Assembly (NCBI GenBank): GCA_017629215.1
Contig: JAGBXP010000019.1
Span: 1-64,000 of the forward strand
From: a bacterium
Lineage (GTDB): Bacteria; Cyanobacteriota; Vampirovibrionia; Gastranaerophilales; Gastranaerophilaceae
DNA length: 64,000 nt
Direction of reading: 5' to 3'
The position numbers and the translations under genes were made by a program. Positions 1 to 64,000 of the stretch are shown piece by piece (the stretch's first letter is position 1; every line of letters begins with the position of its first letter). The notes below the pieces were generated by a model. The model saw only the letters and a program-made list of their open reading frames with translations, was not told the DNA's origin and made no database searches.

Positions 1-106
1 CGTCAATAACCGCTATCTTTGATACATCACTACTAACTGCTATATTATTAACAGTGTATCCTAAAAAAAACATTGCGACTGCAATAAGTAAAAATTTTTT
101 CGTCAC
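1..106 (-). CDS. Skp/OmpH-like periplasmic chaperone, N-terminal fragment
   Basis: The reading frame runs off the left edge, so only about 35 N-terminal residues are visible. It opens with GTG at 106, 6 bases after a strong purine-rich Shine-Dalgarno (GGGGGAG). A short basic start (TKK) and hydrophobic stretch form a signal peptide. This is followed by SSDVSKIAVID, which resembles the start of mature Skp/OmpH proteins, chaperones that carry outer-membrane proteins across the periplasm. It lies 21 bases after a secreted coiled-coil gene in the same direction, so the two are probably co-transcribed. The family call rests on a short N-terminal match and is tentative. Confidence 0.5.
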   Translation of the reverse strand, partial: MTKKFLLIAVAMFFLGYTVNNIAVSSDVSKIAVID

Positions 107-127
107 GATACTCTCCCCCTACATAGT

Positions 128-523
128 TTATAACATATTTTTTCTAATACGTTCTTTTGCTTTATCGATATCTTTAATTCGTCTTTCAATAGTTTTTACT
201 TGTTTTTTTAATGCAGTTCTTTCAGCTTTTATTAGTTTATATTGCGCATCAACATCTGCAAATTTGGTTTTGCAATTCAATAAATCATTTCTTATATCAA
301 TTTGAGCATTTTCTAATTGAGTAATAGCATTTTGAATATTACCATTACCAATAGCTTCAGCTTCTGCAATAGCTGAAGCAGCTTGCGAAGAATAAGAAGA
401 TAGGTTTGAAGAACCACTATAACTTGTATCATTAAAATTTAATGGTGTAAATGCATTTCCATCAGCATAAGCAACACAAGATACTGATAACGCTAATCCT
501 AAAGCTATAATTACTTTTTTCAT
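128..523 (-). CDS. Secreted coiled-coil protein, possibly Skp-like
   Basis: This 131-residue protein has a classic signal peptide (MKKVIIALGLALSVSCVAYA, cut before DG). A Ser/Asn/Tyr-rich linker follows (residues about 20-50), then a long charged helical region (about 55-131) with heptad-like Leu/Ile spacing and many Lys/Arg. It has no enzyme motif. The start is supported by AAGGAGAT 7 bases upstream. It heads a minus-strand pair with the Skp-like fragment. The signal peptide plus coiled coil and the neighbour suggest a periplasmic chaperone-like or envelope protein. I do not recognise a specific family. Confidence 0.7.
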   Translation of the reverse strand: MKKVIIALGLALSVSCVAYADGNAFTPLNFNDTSYSGSSNLSSYSSQAASAIAEAEAIGNGNIQNAITQLENAQIDIRNDLLNCKTKFADVDAQYKLIKAERTALKKQVKTIERRIKDIDKAKERIRKNML

Positions 524-639
524 AAAAATCTCCTTATATTATATTTTTTGTATTTTTATAATAACGTATTATAGCGTTTTTAAAATCCTTTATTAAATGT
601 AGAAAATGTTACAAAATTTTAATAATTAATAAAAATTAA

Positions 640-670
640 GCAATTATTTGTTTTGTATATACTTTATATA
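640..670 (+). promoter_or_regulatory. GCAATT-type promoter box (copy a)
   Basis: GCAATTATT at 640-648 is followed by ACTTTATATA at 661-670, 21 bases from start to start. The Shine-Dalgarno AGGAG and ATG of the 684 gene lie just downstream. The same pair with the same spacing precedes the genes at 33600 (+) and 10038 (-). The 18 bases ending in GCAATTATT are identical to those upstream of 5820. Confidence 0.55.
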
Positions 671-683
671 TTTAGGAGAAAAA

Positions 684-1511
684 ATGGCTTTACATGATTA
701 TTTTACAAATTTTCTAAATTCAAATTCAGGCTCAATGAGTTTTAATTATGGCTTTGGTGATTTTTTTAAGCCTAATTTTAACGTTGCACAGGGAGTTAGT
801 TTGTTTAATTGTTCTACCCCGTTTTTACAGCCTAATTTTAACGCAACACAGGGGGTTGGCTTGTTTGATAGTTTTACGCCTTTTTTACAGTCTAACAATA
901 ACTCTTTTATGTTAAATTGGCCTAGTTTCTCTAATCCAAATACTCTAGACTTCTTTTCTCAAAATTCATTTGGAAATTATAATTATGGGTGTTTTAATAA
1001 TTACAGTTTTTATACTCCAAATATTTCAAATCAGACGACATTAAAAAAATCTTCTAATATAACAAAAAAAATGGGCTTAAAAAACTTTACTGGTTATGCA
1101 AAGTTAACAAAGCAAGAAGCTGAAAAAAAAGCACGCGAAGATAAAAATTTAGAAAAACTAAGAGGTGGAAAAAATTGGAGCGTGTCGTCAGGTTCTTTTA
1201 TAAATGATATTCCGTATGCTGCAAGAGGTATAAATCGATTTTTAGATAGTCTAGCTAAGGAATTAGGTGTTCATTTGACTATAACGTCTGCATTAGGAAC
1301 AAAATCTTCGCCACATGTAAAAAATGGTGGTCATTATGATGAAATAAATCCAAAGCTTGATATTGGAAATTTGACTCCTAGTAAAGCAAAAGAATTAAGA
1401 ACAAAACTTCTGAATACAGGATATTTTAGCAGGGTTGAGGTTGAGCAACATGGAAAAACTGCGCATCTAGATGTTAAAATAAAAGATGATGCGCTTGCAA
1501 AGTTTGCTTAG
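684..1511 (+). CDS. Repeat protein with possible M15-peptidase-like C-terminus
   Basis: 275 residues from the ATG at 684, chosen because AGGAG sits 5 bases upstream; an earlier in-frame start lacks one. Residues 30-69 hold two 20-residue repeats (PNFNVAQGVSLF and PNFNATQGVGLF), and residues 70-120 are rich in Asn, Phe and Tyr. The C-terminal third (about 165-275) is globular. SPH at 209-211, KLDIG at 224-228 and HLD at 261-263 together resemble the His/Asp/His zinc ligands of M15-type D-Ala-D-Ala peptidases, but with unusual spacing. No signal peptide is visible. It ends in a 4-base overlap with the convergent porin gene. A peptidoglycan role is a guess. Confidence 0.55.
   Translation: MALHDYFTNFLNSNSGSMSFNYGFGDFFKPNFNVAQGVSLFNCSTPFLQPNFNATQGVGLFDSFTPFLQSNNNSFMLNWPSFSNPNTLDFFSQNSFGNYNYGCFNNYSFYTPNISNQTTLKKSSNITKKMGLKNFTGYAKLTKQEAEKKAREDKNLEKLRGGKNWSVSSGSFINDIPYAARGINRFLDSLAKELGVHLTITSALGTKSSPHVKNGGHYDEINPKLDIGNLTPSKAKELRTKLLNTGYFSRVEVEQHGKTAHLDVKIKDDALAKFA
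771..890 (+). repeat. 60-base direct repeat inside the 684 gene
   Basis: Two imperfect 60-base units begin with CCTAATTTTAACG at 771 and 831. They keep the reading frame and give the 20-residue protein repeat described for this gene. Confidence 0.75.
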
Positions 1512-2692
1512 AGCAATAACTGTGTGCCTAAGATAATTCTATGAGAATCTGGTTTTGACTCATTGTTGCAATATACATAGTTAAGCATTAATTTCATAGC
1601 TTGACCTTTTAGGAAATAATTTATGCCTGCAGAATACTCTCTTTGCATATTATTTGCAACATCTAGATTAGGTCTATATTCGTCGTAACGACCAACTATT
1701 TGTACTTTTGGTGTAATTCTATATCCTATTGTTGTATATAAACCTTCAGCATTGTTGGAGGTAAGTGTTTTTGCTCCATTATACCCATTAGCTTTACCCC
1801 ATTCAAAGTTTGCGTATAATCTTTTATACTCATAACTAGCATAAGCTCCAATAACTGAGTAATCAATATCATTTTGTCCAGCTGTAAAGCCACTGCCAAG
1901 TTTTAGCTTTCCATATTTACCTTTTGTTTTGCCAAGTGGTTTCAAAGTAACCCAACCTGCGAACTCTGCACCTGGGAAAAACTGTCTAAAATACGTATCA
2001 GAGCTATAACCACCTATATCGTATTCAATCAAATCATATTTACCTTTAACACGAACCCCAAGTTTTCTTGTGTTTCCAAAATTTCTTGAGATTTGCGAAC
2101 GTGCAACTAACGGGATGACAACAGAAGATTTTGAACCTTCATGACCTGTTGCAACTCTTGTGTTACCCAAAATTATCGTATGGTGTGGAATAGATGTGTT
2201 TGCAATATACATGTTGCTAGGTAAATATTGTAAAAAGCTATAATTACTTTGAGGAGTTAGTCTAAACCTAGCTTCGTAGTAGTTTTTACCACCTTTAAAT
2301 TTACCTAAAGCTCCAATATCAAGATCATTAAATCCGTACATAAAATCATTATCGTCTGGATAAAAATCCATGCTCGCATTTGCTCTGTAATATGTAAAAA
2401 CTTGCATTTTTTCAACTAAAGAATCTTCAAAATTCTTAGTCAAAATCTCTTCAAATAGATAATGAGTTTTTGAGATATCTTTGACTTCTTTTGCTTTAAT
2501 TTCTTTGAGCTTTTCTTGCAAGGTTTTTCCTTTTAAATCAAAAAACCATTCGTCGTCTGTTATTACTGCAAAATCTGATAAGCCTTCTGTTTCAATACCA
2601 TCAATGTCTAAAACAACCTCATCCACAGCAAAAGAATAGGGGATGAATACTATTAAAAATAATAAAACAAGTAAGCTAGTTTTAAACCTCAT
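1508..2692 (-). CDS. Outer-membrane porin, OprO/OprP-like
   Basis: From the ATG at 2692 it is 394 residues: a signal peptide (MRFKTSLLVLLFLIVFIPYSFA), an acidic helical segment (about 30-90), then a long region of alternating aromatic and polar residues typical of beta strands. The end (YDEYRPN, REYSAGINYFLKG, MKLMLNYVY) resembles phosphate-selective porin O/P family proteins. It should form an outer-membrane channel for small solutes, which implies a diderm envelope. TATAAT lies about 7 bases before this ATG with no Shine-Dalgarno, so the message may be leaderless. A TTG at 2743 is an unlikely alternative because the promoter lies after it. Confidence 0.75.
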   Translation of the reverse strand: MRFKTSLLVLLFLIVFIPYSFAVDEVVLDIDGIETEGLSDFAVITDDEWFFDLKGKTLQEKLKEIKAKEVKDISKTHYLFEEILTKNFEDSLVEKMQVFTYYRANASMDFYPDDNDFMYGFNDLDIGALGKFKGGKNYYEARFRLTPQSNYSFLQYLPSNMYIANTSIPHHTIILGNTRVATGHEGSKSSVVIPLVARSQISRNFGNTRKLGVRVKGKYDLIEYDIGGYSSDTYFRQFFPGAEFAGWVTLKPLGKTKGKYGKLKLGSGFTAGQNDIDYSVIGAYASYEYKRLYANFEWGKANGYNGAKTLTSNNAEGLYTTIGYRITPKVQIVGRYDEYRPNLDVANNMQREYSAGINYFLKGQAMKLMLNYVYCNNESKPDSHRIILGTQLLL

Positions 2693-2827
2693 AAAAAATA
2701 TTATACCATAAATTTGTTCATCTGTAAGGATTATTTTTTGCAAGATGTCTACACTATATGGATTATTTTTGTGTTTATCAACAGTAAAAAATAGTTAAGA
2801 TAATATATAATGTTAATGGTAGGAAAA

Positions 2828-2855
2828 TTGACTTTTAAAATAATCCCATTATAAA
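2828..2855 (+). promoter_or_regulatory. Sigma70-like promoter of the 2888 gene
   Basis: TTGACT (2828-2833), a 16-base spacer and TATAAA (2850-2855) lie about 30 bases before the AGGAGG and ATG of the 538-residue protein gene. Confidence 0.6.
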
Positions 2856-2887
2856 TATAGAAGAAGAAACGATAGGAGGCTACACCT

Positions 2888-4504
2888 ATGGGTATGGCAG
2901 CATCTCAAGCAAGATATTTAGCACTTGTTGCAAGAAAATCAAATTGTGAATTTGAAGGGCAGCAAATAAACCAAGCAAGGACAGCCTTGTCAAATCAGAG
3001 TGCAAATTTATTTAATCAAATGCTGGGGCTTCAAGTGCCAGTGCCACCTAGTACTCAGGACTTTACAAGAATTCAATATTCGTATACTGATGGATTTAAT
3101 TCTTCTACTATATCAAATTGGCAACAATTAGCAAACGATCCAGATTATAATTATGTTGTTACCCATTACTATTATACAGATCGTTATACTGGCTCATTAA
3201 AGAAATTAAGTGATCCTCAAGTTCAATTTTCAAATACTCAATCACAATTTGCTACTACAGCTCAAATTCAAGCAGCGTTAAAAAATATAGAAACTGCATA
3301 TCAAGCGTATGAAGCTGCTAAATTAGCGACTGATCAAGCTGAAGCTGCAAAAGCTGATTTGAGTAATTATACCTCTACTTTGCCAGTATCTTTAGCTAGT
3401 TTTACACCAGGTACTTCACAGAGTTTAAGTACATATACGATTAATGACGGTACATCCAATACCGATTATTGGTCTTTTGCTGAAGCGCAAATAAATAACT
3501 CTGCTATTGCTACTTCAATTCAGGATGAAATCGATGTTATTTTGAACGATTTAATAGCTCAAGGTTTTTTAACAGGTTCTGCTTTAGATCATTATAATAG
3601 TATTTATTATTCTTTTGACCCAGACCCATCAGTACCTTTTCCAGATAACTTGAATATTGCGTTTGAAGGAGATTTAGTCCAATTAAACGGAGTTACCGGA
3701 GTTAACGGAGTTACCGGAACATCAACAAGCTTAACTTATTATAACTATGGCACTATAGCGCAGTTGGATCAAGAACTTCAAACTGCTAAATCAACAGAAG
3801 ATAGTTGTTGGCAAGCTTATAATAATGCGCTAGATGCTTATGAAAATTTATGTATACCAACTTATGTAGGTAATTGCGAATTGACTCCATTATCAACATT
3901 GTCAGATATTCAATTAGCAGAAATAAATCAGGTAATAGAAGATTTAAGAGCTGAAGGAATAGATAATGAGCTTGAAAATTGCTTTGATGCTGATGGTAAT
4001 TACTTAGGAGGGATTTTCTCATTCTCATTAGCTGGAGTAACGTATTATACAACATTAGAAGATTTGAAAGAGTCTTATACCTCAGGAACAGGCATAAATA
4101 ATATTGATGGTCAAATAAAGCTATGTTATTATAATGCAACATATATTAAAACAATGATTGAAGAAACCGAACGAGCTTTATTAGAGACTGACGGTAATGG
4201 ACGATTTACAAGTGTTAGATTTGAAAATGATAGCGTAACTTATACTCTTAATACTGAATCTGTTACTGATGAGGTAGCTTATGAAGATGCTATGAACCAA
4301 TATCTATATGAAAATGCAAAATACGATAAAATGATTCAAGATATTAATGCTAGGACTTCAATTATTCATCAGCAAGATCAACAGTTAGAATTACGATTAA
4401 AGCAACTTGATACAGAGCACAATGCCCTTTCTACTGAAATGGATGCTGTACAAAAAGTAGTTCAAGAAAACGTCAAGAATACATTTAAAACATTCGGTGG
4501 TTAA
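2888..4504 (+). CDS. Large coiled-coil protein, conserved ends and variable middle
   Basis: 538 residues, start supported by AGGAGG. The N-terminus (MGMAASQARYLALVARKSN, about 1-50) and C-terminus (about 490-538, QQLELRLKQLDTEHN onward, ending NTFKTFGG) are helical and heptad-like. The middle (about 55-480) is Ser/Thr/Tyr/Asn-rich with a further helical segment at about 120-155. The 109-residue protein at 6109 looks like the two ends of this protein joined without the middle. This plan resembles filament subunits such as flagellin, whose terminal helices pair, but no direct similarity to flagellin is visible. It has no signal peptide. I recall similar proteins only as lineage-specific hypotheticals. 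Function unknown. Confidence 0.75.
   Translation: MGMAASQARYLALVARKSNCEFEGQQINQARTALSNQSANLFNQMLGLQVPVPPSTQDFTRIQYSYTDGFNSSTISNWQQLANDPDYNYVVTHYYYTDRYTGSLKKLSDPQVQFSNTQSQFATTAQIQAALKNIETAYQAYEAAKLATDQAEAAKADLSNYTSTLPVSLASFTPGTSQSLSTYTINDGTSNTDYWSFAEAQINNSAIATSIQDEIDVILNDLIAQGFLTGSALDHYNSIYYSFDPDPSVPFPDNLNIAFEGDLVQLNGVTGVNGVTGTSTSLTYYNYGTIAQLDQELQTAKSTEDSCWQAYNNALDAYENLCIPTYVGNCELTPLSTLSDIQLAEINQVIEDLRAEGIDNELENCFDADGNYLGGIFSFSLAGVTYYTTLEDLKESYTSGTGINNIDGQIKLCYYNATYIKTMIEETERALLETDGNGRFTSVRFENDSVTYTLNTESVTDEVAYEDAMNQYLYENAKYDKMIQDINARTSIIHQQDQQLELRLKQLDTEHNALSTEMDAVQKVVQENVKNTFKTFGG
3688..3718 (+). repeat. 9-base tandem repeat, about 3.4 copies
   Basis: Units CGGAGTTAC, CGGAGTTAA, CGGAGTTAC and a partial CGGA repeat in frame and encode GVTGVNGVTG, a flexible Gly/Val patch in the middle of the 538-residue protein. 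Copy number could change by slippage without a frameshift. Confidence 0.8.
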
Positions 4505-4627
4505 AGTAAATAATAGTTATATGTAACTTGTCCAGTTAAATAACAAAAGAAAGAAAGGAACGAATAATTAAATAAGAAATAGTCTATAAAAAAGTAAAAA
4601 CTTATTTACTTATTCACTTATGAAAAT

Positions 4628-5473
4628 ATGGCATACAAGAATGACGGATACCTAGTAATAGCAAATAGATACGGCTCAGCTTCCTCTGACGCTAAGTCTA
4701 TGTTATATGAAACCTATGACAGATTAAGAGATTTAACTGTTGCAGGTTCAGGTTCTTCTGGTACTGGATTTGAAGCAGCAGGAGGATTTTTATACCAGCT
4801 TGCAAGTTTATTTGCTCCATCAGCTTTTATGACAACACTTGGTGGAAATACAGCGATGAATATCCCTGGTACTTCTTACTGGACGCAGTATTCAGGTGGT
4901 GCAGGGGGATTAACTGGTACATATTCGTCTTTTGGAGTTAATAGCCTAGGTAATTATTCAGGCTTTCCAAGTGGTTATGCAGCTAGTTTAAGTGGATATG
5001 CAACTGGAGGAGCTTCTAGCATAGGGAATTTATTATATGGCTATGGCTCATCAAACGGAACTCCTACGGGCTTTGCTTCTGGTATTGGTAGTATTGCAGA
5101 TATTGCAAGTACAGCCGCTTATGGTGTTGGTACGGCAAATGGGTATGGAATTGGTGCTGCGAATATATTAATGCCTCTTGCTGGTATTGTATCTGGTTGG
5201 GGTGGTATAATGACTGCAGCAGCTCCTTATCTAGGCTCTTTTGGTTTGCCTGCTGTTGTTATGGGTAACTTGATGCAAGGTACAACTTCAGCAGCTCTTT
5301 CTGCATATCAATCTGTTTCTCAAAATGTGCTATCAAATGCTGATACAATTCTTTCACAAAAAGTTGCAAATATAGAAACTGTATGTAAGATGTTAGATAC
5401 ACAAAGCGATATTGTAAGAAAAATGCTTAAAAAAGATTTAGAAGGTAAGAGCGAAGAAATTCGAGAATTGTAA
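4628..5473 (+). CDS. Gly/Ala/Ser/Tyr-rich protein of unknown function
   Basis: 281 residues. Residues 1-35 are polar and helical (NRYGSASSDAKSMLYETYDRLRDL). The middle (about 40-215) is dominated by Gly, Ser, Ala and Tyr in short hydrophobic stretches (for example AANILMPLAGIVSGWGG), and the C-terminal 60 residues are helical and charged (IETVCKMLDTQSDIVRKMLKK). No signal peptide or catalytic motif is visible. No clear Shine-Dalgarno precedes ATG 4628, so the start is uncertain. It follows the 538-residue gene by 123 bases and probably belongs to the same functional set. I do not recognise a family. Confidence 0.65.
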   Translation: MAYKNDGYLVIANRYGSASSDAKSMLYETYDRLRDLTVAGSGSSGTGFEAAGGFLYQLASLFAPSAFMTTLGGNTAMNIPGTSYWTQYSGGAGGLTGTYSSFGVNSLGNYSGFPSGYAASLSGYATGGASSIGNLLYGYGSSNGTPTGFASGIGSIADIASTAAYGVGTANGYGIGAANILMPLAGIVSGWGGIMTAAAPYLGSFGLPAVVMGNLMQGTTSAALSAYQSVSQNVLSNADTILSQKVANIETVCKMLDTQSDIVRKMLKKDLEGKSEEIREL

Positions 5474-5484
5474 TAATTAATAAT

Positions 5485-5718
5485 ATGCGTGGACGTACTT
5501 TTTTTAGAATAATGGCAGATAATTTGTTTATTAACAATGCTTTTTGTAAGGCTATTGTTGCTTTGGTAAATTTTTGTAACGAACAACAGTATTATTACAA
5601 AAAAGAATTAAAGTTTTTGAAAAAAATGCCGTTAAATAATAGTAAGGAATATCAAACGACATATAGTAATAGATTTATATTTAATAAAAAACAAATTTCT
5701 GGAGTTGACTACAAGTAA
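5485..5718 (+). CDS. Possible small protein, doubtful
   Basis: A 77-residue frame starting 12 bases after the previous stop, with no Shine-Dalgarno and no recognisable motif. The composition is Lys/Asn/Phe-rich. It contains a copy of the recurring 15-base motif found elsewhere in non-coding DNA, which argues that part of it may be regulatory, not coding. It could be a translationally coupled small protein. I keep it only as a possibility. Confidence 0.25.
   Translation: MRGRTFFRIMADNLFINNAFCKAIVALVNFCNEQQYYYKKELKFLKKMPLNNSKEYQTTYSNRFIFNKKQISGVDYK
5566..5580 (+). repeat. GTAAATTTTTGTAAC motif (copy 1)
   Basis: Exact 15-mer. The match continues for GAA, giving 18 identical bases with the copy at 30005. 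The other copies are at 14461 (reverse) and 58877 (reverse, one extra T). Confidence 0.55.
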
Positions 5719-5754
5719 GATGTTAAAAAATGTAACAAATAACTCAAAAATTAA

Positions 5755-5784
5755 GCAATTATTCAACACTTTTGGTTTTATAAT
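5755..5784 (+). promoter_or_regulatory. GCAATT-type promoter box (copy d)
   Basis: GCAATTATT at 5755-5763 is followed by a perfect TATAAT at 5779-5784. The 18 bases AAAAATTAAGCAATTATT are identical to those upstream of the 684 gene. The spacing to the TATA element is one base shorter than in copies a-c. ATG 5820 with GGAGAA follows. Confidence 0.5.
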
Positions 5785-5819
5785 ATATGTAGGCCCTAAA
5801 TGTATGGAGAACAAGAACC

Positions 5820-6089
5820 ATGCGTGAAGAACTACAAGATAATGTAAGACGATTAATGAACTTTATGGCATTTGCTCGTTCATTTTTTAAACGAAACAAC
5901 CCATTTAAGGCATTAATCATAAGTTTAGTTTCTAGCTTAAAGGAAATGCTTACAATTAGACAAAAGTTAAAAATGGCTAAGTATCGTGTAAATTATCACA
6001 AACATCAGCTTTACAAAATGGAAAATTTGATAGCAGAAAGTAATGAACACACATTCCTTAAAGGCAAAAATCTAAACGAAACAAGGTAA
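5820..6089 (+). CDS. Small basic helical protein, unknown
   Basis: 89 residues, Lys/Arg-rich and almost wholly helical, with one moderately hydrophobic stretch (FKALIISLVSSL, about 37-48). GGAGAA lies upstream of ATG 5820. It is followed after 19 bases by the 109-residue coiled-coil gene in the same direction, so the two are likely co-transcribed from the GCAATT-type promoter. It could be a chaperone or cytoplasmic partner of the coiled-coil proteins nearby, but nothing in the sequence proves that. Family not recognised. Confidence 0.7.
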   Translation: MREELQDNVRRLMNFMAFARSFFKRNNPFKALIISLVSSLKEMLTIRQKLKMAKYRVNYHKHQLYKMENLIAESNEHTFLKGKNLNETR

Positions 6090-6108
6090 AACCAGAAGGA
6101 CAAGTGTT

Positions 6109-6438
6109 ATGGGATTAATTACTTCCAGCTACAGAATGATGTATTTGACAGCGTATAGATACACGTTGCAATCGAAAATTCAATGGATATCATCAGCAAA
6201 GATGGAACTTGTTGCATCAGGCGATGAAATCATGGCTTTGGGTAATGATTTAGATCCAAATAATCCTGCTGTTAAACAATTAGAAGCTCGTAGAGACAAA
6301 CTAACAGCTCTTGAAAAAAGATTAGATTTACAAATGCAAGAGTTCCAAAATCGACTAAGCATGGTCGATGCAGAATTAGAATCTTGTAGGGGTGCTGTAT
6401 CAAAAGGAATTTCGGAATCCTTCAGCTATAAGGTTTAG
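6109..6438 (+). CDS. Short coiled-coil paralog of the 2888 protein ends
   Basis: 109 residues. The start MGLITSSYRMMYLTAYRY parallels MGMAASQARYLALVARKS of the 538-residue protein. The tail (LEKRLDLQMQEFQNRLSMVDAELESC then ISESFSYKV) parallels that protein's C-terminal coiled coil ending NTFKTFGG. It therefore looks like the same terminal helices without a variable middle. No signal peptide. Its stop is one base from the convergent fau stop. Function unknown; a structural or export-related role fits the architecture. Confidence 0.75.
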   Translation: MGLITSSYRMMYLTAYRYTLQSKIQWISSAKMELVASGDEIMALGNDLDPNNPAVKQLEARRDKLTALEKRLDLQMQEFQNRLSMVDAELESCRGAVSKGISESFSYKV

Positions 6439-6439
6439 G

Positions 6440-6946
6440 CTAAATAATTATTAGTTTGTCAATTTGCATATCATGTTTTTCAGGGTATACGGTATCTAGA
6501 ACAAGAGCTTTAGCTATGCATGTTATGCTTGTGCATGTTAGTCCGTTGAGAAATCTATCGTAAAACCCTCCTCCATAACCAAGTCTATAATTGCTTTTAT
6601 CAACAGCTAATGCTGGTACAACAACTAAATCTAAGGTTGTTTTATTAACAGGTTGAGAGAATGGTTCAAATGTGTTAAAACAAGATTTACATAAGCTTTC
6701 TCCTATTTTATAAGGACAGCATAATAGATTATTTTCTTCTATTTTAGGTAAATAAAAGTTTTTTTCTTGATTTTTAAGTAGCGTTAATAAGTCTATTTCA
6801 TATTTTAATGGGTAAAATAGCATAATATTTTGAGCTTGCTTATATTCTTCAAGCTCTATAATTTTTTCAACAGAAATAAGGCTTAAATTTCTGATATCAA
6901 GTTTTTTGCGTTCTTCTTTTGCCCATTTGCGAAGTTCTTGTTTCAA
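6440..6946 (-). CDS. fau: 5-formyltetrahydrofolate cyclo-ligase
   Basis: 168 residues, close to the usual family length. It converts 5-formyl-THF to 5,10-methenyl-THF using ATP, in the cytosolic one-carbon pool. It has the N-terminal KQELRKWAKEERKKL helix with basic phosphate-binding residues, FYPLKYEIDL, LVVVPALAVD and the diagnostic GYGGGFYDRFL near the C-terminus. Translation must begin at TTG 6946. The only Shine-Dalgarno-like sequence (GGTGGGGG) belongs to a GC-rich repeat element lying between this gene and ilvD upstream. Probably read through from ilvD. Confidence 0.9.
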   Translation of the reverse strand: MKQELRKWAKEERKKLDIRNLSLISVEKIIELEEYKQAQNIMLFYPLKYEIDLLTLLKNQEKNFYLPKIEENNLLCCPYKIGESLCKSCFNTFEPFSQPVNKTTLDLVVVPALAVDKSNYRLGYGGGFYDRFLNGLTCTSITCIAKALVLDTVYPEKHDMQIDKLIII

Positions 6947-6950
6947 AACT

Positions 6951-6988
6951 ATCCCCCACCCTAGCCCTCCCCCGAGGAGAGGGGAAGC
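6951..6988 (-). repeat. GC-rich REP-like element upstream of fau
   Basis: A very GC-rich block in AT-rich surroundings. The core CCCTCCCCCGAGGAGAGGG can fold on itself, with flanking CCCCCACCCTAG. I recognise it from memory as one of the widespread REP-like elements whose translation reads PHPSPPPRRGE. It fills most of the 55-base ilvD-fau gap and supplies the G-rich stretch before the fau TTG start. Confidence 0.65.
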
Positions 6989-7001
6989 TTTTTATTTGCT
7001 C

Positions 7002-8657
7002 CTATACTATTGCTCCATGCGATGCGTCTTGAACTGTTCTTGCATATTTTGCAAGATAGCCAGTTGTTACTCTCGGAGTCTTTGGTACAAATTTTTTGCG
7101 ACGCTCTTCTAAAATTTCTTCTGGAACTTTTAGGTTTAGCGAACGCTTATTTATATCTATTTCAATAATATCGTTATCTTCTATTAAAGCTATAAGTCCG
7201 CCTTCTGTTGCTTCAGGGCAGATATGTCCTACGCAAATTCCTCGAGTACCACCAGAGAATCTTCCATCAGTAATAAGTGCTGTTTTAGTTCCTAAATCTT
7301 TACCTACAAGTAGTGATGTTGGAGCAAGCATTTCTCTCATGCCAGGACCTCCTTTTGGTCCTTCATAGCGAATAACTATAATATCGCCTTCTTTGATTAA
7401 ATCGTTTTCGAGAGCTGACATAGCTTCTTCTTCGCTATCAAAAACTTTTGCTTTACCACTAAATTCGTAACAAGATTCATCTACTGCAGAAATTTTAATT
7501 ACAGATCCGTTAGGTGAAATATTGCCATATAAAACTCCTAACCCTGGTTTTGTTGTATAAGGCTCAGTGTAAGGGTGGATGACATTTTCATCGATATATG
7601 AATTTTTAATGATATCACTTGTTTTTTGTAATGAAACTCCAATAAAATCTTTAAAAAGAGGAACATCTCTCAAAAGTGTTTTTAAAACAGCATTTACTCC
7701 ACCAGCTTGATAGAAACCTGACATAGTAATAGCTGAAGACGGTTCAAGTTTTACAATTTGATGGATTTGATGAGAGAGCTCCTCAAAATCGTTGAGCGAT
7801 ACATTGAGATTAGCAGCTGTCGCTATTGCAAGTATATGTAAAAACGAGTTCGTAGAGCCACCCATTGCTAAATCTGCTATTATTGCATTTCTTAAAGTAT
7901 CACGAGTAATTATATCTAAAGGTTTTTTATTTTGTCTTACAAGTTCAACAATTTGCATTCCTGACTCAAAAGCTATTCTACGTTTATGTGAAGATACTGC
8001 CGCTGAGGTCGCGCACCAAGGTAAGCTCATTCCTAGTACTTCTGTTAAGCAAGCCATGGTATTTGCTGTATATAATCCTTGGCAAGAGCCTGCAGAAGGA
8101 CATGAAGCTTCTTCTAATTCTATAAGCCGTTTTTCATCAATAATTCCGTTTCTGAATTTCCCGATTGCTTCAAACGAGCCTGAAATCATTGTAAGCTTTT
8201 CACATTTACTTTCGCCATCAAGCATTGGACCAGCTGTTACAATAATAGTTGGTATATTTAATCTTACAGCGGCAATAAGCATAGCAGGTGTAATTTTATC
8301 ACAATTCGAAAGAAGTACTAATCCGTCTAGTTGATGAGCATTTGCTACTGTCTCAATACAATCAGCGATTAAATCTCTAGATGGAAGAGAATAACGCATT
8401 CCATCGTGTCCCATTGCAATCCCATCACATACTGCTGGTACACCAAAAATAAAGGATTGACCTCCCCCTGAGTGGATACCTTTTTCTATTTGACGTTCTA
8501 AATCGCGCATTCCAATGTGTCCAGGAACTAGGTCAGAAAACGAGCTTGCTATTCCAATAAATGGAGAGTCCATATTCTTTTTACTAACTCCTGTAGCCAT
8601 CAACAAACTTCTATGTGGAGTTCTTGCTATCCCTTTTTTAATGTTATTACTTCTCAT
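7002..8657 (-). CDS. ilvD: Dihydroxy-acid dehydratase
   Basis: 551 residues, full length for IlvD. It dehydrates 2,3-dihydroxy acids to 2-keto acids in valine, isoleucine and pantothenate synthesis and needs an Fe-S cluster and Mg2+. Visible motifs: VPGHIGMRDL (about 44-53), SNCDKITPAML with cluster Cys119, CPSAGSCQG with Cys186/Cys192, GPKGGPGMREML, and LITDGRFSGGTRG near the C-terminus. No other ilv gene is present in the window. AGGGAT before ATG 8657 lies inside the 3' arm of a perfect 16-base hairpin, so translation or readthrough may be controlled by RNA folding. fau follows. Confidence 0.95.
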   Translation of the reverse strand: MRSNNIKKGIARTPHRSLLMATGVSKKNMDSPFIGIASSFSDLVPGHIGMRDLERQIEKGIHSGGGQSFIFGVPAVCDGIAMGHDGMRYSLPSRDLIADCIETVANAHQLDGLVLLSNCDKITPAMLIAAVRLNIPTIIVTAGPMLDGESKCEKLTMISGSFEAIGKFRNGIIDEKRLIELEEASCPSAGSCQGLYTANTMACLTEVLGMSLPWCATSAAVSSHKRRIAFESGMQIVELVRQNKKPLDIITRDTLRNAIIADLAMGGSTNSFLHILAIATAANLNVSLNDFEELSHQIHQIVKLEPSSAITMSGFYQAGGVNAVLKTLLRDVPLFKDFIGVSLQKTSDIIKNSYIDENVIHPYTEPYTTKPGLGVLYGNISPNGSVIKISAVDESCYEFSGKAKVFDSEEEAMSALENDLIKEGDIIVIRYEGPKGGPGMREMLAPTSLLVGKDLGTKTALITDGRFSGGTRGICVGHICPEATEGGLIALIEDNDIIEIDINKRSLNLKVPEEILEERRKKFVPKTPRVTTGYLAKYARTVQDASHGAIV

Positions 8658-8660
8658 AAA

Positions 8661-8700
8661 AATATCCCTTTTCTATATAATAACATAGAAAAGGGATATT
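8661..8700 (-). promoter_or_regulatory. Hairpin covering the ilvD ribosome-binding site
   Basis: A perfect 16-base inverted repeat (arms 8661-8676 and 8685-8700, 8-base loop). On the minus strand the 3' arm contains AAGGGAT, the ilvD Shine-Dalgarno, and is followed by TTTTT and then ATG. The structure can therefore act as a terminator for the gene upstream, as an RBS-masking element for ilvD, or both. Confidence 0.7.
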
Positions 8701-8721
8701 ATATTTATTTAACTTAAATAA

Positions 8722-10038
8722 TTAAGCATAATATTGATTTATTATTTTTTGAACTGCTTGTTGAGCTTCAGGAGATACTTTTTCTCCTCTTTGCATTCTT
8801 TCTATTGTGTTTTTAAGTAATTCTTCTTGACCTTCAGTAGTTTGAGCTAGTTTATTGGCATCGATATCATCTGCTACATCTTGACCAACAAGAGCTTTAG
8901 TTGCTTTACCAGCAAGGCACATGCCAACTGTACCACCTATTACACCAACCGCTCCACCAATTAGAGTTCCTAGTATTGGATGTATTTTAGAACCAATTTT
9001 TGCACCCCATTTAGTAAATGCCCAAACACTTGCAGCTTCACCTAATGCCCATCCAACTGCGTTACCAGTACCTTTAACTGCTGTTTGTCCGAGTTGTTTC
9101 ATACCTGTATTTGAGTCTTTTTCAAATGCGGTTTTGATTTTTCCAAGGTTCATTAAAATTTCCATTGCGAAGAATAATATACCACCTTTTATTCCACCAC
9201 CACGTTTTAATATACTCTTCATACTGGTTCCAGTTGTATTTTTGAGGGTTTTATATCTATTAAGAATACCATTCTTATCATTTAATTTGCTTGTAACAGT
9301 TGCAGCTTCTTTTCCAGTAAAGAATTTAGTTATTTTATTCCAAGTCCTTGGTATAAAACCTTGATTGACAGAATATGCGTGTTGTAACTCTGCAGTATGT
9401 TTTGTTATTAATCCTATTTTACCTTCTTTTAGGGCATTTTTAAGATTGTTTACTATATTATCGATTTTTTCAACATCTCCTGTAGCCTTATAGCTTCTTC
9501 TTATTGCTCCAAATTTTGTCATCTTTCTTGCTTCTGCTTTATGTAATTGTAAATAAGCTTCTCTTAGAATATTGCTATATTTAGGATTATTCCATAATTT
9601 ATTTAATGCAGAATTACCTTTTACACTAGCAAAAGCAGCATTGGTTGCTTTAGTTGCTTTCCAAGAATTTATTGGATGGCAAATTAATCGAGGATTTTGA
9701 ATAAGTGCAAAAGCTGCACCACCAGCCGCAGCACCTAAAATACCTTCACTTGGACTCAAACTTTTTTTATAGTCATCTTTTAGAGCTTGAGTCTCAGATT
9801 GAGATAAGCCTTGGAAAATTGAATTTTGAGGCTGAGTTTGAGATGTGTTCATATTATTGCTATAAGGTATGTTTTGTCCAAATGTTTGGTCATAGTTATT
9901 ATAGCCATAAAAAGATGGGTTTGAATAACTATTATTTGAGGAATACCCATTCAAATAGCTTGGCGCATTTGCATTAGAGCCAAAGCCACCATAAAGTGCC
10001 ATTTCCATATTCGCTAATTGTGAAACTGGAAGAACCAT
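8722..10038 (-). CDS. Lineage-specific protein, Asn/Ser/Tyr-rich head and membrane segments
   Basis: 438 residues. Residues 15-75 are low-complexity Asn/Ser/Tyr/Gly. GAAAGGAAFALI (about 102-113) is a first short hydrophobic segment. A basic helical part covers about 120-270. IKGGILFFAMEILMNL (about 284-299), AVGWALGEAASVWAF (about 327-341) and ILGTLIGGAVGVIGGTVGM (about 354-372) look like membrane or Gly-zipper helices. The tail (about 390-438) is a soluble helical domain. AAAGGT precedes ATG 10038. It is preceded by a GCAATT-type promoter box and lies between secY and ilvD. Family and function not recognised. Confidence 0.7.
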   Translation of the reverse strand: MVLPVSQLANMEMALYGGFGSNANAPSYLNGYSSNNSYSNPSFYGYNNYDQTFGQNIPYSNNMNTSQTQPQNSIFQGLSQSETQALKDDYKKSLSPSEGILGAAAGGAAFALIQNPRLICHPINSWKATKATNAAFASVKGNSALNKLWNNPKYSNILREAYLQLHKAEARKMTKFGAIRRSYKATGDVEKIDNIVNNLKNALKEGKIGLITKHTAELQHAYSVNQGFIPRTWNKITKFFTGKEAATVTSKLNDKNGILNRYKTLKNTTGTSMKSILKRGGGIKGGILFFAMEILMNLGKIKTAFEKDSNTGMKQLGQTAVKGTGNAVGWALGEAASVWAFTKWGAKIGSKIHPILGTLIGGAVGVIGGTVGMCLAGKATKALVGQDVADDIDANKLAQTTEGQEELLKNTIERMQRGEKVSPEAQQAVQKIINQYYA

Positions 10039-10069
10039 AATTTATACCTTTAATTTAACTAACCTTATA

Positions 10070-10100
10070 TATATAAAGTTATTTATTGTTGAAAAATTGC
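10070..10100 (-). promoter_or_regulatory. GCAATT-type promoter box (copy c)
   Basis: On the minus strand GCAATTTTT runs from 10100 to 10092 and ACTTTATATA begins at 10079, exactly 21 bases from start to start, as in copies a and b. It lies about 30 bases before ATG 10038. Confidence 0.55.
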
Positions 10101-10193
10101 TTTTTTTAATTAAGTTTTTTAAAGAATATTCTTAAACCCAATAATATCAAGGAAAATGACGTTTACAAAACTTAATATTATACTAATAAAAAG

Positions 10194-10230
10194 AAAAACA
10201 GAGGATAAGCTCAGCCTATCCTCTGTTTTT
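10194..10230 (-). terminator. Rho-independent terminator after secY
   Basis: 14-base arms AAAAACAGAGGATA (10194-10207) and TATCCTCTGTTTTT (10217-10230) around a 9-base loop. On the minus strand a T-rich run follows. It lies 16 bases after the secY stop and closes the rpsE-secY operon. Confidence 0.85.
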
Positions 10231-10245
10231 TTATGAATTAATTAT

Positions 10246-11580
10246 TTATTCTTTTAAGAATGATTCATAGTTTCTTGCGAGTAAATGGGTTTTTACTTGA
10301 TTAATTAAATCAAGCGCAACTCCGACCATGATGATTAAAGATGTTGCACCAATACCTTGCAAAGTTGTTATTCCTGTTAGATAACTTGCAAGTGCAGGTA
10401 CTAATGCTATGATACCGAGTCCCATTGCACCAATAAATGTTGTTTTAGTCAAGATTTTATCCAAAGCTTCTGCTGTAGGTCTGCCAGGTTTGATACCAGG
10501 AATTGATGAACCATATTTTTTTAGATTATCAGCAATTTCTTTAGGTTGCATATTTGGCATTATTGAAGCATAAAAGAATGTCAAAGCTACAATCATCAAA
10601 AAGTAAATTGCATAATATGTAGCACCACTTGGGTTGAAAATCTTGTTTAAAACCATAACAAATTCTTGTACCCAGCCCGCTGGTAGGTTAGCTTGACCTA
10701 CTAAGCTTAATATTGTAGATGGGAACAATAAAATTGCTACTGCAAAGATTATTGGCATAACTCCACCAGGATTTAATTTGAATGGAATAAAAGTATTTAC
10801 TCCACCATAGACTTTATTTCCAACTTGTCTTTTTGGGTTTACGATGATAACTTTTCTAACAGCTTCTTGCATAACTACAATAAAAATCATTGTTATGAAG
10901 AAAATTGCAAGAAGTCCTAGTAAGCCCCAAGTTAGTGAAGTGTTATTTGAAATTAAATCCATTGTTTTGCTTGTATATAGCGGAATACCTGATAGAATAC
11001 CTACAAAAATTATCAGAGAACCTCCGTTTCCGATACCTTTTTCTGTAATTAATTCTGACATCCACATAACAAGTGCTGAGCCAGCTGATAATGTTAATAC
11101 AGAAGAAATGTAAAACATTGTATGATTAACACCAGCAGTAATAGCATTTGTATGAGCCATAAAGCCCATGAATATACAAGCTTGGAATGCTGCAAGAATA
11201 ATTGCGAATATTCTTGTGTATTGAGAAAGTTTCCTTCTGCCAGCTTCTCCATCTTCTTTTTGAAGTTTTTCGAGAGCTGGAACAATTACAGCCATCAATT
11301 GCATGATGATTGATGATGTAATATAAGGTCCGATACCCAACGCAAAAATAGAAACTTTACCAAGAGCTCCACCAGAAAATAAATCTAAAAATCCTAAGAT
11401 ATTATTTTGGCTTGCTAGATTAGCAAAGTGTTCATTATTAACACCAAATAACGGTAAATGTATGCCAAGTCTGAACAATACTAACATTAAAAAAGTAAAG
11501 ATTAATTTCTCTTTTAATCCAGAAGCGTTCCACATTGACATTAAATCAGCCGCTGTTGGTATTCTCATTCCATTAGCCAT
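10246..11580 (-). CDS. secY: Preprotein translocase subunit SecY
   Basis: 444 residues, about ten transmembrane helices, normal length. It forms the protein-conducting channel of the Sec translocon in the inner membrane. Diagnostic stretches: EKLIFTFLMLVLFRLGIHLP near the N-terminus, ALGIGPYITSSIIMQL (plug and helix 2 region), EKGIGNGGSLIIF, PKRQVGNKVYGG in the large cytosolic loop, and KYGSSIPGIKPGRPTAEALD. The C-terminus is short and basic. It overlaps the rplO stop by one base. Unlike the usual spc order, no adk, map or infA follows; a strong terminator does. Confidence 0.97.
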   Translation of the reverse strand: MANGMRIPTAADLMSMWNASGLKEKLIFTFLMLVLFRLGIHLPLFGVNNEHFANLASQNNILGFLDLFSGGALGKVSIFALGIGPYITSSIIMQLMAVIVPALEKLQKEDGEAGRRKLSQYTRIFAIILAAFQACIFMGFMAHTNAITAGVNHTMFYISSVLTLSAGSALVMWMSELITEKGIGNGGSLIIFVGILSGIPLYTSKTMDLISNNTSLTWGLLGLLAIFFITMIFIVVMQEAVRKVIIVNPKRQVGNKVYGGVNTFIPFKLNPGGVMPIIFAVAILLFPSTILSLVGQANLPAGWVQEFVMVLNKIFNPSGATYYAIYFLMIVALTFFYASIMPNMQPKEIADNLKKYGSSIPGIKPGRPTAEALDKILTKTTFIGAMGLGIIALVPALASYLTGITTLQGIGATSLIIMVGVALDLINQVKTHLLARNYESFLKE

Positions 11581-12032
11581 TATACTAATTCAACCTTTCC
11601 GCCTGCTGCTTCGATTTTTTCTTTTGCTGATGGAGAAACATAGTCAGCTTTAACAGTTATAGCTTTTTTGATTTCGCCGTTACCTAAAATTCTTAAACCA
11701 TCACAAGAAGGATGAGCTTTTTTGATTTCTTTTAATGAAGCTAGCGAAATTTCATCAATCTTTAATTCAGCTAATCTGCCAACATTGATTTCAGCATAAT
11801 TTCTAGCATTAATAATCTGGAAGCCTTTTAGTTTAGGAAGTCTTCTATAAGCTGGCATTTGACCACCTTCGAAACCTCTTTTAGAACTTCTACCAGATCT
11901 TTGACCTTCACCGTTATGACCACGACAAGATGTTTTACCGTGTCCAGATGAACGACCACGTCCTACTCTTTTTGATTTTCCTGTTGAACCTTCAGCAGGT
12001 CTTAAATCTTCTAATGTAATTCTATCTGCCAT
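11580..12032 (-). CDS. rplO: 50S ribosomal protein L15
   Basis: 150 residues, normal length. L15 is a late-assembly protein of the large ribosomal subunit. The Gly/Lys/Arg-rich N-terminal extension (GSTGKSKRVGRGRSSGHGKT, then CRGHNGEGQRSG) and FEGGQMPAYRRLPKLKGF are diagnostic. The globular C-terminal domain ends EKIEAAGGKVELV. It lies between rpmD and secY, the standard spc order, and its stop codon is coupled to the secY start. Confidence 0.96.
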   Translation of the reverse strand: MADRITLEDLRPAEGSTGKSKRVGRGRSSGHGKTSCRGHNGEGQRSGRSSKRGFEGGQMPAYRRLPKLKGFQIINARNYAEINVGRLAELKIDEISLASLKEIKKAHPSCDGLRILGNGEIKKAITVKADYVSPSAKEKIEAAGGKVELV

Positions 12033-12061
12033 TTTTTTATTCCTTTTCTAATAATTTATTA

Positions 12062-12247
12062 CTACTCTGAAACTTCTACTAAGTGAGAAATTTTGTTAGC
12101 CATACCCATAATTGTTGCACTGTTGTGGTGCTCAACAACTTGGTTTAACTTTTTAAGACCTAAAGCAGCAGCAACTTTACGTTGAGCTTCTGAAGATCCG
12201 ATTAAACTTTTAACAAGTTTTATTTTTACAACTTTTGTATTTGCCAT
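12062..12247 (-). CDS. rpmD: 50S ribosomal protein L30
   Basis: 61 residues, typical for bacterial L30: VVKIKLVKSLIGSSEAQRK then LGLKKLNQVVEHHNSATIMGMANKISHLVEV. It binds 23S rRNA in the large subunit. Its position between rpsE and rplO is the usual one. From general knowledge L30 is absent in photosynthetic cyanobacteria, so its presence here would fit a deep-branching relative or another phylum. That comparison was not checked. Confidence 0.95.
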   Translation of the reverse strand: MANTKVVKIKLVKSLIGSSEAQRKVAAALGLKKLNQVVEHHNSATIMGMANKISHLVEVSE

Positions 12248-12301
12248 TTTATTTTATCCTTTACTAATTTTATTATTTAAAAACTAATATTTAATAGCCT
12301 A

Positions 12302-12943
12302 CTAGTTTAATAATTCAGCCATTGTTAAACCACGTTTTTTAGCTACTTCGTTGAATGGTCTAAGAGCTTTTAAAGCTTCTAGAGTTGCATTAGCAGCGTT
12401 AAGTGGAGATTTTGAACCTAAAGACTTTGAAAGAATATTTTCAATACCAGCAAGCTCAAGAACTGAACGAACAGCACCACCAGCGATAATACCTGTACCT
12501 TGAGAAGCAGGTCTTAACATAACTGCACCAGCACCTGATCTACCTGTGATTGGGTGAGGAATAGTTGTTTTGAAAATAGGTACTGTAATAAGATTTTTTC
12601 TACCATCAGCGATAGCTTTTTGGATAGCGATGATAACTTCAGAAGCCTTAGCACAACCAACACCAACTTGACCTTTTTGGTTACCAACGATAACGATTGC
12701 ACGGAAGCTAAGTTTTTTACCACCTTTAACAACCTTAGTTACACGACGGATTTGAACAACTTGTTCTTTCCATTCTGATTCAGGTTTAACTTCTTGAGTT
12801 TCAACTTTTTTCTTTCTAGAACGTTGTTTCTTAGCTGGAAGCTCAGTAACAACTTCTTCTGTTTCAACAGCTTCTGCAACAACTTCTTCAGTTGCTTCTA
12901 CAGTTTCAACAGTTTCTTCATTAATGATTTTTTCTTCTGACAT
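12302..12943 (-). CDS. rpsE: 30S ribosomal protein S5, with acidic N-terminal extension
   Basis: 213 residues against about 165 in most bacteria. The S5 core (from about residue 58: [37 protein letters not shown], then [19 protein letters not shown] and [16 protein letters not shown]) is intact and acts in decoding fidelity and mRNA unwinding. The extra N-terminal 50 residues are Glu/Val/Thr-rich and end in a basic patch (KKQRSRKKK). The gene heads its own transcription unit: a divergent HIT gene lies upstream and the usual rplR is absent. A leader of about 130 bases contains a small hairpin. Confidence 0.95.
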
Positions 12944-13019
12944 AATTTACCTTTCTGTCTTTTCTTAAATATCTGTTCTACTTTTTTTTGTTTTAAACAA
13001 CTTAATAATCAAAGAAACA

Positions 13020-13041
13020 AAACTCGTAAAACATCGAGTTT
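13020..13041 (-). promoter_or_regulatory. Stem-loop in the rpsE leader
   Basis: Perfect 7-base arms AAACTCG / CGAGTTT with an 8-base loop lie between the likely rpsE promoter (TATAAT on the minus strand, 13086-13081) and ATG 12943. It could be an autoregulatory ribosomal-protein site or a weak attenuator, since a T-rich stretch follows on the minus strand. Confidence 0.45.
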
Positions 13042-13176
13042 AATAATTATTTAGTTGTGGGTTTTTCTGACAAGTTATATATTATATTAAACAAGTTTTG
13101 AATGCAAGTGGTTTGTTTAGCTGGAGAGTTTAGAAAATTTTATTTTTAGATATTCAATTAGTAAATTTTTCCATGT

Positions 13177-13200
13177 TATAATATCTGATATTAAAGGAGA
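13177..13200 (+). promoter_or_regulatory. -10 element and ribosome-binding site of the HIT gene
   Basis: TATAAT at 13177-13182 and AAAGGAGA at 13193-13200 precede ATG 13206, predicting a very short leader for the HIT-speE pair. Confidence 0.6.
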
Positions 13201-13205
13201 AGCTT

Positions 13206-13523
13206 ATGAGCGATTGTATTTTTTGTAAGATTATAAATGGTGATTTTGGAACTGAGTTTTTGTATGAGAACGAATTTGCTGTTGTATTCAAAGATATTAA
13301 TCCAAAAGCTGATACTCATTTGTTAGTTGTTCCAAGACTTCATGTAGAATCTCTTAATGAACTAGATGATAAAGATTTATTAGGGGAATTAATGCTTTGT
13401 GTCAAAGCAGTTACAAGAAAACTCGGAATAAAATCTTATAGAACAGTTATTAATACAGGAAAAGATGTAGGACAAGAAGTCTTTCATTTACATATACACA
13501 TATTAGCAGGGAGAATTTATTAA
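13206..13523 (+). CDS. HIT-family nucleotide hydrolase, HinT-like
   Basis: 105 residues, typical HinT size. These cytosolic proteins hydrolyse purine nucleoside phosphoramidates. The family start CIFCKIINGD, the central ADTHLLVVPRLHVESL and the catalytic triad HLHIHI (His94, His96, His98) are all present. Strong AAAGGAGA precedes ATG 13206. Only one base separates its stop from the speE ATG, so the two are translationally linked, although no common pathway is obvious. Confidence 0.93.
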   Translation: MSDCIFCKIINGDFGTEFLYENEFAVVFKDINPKADTHLLVVPRLHVESLNELDDKDLLGELMLCVKAVTRKLGIKSYRTVINTGKDVGQEVFHLHIHILAGRIY

Positions 13524-13524
13524 C

Positions 13525-14376
13525 ATGAAAAATGGTTTAGAAAATGGATATTACCACGAAATTACACCTAGTGGTTTTGGAATTGCAATTAAAGCAGGTA
13601 AAGTTTTATATTCAAAACAATCAGAGTTTCAAAAGGTAGAAGTATTTGAAACTGAAAGTGCATTAGGAAGAGTCTTAACTCTTGATGATTTAATGATGAC
13701 AACTGAAGGTGATGAATATCATTATCATGAAATGATAGCGCACGTTCCAATGATGCATCATCCAAATCCAAAGACTGTTCTTGTAATAGGTGGTGGAGAT
13801 GGTGGTACTGTAAGAGAAGTGTTAAAACACGATACCGTTGAAAAAGTTGTGCTTTGCGAAATTGATGGTTTGGTAATAGAAGCTTGTAAAGAATATTTGC
13901 CAACGATTGCTTGTGAATTAGATAATCCAAAATGTGAAATTTTGGTAGAGGACGCAATAGAATATATAAAAGGCAAAGAAAACATGTTTGATGTCGTTCT
14001 TATTGACTCTACAGATCCTATGGGACCAGGTGAAGGTTTATTTACAGAGGAGTTTTACACTAATGTTAAACGATCTCTAAAAGAAGGTGGAATTGTTGCT
14101 GCTCAATCTGAATCACCATTTGTGAACAAAGAGGAAATTAAAAAAATGTATAATCTTCTTAAAAAAGTGTTCCCAATTTGTTCAACATTTACTTCTAATG
14201 TACCAACTTACCCAGGTGGATATTGGGCTTGGGCTTTTTGTTCTGAAATAGTAAAACCTCTTTCTTACTTTGATGAAAAAAGAGCTGAGCAAATTACTAA
14301 ATCTTGCAAAATTTATAATAAAGAATATCATAATGCGAGATTTGCACTTCCAAATTATTTAAGAGAATTGTTATAA
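13525..14376 (+). CDS. speE: Spermidine synthase
   Basis: 283 residues, full length. It transfers an aminopropyl group from decarboxylated SAM to putrescine in the cytosol. Motifs: HYHEMIAHVPMMHH (substrate and methyl-donor site), VLVIGGGDGGTVREVLKH (nucleotide-binding loop), VLCEIDGLVIEACKEYLP, and VVLIDSTDPMGPGEGLFTEEFY (catalytic Asp region), then YPGGYWAWAFCS. speD, needed for the aminopropyl donor, is not in the window. A strong terminator follows. Confidence 0.95.
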   Translation: MKNGLENGYYHEITPSGFGIAIKAGKVLYSKQSEFQKVEVFETESALGRVLTLDDLMMTTEGDEYHYHEMIAHVPMMHHPNPKTVLVIGGGDGGTVREVLKHDTVEKVVLCEIDGLVIEACKEYLPTIACELDNPKCEILVEDAIEYIKGKENMFDVVLIDSTDPMGPGEGLFTEEFYTNVKRSLKEGGIVAAQSESPFVNKEEIKKMYNLLKKVFPICSTFTSNVPTYPGGYWAWAFCSEIVKPLSYFDEKRAEQITKSCKIYNKEYHNARFALPNYLRELL

Positions 14377-14394
14377 TTCTAAATTTTAAAAAAC

Positions 14395-14431
14395 AAAAAC
14401 TAGCTATTTTTCATGAATTAGCTAGTTTTTT
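14395..14431 (+). terminator. Rho-independent terminator after speE
   Basis: Arms AAAAACTAGCTA and TAGCTAGTTTTTT around a 12-base loop, ending in a T run, 18 bases after the speE stop. Confidence 0.85.
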
Positions 14432-14460
14432 GCATGTAATTTATTAAAAATTAAAATTTT

Positions 14461-14475
14461 GTTACAAAAATTTAC
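14461..14475 (-). repeat. GTAAATTTTTGTAAC motif (copy 3, reverse)
   Basis: GTTACAAAAATTTAC on the plus strand, an exact 15-base reverse-complement match to the copies at 5566 and 30005. Confidence 0.5.
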
Positions 14476-14634
14476 AATAATTTTTGAAGGAAAAGCATGT
14501 CTAATTTTTAATAAAATTTACATTTTATTAAAATAAAAAACTTAGTTTTATGATTTCTCGCATAAAGTTTTCTTATACAAAAAAAATAATCAAAAATTTA
14601 TCTTTACATTTTCTTTACATAGTCCAAAAAGTAG

Positions 14635-14661
14635 GCAATTTTTATTTTTATGGGGTTTTAT
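14635..14661 (+). promoter_or_regulatory. GCAATT-type promoter box (copy f)
   Basis: GCAATTTTT at 14635 and GGTTTTAT at 14654-14661. The same GGTTTTAT stands at the same distance from GCAATT upstream of the 5820 gene. A separate TATAAT at 14679-14684 could be the real -10, so the assignment is weak. Confidence 0.35.
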
Positions 14662-14711
14662 TTAATTGTGTCTATTGATATAATCGACATATAAAGCCAG
14701 AAGATTAGTAT

Positions 14712-16322
14712 ATGATTAGAAAACTTAGTGTAGAAAACCGAAATATAAATAGCATAAGTTTTAACGCTCAAAACAACAAAGGTATTAGAAATGAACAAAC
14801 TCCAAGCTTTAAGGGCGTATCACCTTTGAGTGCTTTGTTCTGGGGTATGCAAAAGTGTGAAGAAAACCCGATGATAAATGTAGCAGTTGTTGATATGATG
14901 TCGGCAATTTTGCCAAGGACTTATGTTGAGTCAAAGACAAACTGGTTTGCAGGCTTTGAAGCTTTTAGACGTGAAGCGTCTGGGCTTGTTGTAAACTGTA
15001 TGATTCCAGGAGCTATAGCTTGGCTTGGAGCTGTTGGGTTAAATAAATTTATAATGCCTAAGGGTGCAAGTTTGAGCAGTTGCTGGGCAGAACATTCTTT
15101 GATTAATAAAATTACAGATATCTATTCTAATTCTAATGCTAATGACAAGTCTAAAGCTGTTATCGAAGAAATTTTATTAAATGTTGAAGGTGTTGATGGA
15201 AAAGATCCTGTTAGTCTTAGTAAGGCAATCAAGGAGAATATTGATAGTTATAGTGAAAGATTAAACAAATTAGTAAAATCAAATAAAAAAGAAAATATTT
15301 CAAAAGAAACTAAGAAAATAGCGAAGGAAATTGCAGATAAGGCTCATATTTTTGAAAATATAAAGGTGAAGGCTGATAAAGATATTAATATTAAATCTTT
15401 AGACGCGCTTCTTGATGATACAGTTAGATTTTTAAAAGCGTATAAAAATGTTGAAAATAATATTACAATAGAAGAATTTGCTAAAAAAGGAAAGAAATTG
15501 GTAAAAGGTAAGAGTGCTATAGGCTTAACTATAATATTACCTTTAGCAGCTTCTATGCAGTATATTAACAGGTGGATAACAGAAAAAGCTTCTGGTACAA
15601 AAGGTGCTCCAATATATGAAGATTTTGGTACTAATGATAATGAAGAAATTCGTAAGAAATCAAAAGAAGGCTTATTGAAGCAAAAAATTATTTCAATATC
15701 TTCAATGATAGGTGTAGCTTTGCTTTCAATGATGAAACGACCAAGTTGGGGTATGTTAGAATTTAAGGGTTGGTTCCCAACTATGGATCAAGCTAGGGTT
15801 ATTTCAACAACAACTTTTGCTTCTCGTATGGCTGTGGCAGATGATAAAAACGAGTTAGCAGAAGCTACAGTAAGAGATATTGCAACATTCTCAGGTTTGT
15901 ATTTCTTGGGTGATTATGCAGGAAAAGCAATGGCTACAATTCTTCAAAAGAGAATGAAGGTTAGCCTTTTAAATGATACAAAACCTCTTAATGGTGATGA
16001 AAATATTTTACGAAGATTTTGGCATTGGGTTAAAGATGTTAACATTAAATCTTCAGAAGAAGTTGTAAGTAAAACTGCTAAGACACTTGAAGAACGCAAA
16101 ATAAAGCCGGATGAACGTCAACTAGAAATTATTAAAAAAGAAATTAAGAAAGCGAAAAATTGTCGCTATGGTTGCCAAGCTACTAATTTAGGTGTATCAT
16201 TAATATTGCTTGGATTCGTCGTGCCATTATGGACTCGTAATAAGACAAAGAAAAAGCACGAGGAAGCTTTAAGACAAGCGAATAGCGAAAAAAACTTTCA
16301 AGTAGTATCGTCAGAAACATAA
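14712..16322 (+). CDS. Lineage-specific protein with FKG leader (paralog 1)
   Basis: 536 residues. The Asn/Gln-rich leader ends in SFKG (32-35). LPRT (67-70) and GFEAFRREASG (81-91) recur almost unchanged in the next gene. A hydrophobic segment follows (IPGAIAWLGAVGL, about 98-110), then a Lys-rich helical middle (about 130-275), a second shared block with FKGWFPTMDQARVI and SRMAVADDKNELAEATVRDI, and a hydrophobic stretch near the C-terminus (GVSLILLGFVVPLW) before a basic tail. Probably membrane-associated. ATG 14712 lacks a strong Shine-Dalgarno (AGAAG nearby). Family and function unknown. Confidence 0.75.
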   Translation: MIRKLSVENRNINSISFNAQNNKGIRNEQTPSFKGVSPLSALFWGMQKCEENPMINVAVVDMMSAILPRTYVESKTNWFAGFEAFRREASGLVVNCMIPGAIAWLGAVGLNKFIMPKGASLSSCWAEHSLINKITDIYSNSNANDKSKAVIEEILLNVEGVDGKDPVSLSKAIKENIDSYSERLNKLVKSNKKENISKETKKIAKEIADKAHIFENIKVKADKDINIKSLDALLDDTVRFLKAYKNVENNITIEEFAKKGKKLVKGKSAIGLTIILPLAASMQYINRWITEKASGTKGAPIYEDFGTNDNEEIRKKSKEGLLKQKIISISSMIGVALLSMMKRPSWGMLEFKGWFPTMDQARVISTTTFASRMAVADDKNELAEATVRDIATFSGLYFLGDYAGKAMATILQKRMKVSLLNDTKPLNGDENILRRFWHWVKDVNIKSSEEVVSKTAKTLEERKIKPDERQLEIIKKEIKKAKNCRYGCQATNLGVSLILLGFVVPLWTRNKTKKKHEEALRQANSEKNFQVVSSET

Positions 16323-16330
16323 ATAGTAAA

Positions 16331-16350
16331 TCAGATATAGTAATATCTGA
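16331..16350 (+). other. Intercistronic stem-loop
   Basis: Perfect 8-base arms TCAGATAT / ATATCTGA with a 4-base loop between the two paralogous genes, without a T run. It may stabilise or process the shared message. Confidence 0.5.
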
Positions 16351-16401
16351 TAATAGTAAAATTTAATAAAAAATCCCATTAATCACTAGCGAAGGTAAAT
16401 T

Positions 16402-18123
16402 ATGCAAGTAAACTTAATTAGACAAAACAACATTGAACAAAAAAACAATCCAAGATTTAAAGGTTTAGGAGATCAATTCTTCAGATTTCTTGCTACAAAT
16501 CAAGCAGTTGGAGCAAACTCTGTTGACTTAGGTTTTATGGTGTTGCCAAGAACTATAACAGATTTTTCTGGTCGTGGAACAGAAGCTGGTTTTGAAACCT
16601 TTAGGCGTGAAGCAGCTGGGACTACTAACCATACTTTAATAGGTGGTTATGGTGGTGCATTAGGTGCTGCTTTAGCTTTATTATATGGAATGAAGGGTAA
16701 GTTTGGAGTTAATGTTGATAAAATGTATGTTGCTCCTGAGACTTTAAACATCCTTGCAGAAAATAAAACTTGGCAGTTAAAGAATAATAAAGAACAAATA
16801 GATTATATAAAAAGAACTTTGTCAAACTTGAAAGGTTATAACCCTGGATCTGAAAGAGCAGATACAAAAGGTTTCGTAAACCTTTCTGAAAAGACAATAG
16901 ATGAAGTTGCTGAAATTTTAGATAAAGCTATAAATACAGCAGATTACAAAAAATTTGCAGGTAATGGCTCAGTAAAGAATGCAAATTCGATTGAATTATT
17001 AATGAATAAAATTATTGCAGATACAGGAGCTGAGTCAACATATTTATTAAGCTTATTAAACGAAGAAACTTATTTTATAGAAAAAAATCTAGATAGTATA
17101 GAGTCAAAAGAACTAGAACATAGAATAAGGATAGGAATAAAGGAAAAAAATGTTTCAAACACAAGTGAAACTTCTTTAAAGACATTCTTAGAAGATATGT
17201 TCAAAGTCTCTGATGCTTTCAATAAGGATAAAGTTAAGACTTGTTTTGAAGAACAAATAAGTTCAAACTTGCCAATAGAAAAAAATAAATTTATTCATAA
17301 AGTTACAAAATTCATGAGCCATCGTTCAGTGCTTGGGCTTATGATTGCAAGTGGAATTGGTATGTCTGTTCAGCCAATTAATATGTACTTGACAAAGAAG
17401 AAAACTGGCTCTGATGGCTTTGTAGGTGTTGAAGGCCGTTCAAAAGATGATAGTGTAGGTTTTAAAGTGCTTAAAGGTGCAGCAGGTTTAGGTTTCTTTG
17501 GGGTTGTATTAGGTGCGTTACAAACTGGCTTAAAAGGTTTCATGAGTAAGATGTCGTTTAAAGGCTTTTGGCCTACAATTAGCCAATTAAAAGGTGTCTA
17601 TGGCTTTACAATTATTTCAAGACTAATTTCTGCTAGAGATAAAGATGAGTTGCGTGAATCTTTGACAAAAGACTTTTTAGGCTATATGAGCTGGCTTGTT
17701 CTTGGTGATATTGTTAATAAATTTGTAGCTCAAGGAATTGATAAATCCGTAATGAATAGAACAGATGATATTGCTAAGAAAAATATTTTCACAAAAGTAT
17801 TTAAGTCTAAATTAAAAACTCGTGATGAGGTTCTTATTGAAGGACTTTCTAGAAATGGAGTGGATGTAACTAAAAATGATGGTGATAAAGTCGTAGCTAA
17901 GAAATTCAAAGAATTAATGAAGGATTTGAAAAATTTATCAAATGAAGCTGAGAAAAAGGCTATTAAAAAGCAACTCAGAGCATTGAATTGGGCGCAATTC
18001 GCAGGTTACGCATTCTCAGGACTTGTTTTAGGTGTTGGTATTCCAAAACTAAATATTTACATAACAAACATGCTTGATAAAAAACGTAAAGAAAAAGAAG
18101 CTAATTTAGCTCTCCAATCATAA
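16402..18123 (+). CDS. Lineage-specific protein with FKG leader (paralog 2)
   Basis: 573 residues, start supported by GAAGGT before ATG 16402. The leader MQVNLIRQNN ends in RFKG (18-21). The shared signature follows: LPRT (48-51), GFETFRREAAG (63-73) and a hydrophobic segment (GGYGGALGAALALLYG). The middle is helical. A second conserved half has VLGLMIASGIGMSVQPINMYLTKK, FKGFWPTISQLKG and SRLISARDKDELRESLTKD, and a C-terminal hydrophobic stretch (FAGYAFSGLVLGVGIP) precedes a basic tail. It is clearly a paralog of the preceding gene, probably by tandem duplication, and likely co-transcribed. No known domain recognised. Confidence 0.75.
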   Translation: MQVNLIRQNNIEQKNNPRFKGLGDQFFRFLATNQAVGANSVDLGFMVLPRTITDFSGRGTEAGFETFRREAAGTTNHTLIGGYGGALGAALALLYGMKGKFGVNVDKMYVAPETLNILAENKTWQLKNNKEQIDYIKRTLSNLKGYNPGSERADTKGFVNLSEKTIDEVAEILDKAINTADYKKFAGNGSVKNANSIELLMNKIIADTGAESTYLLSLLNEETYFIEKNLDSIESKELEHRIRIGIKEKNVSNTSETSLKTFLEDMFKVSDAFNKDKVKTCFEEQISSNLPIEKNKFIHKVTKFMSHRSVLGLMIASGIGMSVQPINMYLTKKKTGSDGFVGVEGRSKDDSVGFKVLKGAAGLGFFGVVLGALQTGLKGFMSKMSFKGFWPTISQLKGVYGFTIISRLISARDKDELRESLTKDFLGYMSWLVLGDIVNKFVAQGIDKSVMNRTDDIAKKNIFTKVFKSKLKTRDEVLIEGLSRNGVDVTKNDGDKVVAKKFKELMKDLKNLSNEAEKKAIKKQLRALNWAQFAGYAFSGLVLGVGIPKLNIYITNMLDKKRKEKEANLALQS

Positions 18124-18153
18124 TAATAAGCTAAATCATTCTTAATATAGTTT

Positions 18154-18190
18154 AAAGCTCTATTTCTAGTATAAGAAATAGAGCTTTTTA
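18154..18190 (+). terminator. Rho-independent terminator after the paralog pair
   Basis: 14-base arms AAAGCTCTATTTCT / AGAAATAGAGCTTT followed by T-rich sequence, 30 bases after the stop at 18123. Confidence 0.88.
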
Positions 18191-18227
18191 TTTAGTTTAT
18201 CTTTTTTGCTACAAATAAAATAAACTA

Positions 18228-18260
18228 TTGACTATTTTGAAATAATTTGGTAATATTACC
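18228..18260 (+). promoter_or_regulatory. Prepilin promoter with overlapping palindrome
   Basis: TTGACT (18228-18233), a 17-base spacer and TAATAT (18251-18256) form a good sigma70 promoter. The perfect 12-base palindrome GGTAATATTACC (18249-18260) covers the -10 element and is a candidate operator. Confidence 0.6.
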
Positions 18261-18313
18261 ATATTAGAAGTATTTGTTTAGATAATAATTTATAGAAGAG
18301 AAAGGATTTTGCG

Positions 18314-19003
18314 ATGAAAAAACGCGGTTTTACTCTTGCGGAAGTTTTAATCACTTTGGCAATCATAGGTATTGTTGCAACAATGACATTACCAGCATTA
18401 ATGAACAACTCAGCTGAACAACAAGCTAAAACAGGTCTTAAAAAAGGTATTAACACTTTAACAGAAGCAGCTGCAACTGAACAAGCTTTGAATGGTGTTG
18501 ATTATTCGACTTTTACTTCATTGACAGCGCCAGATTCAGCTACTCTAGAAGAAAACCCTAATACATTTTTTGCAATATTGAACAATAGAGTTTCTGTTGA
18601 TTTTAACAGATTAAATGTAACTGCAACTGCTAGAGAAGGTGGTTTAGATGCAAATTATTATGAGGTGCCTTTTAGAGATGGTACTTCTGTCTTATATGAA
18701 GAAAGTGGAACAGTTGATACAACTGTAGCAGCTGATGGTTTACCAGTTGGTTTTGTTGTTATATATGATACAAATGGTGCAAAACAACCTAATATCATGT
18801 CTAATTGTCAGGGAACATCTGGTGGAGCTTTAGAAACGCAAACTTTAGCTGAAGAAGATGAGGATGCTACAGAATTAAATTTGGATGTGGCTGCTTGTAA
18901 TTCAAAAACTGATCGTGTAATTAGAGATAGATTTGCGTTAAGACTTCGTGGTACATCTGTTGTTCCAGAAGGACCTGCAGCAACTTGGGCATATAATAAT
19001 TAG
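18314..19003 (+). CDS. Type IV prepilin-like protein
   Basis: 229 residues. The short basic leader MKKRG and then FTLAEVLITLAIIGIVATM is a textbook prepilin signal: cleavage after Gly5 by prepilin peptidase, Phe at +1 and Glu at +5, followed by the hydrophobic assembly helix. The rest is a secreted globular domain with three Cys. It is a pilin or pseudopilin for type IV pili or competence filaments. AGAGAAAGGA precedes ATG 18314. It stands alone with its own promoter and terminator. pilT lies at 48715, but no other pil gene is in the window. Confidence 0.9.
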   Translation: MKKRGFTLAEVLITLAIIGIVATMTLPALMNNSAEQQAKTGLKKGINTLTEAAATEQALNGVDYSTFTSLTAPDSATLEENPNTFFAILNNRVSVDFNRLNVTATAREGGLDANYYEVPFRDGTSVLYEESGTVDTTVAADGLPVGFVVIYDTNGAKQPNIMSNCQGTSGGALETQTLAEEDEDATELNLDVAACNSKTDRVIRDRFALRLRGTSVVPEGPAATWAYNN

Positions 19004-19030
19004 TAAAAATCTTTAGATGTAATATAAAAA

Positions 19031-19064
19031 ATGAGGATAATTAATTTATCCTCATCTTTTTTTT
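19031..19064 (+). terminator. Rho-independent terminator after prepilin
   Basis: 10-base arms ATGAGGATAA / TTATCCTCAT with a short loop, followed by CTTTTTTTT. Confidence 0.9.
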
Positions 19065-19117
19065 GTAAAATAGTTAAAAATAACATTATTATTTGGTTAT
19101 AGCTATATTTTTAATAG

Positions 19118-19146
19118 TTTACAAATTTAAAAAAATATTGTATAAT
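19118..19146 (+). promoter_or_regulatory. Promoter of the 19183 gene
   Basis: TTTACA (19118-19123), a 17-base spacer and TATAAT (19141-19146), with AGGAGG immediately before ATG 19183. Confidence 0.7.
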
Positions 19147-19182
19147 TAACTTGTCTTTGAAAATAAGTGTTTAGGAGGTTTT

Positions 19183-19575
19183 ATGAAAGAAGAGTTTAGT
19201 ACTAATGCCAGAAGATGGTATGATAAGGATCCTGTTTTATCTTCTGCTATGAAAACCTTAGAAGAGTCTGATGATGAGACTCAAATCAAGATTGCGTTAA
19301 ATCTTATTAAAATAATTACGGAACATAATATCTCTAATTCTGAATACGAATCTGTAGAAGATATTGTATCAGCAACAGAGGATATTCTTGATTCGACTCA
19401 AAAAGGACGTTGGTATGATATTGACGGAACATTGAGAACCGCAATAAGTTTATTACAAAACTGTCCAGATTCTACAAGAAGTATAATCGCTAAAGAAATG
19501 GCAAAAAATGTTATTGAGATTATAAAGAAAGAAGATGACGAGGAAGAAGAAGCTGATATAGCGTCTGAATCATAG
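19183..19575 (+). CDS. Two-repeat RWYD protein, unknown
   Basis: 130 residues made of two homologous helical units: RRWYDKDPVLSSAMKTLEES (from about residue 10) and GRWYDIDGTLRTAISLLQNC (from about 75). Each is followed by an amphipathic helix ending in IIKII- or VIEII-type sequence. The tail is very acidic (EDDEEEEADIASES). Start AGGAGG-ATG is excellent. It is monocistronic, with its own promoter and terminator. No signal peptide or catalytic motif. The internal duplication suggests a binding or adaptor protein; function unknown. Confidence 0.85.
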   Translation: MKEEFSTNARRWYDKDPVLSSAMKTLEESDDETQIKIALNLIKIITEHNISNSEYESVEDIVSATEDILDSTQKGRWYDIDGTLRTAISLLQNCPDSTRSIIAKEMAKNVIEIIKKEDDEEEEADIASES

Positions 19576-19965
19576 AAAATCTCAAATTTAATAATAAGTT
19601 TAGATTAAGATGTAAGGTTAAATAAGTGGAAGTTTAAATAATTTCCACTATTTTTTTATAAAGGTTTATTCATTTAGTCTTAAAATAAATAATTCTTTAC
19701 AATTTTGTGAAATTTAGGTATTATATAATTGGGTTTTATCTTCAAATAATGTTTAGAATGAAGAAAAACAAAAAAGGTTTAGAAAAAACAACAGATTTTA
19801 AGCAATCTATTAGAGTATATAGGTTCGAGAATGAATAATCTGTTCATATATCTTAAAACCAGTCAAGGTTGAAAATGTAGTGGTTAGTGCTGTTTTAAAC
19901 TAATATTACATAGTAGTTCCTTGATATTAGTTGAGAGAATTATAGTAGTAAAGGATTTAAGAAAA
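19576..19965 (+). other. 390-base region: terminator and long RNase E/G leader
   Basis: It contains the 19183-gene terminator, a TATAAT at 19724-19729 with a weak -35, and then about 230 bases of AT-rich untranslated leader before the RNase ATG at 19966. I see no strong hairpin or other gene. Confidence 0.5.
19625..19657 (+). terminator. Rho-independent terminator after the RWYD gene
   Basis: Arms AGTGGAA / TTTCCACT around a 10-base loop, followed by ATTTTTTTA. Confidence 0.85.
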
Positions 19966-21708
19966 ATGAGAGAAACAAATGTTGGTAACAAAATTATTAT
20001 AGCTGAGCGTGATAATATTGCTGCAGTTGTAGAAAACGGAAAAGTTGCTGAATTTTTCGTACACAGAGGAGAAATAATTTTAGGCGATGTGTTTTTAGCA
20101 CAAGTAGAGAATATTTTACCATCTATAGAAGCTGCGTTTGTTAATGTTGGCTCTGATAAGATGGGTTTTTTACATGCACAAGATGTTTCAGGTAGAGGAG
20201 CTTTGCAGGATAAATTAAAACCAAAACAAAAGCTTGTTGTTCAGGTGGTAAAAGAACCTACAGGGCATAAAGGTCCTCGTGTAACAACTGAAGTATCACT
20301 TCCAGGCAGGTTTTTAGTTCTAATGCCAAATGAGGTTGGCGTGAGTGTTAGTAAAAAAATTACTTCAGCTAAAGAAAGAGCTAGGCTTAAATCTGTCGTA
20401 AATCTTCTTAAACCTGTTGGAGTAGGTGTTATTGTAAGAACTGAAGCTGAAGGACAATCTGAAGCTGAAATCCAAGAGGACTTAGAAATTTTATTGGAAA
20501 AATGGAATAATATTATAACTTCTGCTGAAACTCTTGAGCCACCAAGCTTGCTTTATAGAGATCAAGATTTACTATATAGAGTTATTCGCGAATGCTGTAA
20601 TGAAAATACACAAGATATTATTGTAGATACAGGTTTTGCTCTAAATCGTGTTCAGAATATATTACAAAGTTGGCACATGAATAAAAATATCAATGTAACT
20701 TTATATAAAGGATCTGAACCGTTATTAGTTGCAATGGATATTCATAAGGAAATTAAAGCTGCTCTTTCGATGAAAGTAAATTTACCTTCTGGTGGTTACT
20801 TGTTTATTCAGACAACTGAAGCTCTTACTGTAATAGATGTTAATAGTGGTAAGTTTACAAATTCTGCAACTCAAGATGAGACAATCTTGAAAACTAATAT
20901 TGAAGCTGTACACGAAATAGCTCGTCAATTAAGACTCCGAAATATTGGAGGTATGATAATTATTGACTTTATTGATATGACAAATCGTGTTGATAAATTA
21001 ACTATGATGGAAGAGTTAGAAGTTGCGATGGAAGCTGATAAAGCAAAACCACAAGTCGGTCAGTTATCAGATTTAGGACTTGTTGAAATGACTCGTCATA
21101 GACAAGGACAAGCAATAAGTGAAATTTTTGCTAAGCGTTGTCCTCACTGCCAAGGTAATGGTTATATTATGGAAGATATTAAATTTGCATCATCTACTTC
21201 TGAAGGTGAGTATAGAGCGAAAGCTGCTAAATTAAAGCTTCCTATTAATAATAAGAAAAATAAATTTAATAAAAATAATAAAAATAATGAATCTCAGAGT
21301 GTTGAAATAAAAGAGCTTCCACCAGTGCAAGAAGAAAAACTTGAACAAAATTCAAATCCTTCAATTGAAGCTCAAATTGAAGTAAAAGAAGCTCAAGAAG
21401 AAAAAGAAAATAAAAAGAGAAATTCACGCAGACAACGCTTTGATAAAAAAGCTCTAAGCAAAAAAACAAAACAAGAATTAGGTGAAGAAAACTTAGCTCA
21501 AACAGTTATTACTGAAGGAGCTGAAATTGAACCGGTTATTCCAGAACAACCTACTCAAGAAGTTTCAATTGAGAAAATCTCACAAGAAGTTGTTGAAGCT
21601 ATAGATGAAAAACCTAAGAAAGCTGCTCGTTCAAGACGTCCAAATAGAAATTCGCAAAAAAAGCCTAGAGTAACAAAAAAGACAACAAAGAAAGATGTTA
21701 ATGAATAA
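19966..21708 (+). CDS. rne: Ribonuclease E/G
   Basis: 580 residues from ATG 19966 (AAGGA upstream; an earlier TTG at 19921 is less likely). It is an endonuclease for mRNA decay and rRNA/tRNA processing. In order: N-terminal IIIAERDNIAAVVENG, S1 RNA-binding domain (GDVFLAQVENILPSIEAAFVNVG), 5' sensor and catalytic DNase I-like region with acidic residues in LTVIDVNSGKFT and GGMIIIDFIDM, and the zinc-link CPHCQGNG. The last 160 residues are a disordered, Lys/Glu-rich then basic tail (KKAARSRRPNRNSQKKPRVT), as in short cyanobacterial RNase E. The long leader may allow autoregulation. Confidence 0.93.
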   Translation: MRETNVGNKIIIAERDNIAAVVENGKVAEFFVHRGEIILGDVFLAQVENILPSIEAAFVNVGSDKMGFLHAQDVSGRGALQDKLKPKQKLVVQVVKEPTGHKGPRVTTEVSLPGRFLVLMPNEVGVSVSKKITSAKERARLKSVVNLLKPVGVGVIVRTEAEGQSEAEIQEDLEILLEKWNNIITSAETLEPPSLLYRDQDLLYRVIRECCNENTQDIIVDTGFALNRVQNILQSWHMNKNINVTLYKGSEPLLVAMDIHKEIKAALSMKVNLPSGGYLFIQTTEALTVIDVNSGKFTNSATQDETILKTNIEAVHEIARQLRLRNIGGMIIIDFIDMTNRVDKLTMMEELEVAMEADKAKPQVGQLSDLGLVEMTRHRQGQAISEIFAKRCPHCQGNGYIMEDIKFASSTSEGEYRAKAAKLKLPINNKKNKFNKNNKNNESQSVEIKELPPVQEEKLEQNSNPSIEAQIEVKEAQEEKENKKRNSRRQRFDKKALSKKTKQELGEENLAQTVITEGAEIEPVIPEQPTQEVSIEKISQEVVEAIDEKPKKAARSRRPNRNSQKKPRVTKKTTKKDVNE

Positions 21709-22090
21709 GATTTTTACAATTATTTTATTATGTATATTATCTCTGCCAGTATGCGTACTGGCAGATGATAATGTCTTGAATGGTATTGAACAAGCTCCTG
21801 TTGTTAATACGTTAGATGAAGATCTTGATATGGCAGTTGAAAAAGAGGCTAATGAACTCTATAAACAACCTATTAGTAAGCGTAAAATTGCTAAGAAGTT
21901 TTTAATTGCTATGGGGGCTGTCGCTGTATCATCAATATCTTTATTTTTTATTTTATCTTTGTATAACAAAATAAGAGAAAATTATTTTTACCAAACTCAA
22001 ATATTAGATGATGAAAAAAGTTTAGAAATACCAGAAGATTTGAATGGAGCAATAAAAGCTTTCCTTGATAAAACAGATTGGACTCTCTAA
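21695..22090 (+). CDS. Secreted or membrane protein of unknown function
   Basis: 131 residues (129 if the second ATG, 21701, is used). It has a signal peptide or anchor (KIFTIILLCILSLPVCVLA), a short acidic extracytoplasmic stretch (about 23-60), then a transmembrane helix (FLIAMGAVAVSSISLFFILSLY, about 70-91) and a polar tail. It overlaps the 3' end of the RNase gene by 14 bases and precedes rsmI by 18, so the three genes are probably one operon. Family not recognised. Confidence 0.75.
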   Translation: MLMNKIFTIILLCILSLPVCVLADDNVLNGIEQAPVVNTLDEDLDMAVEKEANELYKQPISKRKIAKKFLIAMGAVAVSSISLFFILSLYNKIRENYFYQTQILDDEKSLEIPEDLNGAIKAFLDKTDWTL

Positions 22091-22108
22091 GTTTCTAGAA
22101 GGTTGATT

Positions 22109-22918
22109 ATGGCTAGAGAATTTGATTTTTATATTGTACCAACTCCTATAGGAAATATTCAAGATATAACAATAAGAGCAATAGAAATTCTTAAAACTGT
22201 TGATCTGATTGCTTGTGAGGATACAAGAGTAACACAAAAGCTTTTAAATCATTATGATATTAACACAAAATGTATTTCTTATCATAAGTATAATGAGAAA
22301 GAACGGATTGAATATTTTTTAGATGTTTTAAGAGATGGTAAAAAAATTGCGCTTGTTTCAGATGCTGGTACTCCTATGATTTGTGATCCAGGAGCTGTTA
22401 TTGTAAGTGAATTAATTAATTCAGGATTTTCTGTTTCATCATTACCAGGAGCTTGTGCTATTACAACTTTTTTGTCTGAAATTCCTCGTGATAATGAAAA
22501 TTTTACATTTATTGGGTTTATGCCTCGTAGTGAAAAACAAATAGAAGATGTTTCAAAAAAACTTACAGACCATAATTTTGTGTTTTATGAGTCTCCAGAA
22601 CGGATTTTGAAAACGCTAAAGATAATTCAATCAGTTCGTGGAGATATAAAAGTTGCCTTAGGACGTGAATTATCAAAACTTTTTGAGGAAGTTTTAGTTG
22701 ATAATATCTCAAGTATTTTATGCCATTTTAAAGATGGAATAAAAGGTGAAATTGTTTGTATGGTCTATGCTATTAAAGATTTTGATACAACAAAAATGGA
22801 ATATCGGATTAAAAAGCTTAAAGACAAAGGTTTTAGGGATAAGGATATTGCCATAATACTGGCGACACTCTTTGAATACAACAAAAATGAAGTATACAAA
22901 AAGTGTCTTGAAGTATAG
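22109..22918 (+). CDS. rsmI: 16S rRNA (cytidine-1402-2'-O)-methyltransferase
   Basis: 269 residues from ATG 22109, with AGAAGG upstream; a TTG two codons earlier is unlikely. It methylates C1402 in the ribosomal decoding centre using SAM. Family motifs: FYIVPTPIGNIQDITIRA, DLIACEDTRVTQKLL, IALVSDAGTPMICDPGA, SLPGACAITTFLS, FIGFMPR, VFYESPERILKTL and ALGRELSKLFEE. The C-terminal helical part is normal. Last gene of the RNase E operon, convergent with mscS. Confidence 0.95.
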   Translation: MAREFDFYIVPTPIGNIQDITIRAIEILKTVDLIACEDTRVTQKLLNHYDINTKCISYHKYNEKERIEYFLDVLRDGKKIALVSDAGTPMICDPGAVIVSELINSGFSVSSLPGACAITTFLSEIPRDNENFTFIGFMPRSEKQIEDVSKKLTDHNFVFYESPERILKTLKIIQSVRGDIKVALGRELSKLFEEVLVDNISSILCHFKDGIKGEIVCMVYAIKDFDTTKMEYRIKKLKDKGFRDKDIAIILATLFEYNKNEVYKKCLEV

Positions 22919-22939
22919 AGTATTTAAACTTTTGATTAA

Positions 22940-23833
22940 TTATAAAACTTTTTGGTCTGGATTGCCATTGTACAAGCTCATAGAAGGGAATGCAAATTCA
23001 ATTCCTTCTAATCTGTAGCTGTGAATGATCTCTCTTATAATATCACTTTTAGCGTTTGTCGCTGTAGCAAGAGTCCCATCTGTAGTATAAGCAATAAGTC
23101 TTACTTGAATAGAACTAGCAGCTAAGTTTTCAATAAAAGAGATTGCTCCTTCTTTTATTTGGGTATTTTTATCGGCAATTTCTTTTAGGATTTCACAAGC
23201 ACGGTCTATCTTTTCGTTAGGAGTTCCGTATTCAATATCTATTGTTAAATCAATTCTTCTCTCTGTTGCTTTTGAAAGGTTGGTTATTTCATTATTAGCA
23301 AGCAAGTTATTTGGGATATTAACTTCAAAACCTTGAATTGTTTTTATTGTAGTCGAACGGAAGTTAACATCTATAACTGTTCCTTCATAATTATCAAATG
23401 AAATGTAATCACCTTTTTTATAAACTCTATCAGCTAATAAGCCAATTGATCCAAAAACATTTCCAATAGCTTCTTTTGCTGCAAAACCAACAGCTAAACC
23501 AGTAATCCCAAAACCTGCGATTAATGAGTTTACATTATAGCCAAAACTTTGTAGAAAACTAGCTAAAATTATAAAGATAATAACTACTTTTATAATTCTA
23601 GTTAATATTGGCATTAAGTTGATTAGTGGAGAATCTGGATGTTTATTTAGTAATCTTTTTTCAAGTTTTCTATTAAACGTATCTGTAAGTTTACAAAATA
23701 CAAATATTAAAATTAGGTTTATAAGCACTCCAAATATAAAATCTGCGTGCTTAATCAAAAAATTTACTATTAATGCAATTCCTTTATGTGCCATAAAAAA
23801 ATCACTAATCTGAGTCATCATACTTTCAATCAT
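22940..23833 (-). CDS. mscS: Small-conductance mechanosensitive channel, MscS family
   Basis: 297 residues, near E. coli MscS size. Hydrophobic helices lie at about 18-47 and 72-100. The pore-lining Gly/Ala-rich helix and following domain are visible (SLIAGFGITGLAVGFAAKEAIGNVFGSIGLLADRVYKKGDYI), then the beta domain (VIDVNFRSTTIKTIQGFEVNIPNN) and the C-terminal alpha/beta domain. It opens on membrane tension to release solutes during hypo-osmotic shock. Last gene of the murT-to-mscS minus-strand run, 15 bases after nifS. Confidence 0.92.
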   Translation of the reverse strand: MIESMMTQISDFFMAHKGIALIVNFLIKHADFIFGVLINLILIFVFCKLTDTFNRKLEKRLLNKHPDSPLINLMPILTRIIKVVIIFIILASFLQSFGYNVNSLIAGFGITGLAVGFAAKEAIGNVFGSIGLLADRVYKKGDYISFDNYEGTVIDVNFRSTTIKTIQGFEVNIPNNLLANNEITNLSKATERRIDLTIDIEYGTPNEKIDRACEILKEIADKNTQIKEGAISFIENLAASSIQVRLIAYTTDGTLATATNAKSDIIREIIHSYRLEGIEFAFPSMSLYNGNPDQKVL

Positions 23834-23848
23834 TCTTTTTTCCCTTTA

Positions 23849-25030
23849 TTATTTATTTTTTAAAAGTTCTAATTCTTTTTGATAAGGTGATAATTTTGTT
23901 AATTTATCCATAATTTTTGGTAAATTTTCAATCACAAAGTCAATTTCCTTTTCCGTTGTAAATCTTGATAAAGAAAATCTAATAGAACCATGTAGAGCTG
24001 TAAAAGGCACTCCCATTGCTCTAAGTACATGGCTTGGTTCAAGAGAGCCTGATGTACACGCACTACCTGAGCTTGCGCAAATTCCGAGATCACTTAGATG
24101 TAAGAGTATTAGTTCTCCTTCAACATATTGAAACCCAATATTTGTTGTGTTTGGAACTCTATTTAAGGAGTTAGAATTTAATCTTGCATTAAATACATTC
24201 TTTAAAATTCCTTGTTCCAATTTATCTCGTAGTCGTTTAACTTCTTTAAGCTCAAAATCTAAGGCATCTGATGCTAATTCACAAGCTTTTCCTAGCCCTA
24301 CAATATATGGCACATTTTCTGTGCCAGCTCTAAGTCCACGCTCTTGATGTCCACCGTTTATAAGTGGAGTAATTCGAGTTCCTGATTTTACATATAAAGC
24401 ACCTATCCCTTTTGGAGCGTGTAGTTTATGCCCAGAAATCCCAATCATATCAATTAATGTATCTTTAGCATTAATTTTTATTTTGCCTCCAGCTTGAACT
24501 CCATCTACAAAAAATTTAGTCTCTGGAGAACGTGTCTTAATTATATCTGCAATTTCTTCTACAGGATTAATAACTCCTGTTTCATTATTCGCCCACATTA
24601 TTGAAACTAGAGCAGTTTCTTTTCTTAGCTTTTCTTTCAATTCATCAATAAGAAGTTCTCCTTCTGAGTTAACTCCTATATAATCGATTTCATATCCTTG
24701 TTGTTCAAATTCTTTATAAACATTTAAAACACAAGGATGTTCAATTTTTGTTGTGATTAAATGACGTTTCTCTTTATTACAGTTTACAACTCCTTTAATC
24801 GCCATATTTGCTGATTCTGATCCGCAAGAAGTGAAAAATATTTCTTTTTCATCTTTTGCACCTAAAAAATCTTGAACTTGTGCTCTTGCTGTTTTAAGTG
24901 CATTAGAAGGTTTGCGTGCAAATTCATACATGCTTGAAGCGTTTGCGTATTCATTAGTAAGAAATGGCATCATTTCTTCTAAAACTATATTATCAATTTT
25001 TGTAGTTGCATTATTATCTAAATAAATCAT
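23849..25030 (-). CDS. nifS: Cysteine desulfurase NifS
   Basis: 393 residues. A PLP enzyme that takes sulfur from cysteine for Fe-S cluster assembly. Visible: N-terminal MIYLDNNATTKID, ANNETGVINPV, the PLP lysine in SGHKLHAPKG (Lys202), GGHQERGLRAGTENV and the active-site loop CASSGSACTSG with Cys325 as the persulfide residue. The insertion around that Cys is NifS/IscS type I. It directly follows nifU (3-base gap), forming a minimal NIF-type assembly pair with no nitrogenase genes in the window, so housekeeping cluster supply is the likely role. Confidence 0.95.
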   Translation of the reverse strand: MIYLDNNATTKIDNIVLEEMMPFLTNEYANASSMYEFARKPSNALKTARAQVQDFLGAKDEKEIFFTSCGSESANMAIKGVVNCNKEKRHLITTKIEHPCVLNVYKEFEQQGYEIDYIGVNSEGELLIDELKEKLRKETALVSIMWANNETGVINPVEEIADIIKTRSPETKFFVDGVQAGGKIKINAKDTLIDMIGISGHKLHAPKGIGALYVKSGTRITPLINGGHQERGLRAGTENVPYIVGLGKACELASDALDFELKEVKRLRDKLEQGILKNVFNARLNSNSLNRVPNTTNIGFQYVEGELILLHLSDLGICASSGSACTSGSLEPSHVLRAMGVPFTALHGSIRFSLSRFTTEKEIDFVIENLPKIMDKLTKLSPYQKELELLKNK

Positions 25031-25033
25031 AGC

Positions 25034-25888
25034 TTATACCTGTTCTACAATAATTTTATTATCAATTTTTTCTTTTAGTTCTGCTTCTACAAAATTTTTC
25101 AATGTCATTGATGCGTTTTTGCAACCAGAACAAACTCCAATAAGTTTAACCTTAACAATATTACCTTCGATATCGACTAATTCAATATCACCACCGTCTT
25201 TTTGTAGCTGTGGTGAAATTTGTTGTTCAATTACTTTACCTATTTTGAGAATTTTTTGAGTTGGAGTTAGCTCTATTTTTTCTTCATTTTTATTCTTTTT
25301 TAAATATGTTTCAATAATATCTTTAATAATGCCCTTGCAACGACCGCAAGCTCCACCTGCTTTTGTGTAGTTAGTAACTTCTTCAACAGTCGTCAGTCCA
25401 TTAACTTTAATAGCTTCCCAAATTTGGTTTTCGCTAACATTAAAGCAAGTACATACGATTTTATTTCCTGGGTGGTCATGAGAATGTATTTCTAGTTCTA
25501 ATTCTTTCCATTCTTCAGAGTTTTCACCATAGTATTTTTTTAAAGCATCCTCAAGAGCTTCTCTTCCCATGACTGAACAGTGCATTTTTTGAGCAGGAAG
25601 TCCACCTAGTTCGTTTGCAATATCTTTATTAGTTATAGTTTTTACTTCATCAAGAGTTTTACCAATAATCATTTCTGTTAAAATACTTGAAGCAGCGACG
25701 GCAGAACCACATCCGAAGGTTTGGAATTTGGCATCAATAACTCTATCTCCATCAAGTTTAATAAATAATTTTAATGAATCACCACAAGCTAGAGAACCTG
25801 CTTCTCCTATTAAATCGGCATCTTCTAAAGTCCCTACATTCCTTGGATTTCTATAATGGTCCATTACTTTTTCTGAATAATCCCACAT
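25034..25888 (-). CDS. nifU: Fe-S scaffold protein NifU (three-domain)
   Basis: 284 residues with the full NifU plan. An IscU-like domain has Cys35 (ACGDSLKL), Cys60 (FGCGSAVA) and Cys104. A BFD-like [2Fe-2S] domain has Cys146/Cys148 (VCTCFNVSE) and Cys181/Cys184 (GGACGRCKG). A C-terminal Nfu domain has the CSGC pair (Cys253/Cys256). It builds clusters from NifS-derived sulfur and hands them to client proteins such as IlvD or the Hyf-like complex here. Operon with nifS; a zinc-ribbon protein gene precedes it. Confidence 0.96.
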   Translation of the reverse strand: MWDYSEKVMDHYRNPRNVGTLEDADLIGEAGSLACGDSLKLFIKLDGDRVIDAKFQTFGCGSAVAASSILTEMIIGKTLDEVKTITNKDIANELGGLPAQKMHCSVMGREALEDALKKYYGENSEEWKELELEIHSHDHPGNKIVCTCFNVSENQIWEAIKVNGLTTVEEVTNYTKAGGACGRCKGIIKDIIETYLKKNKNEEKIELTPTQKILKIGKVIEQQISPQLQKDGGDIELVDIEGNIVKVKLIGVCSGCKNASMTLKNFVEAELKEKIDNKIIVEQV

Positions 25889-25970
25889 TTGTCATTACCT
25901 CGTGTTAGCTGGATTTTTTTTATTATTTTACCATAAATATTAGTTTTTTTACTGGTCTTTTTATTTAATT

Positions 25971-26288
25971 TTAATTTTGTAATTTTTTCTCTTCATTTTT
26001 GATAAATTCGCAATCAGCTTCAAGACGTTTATCTTCCATTGCATCAATTAAATCATCAATGTTTTTAATCTGTCCTAACTCAAATCCAACTTCAGCATAT
26101 AAAACACAATCGTTACAAAGTCTATAAGGACCATATTGTACAGAACCAGCTAAAGATTTTGTGTCTCCACAAGCGTTACAGGTGAAATATTCAAATTCGC
26201 AATCTGGGTTTTCTTCTATATCATCAAGTCGCATCTGCTCTACTACTTCTTGCATTTCTGCTATTATTTCTTCTTTTGATTTTGACAT
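25971..26288 (-). CDS. Small zinc-ribbon protein upstream of nifU
   Basis: 105 residues, acidic. A central four-Cys module, CNACG (about 37-41) and CNDC (about 58-61), with 17 residues between the pairs, should bind one zinc. Acidic helices lie on both sides. No enzyme motif. AGGAT lies upstream of ATG 26288. Its place between pdxJ and nifU suggests a link to cofactor or Fe-S metabolism, but the sequence does not show one. Family not recognised by name. Confidence 0.7.
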   Translation of the reverse strand: MSKSKEEIIAEMQEVVEQMRLDDIEENPDCEFEYFTCNACGDTKSLAGSVQYGPYRLCNDCVLYAEVGFELGQIKNIDDLIDAMEDKRLEADCEFIKNEEKKLQN

Positions 26289-26332
26289 ATTTATATCCTT
26301 TTTGTTTTATTCTCTATTTTATAGAATGTGTG

Positions 26333-27055
26333 TTAGTCTATTTTTCCATCGCATAAAGCTTTCATTTCTTTTATGGCTTGTTCTAGTCCAACAAAAATTG
26401 CTCTAGAGATTATTGAATGTCCAATATTTAATTCAACAAGGTTAGGTATCTCGTGCATTCTATGAACATTTTGATAATTAAGTCCATGTCCTGCATTAAC
26501 TTTTAGTCCAAGGTTTTGTGCAAAAAGAGCAGCTCCTTTTAGGTCTTGAAAAGCCTTTTCTTCTTCAGGAGTTCCATATACTTCAGAGTATGTTCCTGTG
26601 TGAAGTTCAATGAATGGCGCTCCAGTTTTTGAAACTGCAGCGATTTGGCGAACGTCAGGATCAATAAAGAAGCTAACTTCAATATTTTTTTCTAAAAGAG
26701 GTTTGGTAAATTCAATAGCCCAGTCGATTTGACCAGCAACATCAAGCCCTCCTTCTGTTGTTATTTCTTGTCTTTTTTCAGGAACTATACATACAGCATG
26801 TGGTCGTAGGCGTAAAGCTATTTCTTGCATCTCTTTTGTCATCGCCATTTCAAGGTTTAGCCTAGTTCGTGGGAGCATTCTTATAGCTTCAACATCTGAA
26901 TCTTTAATATGACGTCTATCTTCTCGCAAATGTGTTGTAATTGAAGCTACATTACATACTTTGCAAATTCTAGCTGCTGTAATTACATCAGGTTCAATCC
27001 CTCCTCTAGCATTTCTAAGAGTTGCCACATGGTCTATATTTACTCCTAATAACAT
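26333..27055 (-). CDS. pdxJ: Pyridoxine 5'-phosphate synthase
   Basis: 240 residues, standard length. It condenses deoxyxylulose 5-phosphate with 3-amino-2-oxopropyl phosphate in DXP-dependent vitamin B6 synthesis. Diagnostic: LLGVNIDHVATLRNARGG, DVITAARICK, ITTHLREDRRHI, NLEMAMTKEM, CIVPEKRQEITTEGGLDV, FIDPD and KVNAGHGLNYQNV. PLP made through this route is the cofactor of NifS encoded in the same run. It overlaps the murT-like stop by about 10 bases, so translation is coupled. Confidence 0.97.
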   Translation of the reverse strand: MLLGVNIDHVATLRNARGGIEPDVITAARICKVCNVASITTHLREDRRHIKDSDVEAIRMLPRTRLNLEMAMTKEMQEIALRLRPHAVCIVPEKRQEITTEGGLDVAGQIDWAIEFTKPLLEKNIEVSFFIDPDVRQIAAVSKTGAPFIELHTGTYSEVYGTPEEEKAFQDLKGAALFAQNLGLKVNAGHGLNYQNVHRMHEIPNLVELNIGHSIISRAIFVGLEQAIKEMKALCDGKID

Positions 27056-28356
27056 TTTTTTATCTCCTTGCTTTTATTAATTTTTAATAAGGCTGTATAT
27101 GAGGATAATATTGTAATCTTATCGTTAGCATTTTTTCCAATGTATTCTACAGCTTTTTTTATATCAGAAATTGTTTTAATATTTTTTACGTTAGCTTTCT
27201 TTAGCCTATCTGCAACGCTATCTGCACAAAGTCCTGTAACTATTATTTCTTTATTAGTATTTGAAAGTATTTCAAAGTTTACTTGATCAATCCAAGATAT
27301 ATCAGTACCGTCTGCAATATTGTTATTGATTGCGATTAAGATATTTGAATTTAAGTCAATAGTTTTTAAAACTTCATTTGTTCCAGCAGGGTTTTTAATT
27401 AATTGTAAAACAGTTTCGTGTCCAAAAAGAGTTCTTTTTTCGCTTCTGCCAAACGCAGTTTTAAATGTTTTTAGATTTTCTTGTATGTTTTTAATGTTAA
27501 GTTCTTTAGCTAATGCTATTGCACCCAAAGCATTGTATGCGTTATATAGTCCTGCTAATGGGACATTAAATTCTTCGTTTGCAATATTTATAATTGAATG
27601 ATTTTCGTATAAAGTTACATCTGCTAAATATTTAATATTAGGAGTTCTATAGCCACATTTACAATTGTAATTGCCAATATGTGAATAAAAATGTTTTTCA
27701 TATTGAAGTCTTTCACCACAAAGAGGGCAATTAATATTTGATATAGAGCTTGAAGAAATATTTTTAATTTCTTCTTTTACATTTCTTATTCCGTAAAAAA
27801 TAGGTTCTTTAGCAGAAGTTAAGCTTGCAGTTATTGGATCGTTTGCGTTTAAGATTAGTTGTACCTGTTTTTTTAGACAAATCCCTTTTTGTATTAAATC
27901 TTTAGTTATAAGAGGGGTAGCAAATCTATCAGTTTGATCCTCGAAAAGGTTTGTTACAAGGAGATAATCTCCATTCATTTTTTCATAAATTTTTGTAATG
28001 AATGCTTCATCGGTTTCAATAACAGAAAATTGAGCTTTTTTAAATGGATTTATTTCTAACGCTAATGTATTTATAATTCCATTGAGCATATTTGCTCCTA
28101 TTGAATTATTTATTAGAGAATTATTTTCTTTTTTTATTAAGTGAGAAATAATACCAGATGTTGTTGTTTTTCCATTAGTGCCTGTAATATTTATTTTTGC
28201 ATTTGTAATAAATTCATTTGCATAACTCAAAAAATCTGGACATATTTTAAGTGCAATTAACCCAATAATCGCAGTTCCACTTGAGAGTTTTGTAATTTTT
28301 AAAAAGAAATAAGCTAATCTAGCTATTATTAATGATAAGTAAAATCTGAATTTCAT
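27046..28356 (-). CDS. murT: MurT-like Mur ligase with zinc ribbon
   Basis: 436 residues from ATG 28356, placed 10 bases after GGAGG (a TTG at 28374 would put the Shine-Dalgarno inside the gene). An N-terminal hydrophobic stretch, then the Mur ligase P-loop ITGTNGKTTTSG, TDEAF, and a four-Cys zinc ribbon inside the middle domain (CPLCGERL and CKCGYRTP). The C-terminus is of DUF1727 type. MurT pairs with the amidotransferase GatD to amidate lipid II glutamate. No gatD is next to it; pdxJ is. The call is by domain plan; substrate not certain. Confidence 0.8.
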   Translation of the reverse strand: MKFRFYLSLIIARLAYFFLKITKLSSGTAIIGLIALKICPDFLSYANEFITNAKINITGTNGKTTTSGIISHLIKKENNSLINNSIGANMLNGIINTLALEINPFKKAQFSVIETDEAFITKIYEKMNGDYLLVTNLFEDQTDRFATPLITKDLIQKGICLKKQVQLILNANDPITASLTSAKEPIFYGIRNVKEEIKNISSSSISNINCPLCGERLQYEKHFYSHIGNYNCKCGYRTPNIKYLADVTLYENHSIINIANEEFNVPLAGLYNAYNALGAIALAKELNIKNIQENLKTFKTAFGRSEKRTLFGHETVLQLIKNPAGTNEVLKTIDLNSNILIAINNNIADGTDISWIDQVNFEILSNTNKEIIVTGLCADSVADRLKKANVKNIKTISDIKKAVEYIGKNANDKITILSSYTALLKINKSKEIKKCY

Positions 28357-28441
28357 CAAGAAATAATCCTCCAAGCGTATTTTATTTTTGAATTAAATAA
28401 AATATAATTTATATAATAATACAAAAAAAGATGGGAAAACC

Positions 28442-28813
28442 ATGGTTTATACAATTTTAATATCTATAGTGTTTATAGCAGAATTGATTATTGCAATTAC
28501 AGTAATTCAAAACATTCTTAAATTAGATAAAGCTATTATTAACTTGAATGAAAAGATAACTGCTTTAAAGCCTTCTATTCTTGATATTTCTATGTTGACT
28601 CGTAAAATATCTGAGCAACTTGAAATAATTTCTCAAGATATATTTGATAAGGCTAAGGAAAATGCTGAAAATATTTTTTTAAAGCAGTTCTCAAAGGCTC
28701 TTTTAGGCATGCTTGTAGTAAGATTTAATTTTAAATTAGTAAAAAATATAAGAAAATCTAAGATTGCAAAAATAGTTACAAAGAGTTTGTCGATATTGGA
28801 AAATATGGTATAA
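28442..28813 (+). CDS. DUF948-like membrane-anchored protein (copy 1)
   Basis: 123 residues: one N-terminal transmembrane helix (YTILISIVFIAELIIAITVI), then a long helix with the spacing of DUF948/YtxG-type proteins, and a basic C-terminal part. AT-rich promoter DNA shared with the divergent murT precedes it. The order anchor protein then YtxH protein repeats immediately downstream, so this is one of two copies of a pair. In Firmicutes such pairs belong to the general-stress set; a role here is only inferred. Confidence 0.65.
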   Translation: MVYTILISIVFIAELIIAITVIQNILKLDKAIINLNEKITALKPSILDISMLTRKISEQLEIISQDIFDKAKENAENIFLKQFSKALLGMLVVRFNFKLVKNIRKSKIAKIVTKSLSILENMV

Positions 28814-28847
28814 TAGAGTCAGTAATAATAATGAAAAGAGGTAGATA

Positions 28848-29162
28848 ATGGGTAAAGAAAAATCCTCAATAGGTTTTGGGCTAGGTTTATTAGCAGGCAT
28901 TGTAGGTGGAATTGTCGCAGGTGTATTATATGCGCCATGTCCAGGTTCTGAAATGAGAGAAAAAGTAAAAGACACGGTTTGTGATTTAGCAGAAAAATAT
29001 TCTCCTGAAGTTAGTGAGGCAAAAAAACAAGCTTTAGAATCCGTTGATTTATTAAAATATAAATTAGAAAAACAGTATAAAAAGCTTGGTAATATGATTA
29101 AATCAAAGAAAATGAGAAAAGCTAAAGAGTTAGAAGAAATAAACGACTATGATTTTAATTAA
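28848..29162 (+). CDS. YtxH-domain protein (copy 1)
   Basis: 104 residues. The Gly-rich membrane helix GFGLGLLAGIVGGIVAGVLYAP followed by CPGSEMREKVKD is the YtxH signature (membrane anchor, then APKSGxETRE-type turn), with the usual Lys replaced and a Cys at the turn. An amphipathic helical tail follows. AGAGGTAG precedes ATG 28848. It forms a pair with the DUF948-like gene 34 bases upstream. Confidence 0.8.
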   Translation: MGKEKSSIGFGLGLLAGIVGGIVAGVLYAPCPGSEMREKVKDTVCDLAEKYSPEVSEAKKQALESVDLLKYKLEKQYKKLGNMIKSKKMRKAKELEEINDYDFN

Positions 29163-29187
29163 TGGATGAATACATAGAGAGGAAAAT

Positions 29188-29553
29188 ATGGCAACAACTG
29201 AATTATATCAAGGTCTAACATTTTTATCTTATTCAACAGGAATTATTGTTATTCTTGTTGGTATAATGCTTGTAAAAGTGTTATTTGATATTTCAAAATT
29301 AACTAGAAATATAGATGAGACTGCAACAATTATTAAAACAGAGTTAGAACCTACATTAAAGAATATTAATAAATCTGTTGAAATTATAAGTAACGTCATA
29401 ATTAAAACGGATGAAGGTATACAAAAGGTTAGAAAATTTATTTCAAAGACACCTTTACAGCTTATAGGTAAAGTATCTAAAATAACAGGAAAGGCAACTA
29501 AAGGTTTCTTTAGTGGACTTTGTTCTGCTTTCAAAATGTTTAGCAAAAAATAG
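29188..29553 (+). CDS. DUF948-family protein (copy 2)
   Basis: 121 residues. N-terminal transmembrane helix (STGIIVILVGIMLVKVLF), then the helical pattern TATIIKTELEPTLKNINKSVEIISN typical of DUF948, and a basic end. GAGAGGAAAAT precedes ATG 29188. It has the same layout as the 28442 product but a different sequence, so the duplication is old. Followed by the second YtxH gene. Confidence 0.75.
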   Translation: MATTELYQGLTFLSYSTGIIVILVGIMLVKVLFDISKLTRNIDETATIIKTELEPTLKNINKSVEIISNVIIKTDEGIQKVRKFISKTPLQLIGKVSKITGKATKGFFSGLCSAFKMFSKK

Positions 29554-29628
29554 ACAAATTAGCTAGAACAACTTACCAATATAATTTTTAGATATTAAAG
29601 TTAAACTACTATTGAAGGAGAAAATAAT

Positions 29629-29895
29629 ATGTCAGTAATGAGATTTTTAGCAGGTTTTGCGATAGGTGCTACAATTGGAGCTGTAGCAGGTATACTTCTA
29701 GCTCCTAAATCAGGAGAGGAAACTCGAGAAATGTTAGGTGAAATGGCTTCAGATTTAGCGAAAAAAACTGATGCTACAGTGAAAGATATTCAAAAAAAAG
29801 CAGATGATATCGTCTCCGATGCACAAGAAAAAAGTGAAGAAATCATGAATAAGCTTCAAGATATGCTTGGAAAAAAAGACGGTGCTGAAGCTTAA
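29629..29895 (+). CDS. YtxH-domain protein (copy 2)
   Basis: 88 residues with a textbook YtxH N-terminus: FLAGFAIGATIGAVAGILLAPKSGEETREMLGE, a Gly-zipper membrane helix and the conserved APKSGEETR turn. An amphipathic Lys/Asp/Glu helix follows. GAAGGAG precedes ATG 29629. Last gene of the four-gene DUF948/YtxH run, followed by a terminator. Related proteins are small, inner-membrane-anchored and stress-associated; the biochemical role is unknown. Confidence 0.9.
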   Translation: MSVMRFLAGFAIGATIGAVAGILLAPKSGEETREMLGEMASDLAKKTDATVKDIQKKADDIVSDAQEKSEEIMNKLQDMLGKKDGAEA

Positions 29896-29918
29896 ACCTT
29901 AATTTAAAAAATTAATTG

Positions 29919-29973
29919 AACAAGTCTCTAATATTAGATAAAACTAAAATCTATTTTAGAGCTTGTTTTTTTT
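29919..29973 (+). terminator. Terminator after the YtxH operon
   Basis: AACAAGTCTCTAA pairs with TTAGAGCTTGTT (one bulge), with an internal loop, followed by eight T residues. Confidence 0.75.
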
Positions 29974-30004
29974 GTGAATAATTAAATCTATTTTAGTTAG
30001 TTTT

Positions 30005-30019
30005 GTAAATTTTTGTAAC
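30005..30019 (+). repeat. GTAAATTTTTGTAAC motif (copy 2)
   Basis: Exact 15-mer, with GAA following as in copy 1. It lies 62 bases before ATG 30081. Confidence 0.55.
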
Positions 30020-30032
30020 GAAAAAATAATAG

Positions 30033-30066
30033 CGTGAAATCACGTTTAATATATATACTTTATATA
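30033..30066 (+). promoter_or_regulatory. Inverted repeat and ACTTTATATA element before 30081
   Basis: CGTGA-AA-TCACG, a 12-base inverted repeat at 30033-30044, then ACTTTATATA at 30057-30066. The TATA element equals that in copies a-c of the GCAATT-type promoters, but GCAATT itself is missing here, so this may be a regulated variant. Confidence 0.4.
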
Positions 30067-30080
30067 TATGAGGTATATTT

Positions 30081-31967
30081 ATGTCATTTGAATTACAAAA
30101 CTTGAGAATAGAAACTCCTAAGGCTGGTCAAACACCGATTAGTCAAGCTTCTAATTCTTCAAATCAACCTTATATACCTTTAAATGGCGATGGTAATGAA
30201 CAAAATTTTGAAACTCCTGTTGTAAAGAAAAATACAAATACTGAAACAGCACAAAAACGTACAGCAGCTGAATTACGTAATTCGGTTACTTCTTTATTAG
30301 TGCCTTATGGTATATCATTATCAAGTGATGAAATATTAGGGATGTTGGAACGTGTCTCAGGTATAAAACGAGAAGGCTTATTATTAGTAGATCAATCCGA
30401 AATTAATAAAACAATAGATTGTATAAAATATGCTCTTCGTGAATTAAAAAAAGAAGGCAAAGAAATTAATGCTACATCAGTAGCTAACTTAGCTAACAAA
30501 TACAATGTAGCTCTTTTAGGTCAATGGGATAGTATTGAAAACTACATTAAGTATGATAATAAACATCCGAAATCTTCAATAATGCAAAGGTTAAAAGCCA
30601 GTGGAGCATTAACAGTAGATTTAGATCCAAGTGATCCAAATTATGAAGCTGAGTTAAAAATGGCTATGGAACGCTTTTTCACTTGGACTATTGGTGATTT
30701 AAATGGCCTTACACAGTCAGAAAAAGAACAAAAATATAAAATTCAAATCCAGACCTTTACAAGAGTGTTAAATAATACTCCAGAAGGTCGTGAAAAAGAA
30801 CTTTTAGCAAAAGCAATTGATACATTGTATAGAACTAATATTATAAAAGCTACAGAAGCTGGTATTCTTTCTTGTGAAACAGAAGATTTAAAAGCTAGTT
30901 TTGCAAAGCTCATTAATTATGAAGCCGCTGTAACAAGTGAATCGAAGGCTGAAAAAGGAAAGTTTATGTCTAGTAAGGAAGCAGAAGAATTAAAACGTCT
31001 TATATTTAGTCATTTGAATAAAGATGATATCCAAGCTGAATTATTGAATATGAAAGAAGCTGCAGAACTTTTCTTTAAGGAAAATGGTAAATTAATTGCA
31101 GAAATTGAAAAGAAAAATAAAGAAGATTTAACAGAAGAAGAATTAAAGATATTAAGAATACGTGATAATCTTCATATCGCTGGGTATTCAGGTGCAATTA
31201 CTGGTATTGTTTGCAATTCTCATTCATCTGTTACTCCTTGCAAAGTAGAACTATTAACACAAGCAACTTCAGATGTTCGTTTGATTGAAAAAAATGCTGG
31301 TAATAATTTTTATAATGATGTAATGAAATCTGTTTCTCAGTATGTGCATGAAAATCAAAATAACTTAACAATCCCTATAGATGATTTCTTAAAATTATTA
31401 AATGAAGCTACTGATGGTAATTTTACTCAAATATATAATGAGTTTTATCCAGAAGACCAAATTCTTGTTGATAATAATTATCTAGATAATAAATCAACAA
31501 ATCCTGAGCAAGTATTAGTAAACAACAATAACAATAATTATAACTATTATGTTACTGAAGAAAATGTTACTAATACTAGAGAAGCTCATCCAGCAGTAGA
31601 CAATAGAACTTCTAAGCCAAAAGAAAAGAGTATTCCAACTCGTCATAATTCATATTTTTCACCATTGGCAAAATCTCAAACTTGCCAAACTAAAGTCCAA
31701 GAAAGTACTTCTAAGGGAAATGTTTTTGGACAACTTATTGAAGCAATAACTTCAACATTATCAGAATTAGCAATAGAGCTTTATCAAAATCTCTCAGAAA
31801 GCTCTAAGCAGACTGCATTAAGGTTTGCTCCTTTAAATATGTTTAAAGATTTCATTAGTGTAACTGATACAAAAACAATAGCTGAAATACCACGTACTTT
31901 CGCAAATGATGCAAAGAATACTTTTTTAGAAGCTTTATTACAAGAAAAACGTGCTGAAATAGCGTAG
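30081..31967 (+). CDS. Large cytosolic-looking protein, unknown
   Basis: 628 residues. N-terminal low-complexity Ser/Asn/Gln/Pro region (1-70), a long alpha-helical part (about 75-440) rich in Lys/Glu, an Asn-rich linker (NNNNNYNYYVTEENVTNTRE, about 485-505), and a helical C-terminal domain (about 550-628). No signal peptide, transmembrane helix or catalytic motif. ATG 30081 follows GAGGTAT. Codon and base usage match the neighbours, so there is no sign of recent transfer. Function and family not recognised. Confidence 0.7.
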   Translation: MSFELQNLRIETPKAGQTPISQASNSSNQPYIPLNGDGNEQNFETPVVKKNTNTETAQKRTAAELRNSVTSLLVPYGISLSSDEILGMLERVSGIKREGLLLVDQSEINKTIDCIKYALRELKKEGKEINATSVANLANKYNVALLGQWDSIENYIKYDNKHPKSSIMQRLKASGALTVDLDPSDPNYEAELKMAMERFFTWTIGDLNGLTQSEKEQKYKIQIQTFTRVLNNTPEGREKELLAKAIDTLYRTNIIKATEAGILSCETEDLKASFAKLINYEAAVTSESKAEKGKFMSSKEAEELKRLIFSHLNKDDIQAELLNMKEAAELFFKENGKLIAEIEKKNKEDLTEEELKILRIRDNLHIAGYSGAITGIVCNSHSSVTPCKVELLTQATSDVRLIEKNAGNNFYNDVMKSVSQYVHENQNNLTIPIDDFLKLLNEATDGNFTQIYNEFYPEDQILVDNNYLDNKSTNPEQVLVNNNNNNYNYYVTEENVTNTREAHPAVDNRTSKPKEKSIPTRHNSYFSPLAKSQTCQTKVQESTSKGNVFGQLIEAITSTLSELAIELYQNLSESSKQTALRFAPLNMFKDFISVTDTKTIAEIPRTFANDAKNTFLEALLQEKRAEIA

Positions 31968-32075
31968 GAATTATGCTGTTATATTGTATAAAAACAAGAT
32001 TAGTGTCATAATAAAACTATGAGCTTATTCAAAAATATTATTTTATATGTATTAACCTTGCAAGAGAGATTTTTA

Positions 32076-32714
32076 ATGAATAGTCTTAAAAAGACGCTTA
32101 GAGTAAAATCTTCTTCAAAGAACAGAAAGATTTATCGTAATGGTTGTTTGTTGAGCTTGGATGCTCTTGCTGAAGGTGAAAAACAACAATTAGAAGAAGA
32201 AATGCTACTTATTTTAAAAAGCTCAAATTATGACCCTTTGGAAGTTTTAGATTATATAAAAAAACATGATACAAAGGTTTTTTATATTGAAAATGAAAAG
32301 TTTTTAGATATGATTTGTGAAAATGCAGGTTTCATTTATCCACAAAAAGGGTTAAAAGCTCTCGTTATATCCTTTTTTGTAACTAAGAAATTATCGTTTA
32401 GCACGAAAGAAATGTTTGTATTACAAAAAGGAACAATAAATAAGTATTATTTTATTTATCATTTTTATAATTGGTATGCTTTTAAACATGGAATTGCAGG
32501 TCTTGATTTAGAGTCTCAAAATCTTTTGAAAAAGTTTTTATTTAGTTCAAAAGAAGAGGATTTTTCAAAGCTTCATTTGGCTGATATTTATAAGCTAAAA
32601 GACGCTATTAAACAAGATAAATCTGCTATAGAATTTGTTTTAAAGCTTTGTCAGCAATTTGATAGTAGTAAGAATGCTTTAAAGAAAATAAAAGAAGGTG
32701 GAGCTAGTATTTAA
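32076..32714 (+). CDS. Unknown helical protein
   Basis: 212 residues from ATG 32076, preferred because AAGAGAG lies 7 bases upstream; an ATG at 32019 has no Shine-Dalgarno. The N-terminus is basic (LKKTLRVKSSSKNRKIYR). The rest is mixed alpha/helical with a tyrosine- and phenylalanine-rich central part (KYYFIYHFYNWYAFKHG). No known motif. Its stop overlaps the stop of the convergent hydrolase gene by 4 bases. It may be co-transcribed with the 30081 gene. Confidence 0.65.
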   Translation: MNSLKKTLRVKSSSKNRKIYRNGCLLSLDALAEGEKQQLEEEMLLILKSSNYDPLEVLDYIKKHDTKVFYIENEKFLDMICENAGFIYPQKGLKALVISFFVTKKLSFSTKEMFVLQKGTINKYYFIYHFYNWYAFKHGIAGLDLESQNLLKKFLFSSKEEDFSKLHLADIYKLKDAIKQDKSAIEFVLKLCQQFDSSKNALKKIKEGGASI

Positions 32715-33478
32715 TTTAGGTACTCGCTAATCCATTCTGTAATCATTTTACTCAAACTTGTGTCATTTTTTAGCATCATCATGCCTGTAGTTTTGGAGTC
32801 TGAGGTATATGTTAAAAATTCATTCTGAGCGAATTTTGTCAAATATGACTCGGCTTTTTTTGAGGCGATGTCATCTGTACCAGATATAGATAAGAAATCA
32901 ACTCCATCCAGATGAGCCATACTAATAGGTATATATAAATCTTTAGTTTTTACAACAGGTGAAATCATAACAATGGTTTTTGGATGAATGTCCATTTTGT
33001 CAGCAGCTAACACTCCAGCACTTGCACCGATATCAGCGCCAACGATAGCCCAATTATTGAAAAATACTTTTTTAGAGTTTTCATACTTTACTTGAGCTAT
33101 GATAGCTAGGATATCATCAGGATATTTAGCAAATCCAGAGTTTTTCATGTTTTTCCAAGAGTTTTTTGTTAGTTTTGAGTTAAAGACACTTTTGCCATGA
33201 CCTCTTAAGTCAATGGCAAGCACAGCATAGCCTTTGGCTAATAGGTCGTTTGGTAAGCTTTCCCACCACTTTGAATTGTAGCCAAGTGAATGTAATAATA
33301 CAACAGTTGGAAATTCTTTTTTGTTTTTGATTTTTGGATAAGTTAAAGTTGCACTAATATTAAAGCCGTCAGAAGCAATAGCTTTAATCTCTTTCTCTGC
33401 ATATTTCGGTGCTGTTAGAGCTTCAATATTAGTAAAAGCAAAAAATATTATTAATGTTAAAATTATTATTCTTTTCAT
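32711..33478 (-). CDS. Secreted alpha/beta-hydrolase fold protein, catalytic residues altered
   Basis: 255 residues with a signal peptide (MKRIIILTLIIFFAFTNIEA). Fold landmarks are clear: VVLLHSLGYNSKWW (oxyanion region), GYAVLAIDLRGHGKS, the nucleophile elbow, and an acid position SGTDD (about 200-203). The elbow reads GADIGA with Asp149 where esterases and dienelactone-type hydrolases have Ser, and the expected catalytic His region reads SKTTGMMML with Thr. It is therefore either a non-catalytic binding protein or uses another mechanism. Monocistronic, convergent with the 32076 gene. Confidence 0.8.
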   Translation of the reverse strand: MKRIIILTLIIFFAFTNIEALTAPKYAEKEIKAIASDGFNISATLTYPKIKNKKEFPTVVLLHSLGYNSKWWESLPNDLLAKGYAVLAIDLRGHGKSVFNSKLTKNSWKNMKNSGFAKYPDDILAIIAQVKYENSKKVFFNNWAIVGADIGASAGVLAADKMDIHPKTIVMISPVVKTKDLYIPISMAHLDGVDFLSISGTDDIASKKAESYLTKFAQNEFLTYTSDSKTTGMMMLKNDTSLSKMITEWISEYLN

Positions 33479-33541
33479 ATAATATTATTATATCATGTTA
33501 ATTCCTTTTAAAATACGCTGTTACAATACTTAACAAAAAAG

Positions 33542-33572
33542 GCAATTATTTAATTCTTGTATACTTTATATA
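33542..33572 (+). promoter_or_regulatory. GCAATT-type promoter box (copy b)
   Basis: GCAATTATT at 33542-33550 and ACTTTATATA at 33563-33572, 21 bases start to start. AAGGAG and ATG 33600 follow. Confidence 0.55.
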
Positions 33573-33599
33573 TATATAATAAAAAATTAAGGAGAGACT

Positions 33600-34508
33600 A
33601 TGGCATTGGTAATTGATGCAAATATGAGGCTATTAGCAGAAAGAATGAGTATTAGTTCTTCTCGAATGTCTAAAGATTATGCATTAGCAACCGTAGATGA
33701 AATTATTGAGGCTGAAGCTGCAAGAGGAAATACCTCAGCAATGGATGTTGCTAGAGAATTTTCTTCATCTCCTGAAAAGCTTATAGAGTATTTTAATTTA
33801 TTTGATATTGATAATAAGTTCCGAATAATTAGTAACATGGATGAGAGGACTAAAAAAGAGATTTTGCCAATGTTGATGCAAGAAGATTTGGTCATGGGTT
33901 TATATTTTTTCACGCAAGAAAAATTGTTAATGCTACTTATGGATGTAGATATTAAAGAATTAGTTAAAGTGGTTCGAGAAGCTTTTCCTTTGGATAAACT
34001 TGTTATGATGTATAAGGAAGAAGATATACAAGAATTCTTTATGCATCGAGATTTAAAACGTGAAGATGTAATGGAACAAATTAAATCTTTACCACCTGAA
34101 ATTTTACAAAAATTTATCGAAGGTGTTACGGGAAGTCCTATGAGCGAAAATAGTTCTAGTAACTTTTATAGAAATTTAGATCAATTAAGTGATGATAAAT
34201 TTAAAGAATTTATGTCAGAAATAGATCCAGATGTTCAAAGACAATTAGTATTTCAATTAACAAAAGAGCAGCCTGAGTATTTAACCTTATTTGAAAATGA
34301 AACCTATGTCGAAATGCTTAGCAAGATGTTTAAGCCAGACATGATAAAACCTATGTATGTTTTAGAACAATCAACTTTAGTTGATATGTTAACCGAGCTT
34401 CCTTCGGAGTTGATGTCAATTGTAGGTGCCCAAGTTGATACAGAGGATTTTGCAAAATTTTTACTTGATGGACGTATGCGTTTACTTGAGGGTGCTGCTT
34501 TATTTTAA
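33600..34508 (+). CDS. Helical-repeat protein, MgtE_N/FliG-like
   Basis: 302 residues, all-helical and acidic. Short repeated units such as RTKKEILPMLMQEDLVMGL, LPPEILQKFIEG and IDPDVQRQLVFQLTKEQPEY look like the superhelical repeats of the MgtE N-terminal/FliG superfamily, but no membrane domain follows. AAGGAG lies 7 bases before ATG 33600. It stands behind a GCAATT-type promoter, just upstream of the Hyf-like operon, though separated from it by that operon's own promoter. Probably a cytosolic adaptor; function unknown. Confidence 0.65.
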   Translation: MALVIDANMRLLAERMSISSSRMSKDYALATVDEIIEAEAARGNTSAMDVAREFSSSPEKLIEYFNLFDIDNKFRIISNMDERTKKEILPMLMQEDLVMGLYFFTQEKLLMLLMDVDIKELVKVVREAFPLDKLVMMYKEEDIQEFFMHRDLKREDVMEQIKSLPPEILQKFIEGVTGSPMSENSSSNFYRNLDQLSDDKFKEFMSEIDPDVQRQLVFQLTKEQPEYLTLFENETYVEMLSKMFKPDMIKPMYVLEQSTLVDMLTELPSELMSIVGAQVDTEDFAKFLLDGRMRLLEGAALF

Positions 34509-34521
34509 AAAAAATATTCTG

Positions 34522-34550
34522 TTGTAATTTAGTCGTGTTAGTTTTATAAC
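34522..34550 (+). promoter_or_regulatory. Promoter of the Hyf-like operon
   Basis: TTGTAA (34522-34527), a 17-base spacer and TATAAC (34545-34550), about 40 bases before ATG 34590, which has TTGAGGAAAC as ribosome-binding site. Confidence 0.55.
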
Positions 34551-34589
34551 TTAACTATAAGAAGTTAGACTAATAAGACTTGAGGAAAC

Positions 34590-36575
34590 ATGGAATACAT
34601 AATATTATCAATAGCGTTATTATTTTTGTGTGCTATTTTAAATTTATTTATAAATGAGAATTGGAAGCTTAAAGTAAGTACATTCTTTGTTTTTGTATCA
34701 TCTTTATTTGCTTTAGTACCTTCCTTAAAGGTTTTAATATTTGGAACGACTTTAACTCCATTAATGTTTAATTCGCCTTTATTTGGTACGATTACTTTTT
34801 CAATGGATGTTCTTTCTGCATTATTTATTTTAATAATTTCTATATTAAGTTCTTTGGCAGTATTATATTCTAATGAATATCTTGAACCTTATTTGTCTAA
34901 GAACAGGGGTATAGCATTTCATTGTTTCTTTTTAATGTTATTAATAGCAGCGATGTATGGTGTTGTTATAGCAAGAAATGGTTTGTTTTTCTTGGTGATA
35001 TGGGAGATAATGTCTTTATCATCTTTCTTTCTTGTGTTATTTGAGGGAGAAAAGAAAGAGACTCGTAAGGCTGGTATTAAATATTTAATTTATATGCATT
35101 TATCTGTTATCTTTTTGATGACAATGTTTGCTATTCTTACTAATGTAGCTGGTAGTTTTGATTTTTCAAAATATGCTGATGTTCTTATTAAAAATTCTCA
35201 GCTTGCTAATTTAGTTTTTATTCTTGGCTTTATTGGTTTTGGAATAAAGGCAGGGTTTGTACCTTTTCATAATTGGCTACCAGAAGCTCATCCCGCTGCT
35301 CCATCTCATGTTTCAGGCATGATGTCAGCAGTGATGATAAAAACTGGAATTTATGGTATTTTAAGAGTGCTTTCAATGATAGGAGTGCCAGGTAAGACGT
35401 TATCGTATTTGGTTTTAGCAATAGCTGTGATTACTGTATTATATGGTGTTTTATATGCAATTACGCAACATGACATAAAGAAACTTTTAGCATATTCTTC
35501 AATAGAAAATATAGGAATAATTGGTTTAGGTATTGGGGTCGGAATGTTGGGTATGACCTATGGAAATACATTGGTATCAGTACTAGGTTTCAGTGGAGCA
35601 TTGTTGCATGTTTTGAACCACTCATTATTTAAAGGGTTAATGTTTTTAACAGCTGGAAGTGTTTATTTAAAAACACATACAAGAAATATTGAGTTTTTAG
35701 GAGGTTTAATCAAAAAAATGCCATATACAGGCATGATGTTTATCCTAGGTTCAGTTGCAATTTCAGGATTACCACCTTTTAATGGATTTATTAGCGAAAT
35801 TTTGATATATGCAGGCATGTTATTGGGAATTCCTGCTAGTGAAATAAGTCTTTTTATTGTTTTAATAATTTCAATAGCAGCATTAGCTCTTGCTGGAACA
35901 ATGGCAATGCTTTGCTTTTCAAAAGCTACCGGTATTACTTTTTTAGGAGAATCTCGTACAGAGAGAGTCAATAATGTTATTTCTGATGTTGGTATCACAA
36001 TGCTTTTACCAATTGGCATATTGGCATTTTGTTCGTTAATGATTGGTCTATTTCCACAATACATTATAAAATTAGTTCTTGTACCGACTATGATGTTTAT
36101 AGATGTAGAGATGATGAATGACATGTTCTATTCTGTTGTTAGTTTGACACAACATTTAAGCTGGTGTTTCTTTATATTTTTACTAATACTAATTCTTGTT
36201 ATTGCACTTCGATTAGTTATTAATAGAAAATCAAAAGAATATGTTACTTGGGGATGTGGTTATGATAGACCTAATGCTCACATGCAGTATACACCATCAT
36301 CTTTTGATAATTTGTTTGTTTCTACACTCAAGCCTTTATTTAAAAGAGTTTCTCATATTAAAAAACCTAAAGATTTATTCCCAAAAGATGCTTATTTTGA
36401 GTTAGAAATAGAGGATATTGAAGAAGCGTATATAGTTGAGCCTATTATAAAATTAGATGAAAAAATCTTATCCAAGTTTGAAAGAATACAAAATGGAAAT
36501 ATGCAGCAGTATATTTTATTTGGATTGATATTTTTAGTAGTTGCAATTGTTGGACTTATTCTATTTGGGGGTTAG
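34590..36575 (+). CDS. hyfB: HyfB-like antiporter subunit (NuoL/M family)
   Basis: 661 residues, about 16 membrane helices. The Mrp/NuoL-type core has GFGIKAGFVPFHNWLPEAHPAAPSHVSG (proton-path Lys and Pro), HDIKKLLAYSSIENIG and LLHVLNHSLFKGLMFL. The C-terminal extension has VTWGCGYDRPNAHMQYTPSSF, typical of HyfB/HycC and absent from Mrp subunits. It should form one ion-translocating module of the membrane arm. First of six tightly packed genes (3-base gap to hyfC). Length matches E. coli HyfB. Confidence 0.92.
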   Translation: MEYIILSIALLFLCAILNLFINENWKLKVSTFFVFVSSLFALVPSLKVLIFGTTLTPLMFNSPLFGTITFSMDVLSALFILIISILSSLAVLYSNEYLEPYLSKNRGIAFHCFFLMLLIAAMYGVVIARNGLFFLVIWEIMSLSSFFLVLFEGEKKETRKAGIKYLIYMHLSVIFLMTMFAILTNVAGSFDFSKYADVLIKNSQLANLVFILGFIGFGIKAGFVPFHNWLPEAHPAAPSHVSGMMSAVMIKTGIYGILRVLSMIGVPGKTLSYLVLAIAVITVLYGVLYAITQHDIKKLLAYSSIENIGIIGLGIGVGMLGMTYGNTLVSVLGFSGALLHVLNHSLFKGLMFLTAGSVYLKTHTRNIEFLGGLIKKMPYTGMMFILGSVAISGLPPFNGFISEILIYAGMLLGIPASEISLFIVLIISIAALALAGTMAMLCFSKATGITFLGESRTERVNNVISDVGITMLLPIGILAFCSLMIGLFPQYIIKLVLVPTMMFIDVEMMNDMFYSVVSLTQHLSWCFFIFLLILILVIALRLVINRKSKEYVTWGCGYDRPNAHMQYTPSSFDNLFVSTLKPLFKRVSHIKKPKDLFPKDAYFELEIEDIEEAYIVEPIIKLDEKILSKFERIQNGNMQQYILFGLIFLVVAIVGLILFGG

Positions 36576-36578
36576 GAA

Positions 36579-37496
36579 ATGTTGATTACATTGTTGAATA
36601 TATTTATTTTATTGATAGCTCCATTTCTTATGATTGGTGTAATAAAAAAGACAAAAGCTTTTTGGGCAGGTAGAAAAGGGGTAAGTATTTTTCAACCTCT
36701 TTGGGATTGTATTCGATTAATGAAAAAAACTTCTGTTTATAGTAAAACAACATCTTGGGTGTTCAGAGTTGCTCCATTAATAGGTTTTGTCTCAGTCTTG
36801 TTTGCCTCACTTTTTGTTCCATTAGCGAATGGCGAAGCTGTAATAAACTTGCAATTTTCATTTATAATTTTTGCTTATGTATTAGGTTTGGGTAAGTTTT
36901 TTGCACTCATTTCAGCTCTTGATACAGGAAGTAGTTTTGAGGGCATGGGTGCATCTCGTGAAGCTTGTTTTTCAACAATTGTTGAACCAGCGTTCTTTAT
37001 TGCACTTGCATCAATTTCTGCACTGAGCCAAAATTATACGTTTGAAAGCTTCAAATATATTTTATCAGAGGCTGGTATTTATGGATATCTATTAATTGCA
37101 CTTATGGGAGTTACTCTCTTTATAATGTTATTAATTGAAGGATGTAGAGTTCCTGTGGATGATCCTAATACCCATTTAGAATTAACAATGATTCATGAAG
37201 TTATGATTTTAGATAATTCAGGAATTGATTTGGGAATTATTACTTGGACAGCTGCTATTAAAATGTTTTTATTTGAGGCACTAATTGCAAATCTGTTGAT
37301 ACCTTTAGGATTGCCAATTATATCAACAATAGCTTTATTTTTAACTATTATAACTATTCTATCAATAATAGTAGGTACAGTAGAATCAGCTATTGCGAGG
37401 TTTAGAATGACTCATATTTTTGAGTTTATTTTTATAATGTCGTTAACAGCACTTTTAATTTTAGCACTTGTAACTTATCGTTTATATGGGAATTAA
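36579..37496 (+). CDS. hyfC: HyfC-like subunit (NuoH family)
   Basis: 305 residues, about eight membrane helices. Signatures: GRKGVSIFQPLWDCIRLMKKTS (first loop), DTGSSFEGMGASREACFSTIVEPAFF, and VPVDDPNTHLELTMIHEVMILDNSG, the acidic loop that in NuoH/HyfC contacts the peripheral arm. This subunit links electron transfer in the large/small subunits to ion movement. It begins 3 bases after hyfB and ends 3 bases before hyfE. Confidence 0.94.
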   Translation: MLITLLNIFILLIAPFLMIGVIKKTKAFWAGRKGVSIFQPLWDCIRLMKKTSVYSKTTSWVFRVAPLIGFVSVLFASLFVPLANGEAVINLQFSFIIFAYVLGLGKFFALISALDTGSSFEGMGASREACFSTIVEPAFFIALASISALSQNYTFESFKYILSEAGIYGYLLIALMGVTLFIMLLIEGCRVPVDDPNTHLELTMIHEVMILDNSGIDLGIITWTAAIKMFLFEALIANLLIPLGLPIISTIALFLTIITILSIIVGTVESAIARFRMTHIFEFIFIMSLTALLILALVTYRLYGN

Positions 37497-37499
37497 TTT

Positions 37500-38207
37500 A
37501 TGGAAAATATTTTTATAATATTACTTGGTTTATCAATGATTTACATATCATCTACAAGCAGATTATCAGCTCATGTAAATATGCTTGTAGCACAAGGTTG
37601 GTTACTTTTTTGGATTTGTTTGGCTGGTTTTGCAAAAGAGCCTTGGTTTAATTTTGCAATTTTTGCTAATAAAGAAGCTTTTATTTTAAATTCAACACAT
37701 GTTCTAGGACTATTATTTGTAATATTTGAGACTTTAGTAATTAAGGCTTACATTATACCTTGGTTTTTAAAAAAGGTTATTAAAAAGACTCATGCTCATC
37801 GAGATACAGATGCAAACATTCCTCATTTTTATTGTCTCGTAATATCTAGTTTTATTTTATTCGCAGGTTTCTTGGTAGCAAATATTGCAATCCCAGAATT
37901 TAAAAATATTAACCCAATGTATTTTGGTACATCTTTGGCCATAATTATTATAAGTTTATGGTTAATTACTATTAAACATAAGGTTTTATCAAATGTTATA
38001 GGCTTTATTACTATGGAAAATGGTATATTCTTGTTATCTTTGGCAGTAGCAAAAGAAATGCCTGTTATTGTGAATTTAGGTGTTTTATTAGACTTGTTTA
38101 TTGCAGTATTTATTTTAGGCATGCTAATTCGAGAGATTGATCACGAATTTCATGATTTAGAAGTTTCACACTTGTCAGATTTAAAGGATTATGAGTACAA
38201 TGATTAA
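37500..38207 (+). CDS. hyfE: HyfE-like subunit (NuoK-related)
   Basis: 235 residues, seven or so membrane helices. The start FIILLGLSMIYISSTSRLSAHVNMLVAQGW and the later FITMENGIFLLSLAVAKEMPVIVNLGVLLDLFIAVFILGMLI fit HyfE, the NuoK-like subunit with conserved Glu residues in membrane helices. A cytosolic loop (KKVIKKTHAHRDTDAN) lies mid-protein. It overlaps the hyfF start by 17 bases. Confidence 0.9.
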   Translation: MENIFIILLGLSMIYISSTSRLSAHVNMLVAQGWLLFWICLAGFAKEPWFNFAIFANKEAFILNSTHVLGLLFVIFETLVIKAYIIPWFLKKVIKKTHAHRDTDANIPHFYCLVISSFILFAGFLVANIAIPEFKNINPMYFGTSLAIIIISLWLITIKHKVLSNVIGFITMENGIFLLSLAVAKEMPVIVNLGVLLDLFIAVFILGMLIREIDHEFHDLEVSHLSDLKDYEYND

Positions 38208-39639
38208 TTTAGTTTTATTATTTCCGCTAGTTGCGTGTTTAATTATATATATTTTTAAAAAAGATTTTTTAAATACTTGTATGTTAAATTTATATGCAAT
38301 ATTGCATTTGATTGTTTCCATTTTTGCAATTTTAGGTAAAGATTTTTTACCAGCATGGCAATCTTGTTCATTTTTTGCAATTAATCAAAGAAATGTTTTA
38401 TTTTTAGCAATAATGTCGGTAGTATTTTTAGCTGTAGCAATTTATAACAGTGGATATTTGAAAGGTGAATCTGAAACATCACAAAAGTTAAGACATTATA
38501 CTTATATGTCTTTATTTTTTGTACTTTCAATGACTGGAGCGATATTAAGTACGAATTTAGGTGTAAGCTGGGTATTTATAGAAGGAACGACTTTAGCGAG
38601 TGCATATCTTATTTATTTTCATAAGACTAAACATTCAATTGAAGCTGCTTGGAAATATGTATTTATTTGTTCTATAGGTATTGCTTTAGCGTTTGTGGGT
38701 ATTATTCTTTTAACATTTGCAACGGGCAGTTTAAACTCGTTATATTTTGAGGATTTATATTCTAATGCAAAACTTTTTGATCCGTTTTGGCTGAAACTAT
38801 CATTTGTGTTCATTTTATTTGGAATAGGCACGAAGATGGGATTAGCTCCTGTACATTTTTGGCTTCCAGATGCACATGCAGAAGCACCATCTCCAATAAG
38901 TGCATTATTATCTGCAACTCTTTTAAACTCGGCATTTTTGATGATTTTAAATGTTTTTGGAATTATGATAAATGCTAATTGTGATACTTATGCAAGGATA
39001 ATGATGCTTGCAATGGGGTTTTTGTCTTTATTTATAACAGCTGTATTTGTTTATCATATTAATAATTATAAAAGAATGTTGGCATATTCTTCGATTGAAA
39101 ATATGGGGATTTTAATAATAGGTTTAGCATTAGGTGGAGTTGCTACTATAGCATCTATAATACATTTAATAGGACATTCTTTAATCAAAGCTTCTTTCTT
39201 TTTAACTTCAGGAAATATTTTGAAAATATATTCTACAAGAAAAATAAAATCAGTATCAGGTTTGCTTTGCATAGATAATAAAACAGCTTGGCTTTGGATT
39301 GCTTCATTAATAGGTATTGTAGCACTTCCACCATCGATACTTTTCATTAGCGAGTTTATGATAATAAAAGAAATAATTATACAAAATAAATTAATCTTAG
39401 CTATATTATTTTTCTTCCTTTTGACGATTGTTTTATATGGTTTAGCAAAAGCAATTATACGCATGTCTTTTTCAACATCACTAGATATAAAAGAGTCTGA
39501 ATTAAGGGAAGTCGCAAAAAAAATAGAATGGCCTATGTTTATGCCACAGATAGTGATGCTTTTATTTGCATTTATATTGGGTGTATACATGCCTGAATGG
39601 TTAACAATATTGATTAAAAATACTGTTTTAGGATTTTAG
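38191..39639 (+). CDS. hyfF: HyfF-like second antiporter subunit
   Basis: 482 residues, about 14 membrane helices. GIGTKMGLAPVHFWLPDAHAEAPSPISALLSATLLNSAFL and YKRMLAYSSIENMGIL then LIGHSLIKASFFLTSG mark the NuoM/N-like antiporter fold. Start at 38191 with AAAGGA two bases before ATG and coupled to the hyfE end. E. coli Hyf has a third such subunit (HyfD) that is missing here, so the membrane arm has two antiporter-like modules. Confidence 0.92.
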   Translation: MSTMINLVLLFPLVACLIIYIFKKDFLNTCMLNLYAILHLIVSIFAILGKDFLPAWQSCSFFAINQRNVLFLAIMSVVFLAVAIYNSGYLKGESETSQKLRHYTYMSLFFVLSMTGAILSTNLGVSWVFIEGTTLASAYLIYFHKTKHSIEAAWKYVFICSIGIALAFVGIILLTFATGSLNSLYFEDLYSNAKLFDPFWLKLSFVFILFGIGTKMGLAPVHFWLPDAHAEAPSPISALLSATLLNSAFLMILNVFGIMINANCDTYARIMMLAMGFLSLFITAVFVYHINNYKRMLAYSSIENMGILIIGLALGGVATIASIIHLIGHSLIKASFFLTSGNILKIYSTRKIKSVSGLLCIDNKTAWLWIASLIGIVALPPSILFISEFMIIKEIIIQNKLILAILFFFLLTIVLYGLAKAIIRMSFSTSLDIKESELREVAKKIEWPMFMPQIVMLLFAFILGVYMPEWLTILIKNTVLGF

Positions 39640-39651
39640 AGGTTAAAAAGG

Positions 39652-41115
39652 ATGAATTGGATAATTACAGAGAATAATAATAGAATAAATACAAATGATA
39701 TTCCTACAATTTCATTAGATGAAATCAAACTTGATTTTTGTAAATTAAATTTGAGATTGTTGGCATTTTTTGGAAAGCAAGAGTATGATAATGTTAGGCT
39801 TTTTGTTGTTTTATCGGATGATAAAAATGGTAAACTTTACATTACTTCTACTTTATTTGATAAGAATGTAAAAGAATATGAATCATTTACTCAATGTTAT
39901 TCTCAGTTTCATAATTTTGAACGAGAGTTTTATGAGGAATTTAAAATAAAACCATTAAACCATCCTTGGTTAAAACCTTTAAGAAAAAATCAAGATAAGT
40001 ATTCTTTTTTTGAAATGCGAGGAGATGAAGTTCATCAAGTGGCAGTAGGTCCAATTCATGCTGGAGTCATAGAACCTGGACATTTTAGATTTATGTGTCA
40101 TGGTGAAAAAGTTTATGATTTAGAAATAATGCTAGGGTATCAGCATCGTGGAGTTGAAGATGTTTTACTAAAAGGCAGTTCTAGATTTAATAATCGTTTA
40201 ATGGAATCTGTGTGTGGAGACTCAGTGATAGCATATAATATGGCTTATTCACAAAATATGGAAACTTTATCTGATACAAAAATTCCGATTAGATCTGAAA
40301 TTATACGCAGGATTGCTTTAGAAATGGAACGAATTGCTGTGCATATTGGAGATATGGGAGCAATTGCAGGTGATATTGCTTATCAGATGGGAGCTTCTAT
40401 ATTTGGGGTAACAAGAACTTTAGTTATAAATACAATGCTTGAAATTACAGGTAGTCGTTTTGGAAGAGGTTTGATTGATGTTGGTGGCGTAAATTTTGAT
40501 ATTGATGAAGCATTATCAAGCAAGATTGTTGAGATGTTAGAAGGCGTAGCAAAAACAGTTGATAGAACTACAAAAGTGATGTTAAATTCTCCAACTGTTA
40601 TTTCAAGATTAGAGAGAACTGGTGTGGTTAGTACAGAAACAGCTAAGGCTCTTGGTGCAGTTGGAATGGCTGCTAGAGCATCTGGAGTTGATATTGATTC
40701 TCGGTTTGATTTGAATGACAAATGGTATACATCGTTAAATCTTGTTAAACCATTTAAGGCTACAGGTGATGTATATTCAAGATTTAAGCTTCGTTATAAG
40801 GAGATTAAACAATCAATGAAAATTGTTAAAGCTCTTCTAACAAAGCTATCAGAAACTAAAGGTGATATAAAAATTGAGCCTAATTTAAAATTGTCAGAAA
40901 ATAGCTTTGTGATATCTGTAATAGAAGGCTGGAGAGGTGAAGTTGTTCATATCTCATTGACTGGAGCTAATGGTGAGTTGCTGAGATATAAGATAAAAGA
41001 TCCTTCATTTAATAATTGGTATATGCTTGCAATGGCAGTGAGAAATAATGGAATATCAGATTTTCCATTGTGTAACAAGAGTTTTAACCTTTCCTATTGT
41101 GGAAATGATTTATAG
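39652..41115 (+). CDS. hyfG: HyfG-like large subunit lacking the NiFe site (NuoC-NuoD fusion)
   Basis: 487 residues: NuoC-like domain (1 to about 115) fused to the large-subunit domain (about 120-487). GPIHAGVIEPGHFRF (133-147), HRGVED (165-170) and ALEMERIAVHIGDMGAIAGD (222-241) show the group 4 hydrogenase fold. Yet the N-terminal CGxC reads CGDS (Cys188, Ser191). The C-terminal DPCxxC region reads NLSYCGND (Ser481, Gly484), so three of four NiFe ligands are gone. Some other reaction or quinone-like/ferredoxin electron transfer is expected. AGAGG precedes ATG 39652. No hyp maturation genes are near. Confidence 0.92.
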   Translation: MNWIITENNNRINTNDIPTISLDEIKLDFCKLNLRLLAFFGKQEYDNVRLFVVLSDDKNGKLYITSTLFDKNVKEYESFTQCYSQFHNFEREFYEEFKIKPLNHPWLKPLRKNQDKYSFFEMRGDEVHQVAVGPIHAGVIEPGHFRFMCHGEKVYDLEIMLGYQHRGVEDVLLKGSSRFNNRLMESVCGDSVIAYNMAYSQNMETLSDTKIPIRSEIIRRIALEMERIAVHIGDMGAIAGDIAYQMGASIFGVTRTLVINTMLEITGSRFGRGLIDVGGVNFDIDEALSSKIVEMLEGVAKTVDRTTKVMLNSPTVISRLERTGVVSTETAKALGAVGMAARASGVDIDSRFDLNDKWYTSLNLVKPFKATGDVYSRFKLRYKEIKQSMKIVKALLTKLSETKGDIKIEPNLKLSENSFVISVIEGWRGEVVHISLTGANGELLRYKIKDPSFNNWYMLAMAVRNNGISDFPLCNKSFNLSYCGNDL

Positions 41116-41127
41116 AGGTTTAGAAAA

Positions 41128-41856
41128 ATGTTAGATACGCTTAAATTAAAATATTTTCAAGGTAAACAATACATACCAGATATAAAAAATGCTAGTATGA
41201 AAGCACAATTTAGAGGCTTTCCGGTAATAAAATCTGATAATTTAGATGTTACAGTTTGCCCAGTAGGTGCATTGAAATCAAGTCCGTCATCAATTGATTT
41301 AGGGAAATGTACTTTATGTGGTGCTTGTAAAGGAGCAGGTGTTGATTTTACAAATAGTTATAAATTAGCAACAACTCAAAGAGAATCTCTAATTATAACA
41401 AAGGATATGACTTTTGAGGATTATGAAAAACTAGCTATTAAATCAAGAAAAGAAATAAAAAGAGTTTTTGGAAAATCATTAAAATTAAGACAAGTCTCTG
41501 CCGGAGGCTGTAATGGCTGTGAAATGGAACTCAATGCTTGTTCTAATTGTAATTTTGATATGGGAAGATATGGTATTGATTTTGTTGCTTCTCCGAGACA
41601 TGCAGATGGTATAGTTATAACAGGACCAATTACAAAAAATATGGCTTATGCATTAGAGGATTGCTATAATTCAACCCCAGATCCTAAAATTGTTATTTTA
41701 ACTGGAGCTTGTGCAATTTCAGGTGGAGTGTTCCAAAATTCAGTAGAATTGAATCGAGAGTTCTTAGATAAGTATCCTATTGATTTATATATACCAGGCT
41801 GTCCAGTACATCCACTTACATTTATTAATGGAGTATTAGATTTTATAACAAAATAA
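41128..41856 (+). CDS. hyfI: HyfI-like small subunit fused to one-cluster ferredoxin domain
   Basis: 242 residues. N-terminal part (about 40-72): CP at Cys44 and CTLCGAC (Cys61, Cys64, Cys67). These are the ligands of one cluster of a HyfH/NuoI-type 2[4Fe-4S] ferredoxin, with the other half lost. The small-subunit domain follows: GGCNGCEME (Cys128, Cys131), GACAISGG (Cys195) and GCPVHP (Cys225), the complete ligand set of the proximal 4Fe-4S cluster. So electrons can reach the large subunit even though its NiFe site is missing. Last gene of the operon; a strong terminator follows. Confidence 0.92.
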   Translation: MLDTLKLKYFQGKQYIPDIKNASMKAQFRGFPVIKSDNLDVTVCPVGALKSSPSSIDLGKCTLCGACKGAGVDFTNSYKLATTQRESLIITKDMTFEDYEKLAIKSRKEIKRVFGKSLKLRQVSAGGCNGCEMELNACSNCNFDMGRYGIDFVASPRHADGIVITGPITKNMAYALEDCYNSTPDPKIVILTGACAISGGVFQNSVELNREFLDKYPIDLYIPGCPVHPLTFINGVLDFITK

Positions 41857-41860
41857 TATA

Positions 41861-41891
41861 AAAAAGGATAACTAAAAGTTATCCTTTTTTT
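41861..41891. terminator. Bidirectional terminator after the Hyf-like operon
   Basis: 13-base arms AAAAAGGATAACT / AGTTATCCTTTTT with a 3-base loop and T runs on both strands. It ends the plus-strand operon and the convergent 42248 gene. Confidence 0.92.
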
Positions 41892-41915
41892 GTATTTAGT
41901 TTTTTAAACTTTTAA

Positions 41916-42248
41916 CTAAATTGCTGAAGCTTTATTATATTCAGCTTCGTCAACCTTTTGGATATATGCTTTCTTAGCCATATCAATATTGTAGATTTTA
42001 TTGCATTCTGCTACGATGTTTTTAAAACCAGCTTCAAAATTTGCATCATTTTTATCATCTATTTTAAAATAAACGCTTTTTTTATCGTCAGCAACTTTTG
42101 GTGGAGCAACGCTAGCATTAGATGCCATAACGACTGTATTTACTGCCATATCGGTATATGCGCCTTTCTCTTGTTCGTTTTTAGCTTCTTTTACATTAGG
42201 CAAGGTAACTTTATATACACCTTTAAATGAAACTGGATTAACTGCCAT
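41916..42248 (-). CDS. Small protein with FKG leader, unknown
   Basis: 110 residues. MAVNPVSFKG gives the shortest version of the N-terminal [S/N/R]FKG leader seen on other unrelated proteins here. The rest is Lys/Ala/Asp-rich, mixed strand and helix (ADDKKSVYFKIDDKNDANFEAGFKNIVAEC). AGGAGG lies upstream of ATG 42248. No signal peptide or known domain. Monocistronic, convergent with the Hyf-like operon and sharing its terminator. Confidence 0.75.
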   Translation of the reverse strand: MAVNPVSFKGVYKVTLPNVKEAKNEQEKGAYTDMAVNTVVMASNASVAPPKVADDKKSVYFKIDDKNDANFEAGFKNIVAECNKIYNIDMAKKAYIQKVDEAEYNKASAI

Positions 42249-42271
42249 GTGGAACCTCCTATTTACTACAC

Positions 42272-42305
42272 ATTGTATCTAAGTTTTAAAACAAAAAAAA
42301 ATTGC
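42272..42305 (-). promoter_or_regulatory. Weak GCAATT-type box before the 42248 gene
   Basis: GCAATTTTT starts at 42305 on the minus strand and TACAAT lies at 42277-42272. The spacing is 3-4 bases longer than in the best copies, so this is only a candidate. TTTACAAAACTTAATAT (42323-42339) lies just upstream and also occurs at 10162-10178. Confidence 0.3.
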
Positions 42306-42374
42306 TAAAATTATTAAAATTCTTTACAAAACTTAATATCTTAGCAAGATTAATATGATATGATAATTAAAATT

Positions 42375-42563
42375 TTATTTTACATCATCTTTTATTACAA
42401 TCAAATTTTTAACAATTTTCATCTTACAAGTAGGTAAAACTACTTCTGAAAGACCATCTGCGATGCTTACGATGCTTCCTGCTCTCAAGGTAACATCTTC
42501 ACCTTTATATTGAAATGTGTAATCATCTTTTCTGTCAGACCTGATTGTTATTTTGCTGTCCAT
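42375..42563 (-). CDS. Small conserved-looking protein, unknown
   Basis: 62 residues with predicted short beta strands: KITIRSDRKDDYTFQYKGEDVTLRAGSI then VVLPTCKMKIVKNLIVIKD. AGAAGG lies 7 bases before ATG 42563. It follows rpsR by about 90 bases in the same direction, so it may be the last gene of the rpsF-ssb-rpsR unit. No recognised family. Confidence 0.6.
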   Translation of the reverse strand: MDSKITIRSDRKDDYTFQYKGEDVTLRAGSIVSIADGLSEVVLPTCKMKIVKNLIVIKDDVK

Positions 42564-42655
42564 AATAAACCTTCTTTTTTTTGCTTAATGTAGTTTCTAA
42601 AAAAGGGGGAAGCTTTTGTAAGTCAACCCCCTTAAAAAATTAAGTATGACTTATA

Positions 42656-42886
42656 TTAGTCAAAAACATAATCAATAATTGCAGCTTCTCTAGCTCTTTT
42701 AACAGCTTTTGCAATCATTCTTTGGTGCATTGCACAATTACCAGTAACTCTTCTTGGAATAATTTTACCAGCTTCTGTTAAATATCTTCTTAATTTAGCT
42801 GCATCTTTATAGTCGATATATTCAACGTGATCTGCACAAAATGAGCAAGACTTACGTTTTTTTCTATCATTTTCTATTTTTGCCAT
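42656..42886 (-). CDS. rpsR: 30S ribosomal protein S18
   Basis: 76 residues, standard. [35 protein letters not shown] is diagnostic. It keeps the putative zinc ligands CSFC (Cys14, Cys17) with CAMH (Cys51, His54), the zinc-binding form of S18. Third gene of rpsF-ssb-rpsR. S18 pairs with S6 on the platform of the small subunit. Confidence 0.96.
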
Positions 42887-43013
42887 TTTCGTATTTGCCT
42901 TTCTAGCCTAGTTTTATTTATATGTGTTTGAACCTACTTATTTCGACCTTAAAGCGATTCTTTTTACAAACTTTTTTGTTTATTATAGCAATTTCTTATC
43001 TATTAGTAAAGCT

Positions 43014-43412
43014 TTAGAAAGGAATTTCGTCCTCACCTATTAATTCTTCCGCAAATTCTTCATTCGAAAATTTTACGATATCTGAATTTGAAGAGCTTGA
43101 GCTAATAGCTGGAGAAGTAGCTCCTAATAGTTCTATAGAGTTTGCGTCAATTTCAAAGATTCTTCTATCAGCACCAGTATCGCTTTTTACCGTTGTGATT
43201 TGTAGGCGACCTTCAACTAATACTTTATCATCTTTTGATATTGAAGAAACTACTTCATCTAAAGAAGTTCTTCTCACGATTACCCTTAGTAACATTTCTT
43301 CTTTTTCGCCGATATTAAGGACAAAAGATGATACAGGAATGTTATTTTGAGTAAATCTTTTTTCTGGAGCTCTGAATACAAAGCCCGTAACAACAGCTTT
43401 TGCTAATGACAT
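43014..43412 (-). CDS. ssb: Single-stranded DNA-binding protein
   Basis: 132 residues, shorter than most SSBs (about 160-180), because the Gly-rich linker is reduced. OB-fold features: FVFRAPEKRFTQNNIPVSSFVLNIG, DDKVLVEGRLQITTVKSDTG. The conserved acidic tip that recruits repair proteins is present as GEDEIPF. It sits between rpsF and rpsR as in many bacteria. Confidence 0.93.
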   Translation of the reverse strand: MSLAKAVVTGFVFRAPEKRFTQNNIPVSSFVLNIGEKEEMLLRVIVRRTSLDEVVSSISKDDKVLVEGRLQITTVKSDTGADRRIFEIDANSIELLGATSPAISSSSSNSDIVKFSNEEFAEELIGEDEIPF

Positions 43413-43436
43413 AAAATTCCCTCTTAAATCTATTGT

Positions 43437-43739
43437 CTAAACAGTTTGAGCTTTCTTAGAAACTTCCATAAGCATAAAACGTAAAACATTTTCATTTAGT
43501 TTTAGGTTTCTTTTTAGCTCAACAATAGAGTCAGCAGGTATTGAAGCTATGATATTAGTAAAGAAGCCATCTCTATATCCTTGAACGTCATAAGCAAGTT
43601 TTTTACGTCCCATTTTATCAATAGAAACAATAGAGCCTTTGTATGACTGGATTTCTTCTGAAATTTTTTCAACAACTACATCTAATTCTTGTGTATCCAA
43701 GCTCGGCTTGAATATTGTTAATAATTCATAATTTTTCAT
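43437..43739 (-). CDS. rpsF: 30S ribosomal protein S6
   Basis: 100 residues from ATG 43739, chosen because AAGGAG is correctly spaced upstream and MKNYELLTIFKPSL is the family start. The ferredoxin-like fold segment GSIVSIDKMGRKKLAYDVQGYRDGFF is typical. First gene of rpsF-ssb-rpsR. The S6:S18 complex often regulates this operon through a leader RNA, but the space to the AAA ATPase gene is only 62 bases. Confidence 0.95.
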   Translation of the reverse strand: MKNYELLTIFKPSLDTQELDVVVEKISEEIQSYKGSIVSIDKMGRKKLAYDVQGYRDGFFTNIIASIPADSIVELKRNLKLNENVLRFMLMEVSKKAQTV

Positions 43740-43801
43740 TTTATATTTCTCCTTATGTATTGATAATAGCATAAACAGTGATAATTGCAACAGCGTAAAG
43801 C

Positions 43802-45418
43802 TTACTTATTTCTATTATATCCGATAGGAGTTCTGTCTTCTTTTTTACTGTGAATATTATCCCATTCTTCGATAGCTAGATTGAAGTCAGCTTCGGTGAT
43901 GCTAATGTTTTTTATATCCTCAGGATTTAATATTCCTTCATCCATTTTGCTATATACATCAAATCTTTTCCAAGAATTTGTATGAGCTTCATTTACTATG
44001 TGCTTAACATCAGCTCCAGTAAATTCTCGAGAGACAAACTTATCAATTAGAGTATCTTTATTAAGCGAAGAATCAAGTTGCTTATTTCTCACATGAACAT
44101 CAAAAATTGCATCTAGTCCCTCTCTATCAGGAGCTGGAATTTCAATTTGTTTACCAAATCTTCCTGAACGTGTAATAGCTGAATCAATAACATCGGGTCT
44201 ATTGGTAGTTGCAATAATAAAGACCTGGTCATTACTTTTTTCTAAATCACTCATTAATGCAAGAATTTGGTTAACAACTTTATCGCTATGCCCACTATCG
44301 AAATTTTCTCCTCTTTCTTTAACAACAGCATCAATTTCATCAATGAAAATAATACTAGGTTGTTTCTCTATTGCATTTGCAAACATATCTCTCCACTGAG
44401 CCTCTGTTTCACCAATCCATTTTGATTCTAAATCTGTTGCACAAATTTTAATAAATTCTGCATTAGATTCTTCTGCTAGTGCTTCTGCGAGAAGAGTTTT
44501 TCCAGTACCAGGTTTTCCGTATAATATAATACCTCTGTTAAGATCTACATTCTCATAGGCTTCAGGATATTTGATTGGATAAAGAATACATTGTTTTAAT
44601 TCAGCTATCGTTGAATCCAATCCTCCGATATCTTTAAATGATAGTTTTTTTATTTTTCTATTAGTAGAACTTTCAATATTTGTTTCTTTTTCTCCAGGCT
44701 TCTCTATTAAATTTTGAGATTTAGGTTCGGAACCTTCTATAAAAGTTTGTAATTGATGAGTATAAATATTTAATGCAGTAGCATTAGATTTTATAGTCAT
44801 TTCTTCATTTATATCAGGACTATAAAATATTGCATTCGCAAAATTCCACGGATTTGAAAGTAAATATAATTCTTCATCGGTTAATTTATTATCTGAGTAA
44901 TCTGGGATATTGATATCAATATTTGTTGTTGGAGTGATAATTTTATCTTTATCAGAAACAACATAAGCTTGTGATGGTGATAAAAACAAGTTCTGTGATT
45001 TATCTCTATATAAAATAGTTTTTTCTCCAATGTTTATAACTTCAATTTGATTTTGCAAAGATAGAGTTGAATTATCTTTATTGAAATGATTGAACAGAGT
45101 ATCATATTCAGCAGTTATAAAGGCTAATGTTGTTGGTAAATTTTTAGTTATAATCATTATTATGTTATTTATAATATTTCTAAAAGACATTACATTATTT
45201 GACATGTTATCCAAGATTTCTTGTGGAGAGTTGCCAACACATATAACATCACCTTTTCTTGTCAATGGTAGAAGGTGAGAAATTCGTTGACCTAATGTGA
45301 AATGTTTAATTTCCTTAGGTGTTATTTGTTTAAAATTAACTTTTTGTTGTGCTGGAACATTTTTTTGGTTGATTTTTGAATCGTAGTGATAACGATTAGT
45401 GATTGCTGGGATTTTCAT
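43802..45418 (-). CDS. AAA+ ATPase with lineage-specific N-terminus
   Basis: 538 residues. The leader MKIPAITNRY through VNFKQ (28-31) belongs to the FKG-type group. Residues about 40-255 are unlike known domains. The ATPase follows: FKDIGGLDSTIAELKQ, Walker A GKPGTGKT (301-308), Walker B IIFIDEID (356-363), sensor ATTNRPDVIDSA and arginine-finger region SGRFGKQIEIP, then a small helical domain. It is closest in type to FtsH/VCP-like AAA proteins but has no protease motif or membrane helix. Probably an unfoldase with a lineage-specific substrate domain. Confidence 0.85.
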   Translation of the reverse strand: MKIPAITNRYHYDSKINQKNVPAQQKVNFKQITPKEIKHFTLGQRISHLLPLTRKGDVICVGNSPQEILDNMSNNVMSFRNIINNIIMIITKNLPTTLAFITAEYDTLFNHFNKDNSTLSLQNQIEVINIGEKTILYRDKSQNLFLSPSQAYVVSDKDKIITPTTNIDINIPDYSDNKLTDEELYLLSNPWNFANAIFYSPDINEEMTIKSNATALNIYTHQLQTFIEGSEPKSQNLIEKPGEKETNIESSTNRKIKKLSFKDIGGLDSTIAELKQCILYPIKYPEAYENVDLNRGIILYGKPGTGKTLLAEALAEESNAEFIKICATDLESKWIGETEAQWRDMFANAIEKQPSIIFIDEIDAVVKERGENFDSGHSDKVVNQILALMSDLEKSNDQVFIIATTNRPDVIDSAITRSGRFGKQIEIPAPDREGLDAIFDVHVRNKQLDSSLNKDTLIDKFVSREFTGADVKHIVNEAHTNSWKRFDVYSKMDEGILNPEDIKNISITEADFNLAIEEWDNIHSKKEDRTPIGYNRNK

Positions 45419-45495
45419 AAATTACGATACCTATATATTAATAATACACACTTACCTTTTCTATATCTTATAAAATAAAAAATAAAAATCAAGAA

Positions 45496-45972
45496 TTAAT
45501 TTTTTATAACACTTCTTTCCAAGGCTCTTACTATTTTAGTTTGGATATTTTCATTAGGATTAATAGAGCCTACTAAAATAGTTCTGCATCCAAGGAGTTT
45601 CCCTGCGAGAATATCTGTCAATGGTCTATCACCAATCATAACAGCATTGTTAGGAGTTTCATTAATAGAATTTAAGTATTCTTTCATAATTTTGGGATTT
45701 GGCTTGTTTGCTTTTCCAATAACCTTACAAGGAGCTATTTGAGAAGCGTTTGCAATGTATGAGTCGTTCTTATTGTTTGAAATAATAGCGACATTAAAAT
45801 CATTTATAAAAGTGTTAAACCAATCAATAGTCTCAGGTAGGAAACTTGCAGATTTAGAGATCATTACAGTACTATCTAAATCAAACATAAGACTTGTAAT
45901 ACCTTGTTTTTTTAGCTCTTCAAAATTTATATCATATACATTTTTTAAATTATAATCTGGTTTTAAAAACAT
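45496..45972 (-). CDS. YqeG-family HAD phosphatase
   Basis: 158 residues, HAD subclass IIIA. Motif I is DLDST (usually DLDNT), with VAIISNNKN as motif II, KANKPNPK with the motif III Lys and MIGDRPLTDILAG as motif IV. YqeG relatives dephosphorylate small phosphates; some act as phosphatidylglycerophosphatases. GGAGG precedes ATG 45972. It follows the U32-family gene by 47 bases. Confidence 0.88.
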   Translation of the reverse strand: MFLKPDYNLKNVYDINFEELKKQGITSLMFDLDSTVMISKSASFLPETIDWFNTFINDFNVAIISNNKNDSYIANASQIAPCKVIGKANKPNPKIMKEYLNSINETPNNAVMIGDRPLTDILAGKLLGCRTILVGSINPNENIQTKIVRALERSVIKN

Positions 45973-46019
45973 ATTTAGCTAGCCTCCACCTTAGCTATTT
46001 TATAAAAGAAACAAGATTT

Positions 46020-47285
46020 CTAACTACAAGCGCAGTTTTGAGTTTCGTTTACTTCACCTTTAATACCTATTGTTCTTGCTAGTGCGAATTTATATTCTAT
46101 AGGTTCTTTAGTAAACTTAACCCATAAATCATCATTTGTGTTTGCAAGCTCTAATTCTTCACCTTTTAAAGTTTTGATTTCAGAAACTTGAGTTATAAAT
46201 TTCTCACTAGGTGTAATTATTTCAATATCCTTATTTTTAAAGAATTTATTTTTTATTTTAATTCGATACCAGTCATTTTCTTTATCGCAAATTTCACATA
46301 AAAAATCTGCGCCAGCAAGACCTTTTGAGATATCATAGCTATATCCATCTTTAGGATAGCCTTCGCCTAGATAAAACCCTGTTGTATAGCCTCTATTACC
46401 TACTTTTAAAAGTTCATCATAATAGACTTGCATATCAGTGTTAGGGTTTTCCCATACTTCATCAATAGCTTCTCTATAAGCTTTTGCAACTGCAGAAACA
46501 TAATATAAGCTTTTTGTTCTACCTTCCACCTTAAATGAATCAATACCTGCGTCAATCATTTCTCTAAGGTGTTTTACTAGGCATAAATCTTTAGTTGATA
46601 AAATGTGTGTACCACGAGGATTTTCTTCTATTTCATAATATTGTCCAGGGCGAGTTTCTTCTACAAGCTTGTAACTCCATCTGCATGGTTGAGAACAATT
46701 TCCCGAATTGGCTTTTCTTTCTCCATTTGTCATGTAATCGCTTAGTAGACATCTCCCAGAAAATGATACGCATTGTGCGCCATGAATAAAGCTTTCTAAT
46801 TCCATATTTGGAACTTTGTTTTTAATTTCTGCAACATCTTTTATAGGTAATTCTCTTGCTAATATTGCACGAGTAGCACCCATATCTTGCCAAAATCTAA
46901 CAGCTTCATAGTTTAGGATATTTGCTTGTGTTGATACATGAATTTCAGTATTAGGCATGTGTTTTTGTGCCATTCTCATAATTCCAACATCGCTAATTAT
47001 TAATGCATCAGGGTTGGACTCTTTAATTTTATCCATGCAGCTTTCAAGTAGTTTAATATCATTATTAAACGCAAAAATATTTAATGTTAAATAAGCTTTT
47101 GCTCCCATTTGCTTAGCTGTATCAATTGCAAACTTTAAATTATCAAGAGTTATTAATTCACCCTTTCGCATCGCTCTAAGGCTAAAATCTACTACTCCAA
47201 GATAAACTGCATCTGCTCCATATTTGATTGCATATTTTAATTTTTCTATATTGCCTGCTGGCATTAAAAGTTCTGGTTTAATCAT
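46020..47285 (-). CDS. U32 peptidase-family protein (RlhA/TrhP-like)
   Basis: 421 residues. N-terminal LLMPAGNIEKLKYAIKYGADAVYLG (TIM-barrel start) and the U32 signature ESFIHGAQCVSFSGRCLLSDY, then NCSQPCRW, giving four cysteines for a likely Fe-S cluster. Despite the name, characterised relatives (RlhA, TrhP) hydroxylate rRNA or tRNA bases; which target applies here cannot be told. It lies 12 bases after the DUF4127 gene. Confidence 0.92.
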   Translation of the reverse strand: MIKPELLMPAGNIEKLKYAIKYGADAVYLGVVDFSLRAMRKGELITLDNLKFAIDTAKQMGAKAYLTLNIFAFNNDIKLLESCMDKIKESNPDALIISDVGIMRMAQKHMPNTEIHVSTQANILNYEAVRFWQDMGATRAILARELPIKDVAEIKNKVPNMELESFIHGAQCVSFSGRCLLSDYMTNGERKANSGNCSQPCRWSYKLVEETRPGQYYEIEENPRGTHILSTKDLCLVKHLREMIDAGIDSFKVEGRTKSLYYVSAVAKAYREAIDEVWENPNTDMQVYYDELLKVGNRGYTTGFYLGEGYPKDGYSYDISKGLAGADFLCEICDKENDWYRIKIKNKFFKNKDIEIITPSEKFITQVSEIKTLKGEELELANTNDDLWVKFTKEPIEYKFALARTIGIKGEVNETQNCACS

Positions 47286-47297
47286 GATTTGATATTA

Positions 47298-48650
47298 TCA
47301 CAAAGTAATTTCAACCTCAAATTTTCTATTCCATGGAAATGAGTAGCTTCTTTTTTCAAAGGTTTTTTCTAAAGAAGTTTTATTAGTGCTTGGCAAGAAT
47401 ATAGATAATTTTTCTTCAAAAGGTTTCATTAAATTTGCAATTTCGCAAGGTTTATCTATTAAAGCTCTTATGTTTGCTTGATATGCCCAATCATCTAGGA
47501 AACGGATTAGTTGAAGTTTTTTAAAAGCGTGTTCATCGTATGATGAAGCCTTAAAACGAACTTTTAAACAAGCAAGTAAACTTCCTAAGGTGTTTGCAGA
47601 TGTGTTCCACCCAGCGTATCCATAAAATTTCTCTAAATTAATTTGAGGCAAGAATTTTTCGATAAAAAAATTGTCAGCTCCATTTGTGTAACGAACATCT
47701 GCTACACAATATGGTTTGTTATATGTATCCAATGATAATATGTAATTTTCACTTGCGCCAGTATCCCAATTCATTACTAATTCACCTTGTTTCTCTCTGA
47801 AATTATTAATAATTAGGATAACATCAGCTTTATCTTTTGAACTTGTAGTTTTTATATCAGCAAGCTCTAGCTGACCTAATATTGATTTTTCGATTGAGAT
47901 ATCTTCATAGTTGGAAATTAAATTTTTGCAGTCAGGTTCTATGTATTCTATATAGACTTTGATTTCTTTTTTTATAGCTTTAGCAAAGAGGGTTAATGGA
48001 ATTTCATCAGCTCCAGTTTTAGTTTTACCCCCGAGTAATTCTAATGTTTTAGCTTCTTCAACATTAAATCCAAACTCTGCGCAATCATCTTTTGAGAAAA
48101 TTAATGTTTCGAAGAGTCCTTCTTTTTGCCAATCAAGATAAAGCTTGTTAATTTCAAAGTTTCGTTTCCGAGTACTTAAATAGTCGTTTAAGATACTTTC
48201 GGGAATGTTTAAATTCTTTTTACCTTCAGAGTAGGAATATTCAAAAATCTTTTTCCCAAAATCTTTCCAGTATTCTTTTTCTTCTTCGTTATAATTATTG
48301 TTAGAAATCCTCATAATGCTAGAAAAAGCGTAAATTTTAGCCTCTTTCTTTACTAAAATAGTTTTTAATTTCTCAATACGCGTTTTGATTTCATCAAATG
48401 TTTCTGTTGAACGTCTCGAAGGTATTAATCCTCCATACGCAATTGTATCCAGCGATAAAATAATAGCATCACATTTAGGACAATTTTCTAGCCAATTAAA
48501 TAAGGCTGGTAAATTTGCACTTTTTGTTAAATCTCCAAGATGTTCTCTTGGAGGCAGATATAATTCTATGGACTTGTCAATTTGAGCTATATCTTTTAAT
48601 AAGTTATAGCAAACTGGACGGTTGTCTATAGGTATTACACATATTTTCAT
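47298..48650 (-). CDS. DUF4127 family protein
   Basis: 450 residues. The N-terminus MKICVIPIDNRPVCYNLLKDIA and LSLDTIAYGGLIPSRRS, with DVRYTNGADNFFIEKFL and GYAGWNTSANTLGSLLA, are the conserved blocks of DUF4127. No function is established. No signal peptide. A pilT terminator lies upstream, so this gene starts a unit with the U32 and YqeG genes. Confidence 0.88.
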   Translation of the reverse strand: MKICVIPIDNRPVCYNLLKDIAQIDKSIELYLPPREHLGDLTKSANLPALFNWLENCPKCDAIILSLDTIAYGGLIPSRRSTETFDEIKTRIEKLKTILVKKEAKIYAFSSIMRISNNNYNEEEKEYWKDFGKKIFEYSYSEGKKNLNIPESILNDYLSTRKRNFEINKLYLDWQKEGLFETLIFSKDDCAEFGFNVEEAKTLELLGGKTKTGADEIPLTLFAKAIKKEIKVYIEYIEPDCKNLISNYEDISIEKSILGQLELADIKTTSSKDKADVILIINNFREKQGELVMNWDTGASENYILSLDTYNKPYCVADVRYTNGADNFFIEKFLPQINLEKFYGYAGWNTSANTLGSLLACLKVRFKASSYDEHAFKKLQLIRFLDDWAYQANIRALIDKPCEIANLMKPFEEKLSIFLPSTNKTSLEKTFEKRSYSFPWNRKFEVEITL

Positions 48651-48668
48651 TCTTTAATTTTACATGAA

Positions 48669-48699
48669 AAAAGAGGTTTCCACAATGGAAACCTCTTTT
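48669..48699 (-). terminator. Terminator after pilT
   Basis: Perfect 13-base arms AAAAGAGGTTTCC / GGAAACCTCTTTT with a 5-base loop and a T run on the minus strand, 16 bases after the pilT stop. Confidence 0.92.
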
Positions 48700-48714
48700 G
48701 TTTTATAAAAACTT

Positions 48715-49785
48715 TTAAGAGTTTTGTAAACCACGTTTGAATTCTTCTGGACGACTTGAACGAGCAAGAGCATCTTCTAGTGTGATTTTCTTTTTTAGAT
48801 ATAAATCTCTTAATGACATTTCTAATGTTTGCATGCCAAATCCAGAGTTTGTTTGTATTGTTGAATAAATTTGTGCAGCTTTAGCTTCACGTATAAGGTT
48901 TGCTATTGCAGGAATAACTAACATAACTTCTTGTGCCATTACACGACCATTTTTAGTACCATCAGGTTGAAGTAGTGGAAGTAATGTTTGAGAGAATACA
49001 GCTACAAGTGAGTTAGAAAGTTGTACACGCACCTGTTGTTGTTGTCCTTCTGGGAACACGTCAATAATACGGTCAATTGTTTGAGATGCAGATGACGTAT
49101 GTAATGTACCAAATACTAAGTGTCCAGTTTCAGCTGCTGTTAGCGCTAGACGAATTGTATCTAAATCTCTCATCTCACCAACAAGTATGATATCAGGATC
49201 TTCACGAAGAGCTGCTTTAAGAGCATTTGCAAAGCTTCTTGTATCTTGACCTAACTCTCTTTGGTGAATAATTGATCGTTTTGAAGAGTGAATAAACTCT
49301 ATAGGATCTTCAATTGTTAAGATATGTTCAGAACGAGTCTCGTTAATATAGTTAATCATTGCAGCTAGGGTTGTAGATTTACCAGAGCCTGTTGGTCCTG
49401 TAACAAGAACTAACCCTCTTGGCTTCTCAGCAACTTTTCTTACTGTTTCAGAAAGTCCTAATTCTTTGAAAGAAGGAGCTTTAGATGCAATTACACGAAA
49501 TGCTGCTGCATAATTTCCTCTATCTTTGTAAATGTTAACCCTGAAACGGCTTAGACCTTGAATACCATAAGAGAAATCAAGTTCCCAATCTTGTTCTAAT
49601 TTACGTCTTTGTTCTTTGTTTAACATTGGGAATAGAAGTAACTCAACTTCTTCTGGTTTCAGAGCTGGTACATCCATTCTTTGTAATACACCATCAATAC
49701 GTACAACAGGTGGTAATCCCGCCGATATATGAAGATCTGAACCTCTTTGTTTTACAACAACTTCCAAATATTTGTTAATAAGCAT
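48715..49785 (-). CDS. pilT: Type IV pilus retraction ATPase PilT
   Basis: 356 residues, standard. It hydrolyses ATP at the pilus base to depolymerise the filament, giving twitching or DNA uptake. Motifs: GSDLHISAGLPPVVRIDG, Walker A GPTGSGKS (130-137), HILTIEDPIEFIH (Asp box), LREDPDIILVGEMRD (Walker B), and TAAETGHLVFGTLHT (His box). A possible promoter TTTACA-N17-TAAGAT lies upstream, with AGAGGG before ATG 49785. Monocistronic. It matches the prepilin at 18314; no other pilus genes are here. Confidence 0.96.
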   Translation of the reverse strand: MLINKYLEVVVKQRGSDLHISAGLPPVVRIDGVLQRMDVPALKPEEVELLLFPMLNKEQRRKLEQDWELDFSYGIQGLSRFRVNIYKDRGNYAAAFRVIASKAPSFKELGLSETVRKVAEKPRGLVLVTGPTGSGKSTTLAAMINYINETRSEHILTIEDPIEFIHSSKRSIIHQRELGQDTRSFANALKAALREDPDIILVGEMRDLDTIRLALTAAETGHLVFGTLHTSSASQTIDRIIDVFPEGQQQQVRVQLSNSLVAVFSQTLLPLLQPDGTKNGRVMAQEVMLVIPAIANLIREAKAAQIYSTIQTNSGFGMQTLEMSLRDLYLKKKITLEDALARSSRPEEFKRGLQNS

Positions 49786-49873
49786 TTATAAGCCCTCTTT
49801 TGCACATAAATCTACACAAGATATCTTATCATAATATAAAAGTGTTGTAAAGATTTATCAATTTTATTAAAAT

Positions 49874-51241
49874 TTATATGTTTGATAAAAATTCATTAAT
49901 AGCTTTAGCAGCTTTTTTTCCTGCGCCCATCGCGTTAATAGCATTTGAAGCACCAACAGGAGCAACGTCGCCACCTGCAAAAATGGTTGGGATTGAAGTT
50001 TCTCTTGTTTCTGCGTTAACTATAAAATATCCTTTTTTATCAATTTCGAAATTTAATCCATCAAATTCTGCAGATTTTTGGATTATAGGGTTAGGTCCAG
50101 TGCCTAATGCTACAATAACAGTATCAACAATTAGTTCTTTGTAAATGCCTGTTCCTTTTGGGCTTCTTCTTCCAGACTCATCAGGTTCTCCTAATTCCAT
50201 TATTTCAAATCGCATGCCTGCAACATAGCCATTGTTTTCGATAATTTCACTTGGAGCGTGCAAGAATATAAAATTAACTCCTTCTTCTTTTGCGTGGCGA
50301 ATTTCTTCAAGACGAGCTGGTAGTTCTTTTTCTGTTCTTCTGTATACAATGTAGACATTTTTATAGCCGACCCTAATCGCAGTTCTTGCAGCATCCATCG
50401 CTACATTTCCACCACCAATTACAGCAACAGATTTTCCAATTTTAAGAGGGGTTGGAGTGTTGATTTCGTTTGCTTGCATAAGATTAACGCGGGTTAAAAA
50501 TTCATTAGCAGAAAAAACTCCGTTTAGGTTTTCGCCAGGAATATTCATCATTTTTGGCAAACCTGCACCTGAGCAAATGAAAATAGCATCAAAACCATCC
50601 TCTTTTAATTGTTTTAGTGTAATAGATTTCCCTACGATTACGTTTTTTTCAAATTTAACCCCCATTTTTTGTAGATTAGAAATTTCTTTATCCAAAACTG
50701 TGCGAGGGAGCCTAAAAGGAGGGATGCCATATCGTAGCACACCACCAAATTTATGTAAAGCTTCGTATATAGTTACGTCATGGCCAGCTTTTCTCAAATC
50801 TGCAGCAGCAGTAATTCCTGCGCAACCAGAGCCGACAATTGCTACTTTTTTGCCAGTTGGTATTATTTGTATTTGTTTAGAATTTGTATTATCACCAACG
50901 TATCTTTCTAAAGCTCCAATTGCTATTGCTTCACCTTTTATCCCAAGTATGCAATTCCCTTCGCACTGACGTTCTTGTGGGCAAACTCTTCCACAAATAG
51001 ATGGAAGCATGCTTGTTTGTCTAATTATATCGCCTGCTAAATCAAGATTATCTTCTTTTATAGCTTTTATAAAATCTGGTATTTGAATGTTTACAGGGCA
51101 ACCTTTTACGCAACGTGGGTTTTTGCAATTTAAACATCTTGAAGCTTCAAGTAGTGCTTGTTCTTTTGTAAAATTGGATTCTACTGGCTCAAAGTTAGAT
51201 CTTCTTTGTATTTTATCTTGTTCAACAGGTTTTTGTCTCAT
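49874..51241 (-). CDS. gltA: GltD-like NADPH:flavin Fe-S oxidoreductase
   Basis: 455 residues. N-terminal Fe-S domain with CLNCKNPRCVKGCPVNIQIPDFI and CGRVCPQERQCEGNC; FAD site GSGCAGITAAADLRKAGHDVTIYE; NAD(P)H site VAVIGGGNVAMDAARTAIR; and the C-terminal FAD contact TIFAGGDV. This fits the small subunit of glutamate synthase or the homologous NfnB/SudA-type subunit. No large glutamate synthase subunit or NfnA is adjacent, so the partner and reaction stay open. GTGGAG precedes ATG 51241. Confidence 0.88.
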   Translation of the reverse strand: MRQKPVEQDKIQRRSNFEPVESNFTKEQALLEASRCLNCKNPRCVKGCPVNIQIPDFIKAIKEDNLDLAGDIIRQTSMLPSICGRVCPQERQCEGNCILGIKGEAIAIGALERYVGDNTNSKQIQIIPTGKKVAIVGSGCAGITAAADLRKAGHDVTIYEALHKFGGVLRYGIPPFRLPRTVLDKEISNLQKMGVKFEKNVIVGKSITLKQLKEDGFDAIFICSGAGLPKMMNIPGENLNGVFSANEFLTRVNLMQANEINTPTPLKIGKSVAVIGGGNVAMDAARTAIRVGYKNVYIVYRRTEKELPARLEEIRHAKEEGVNFIFLHAPSEIIENNGYVAGMRFEIMELGEPDESGRRSPKGTGIYKELIVDTVIVALGTGPNPIIQKSAEFDGLNFEIDKKGYFIVNAETRETSIPTIFAGGDVAPVGASNAINAMGAGKKAAKAINEFLSNI

Positions 51242-51459
51242 AACTATTAATACTCCACGGACTTTATTTTAAATACTATAATAATATATCAAAAATAAAA
51301 AAATGTGATAAGAGAGTTATGATTTAAGATATTTATTAAATTGTCGTTTTGTTTTTTCAACCATACGGATGATTTATTGTGAAAATCGTTAAAGAATATT
51401 TTTTTATAGTCGAAAAATAATCATGTACATTTAATATGAATATTTTGCTCGGAGAATAT

Positions 51460-53112
51460 ATGACAGAACAAGTAATTACCCCAATTGCAACATCCGTTTG
51501 CAACCCTGTTGAAAAGAAGTTAGAGGAAGCAAGAATTGCTCATGAAAAATACTTAATTAAACAACAAGATAATGATTTGGAAAAGGCTATTGAATGTTAT
51601 ATTGATGCAATCAAGCTTAATCCAAGTATTTCTGAGTCTTATTATAGACTTGCGAGTTTATTGTTAATTAAAGGACAAATTTCAGTAGATGGTGCTTTGG
51701 AACAGTGTAAAACTGCAGTAAGTCTTGAACCTACTAATCCTAACGCTCATTTGTATACAGGCTATTTTCAATGTTTGCAAGGTGATTTCAGAGAAGCTGA
51801 AAAAGAATTTACACTGGCAATAAATGGGTCAGGTATAAATTCAGCAAGACCAAGACTCTTTCTTTCTAAAGTTTTGTTAAATCGTATTCAAAACAAATCT
51901 TCATCACCAGTAGATATAGTTAAATTTTTATATTATTTCTTATCCGGAAGCATGATGATTATGTGGGATTGTCCATCTATAAAAATGTTTTATAAATTTT
52001 TAGCAAACGATTTTTCAGTATTTTCTTATAAAACTTTAGGCGAGACTTTTGAAAAAATGAAACTCTTTCCTACTGCTTTAGATGCTTATTCAAAAGGGCT
52101 AGAAAAAACAGCGCAAGGAAACTTATTTTATCAAAAGATGGGAGATTTATCTCTTGAATGTAATGATATTGCTTCAAGTTTAGAATGTTATAAAAAAGCT
52201 TATAAAATGAATCCAAAAGACAGAGATGTTCTTATAAAGTTAGCGACATTAAGCCAAACTTATTTCCCAGAGAATGTTGATGTTACGATTGATTACTATA
52301 ATGCTTTGTTGGAATTTGGAATCGATCTTGATAAAATTTATTATGAATTAGGACATTTGTACTTAAAAAAATCTGATAAAATACATGCTGTATCTGCTTT
52401 TAAATTAGCAGAAGAATTAAATCCTGAAAATCCATACTATAACAATTCACTAGCTTTTGCTTATGTCAAAGCCGAGTTATATGATGACGCTATTGAGTAT
52501 TATCAAAAAGCCATTAAATTAAATCCTGATTCAGAATGGACGTCTATTGTGTGCCATGCTTTAGGGGCTATTTATGCAGAAATAAAGGAAAATTATCAAG
52601 CAGCAGAAGCAACATTTAATGCTGGGATGATATTAGATCCTAATAATATTGATATTCAACTCTCTCTTGGAGATTTGTTCATGGTGCAAAATGATTTAGA
52701 TAAAGCTATCAAAGTGTATTGTGATGCAATTACGGTAGATCCTTTAAATTTTTTAAGCTACGCAAAAACTGGTTTAGCTTTGTGGGAGAAAGATTATCTT
52801 GAAGAATCCGTTGTTGCATTTCATAAATCTATAGAGCTAAATCCTAATTTTGAAATTGCGCAAAACAACTTAGGAGTTGTCTATCTTGATGGCTATGGTG
52901 ATCCAAAGGCTTCTATTGAATATTTTAAAAATGCAGTTGATATAAATCCAAATTACACACTAGCTTATTATAATTTAGCTAGAGCTTATCAAGCTGTTGG
53001 TGATAAATCGCATGCTGCTGAATATTATCAAATGACCATGGATTTGAATAAAATAACAGAGGAATTAGACGATAAGGATATTCGTAAACGCTTGTATGAG
53101 TTGTTTGAGTAG
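51460..53112 (+). CDS. Tetratricopeptide-repeat protein
   Basis: 550 residues from ATG 51460 with GGAG 7 bases upstream; an ATG at 51436 lacks this. At least ten TPR units are visible, for example AIECYIDAIKLNPSISESYYRLA, ALEQCKTAVSLEPTNPNAHLY, AIEYYQKAIKLNPDSEW and SIEYFKNAVDINPNYTLAYYNLA. No signal peptide or enzyme domain. A cytosolic scaffold for protein complexes is likely. It opens the plus-strand run that continues into the HD-GYP signalling genes after about 100 bases. Confidence 0.92.
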   Translation: MTEQVITPIATSVCNPVEKKLEEARIAHEKYLIKQQDNDLEKAIECYIDAIKLNPSISESYYRLASLLLIKGQISVDGALEQCKTAVSLEPTNPNAHLYTGYFQCLQGDFREAEKEFTLAINGSGINSARPRLFLSKVLLNRIQNKSSSPVDIVKFLYYFLSGSMMIMWDCPSIKMFYKFLANDFSVFSYKTLGETFEKMKLFPTALDAYSKGLEKTAQGNLFYQKMGDLSLECNDIASSLECYKKAYKMNPKDRDVLIKLATLSQTYFPENVDVTIDYYNALLEFGIDLDKIYYELGHLYLKKSDKIHAVSAFKLAEELNPENPYYNNSLAFAYVKAELYDDAIEYYQKAIKLNPDSEWTSIVCHALGAIYAEIKENYQAAEATFNAGMILDPNNIDIQLSLGDLFMVQNDLDKAIKVYCDAITVDPLNFLSYAKTGLALWEKDYLEESVVAFHKSIELNPNFEIAQNNLGVVYLDGYGDPKASIEYFKNAVDINPNYTLAYYNLARAYQAVGDKSHAAEYYQMTMDLNKITEELDDKDIRKRLYELFE

Positions 53113-53208
53113 TCTTTAAATTTAGTTTAAATATTTAATCGCCTCTTGTTCAATACTATGTTTTGTTATATTATAGTATTGGAGTGTTAGTCATAGAGAG
53201 AGGCTTTA

Positions 53209-54879
53209 ATGTCGCTGGAAAAGTTTATATATGAATCGCTAGAGAGTATTACCATAGGTGATTATGACAATGCGAAAGCTTATATAATATCACATAAAAA
53301 TGTGTACCAAAACGACACAGCTATTTGTTTTACACTGTTAGCGTTGGGTGCTTTTATAAAAAAACAGTATGACGAATACTATCAATTTATGAACGATGCA
53401 CAATTCTTGGTTGAACAGTCGAACGATTGTATTACGCATATATTGTATGAATTAGCTTTAGGACATGTGAGTTTTAAAGAAAAGAATAGTGCTTTATACT
53501 CTATAAATTATAATAAGGCTAGAAAATTAGCAATTAAGTCTCAAAATGCTGTGTTTTTTGAAAAAGTTGCTAATATTTTAAATTGTCCACCAATTACACA
53601 TTTGAGTACTCATGCACAAGTTAACGACCCGTTAATAGCACTTGTAAAAATAGGTCAAGCAGTTGCAGCAGAGAAAAATATAGATTCTTTAATTAAAACT
53701 ATTGCAGAAGAAACAAAAATTGCTTTGAACGCAGATAGATGTACAGTGTTTTTATATGATAAAGAGAATGATGAATTGTATTCGAAGGTTGCAACAGGAC
53801 TTGATGATTTTCAGGAATTGAGAATTTCAGCAAGAAAGGGTTTGGCAGGTCATGTAGTTCAAACTGGAGAAACTATTAATATAAAAGATGCTTATTCAGA
53901 TAAAAGATTTAATAGAACAGTAGACAAAAAAACTGGATATAGAACAAAGACTATTTTGTGTATGCCGATAAAGAATTTTAATCAAGAAATTATTGGGGTA
54001 TTTCAGGTTTTAAATAAGTTTGATGAAACTTTTACGATTGATGATGAAGATTTGTTAATTGCAATTGCTTCTAGCGCAGGTATTTCATTAGAAAATGCTC
54101 AGTTATTTGAACGTCAAAACAAAATGATAGAGGAACAAAAAATTATTTTCGATAGTTTTATTGAAACACTTGCATCTTCTATTGATGCACGTGATAAAAT
54201 TACTTCAGGTCATTCAACTCGAGTAAAAATGTATGCATCGTTAATCGCTAGAGAATTTAATCTAAACAAGAACGATATGTATATTCTAGAGAAAGCTGCT
54301 GCTTTACATGATATTGGTAAAATTGGTATAAGAGATTCAGTTCTTCAAAAGGAAGGAAAACTTACTCCAGCAGAATATAAACATATTCAGGAACATGTTG
54401 AAATTACTCATAATATATTGACTAAGATTCACATGTCAAAAGATTTTGAGCAAATTGCTGAAATAGCTTGTTCTCATCATGAGAAGTATGATGGAACAGG
54501 ATATTACCGTGGACTCAAAGGTGAGGAAATACCGTTTGGTGGACGTATATTAGCAGTATCAGATGTTTTTGATGCTATTACATCTAAAAGGCATTACCGT
54601 GATAAGATGCCTATTGAAAAAGTAATAGGTATAATTATGGATGGCTCAGGTAAACATTTTGATCCATCAGTTGTTGAAAAATTTTTGTATAGCAAGCTTG
54701 TTGATATAGTAAAAGTGTTTTTAACAGAGAATAGTATGCAACTTGACGTGAATGACATTACAGTATTAGAAAAGTTTAATTTATATGATTTATATTACTC
54801 TATAATAAATAATTGTAGTAATAAGTTGTTATTAGTGTTTAATAAATATTATGTAGGTATTGATTTTGAAAATGATTAA
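53209..54879 (+). CDS. GAF/HD-GYP protein, probable c-di-GMP phosphodiesterase
   Basis: 556 residues. Helical N-terminal domain (1-130), GAF sensor domain (about 145-300, with GLAGHVVQTGETINIKDAY), a linking helix, then HD-GYP (about 310-495): SGHSTRVKMYA, LHDIGKIGI (His367, Asp368), HHEKYDGTGYY (423-433), and GGRILAVSDVFDAITSKRHYR. The signature HHE-DGTGY ends in Tyr instead of Pro. All metal ligands seem present, so c-di-GMP or a related dinucleotide could be cleaved. AGAGAGGC precedes ATG 53209. Overlaps the next gene by 8 bases. Confidence 0.93.
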   Translation: MSLEKFIYESLESITIGDYDNAKAYIISHKNVYQNDTAICFTLLALGAFIKKQYDEYYQFMNDAQFLVEQSNDCITHILYELALGHVSFKEKNSALYSINYNKARKLAIKSQNAVFFEKVANILNCPPITHLSTHAQVNDPLIALVKIGQAVAAEKNIDSLIKTIAEETKIALNADRCTVFLYDKENDELYSKVATGLDDFQELRISARKGLAGHVVQTGETINIKDAYSDKRFNRTVDKKTGYRTKTILCMPIKNFNQEIIGVFQVLNKFDETFTIDDEDLLIAIASSAGISLENAQLFERQNKMIEEQKIIFDSFIETLASSIDARDKITSGHSTRVKMYASLIAREFNLNKNDMYILEKAAALHDIGKIGIRDSVLQKEGKLTPAEYKHIQEHVEITHNILTKIHMSKDFEQIAEIACSHHEKYDGTGYYRGLKGEEIPFGGRILAVSDVFDAITSKRHYRDKMPIEKVIGIIMDGSGKHFDPSVVEKFLYSKLVDIVKVFLTENSMQLDVNDITVLEKFNLYDLYYSIINNCSNKLLLVFNKYYVGIDFEND

Positions 54880-56389
54880 TTTGATTAAAAGGTCTTTATT
54901 AACAATTGCGATATTGGGTTTATGGCAAAATGCTTTTGCAGAAACAATAAATGCACAAGCTTCTATTGCTGAGAAGAATACGCTTAATTGTGCATTAGTA
55001 ATGAAAGATAATTATATTAAGGCTAAATATGCTTCGGCAGAGAATAGATTTTTGCAAGGTAATGTTAAGGCTTCACATGATGATTTTGCAGATTTAGTTT
55101 TTAAGGCAAAGCATGATGATTATGTTTTGTTGGCTTATGCAATAAAAATGGCTGAGTACGGTTTTTTTGATTTGTCTGAAGATTTGATTACTAAGCTTGA
55201 TAATAATCTTTATACTAAGAATTATGTTAAGGACATTAGAAAATATTATTATCCATCAGCATTGATGAATGTAAAAGACACGTTATATTTAACTGATGCT
55301 TATGCGAGTATTGTATATAATAACCTTGCGATTGAGACAACATCTGAATTACAAAATAGTGTAAGGGCTTCAAATAGTGATTATAAAAATTATTTAATAG
55401 CATTAGGTTTCTATAAATCAAATAATCTTGGTCTTGCGCTCAAATATATAAATAATGCGATAGAGCAAAATGATATAAATGTTAATTATAAGATTTTAAA
55501 GGCAAAGATATTAGCTGATTCTTGTAAAACAAAACAAGCTTTAAAGATTTTAAAAGAAATACAGTCAGTAGAGTTTTTAACTGTTGATTTTCAGGATAAA
55601 ATAAGAGCAATAGAAGAATATGTTTTATATAAGATAGCAAAAGAAGAACCTTTAAAAGATTATCATTTAGCATATTATTATCATTTACAAGGAAAAAGTT
55701 CTCTAGCAATAAAAGTTCTTCAGGGTACGATTTTACAGGCAAAACAACATGCTCCAAAAATTTTTGGTTTGTTATCTAAAATTTATTATGAGTATGATGA
55801 ACCTCTTAAAGCACAAGAATTTGCACAAAGAGCTTATAGAGATAGTCGAAAAAATTATGAAGCAGTGCTAACTTTAGCAAATCTTTGTTTTGATGAAAGA
55901 AAATATGAAGAATCTTTAAAATTTTATAAAGAAGCTCGTCGTTTAACTAACGATTCATTACCGTCAATAGGTATAGCAAAATCTCATCTTGCGTTAGAAA
56001 AAACTAAACAATCAAAGAAGTTATATGAAAAAATGTTAAATAAGGATTTAAATGATATTGAGTTACTAACAGGAGCTTTAAAGATATTTCCTCAACGAGC
56101 AGATGATTATCTTCCAAGGATGGCTTCACTTGATATTATGAATAATGAAATTTGGTTAAGCTTGGCTAATATAGCAATAAAGGATAAAAATTATTCAATG
56201 GCTGAGACTTATCTCAATAATTCTTATTATATTGACGAAAATAACTTTAAATATTATTATTATTTAAGCTTAGTATTTAAAGCAAAGGGTGAGTTTGAAA
56301 AATCGAAACAATCATTGATTAAATGCTCAATGCTAAGTTCTGATTATGAAGAAAAAATAAATTCTGGACAATATGTTTATGAAAAGTAA
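54872..56389 (+). CDS. Secreted TPR-like protein
   Basis: 505 residues from ATG 54872, which overlaps the HD-GYP stop; it has a signal peptide (MINLIKRSLLTIAILGLWQNAFA). The rest is a chain of degenerate TPR-like helical pairs (YLIALGFYKSNNLGLALKYINNAIEQ; YEAVLTLANLCFDERKYEESLKFYKEA). It would lie in the periplasm or be lipid-free exported. Sandwiched between the HD-GYP enzyme and a response regulator, it might report on envelope state. No specific family recognised. Confidence 0.82.
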   Translation: MINLIKRSLLTIAILGLWQNAFAETINAQASIAEKNTLNCALVMKDNYIKAKYASAENRFLQGNVKASHDDFADLVFKAKHDDYVLLAYAIKMAEYGFFDLSEDLITKLDNNLYTKNYVKDIRKYYYPSALMNVKDTLYLTDAYASIVYNNLAIETTSELQNSVRASNSDYKNYLIALGFYKSNNLGLALKYINNAIEQNDINVNYKILKAKILADSCKTKQALKILKEIQSVEFLTVDFQDKIRAIEEYVLYKIAKEEPLKDYHLAYYYHLQGKSSLAIKVLQGTILQAKQHAPKIFGLLSKIYYEYDEPLKAQEFAQRAYRDSRKNYEAVLTLANLCFDERKYEESLKFYKEARRLTNDSLPSIGIAKSHLALEKTKQSKKLYEKMLNKDLNDIELLTGALKIFPQRADDYLPRMASLDIMNNEIWLSLANIAIKDKNYSMAETYLNNSYYIDENNFKYYYYLSLVFKAKGEFEKSKQSLIKCSMLSSDYEEKINSGQYVYEK

Positions 56390-57026
56390 GATTTTAATAG
56401 TTGAAGATCATGAATTAACAAGATTTGGATTAAAGACAGCTTTTGATAGTTGTGATTGGGTTGAAGTTATTTATGAAGCCGATTCTGCTGAGTCTGGTAT
56501 TGAAATTGTTGAGAATAATAAAGTTGATTTAGTAATCATGGATTTAGGGCTTCCAGGCATGAATGGTATTGAAGCAACAAGTGAAATAAAAGAATTAAAT
56601 CCAGAGTCAAAAATAGTTATTTTAACCTCTCATAACGATACCCAAGAAGTTTTAAATTCTTTGAAAGCAGGAGCTAATGCTTATTGCTCCAAAGAAATAA
56701 ATCCTAAACGCTTAATCCAGGTTGTTCAATCAGTTCTTGATGGTGCTTCTTGGTTTGATCCAAGTATAGCTCATGTTGTTTTAGAAGCAGCAGCAAAATC
56801 ACAGAAAAATGAAGTTGTAACACCAGAAAAAGATTATGGATTAACAGCTAGAGAGTCTCAAATATTAAAACTTATAACTGAAGGTTTAAGTAATAATGAA
56901 ATAGCAAATCAGCTTTTTGTAAGTATAAATACTACAAAAGCTCATGTTGCGAGTATTCTTCAAAAACTTGAGGTCGATGATAGATTGCAGGCTGCATTAA
57001 AAGCTTTAAAAGAAAGATTGGTGTAG
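56379..57026 (+). CDS. NarL/LuxR-type response regulator 1
   Basis: 215 residues. Receiver domain (1 to about 120): ILIVEDHELTRFG, phospho-acceptor Asp in LVIMDLGLPGMNG, Thr/Ser in VILTSHND and Lys in YCSKEINP. LuxR-type HTH (about 150-210): LTARESQILKLITEGLSNNEIANQLFVSINTTKAHVASIL. Start at 56379 inside the end of the TPR gene. No histidine kinase lies in the window, so its input is unknown. Two bases separate it from the next regulator. Confidence 0.95.
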   Translation: MKSKILIVEDHELTRFGLKTAFDSCDWVEVIYEADSAESGIEIVENNKVDLVIMDLGLPGMNGIEATSEIKELNPESKIVILTSHNDTQEVLNSLKAGANAYCSKEINPKRLIQVVQSVLDGASWFDPSIAHVVLEAAAKSQKNEVVTPEKDYGLTARESQILKLITEGLSNNEIANQLFVSINTTKAHVASILQKLEVDDRLQAALKALKERLV

Positions 57027-57028
57027 AT

Positions 57029-57655
57029 ATGGGTGGTTTAGCTTCTATACTTGTTGTTGATGACAATCCTAAATTCTTAGCAGATGCTCTTCCTATGTAT
57101 GGTTATGATGTATCAGTAGCTGAGGATGGTGTTGAAGCTCTAAAAATTTTAAATCAAGAAGAGTCTCATTTTGATTTAATATTACTAGATGTCATGATGC
57201 CAAATATGAATGGTTGGGATACTTTAAAAGCTATTAGAAAAAATAAAAATACTGAATTTTTACCTGTAATTATGCTAACAGCTGTAAATGAAGATCAAAA
57301 AATAGTATCAGGACTTAAAATTGGAGCAGATGATTATATAGTTAAGCCTTTCATTCTTCCTAATCTTTTAGCAAGAATTGAAGCTGTTTTAAGACGTTCT
57401 AGCTGGCAAAAAGAAGTTCAAGGAAAGTTGGAAAAAAAATTAAATAAAGATGTTAATATTGATATACTTACACCAAAGGAAAAGGAAGTTTTGACTCTTG
57501 TCGCAAAAGGTGCGAGTAATCAAGAAATAGCTGATAAGTTGTGCGTTAGAGATGTAACAGTTAAAACACATTTAAACAGTGTCTTTAAGAAATTAAAGGT
57601 TGCAAATCGAACTCAAGCTGTTTTGCTTGCAATGCAAATGGATTTAATTAATTAG
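57029..57655 (+). CDS. Receiver-LuxR response regulator 2
   Basis: 208 residues. Receiver: ILVVDDNPKFLADALPMYGY, Asp in LILLDVMMPNMNGWDTL, IMLTAVNEDQK and Lys in DDYIVKPFILPNLLARIEAVLRR (OmpR-like end of the receiver). LuxR HTH: LTPKEKEVLTLVAKGASNQEIADKLCVRDVTVKTHLNSVF. A receiver resembling OmpR-type with a LuxR output is the arrangement seen in cyanobacterial NblR/Ycf29-like regulators, though not proof of orthology. It follows regulator 1 directly. Confidence 0.95.
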   Translation: MGGLASILVVDDNPKFLADALPMYGYDVSVAEDGVEALKILNQEESHFDLILLDVMMPNMNGWDTLKAIRKNKNTEFLPVIMLTAVNEDQKIVSGLKIGADDYIVKPFILPNLLARIEAVLRRSSWQKEVQGKLEKKLNKDVNIDILTPKEKEVLTLVAKGASNQEIADKLCVRDVTVKTHLNSVFKKLKVANRTQAVLLAMQMDLIN

Positions 57656-57665
57656 GAGAAATAAG

Positions 57666-58187
57666 ATGTTATCAAAAGAGGAATTAATTGATTTATTATA
57701 TAATGATATTGAAGCTTTCAATCAAAAAGTTGGTGGTAAAGCTATTGATATGACAGAGATAGATTTTTCAGGTGCAACTTTGGAGGGTGCAATATTTGAT
57801 AATATAGATCTCACCTCTTCTTCTTTTGCAGATTCAAATTTAACAGAAGTTAAGTTTTTAGGTTGTGATTTAACATCAGTAGATTTCAATCGAGCAAATT
57901 TAGTTGAATGTAGTTTTAGTGAATCAGTTTTAAATGGTACAGATTTTAGTAATTCAAAGGTGGATTATTGTAATTTTTCTGATGCTGACTTAGCTGGTGC
58001 AATTATGTTAGATGCAGATTTTACAAATTCAGATTTTTCAATGGCTGAAAACCTTAATGCTTCAAGGTTTGATGATACAACAATATGGCCTGACAATGAA
58101 TATTTACCAGAGGATTTTGATTCTAATTATTCTGAGGATTTATCATCATTAAGAGATGATGATGATTTTGAACAATCTGATTATTAG
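57666..58187 (+). CDS. Pentapeptide-repeat protein
   Basis: 173 residues. About twelve A(D/N)LxX-type pentapeptides between residues 30 and 135 (FSGATLEGAIFDNIDL, TSSSFADSNLTEVKF, ANLVECSFSESVLNGTDF, DADLAGAIMLDADF) form a right-handed quadrilateral beta-helix. N-terminal helical cap, acidic C-terminal tail (SLRDDDDFEQSDY). Last gene of the signalling run (AGGAGAAATAAG before ATG 57666). Likely a protein-protein interaction module. Stop overlaps the convergent GNAT-like gene by 4 bases. Confidence 0.9.
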   Translation: MLSKEELIDLLYNDIEAFNQKVGGKAIDMTEIDFSGATLEGAIFDNIDLTSSSFADSNLTEVKFLGCDLTSVDFNRANLVECSFSESVLNGTDFSNSKVDYCNFSDADLAGAIMLDADFTNSDFSMAENLNASRFDDTTIWPDNEYLPEDFDSNYSEDLSSLRDDDDFEQSDY

Positions 58188-58837
58188 TCTAAAAATAAAT
58201 CAAGGTTTATTGAATGTTGTTCATCTTTAATATATTCAATTTGTTTTTGAAGATTATTGAGTGCTTTTTGAACTTTAAATTTATTGATAGACATAACTGT
58301 ATAATATTTTAGTTCTGAATTTTTTGTGAAGCCAAGTTTTTCATATTTTTTTACAACATCAACGGGACCATTGTGTATTGCTTCAAGAGTTATTCCTTTT
58401 TCTGCATTTTTAATAGTGCAATCTTTAAACATTTGGTATAAGAGAGTAACTCCCGTTAGTGGAGTTTTATTTCCATTGGCGTCTGGGATAGCGCAAACTC
58501 CACTTAAAAAATTGTTTTTATTTCCTTTTTCTAGGTAAGTTAAAATGCCACAAGGCTTATTATCTGATATAGCAATATATGAATGAGAAAAAGTTTCTTT
58601 AGCTTCTTGTAAACAGTAGTTAAAAACTTTTTGCCACCTAGCTTGTATACTTTCTGATAATGTTGGGCATAAATCTTTAATTGAAATCTTATTCGCAAGT
58701 TTTTCTAAAAAGTTTTTATCTTCACTTGATAATTTATAGATATCAATAAATGTTTTGCCATGTGCAAAATTTTTTGTAGTAGCGATTTTGGTTGCTTTAA
58801 AAGATGTTGAATAATTGTTGTGAATAGAAACTTGCAT
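58184..58837 (-). CDS. GNAT-like acetyltransferase with FKA leader
   Basis: 217 residues from ATG 58837. MQVSIHNNYSTSFKA carries the [S/N/R]FK[G/A] leader. A possible acetyl-CoA-binding fold is suggested by HSYIAISDNKPCGILTYLEKG, LSGVCAIPDANGNKTPLTGVTLLYQM and VVKKYEKLGFTKN, the last resembling the C-terminal YEKxGF motif of GNAT enzymes. No clear Shine-Dalgarno. It may acetylate an unknown substrate; the match is moderate. Confidence 0.55.
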   Translation of the reverse strand: MQVSIHNNYSTSFKATKIATTKNFAHGKTFIDIYKLSSEDKNFLEKLANKISIKDLCPTLSESIQARWQKVFNYCLQEAKETFSHSYIAISDNKPCGILTYLEKGNKNNFLSGVCAIPDANGNKTPLTGVTLLYQMFKDCTIKNAEKGITLEAIHNGPVDVVKKYEKLGFTKNSELKYYTVMSINKFKVQKALNNLQKQIEYIKDEQHSINLDLFLD

Positions 58838-58876
58838 ACTTAGATAAACCAACTCAATCTTAAATATTGACTTAAT

Positions 58877-58892
58877 GTTACAAAAAATTTAC
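58877..58892 (-). repeat. GTAAATTTTTTGTAAC motif (copy 4, reverse, 16-base form)
   Basis: One T longer than the other copies. It ends about 40 bases before the ATG of the GNAT-like gene on the minus strand. Confidence 0.4.
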
Positions 58893-58963
58893 ATAAACCC
58901 TTGTAAAAAAAAATCGTTTAAGGTAAACTAATCTTACACTGGTAGAAAGAAGGAAATATTGTC

Positions 58964-59155
58964 ATGGCAAAACATTGTGAAGTATGCGGAAAATCAGCAT
59001 TAAAATCATCAAAATTAACATTCTCTCATAAACAAATTCCAAACAGACAGCAACCTAATTTACAAGAAATTAGAGTTAATGTAAATGGACAAACAAAGAG
59101 AATGACTGTTTGTACATCTTGCTTAAAGGCTGGAAAAGTACAAAAAGCTGTTTAA
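58964..59155 (+). CDS. rpmB: 50S ribosomal protein L28
   Basis: 63 residues. CEVCGKSALKSSKLTFSHKQIPNRQQPNLQEIRV and TSCLKAGKVQKAV are typical, with zinc-type cysteine pairs CEVC and CTSC. AGAAGGA precedes ATG 58964. Monocistronic with its own terminator, and without the usual rpmG partner next to it. Confidence 0.95.
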   Translation: MAKHCEVCGKSALKSSKLTFSHKQIPNRQQPNLQEIRVNVNGQTKRMTVCTSCLKAGKVQKAV

Positions 59156-59180
59156 TTAAATTTAATTAAATCGTTTAGTA

Positions 59181-59213
59181 AAAAAGAACATCCAATTAGG
59201 ATGTTCTTTTTTT
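59181..59213 (+). terminator. Terminator after rpmB
   Basis: 12-base arms AAAAGAACATCC / GGATGTTCTTTT with a 5-base loop and a T run of seven. Confidence 0.9.
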
Positions 59214-59220
59214 ATATAAA

Positions 59221-59850
59221 TTAGTTAAAATATTTTTCGTGAAAATCTGTACCACCAGTTTTTATAAGCTCAGGATATTTATTTGCAATTTTATAGACAG
59301 TATCTTCAGAATGAAATTTTGTAAATTTTCTAAATCTAGGATATGGATAATAAACTTCAATTCCGTCTAATCCGATTTTTATTAAATTTTTAACAAGGGA
59401 ATTAAGACTTAAAGCCCAGCAACAAGCAGGATGAGCAAGGACAGCAATTCCACCAGCGTTGTGTATAGCTTTGATTAGTTTTTTTACATTTCTATTTGCA
59501 AATAATCTTGGAATAACATCTTCTGTTCCTTTTTTGTTTTTAGCAAGAAAAGGGATGATATCAGGGTGATTGATGTCAATTCCATAAGCTAATAAGTGTA
59601 TAAATACATAACCAAACCAGCAATCAAATTCAACTCCAGTTATTAAAATTGAATCTTTTATATATTTATGAGCTTCGACTGTATTATGGTCAGTAATGGA
59701 TATTAACTTCATGCCATTTTTCTTTGAGCTTTCAAGTATTTGCGCATAATCACCTAATCCGTCAGAACAGGTTGTATGAATATGTAGATTAACATTATTA
59801 GGGTAATCTTCTTCTTTAAATGAAGTTAAAATTTTTCTTAAATTTTCCAT
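59221..59850 (-). CDS. PHP-domain metal-dependent phosphoesterase
   Basis: 209 residues from ATG 59850. PHP motifs: LHIHTTCSDG (metal-binding HxH), SITDHNTVEAH, GVEFDC and AVLAHPACCW, with GGTDFHEKY near the C-terminus. The fold hydrolyses phosphate esters such as nucleoside or histidinol phosphates; substrate not assignable. No Shine-Dalgarno: TATTATAA lies a few bases upstream, so a leaderless message is possible. Divergent from the 59913 gene. Confidence 0.85.
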   Translation of the reverse strand: MENLRKILTSFKEEDYPNNVNLHIHTTCSDGLGDYAQILESSKKNGMKLISITDHNTVEAHKYIKDSILITGVEFDCWFGYVFIHLLAYGIDINHPDIIPFLAKNKKGTEDVIPRLFANRNVKKLIKAIHNAGGIAVLAHPACCWALSLNSLVKNLIKIGLDGIEVYYPYPRFRKFTKFHSEDTVYKIANKYPELIKTGGTDFHEKYFN

Positions 59851-59912
59851 AATTTTATAATACAATAATCTTATTGAATTTGTCATTAAAAAAATATATA
59901 GGGAGAAATTAT

Positions 59913-60935
59913 ATGGCAAAAAATACAACTCCGTTAGAAATATTTGCTGAATCATTGAGATTATATTTTTCTAATTTTGATAAGTTTATTAAATACATGA
60001 CATTTCCTGTATTAGGGCAACTTTTAGGTCTAAGTATTGTTTTTTTATTAACTTTAATGGTGTCAAAAATTTTACCAAATGCAATTCAATCGTTTCCATT
60101 ATTAAGTAATTATGGAACATTTTTAATTGTTTGTATATTGATAATCATGCCTGGAATGATAATTTTTACAAAAGCTTTTTGGGAGTATTTAGTTGCTTAC
60201 GGCGCAATTAATTCGATGCTAGAGAACATGCTAAAATCAGGGAAAGTTTATGATTTTGATGCACATACAGAATTAATAAAGCGAAGAACTATTCCTTATG
60301 TAGGGCTATGGTTTTTATTTGGTATATTTTCTTTGATTTCTATAAATCCTTTATTTTGGGTGGTTAGTGTTGTATTTGCAATATATTTCGTTTTAGTATT
60401 TCAAATTTTCACTTTTGAGCCAGAACTTTCTCCAATTGGATGTGTAAAGAGAAGTCTAGAACTTGTCAAAGGTCATTTTGGGTCAACATTAATGTTGTTC
60501 GCTCTAATAGGAGCTTTGACTTATGTTTTAGTACCAGAAATTATTAATAAGATTTGTGGTTATACATACATAACAAAATTTTTATCAGATTTAATTCTTC
60601 CAATCATAAATCAACTACCGATAAGTGAATGGAGTATGTTTTTAGTTGATTATCATTTGCCAGCATTAAACTCAGAAAAGATTTCAGCGTTTTTTGTTTC
60701 AATTTTAATTTCACAAATCATTATTCAATATACGCTACCGTTGCGTTCAATTCTTTGGAGTTTATGGTATAAAAAATTAAATAATAATAAAATAAGAGTT
60801 GTAAATTCTTCTATTTCTAGGAAAAAGAAAAATAAGAAGCCAAGTGAAATATTAATAGAGTCATCTAATAAAAAATATTCTTCAAAAAAGCTTGATAGAA
60901 ATATATTAAGACGAGCAATGGAAAAAGAGGATTAG
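59913..60935 (+). CDS. Polytopic membrane protein, unknown
   Basis: 340 residues from ATG 59913 with AGGGAGAAA upstream. Six likely membrane helices (LGQLLGLSIVFLLTLMV; FLIVCILIIMPGMIIF; YVGLWFLFGIFSLI; LFWVVSVVFAIYFVLVFQ; STLMLFALIGALTYVLV; FFVSILISQIIIQYT), and a basic cytosolic tail rich in Lys. CVKRSLELVKGHFG between helices resembles the loop of YciC/DUF975-type proteins. Function unknown. Stop overlaps the convergent methyltransferase gene by 4 bases. Confidence 0.75.
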   Translation: MAKNTTPLEIFAESLRLYFSNFDKFIKYMTFPVLGQLLGLSIVFLLTLMVSKILPNAIQSFPLLSNYGTFLIVCILIIMPGMIIFTKAFWEYLVAYGAINSMLENMLKSGKVYDFDAHTELIKRRTIPYVGLWFLFGIFSLISINPLFWVVSVVFAIYFVLVFQIFTFEPELSPIGCVKRSLELVKGHFGSTLMLFALIGALTYVLVPEIINKICGYTYITKFLSDLILPIINQLPISEWSMFLVDYHLPALNSEKISAFFVSILISQIIIQYTLPLRSILWSLWYKKLNNNKIRVVNSSISRKKKNKKPSEILIESSNKKYSSKKLDRNILRRAMEKED

Positions 60936-61675
60936 TTTCTTAGCTTATACATAATTAAGGCTACTGAAACACTCAGATTTAGTGATTCAACGGTTTGGTT
61001 CATCTCTATTGTTAATCTTGTGTTTGCTAGATTTATTAATTCATTAGAAAGTCCATCAGCTTCTGAACCAAACATAATTAATGTTTTTTCTTTTGGGTTG
61101 AATGCACTAAGAGTGATAACACCATCTTTTTTAGGTAAGGTTACAACTTTTTCAAAGTCTGAAAACTGATTTTTTAATACCTCTAGCTTATCAATTTTTA
61201 TAACAGGAATTTTCCATAAATTTCCAACGGCAGAACGCACAGTTTTAGGATTGTATAGATCAACTGTATCACCAAATAGAATAATTCCGTCAATATTAAA
61301 CGCAACAGCAGTCCTAAGTATTGTACCTAAATTTCCTGCATCTTTAATATTTTCTAAAAGTACAATTCTTTTGGCATTTTTAAGATTAGAAAGTCTTGTG
61401 ATTGGCTGTTTCGCAACAGCAACTACTTTTGGTGCGCTTTTAGTGTCAGAAATTTTTGCAAGTACAGCTTCTGTAGTTTCTATTACATTTGTTCCAGAAA
61501 ATTCTAAATAACCATTTTCTACAAAAATATGCTTAATTTCTAATCCAGCTTGGATTGCTTCTTTAACCCCTTTTTCACCTTCTATAAGGAATAAACCTGT
61601 TTCTTCACGATATTTACCTTTAAGAAGCTTTGCTGTTTCTTTAATCATCTCATTATTTACAGATGTTATTTTCAT
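60932..61675 (-). CDS. TrmH/SpoU-family RNA 2'-O-methyltransferase
   Basis: 247 residues. N-terminal substrate-binding domain (about 1-90) and SPOUT knot domain: VLLENIKDAGNLGTILRTAVAFNIDGIIL, TLIMFGSEADGLSNELI and IEMNQTVESLNLSVSVALIMY, all three family motifs. It methylates ribose in rRNA or tRNA with SAM. Target unknown. ATG overlaps the pepP stop by 4 bases. Confidence 0.93.
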   Translation of the reverse strand: MKITSVNNEMIKETAKLLKGKYREETGLFLIEGEKGVKEAIQAGLEIKHIFVENGYLEFSGTNVIETTEAVLAKISDTKSAPKVVAVAKQPITRLSNLKNAKRIVLLENIKDAGNLGTILRTAVAFNIDGIILFGDTVDLYNPKTVRSAVGNLWKIPVIKIDKLEVLKNQFSDFEKVVTLPKKDGVITLSAFNPKEKTLIMFGSEADGLSNELINLANTRLTIEMNQTVESLNLSVSVALIMYKLRN

Positions 61676-63141
61676 AGTATTTCAAAATCCTTTAACCATT
61701 CTTTTTCTGTATCTGTTAGTAAATCGAAGTTTATTAATTTACCTTCATATCCCATTTTAACAAAAGAATGGATTTTTCCATCTTTTTTGTAACAAGAATT
61801 TTCAAGACGAATTCCAAAATGATTAGGGTTATAAAGCCCAGGCTCGATAGTAAAGCACATGTTATCTTTTATAGGAGTTTTAGCAACATCTGATTGATTA
61901 AGAGCAGGTGGCGCTTCGTGGACATTTATTCCAATCCCATGGCCTAAGCCGTGTGAGAAAGTAAACCCTTCAATATTATTATCAAGGATTTGATGCGCTA
62001 TTTTGTCAATCTCAAATCCTGTATCCAAATTTGAATTGTAGCAATTTAAAAATGCTTTTAAGACCATTGTATAAACATGTTTTTGAAGCTCACAAGGTTC
62101 ACCTTTAACGAAAACACGGGTTATATCGGTAGCGAGTCCACTTTCAAAATAAGCACCACAATCTATAAGAACTAGATCTCCATTGTTAAGTTTTATATTT
62201 TTTGAGTTTTTAGAATAATGTGCTAGTGCTGAGTTCTTATTAATAGCAATAATCGGTTTAAAACTCAAATTCTTTGCACCTTGTTTTTTAAACTCGTAAC
62301 GAAGTCTACATTCAATATCTGCTTCAGAAATATTATTTTCAGTTTCAATGAATTTACGCACAGCCATCATTGCTTTATCAGTTGCATCAAACGCTTTTTT
62401 ATAAGCATTAATTTCTTGTTCTGATTTTATAGATTTTAGTTCTTTTATTTCAGATGTTTTATGAATAGGTTTTTTTATTAATGCGTAATCATAAGCATTG
62501 ATTGTATTTTTATCAACGATTAATTCGCCTTTATAGTTTTTTAAATAATTTTCGCACGCTTGATTATCAGTAAATAGTATTAAGTCTCCATTAATAACCA
62601 TTTTTGCCCAAATTTTAGAGCTATAATCTTTTGTAAAATCTCTATATCCAGTGAGATAAGAGACTTCCTCTAGATTTGTAATGAATGTTGTTTTTTCTGG
62701 CTCATAATTCTTTGGTGGAAAAGCTACTATTGTAGGAACAATATGAGTTTCGCTATGGTTATTAATAGGATCAGACTCGAGTAATTTTATTTTGTAACCT
62801 TTAAAGCTTTCTAGCCTAGTTTGAGAAACTTTTTTTGCAACTATTCCTAATGTCTTTAGAGGATTAAGAAGCTTTTTTATTTCATCATCTTGTTTTTGTC
62901 CTAACTCTAACTTAACTACTTCAATATTTGGCTTCACTTCCATATCAGCTTGTATATGATAGCGCCCATCAACAAAGAGGTATATTTTATCTTTTGTGAT
63001 TAACGCATCACCTGTTGAACCAGAAAACCCTGTTAGAGTATATCTTGCATTTTCGGACAAAGCAGAGTATTCTACCAAAAACTCATTGGTAGAATTGACT
63101 AATAGATAATCAATTTTTAGTTTTTTTAATAGCTCTCTCAT
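61672..63141 (-). CDS. pepP: Xaa-Pro aminopeptidase (M24)
   Basis: 489 residues. N-terminal creatinase-like domains, then the metal site: LIDCGAYFESGLATDITRVF (two Asp), FSHGLGHGIGINVHEAP (His), MCFTIEPGLY (Glu) and GIRLENSC (Glu). It removes N-terminal residues before proline. Family length for the two-domain form is normal. Coupled to the methyltransferase gene downstream. Confidence 0.95.
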   Translation of the reverse strand: MRELLKKLKIDYLLVNSTNEFLVEYSALSENARYTLTGFSGSTGDALITKDKIYLFVDGRYHIQADMEVKPNIEVVKLELGQKQDDEIKKLLNPLKTLGIVAKKVSQTRLESFKGYKIKLLESDPINNHSETHIVPTIVAFPPKNYEPEKTTFITNLEEVSYLTGYRDFTKDYSSKIWAKMVINGDLILFTDNQACENYLKNYKGELIVDKNTINAYDYALIKKPIHKTSEIKELKSIKSEQEINAYKKAFDATDKAMMAVRKFIETENNISEADIECRLRYEFKKQGAKNLSFKPIIAINKNSALAHYSKNSKNIKLNNGDLVLIDCGAYFESGLATDITRVFVKGEPCELQKHVYTMVLKAFLNCYNSNLDTGFEIDKIAHQILDNNIEGFTFSHGLGHGIGINVHEAPPALNQSDVAKTPIKDNMCFTIEPGLYNPNHFGIRLENSCYKKDGKIHSFVKMGYEGKLINFDLLTDTEKEWLKDFEIL

Positions 63142-63176
63142 TTTATTTTAGCATTTTATATTATTATAACTTATCA

Positions 63177-63220
63177 GTCATTGCGACAATTCCGTCATTG
63201 CGAGCGAAGCGAAGCAATCC
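63177..63220 (-). repeat. REP-like GTCATTGCGA element between ppiC-like gene and pepP
   Basis: A partial copy GTCATTGCGA (63177-63186) is followed by a full unit at 63194-63220, which runs GTCATTGCGAGCGAAGCGAA and ends GCAATCC. ATTGC and GCAAT form a hairpin. I recognise it from memory as a very common dispersed element in diverse bacteria. It is GC-rich against its surroundings. Confidence 0.65.
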
Positions 63221-63223
63221 AGT

Positions 63224-63502
63224 TTATTCATCAATTCCTGTGCATTTAATCAAATGCCAACCAAATTGAGTTTCAACTGGCTCAGAAATTTCTCCTTCTT
63301 TTAAGGCAAATGCAGCATCCTCAAATGGTTTAACCATCATGCCTTTGCCAAACCAACGCAAATCTCCTCCGTCACGTCCAGATGGACATTTAGAATAATC
63401 TCTTGCTAAGTCTTCAAAAGCTACTCCATTTTTAATATCTAATAAAAGGTTTTTAGCTTCTTCTTTAGAAGCAACTAAAATGTGGCTTGCACGAATTTTC
63501 AT
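63224..63502 (-). CDS. Parvulin-type peptidyl-prolyl isomerase
   Basis: 92 residues from ATG 63502, with AAGGAGATAATT upstream. It has the compact parvulin fold: IRASHILVASKEEAKNLL, FEDLARDYSKCPSGRDGGDLRWFGKGMMVKPFEDAAFAL and VETQFGWHLIK. No signal peptide, so it acts in the cytosol, like PpiC/PpiD domains alone. A REP-like element fills part of the gap to pepP. Confidence 0.93.
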   Translation of the reverse strand: MKIRASHILVASKEEAKNLLLDIKNGVAFEDLARDYSKCPSGRDGGDLRWFGKGMMVKPFEDAAFALKEGEISEPVETQFGWHLIKCTGIDE

Positions 63503-63545
63503 AATTATCTCCTTATTAATACATGAAAATTCTAACACAAAAATA

Positions 63546-63872
63546 TTATTTATAGATATTCAAGTTATAAACAAATTTATATACCAACTCCAATGTTTTA
63601 TTATCATATCTTGATAGCGAATTCATAACATATTCAATTAAATTTTCTCTTTTTTGTATATGTTCAAAATCAAATAATTCTTGAACACTTACATTGAGAG
63701 CATTTGCAATCTTTTCTATTTTATCAGGCTGTGGAAAATGTAGACCACTTTCCATTTTTGATACATTTGGTGGTTCAATACTTATTAACTCAGCAATTTG
63801 TTCTTGCGTTATTCCCTTACTTTTTCGAATCTCTCTTACTCTTTTCCCAAATTTCTGTTTTAAAGAAGTCAT
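63546..63872 (-). CDS. XRE-family DNA-binding regulator
   Basis: 108 residues from ATG 63872; GGAGG lies 6 bases upstream, so the TTG at 63884 is not the start. The helix-turn-helix fills residues about 6-60 (FGKRVREIRKSKGITQEQIAELISIEPPNVSKMESGLHFP). The C-terminal part (about 65-108) is helical and probably dimerises. Likely autoregulated: a 9-base inverted repeat lies in its promoter region. Confidence 0.9.
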   Translation of the reverse strand: MTSLKQKFGKRVREIRKSKGITQEQIAELISIEPPNVSKMESGLHFPQPDKIEKIANALNVSVQELFDFEHIQKRENLIEYVMNSLSRYDNKTLELVYKFVYNLNIYK

Positions 63873-63947
63873 TTTTACCTCCAAAACAAGGATAAGCTGT
63901 TTTATATCGAAATACCATAATGTACAGTGTTATATATTATAAATTGT

Positions 63948-63996
63948 TTAATGTGTTGTATTATAAAAATGGAAAAATTTTATTGACACACATTAA
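63948..63996. promoter_or_regulatory. Inverted repeat TTAATGTGT...ACACATTAA upstream of the XRE gene
   Basis: Perfect 9-base arms at 63948-63956 and 63988-63996, 40 bases apart centre to centre, in the region before the XRE gene. TTGACA sits at the second arm on the plus strand. A pair of operator half-sites for the XRE protein is a fair guess. Confidence 0.45.
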
Positions 63997-64000
63997 TAAA

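Follow-up and report, generated by a model that had tools for sequence, protein, structure and literature searches.

An Ehr-type complex without the NiFe ligands in a gut-lineage Gastranaerophilales genome and its possible role as a ferredoxin-fed ion pump

Known Ehr complexes and the operon in this genome

A complex of this kind has been described before in the same lineage. Di Rienzi et al. (2013) reported for gut Melainabacteria a "six-subunit NiFe hydrogenase lacking required hydrogen binding motifs" (PMC3787301), and Ehr (Ech-hydrogenase-related) complexes were reported in Melainabacteria by Matheus Carnevali et al. (2019; PMC6349859). That Ehr links redox chemistry in the cytoplasm to the movement of ions across the membrane is a hypothesis in the literature; no paper demonstrating a function for Ehr was found in the literature searched.

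In this study, an Ehr-type operon was analyzed in a 64,000-nucleotide stretch (the window) of a Gastranaerophilaceae genome. The original prediction of six adjacent genes of the HyfB, C, E, F, G and I types was borne out at 34590-41856 on the forward strand, where all six open reading frames are intact and adjacent and family models concur on the subunit types:

34590-36575, forward strand: hyfB/ehrA-type antiporter-like subunit, 661 aa (open reading frame, family models)
36579-37496, forward strand: hyfC/NuoH-like membrane anchor, 305 aa (open reading frame, family models)
37500-38207, forward strand: hyfE/NuoK-like membrane subunit, 235 aa (open reading frame, family model)
38191-39639, forward strand: hyfF antiporter-like subunit, 482 aa (open reading frame, family model)
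39652-41115, forward strand: hyfG/EhrL large subunit, 487 aa, with fused NuoC-like and NuoD-like domains and without a NiFe site
41128-41856, forward strand: hyfI/EhrS small subunit, 242 aa, with fused ferredoxin and NuoB-like domains

The cluster has no HyfA, no HyfD and no separate HyfH, as had been claimed, but a HyfH-type module is present after all, in reduced form and fused into HyfI. The order B-C-E-F-G-I recurs across the class and is found exactly in 48 of 80 related loci from other lineages. Neighborhoods in the genus and order contained no conserved donor, acceptor or other partner gene dedicated to the operon.

In a tree computed with the ligand columns excluded, the window HyfG and the Ehr of Geomonas limicola fell into one 22-row clade (support 100/98; G. 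sulfurreducens itself was not among the rows), with HyfG, HycE and Mbh outside. Together with the published Ehr of this lineage, this bears out the suspected likeness to Ehr: the complex is a member of a known family and not a new kind of system. Further Ehr-type operons lie on plasmid records of Variovorax, Rhizobium, Burkholderia and Rhodococcus, for which no functional context was found.

Loss of the NiFe site and the question of hydrogen

Three segments of HyfG stand out:

40048-40083, forward strand: loop GPIHAGVIEPGH, residues 133-144, in which Glu141 aligns with Glu21 of MbhL
40213-40224, forward strand: L1 motif CGDS, residues 188-191, replacing CGIC; Asp190 is invariant in 48 sequences
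41086-41112, forward strand: L2 motif NLSYCGNDL, residues 479-487, replacing DPCYSCTDR, with the stop codon directly after it

CGDS aligned to the CGIC of both P. furiosus MbhL and E. coli HycE, and the C-terminus of HyfG, NKSFNLSYCGNDL, was aligned with GSLDPCYSCTDR of E. coli. The NiFe ligand positions thus map to C188, S191, S481 and G484, so three of the four ligands are missing, just as first read from the motifs. A hidden cysteine that might rescue the site was also sought, and none was found: the six cysteines of HyfG are residues 30, 82, 149, 188, 474 and 483, with no second CxxC. The ligands are replaced by a conserved polar set consisting of Asp190, Ser/Thr191, Ser481, Gly484, Asp486, Asn475 and Lys476. 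Glu141 is at least 90% conserved; its counterpart Glu21 is the key glutamate of proton reduction in Mbh (PMC7684303). The AlphaFold2 model of HyfG (pLDDT 91) has the large subunit of formate hydrogenlyase, 7z0s_E, as its nearest PDB fold (TM 0.84).

HyfG ends at ...CGNDL, while E. coli HycE and HyfG run 32 residues past the matching Arg; this tail is missing from the Ehr genes inspected. Some hydrogenases also lack the C-terminal extension. HypD (PF01924) was absent from this genome (G000, 97.6% complete) and from every genome searched in the genus, family and order, with matches in only seven genomes of the class, and no [FeFe] hydrogenase was found in this genome. Relatives that have lost the NiFe ligands occur across the class and in about 20 phyla. 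The loss of the ligands across these phyla, the lack of HypD in the order, the missing tail and the absence of an [FeFe] hydrogenase here make it well supported that this organism forms no H2 by known routes. "NiFe hydrogenase" annotations in gut Melainabacteria should not be taken as H2 production.

Loss of the known active site might also mean a decaying, non-functional hydrogenase, and in a 2026 paper on Geobacter, Ehr is described as already nonfunctional (PMC13194489). The window genes are intact, however, and HyfG retains dozens of invariant residues over 48 sequences from many phyla. Frameshifts and poor conservation, looked for as signs of decay, were not seen; gene order is kept across the class, the median dN/dS of HyfG within the genus is about 0.05 (23 pairs), and relaxed selection in carriers was not observed. 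HyfG is thus under purifying selection, the missing ligands reflect neither chance nor decay, and the decay reading is extremely improbable. In contrast to the 2026 paper, this conservation argues for a working complex and a maintained pocket in the gut lineage.

Electron wire, membrane arm and proposed function

The small subunit HyfI (AlphaFold2 pLDDT 94.6) carries two ligand sets, one in its N-terminal ferredoxin domain and one in its NuoB-like domain:

41257-41328, forward strand: Cys44, 61, 64 and 67, a ligand set for one ferredoxin-type [4Fe-4S] cluster, N6b-like judging by the motif
41509-41802, forward strand: Cys128, 131, 195 and 225, a full proximal (N2-like) [4Fe-4S] set of the hydrogenase type (CNGC...C...C)

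The N6a-like set has been lost. Among 78 sequences, the N2-like set is complete in 73 and the N6b-like set in 72. In the membrane arm, HyfB keeps Glu139, Lys220, Lys251, His340, His344 and Lys348 (94-100% conserved in 99 sequences) and HyfC keeps Glu136, Glu187, Asp194, Glu201, Glu207 and Glu269; conserved residues are Glu173 and Asp198 in HyfE and Glu131, Lys215, Lys294, Glu303 and Lys333 in HyfF. These pump residues support the membrane arm as a predicted ion-pumping module.

The complex is an Ehr complex, not a hydrogenase. With a probability of roughly 0.55, it acts as a ferredoxin-fed ion pump and reduces, in the pocket that once held NiFe, an acceptor that is not H+. Ferredoxin is the probable donor because the N6b-like and N2-like ligands are retained and this genome encodes two multi-subunit 2-oxoacid:ferredoxin oxidoreductases. 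These enzymes would supply reduced ferredoxin, whose electrons would pass through the fused ferredoxin domain of HyfI to the proximal cluster. A small acceptor may then be reduced in the pocket, with protons delivered via the retained Glu141; the reaction would shift the loop system between HyfG, HyfI and HyfC, and this movement would power H+ or Na+ translocation through HyfB and HyfF. Of the earlier proposal that ferredoxin or another donor is coupled to ion transport without H2, the H2-free part and the pump residues are supported, and ferredoxin enters only as the presumed donor. A quinone was considered as the acceptor and may still be one. At the positions of the complex I quinone residues His38 and Tyr87, pairwise alignment places Ile140 and Gly189 of HyfG. 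Neither MqnA/D nor MenD turned up in this genome, where the sole MenD match was an acetolactate-synthase-like protein below the cut-off. All 63 genomes of the genus that were searched encode a UbiA-family prenyltransferase; the window's copy matches MenA-type models weakly.

The hydrogenase-like arm may instead be a regulatory or structural module of a redox-silent or redox-gated ion transporter or antiporter. In a minority of relatives (L076, L077, L088, L136 and L153) the proximal-cluster ligands are lost while the operon is kept, so not every member may need electrons to reach the pocket. The sister family f12 keeps all four NiFe cysteines; proximal Fe-S ligands, a ferredoxin domain and HypD are missing from it, and its small subunit is devoid of any recognized Fe-S ligand set. 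In addition, 25 of 54 loci of other phyla have an HTH-EIIA(Ntr) gene close to hyfB or immediately ahead of it, and EIIA(Ntr) proteins have a connection with K+ homeostasis. Such a regulator does not adjoin the window operon, however, and both cluster ligand sets are conserved in the window and most relatives; the wire has been trimmed at its outer end and would still work. A transporter of this kind is unlikely here, though worth keeping in mind.

Reduction of sulfane sulfur (polysulfide) coupled to ion pumping is suggested by MBS, a group 4 relative whose biochemistry is defined and which has lost NiFe ligands and takes electrons from ferredoxin (PMC7684303). MBS catalysis, however, needs a three-Cys proximal cluster with a loop three residues shorter, whereas the window loop has four Cys and aligns with Mbh without a gap. 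Glu21 is missing in MBS but its equivalent is present in HyfG, and MbsL is a weak match (E 2e-11, vs 3e-42 for MbhL). An MBS-like activity is therefore very unlikely.

The complex might also run in reverse, using the membrane ion gradient for uphill ferredoxin reduction, as Di Rienzi et al. (2013; PMC3787301) put forward for Melainabacteria from the gut and from groundwater. In principle such an architecture can work in both directions, and this genome also encodes an 11-subunit NDH-1 that lacks the NADH module. However, the proposed consumer, an [FeFe] hydrogenase, is missing from 33 of the 37 Ehr-bearing genomes of the genus, the electron donor at the pocket is no better known than an acceptor, and the genome already has enzymes that reduce ferredoxin from 2-oxoacids. 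Reverse operation thus appears quite unlikely.

In the genus, the presence of Ehr and that of [FeFe] hydrogenase are nearly mutually exclusive: 33 genomes have only Ehr, 26 only [FeFe] hydrogenase, four both and two neither. This pattern rests on about three inferred [FeFe] losses, all within Ehr-bearing lineages; an independent-pairs test on an RpoB tree was not significant, and the two systems co-occur in other genera of the order. As a ferredoxin-electron outlet, Ehr may make a hydrogenase dispensable in the gut genus. It is a tentative and somewhat doubtful extension that the Ehr of gut Gastranaerophilales is an energy-conserving, H2-free outlet that succeeded [FeFe] hydrogenase, lost only where Ehr is present, and that the pocket with Glu141, Asp190, Ser481, Asp486, Asn475 and Lys476 would serve a small acceptor that no complex I relative is yet known to reduce. 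The near-exclusive distribution in one genus and a sister family missing the opposite half of the site offer concrete comparisons for complex I relatives after the loss of hydrogenase chemistry.

Comparison with known systems

The window complex resembles Ehr of Geobacter sulfurreducens (GSU0739-0745) and relatives in its membrane and hydrophilic subunit types, its NiFe-ligand-free large subunit and its small subunit with Fe-S ligands. Its operon has one gene fewer than GSU0739-45 (seven loci, including EhrA-1; KN400 also has ehrA-2). The HTH-EIIA gene found upstream in Geomonas is missing here, the ferredoxin domain has one cluster set in place of two, and the proteins share about 42% identity with those of Geomonas. 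The published Melainabacteria complex agrees with the window genome in lineage, subunit number, motif loss and the accompanying 11-subunit complex I, but those genomes were discussed with FeFe hydrogenases, which the window genome lacks.

Among better-known systems, the group 4 [NiFe] hydrogenases Hyc and Hyf of E. coli (formate hydrogenlyase-1 and -2) have homologous subunits and the nearest HyfG fold, but the window lacks their NiFe ligands, C-terminal tail, HyfA, HyfD and separate HyfH, and its genome lacks HypD. P. furiosus MBS (MBX) has in common with the window partly lost NiFe ligands, a ferredoxin-type wire and an ion-pumping arm; the window differs in its four-Cys proximal loop of Mbh length (CNGC, no gap vs MbhJ), Glu141 and subunit set. 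Complex I/NDH-1 (NuoBCDHIJKLMN), encoded separately in this genome as the 11-subunit form, shares the fold and the wire (N6b, N2) with the window complex, whereas HyfI has CNGC instead of the tandem CC and HyfG is without the quinone His and Tyr.

The operon and the former NiFe site of HyfG

The six adjacent Hyf-type genes of the original prediction were recovered as intact ORFs, with which the family models agree:

34590-41856, + strand: six adjoining ORFs, homologues of HyfB, HyfC, HyfE, HyfF, HyfG and HyfI

In alignments, residues 188-191 of HyfG (CGDS) stand opposite CGIC of MbhL and HycE, the large subunits of Pyrococcus furiosus Mbh and Escherichia coli FHL, and its C-terminus NKSFNLSYCGNDL stands opposite GSLDPCYSCTDR in the E. 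coli large subunits HyfG and HycE. The NiFe ligand positions are thus C188, S191, S481 and G484, and the predicted ligand loss holds. C188 is variable, being Ala, Thr or Ser in the order, the class and most other relatives, but Asp190, Ser481, Gly484 and Asp486 are invariant (48 sequences); judged from these sequences, this indicates that the site was replaced, not merely damaged. Glu141 is retained; the Mbh residue aligned with it, Glu21, has been assigned a key role in proton reduction (PMC7684303). The AlphaFold2 model of HyfG, with an FHL large subunit as top PDB match (TM 0.84), is of high confidence except in the two segments that line the old site (135-141 and 483-487). The median dN/dS of 0.05 (23 genus pairs) argues against a decaying hydrogenase.

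All ORFs of Ech-hydrogenase-related (Ehr) complexes inspected stop at ...GxDL, where E. coli HycE and HyfG continue with a 32-residue tail after the Arg matching the Ehr end. This tail is the piece cut off by the maturation protease. HypD (PF01924) was not found in the window genome or in any genus, family or order genome searched; seven class genomes gave matches, and their HyfG is also without the Cys. The window genome (1.8 Mb, 97.6% complete) yielded no [FeFe] hydrogenase. It encodes an 11-subunit NDH-1 (NuoABCDHIJKLMN, no NuoEFG; L154:8269-17734), and MqnA/D and MenD of the known menaquinone routes were not found in it.

Electron wire and proposed working

HyfI is a fusion of an N-terminal ferredoxin domain and a NuoB-like part. 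The former retains Cys44, 61, 64 and 67, predicted from the usual ferredoxin pairing to form one [4Fe-4S] site, which by comparison with NuoI we take to be N6b-like and nearest the proximal cluster; the latter retains Cys128, 131, 195 and 225. Both ferredoxin sets are present in relatives from the order, so the window protein has lost the wire's outer end and retained its inner end. The separate ferredoxins had been reported missing, and they are; what remains is a fused ferredoxin domain with one cluster set. Of the small subunits from 78 relatives, 73 have all proximal ligands, 72 have a full N6b-like set, and 46 show the two-cluster pattern. Proximal Cys are replaced, with the operon retained, in L088 (N/E/E/W), L153 (S/E/E/W), L076, L077 and L136.

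Most likely, the complex couples ferredoxin oxidation to ion pumping; the observations cover the anatomy, and donor, acceptor, direction and ion are inferred. Ferredoxin would be reduced by 2-oxoacid:ferredoxin oxidoreductases, which are present in the genome, and would donate electrons to HyfI; a rival reading has the complex operating in reverse. Electrons would then pass to the proximal cluster and on to a small acceptor in the remodelled HyfG pocket; sulfane-sulfur reduction is a further rival. The membrane arm, whose pump residues are 85-100% conserved (99-112 sequences), would pump ions, while a third rival is a redox-silent transporter. In one genus genome (G039), hyfF (L068:9737-11167) is broken into two ORFs by a frameshift or an assembly error.

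Hydrogenase types and a sister form

Among 65 genus genomes, 33 carry Ehr only, 26 [FeFe] hydrogenase only, four both and two neither (Fisher p 1.2e-11); the last two, G045 and G049, are incomplete assemblies. In an RpoB tree of 80 genomes, the [FeFe] state changes three times, each loss falling inside an Ehr-bearing lineage, and an independent-pairs test on this tree was not significant. The two systems co-occur elsewhere in the order, and the near-exclusion within the genus is suggestive only. It may be the same split as the Fe-only or NiFe hydrogenases of koala Gastranaerophilales (Soo 2014). PFOR type tracks [FeFe] hydrogenase in the genus (G000-G062), single-chain (~1180 aa) with it and multi-subunit without it. 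The exception is G049 (78% complete), with single-chain PFOR and no [FeFe] match; G045, unlike G049, has multi-subunit PFOR.

A family of the same class, f12, has lost the half of the site opposite to that lost in the window:

f12 loci: L052, L053, L064-L067, L245-L254

Its HyfG retains all four Cys (CGMC, CY[AS]C) in 10/10 operon-carrying genomes and ends at the cleavage point, whereas its small subunit has NAEE, GDGAC and PG[DN]P instead of the proximal ligands, and no ferredoxin domain in six loci aligned. HypD was not found in the six f12 carriers searched. In the HyfG tree, f12 and the Ehr proteins without the Cys are sister groups, though the branch between them is weak (91/0). An acetate-uptake-transporter-like gene adjoins the operon (L052:8700-9287, L053:11367-11951, L065:10751-11329, L067:2988-3581); ehr and acetate symporter genes were both mutation hotspots in a Geobacter evolution study (PMC13194489).

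Distribution and known Ehr complexes

A scan of species genomes gave at least 570 matches; the top 80 come from many phyla, and 48 of them show exactly the gene order B-C-E-F-G-I. In a HyfG tree built without the ligand columns, the window protein groups with Geomonas and other Ehr proteins (22 members, 100/98) inside a 38-member clade (100/99), with HyfG/HycE and MbhL outside, as an Ehr assignment predicts. An excisionase-type HTH fused to PtsN-like EIIA(Ntr), a possible regulator, is encoded close to hyfB, or immediately before it, in 25/54 Ehr loci of other phyla (e.g., L152:989-1663). In class relatives (L045, L046, L048-L051, L066, L067), an ArsR/SmtB-type regulator gene lies nearby, mostly divergent. 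A Variovorax plasmid bears two Ehr/Hyf-like operons ~3.4 kb apart (L241:3851-19374).

The name Ehr was coined in Geobacter (Coppi 2005, as cited in PMC13194489), where the complex has been called already nonfunctional (PMC13194489); this does not fit a dN/dS of 0.05, a value from the gut genus and not Geobacter. Ehr in Melainabacteria is already published (Matheus Carnevali 2019, PMC6349859). The annotated NiFe hydrogenase of gut Melainabacteria (Di Rienzi 2013, PMC3787301) likewise has six subunits and lacks the hydrogenase motifs, as in the window.
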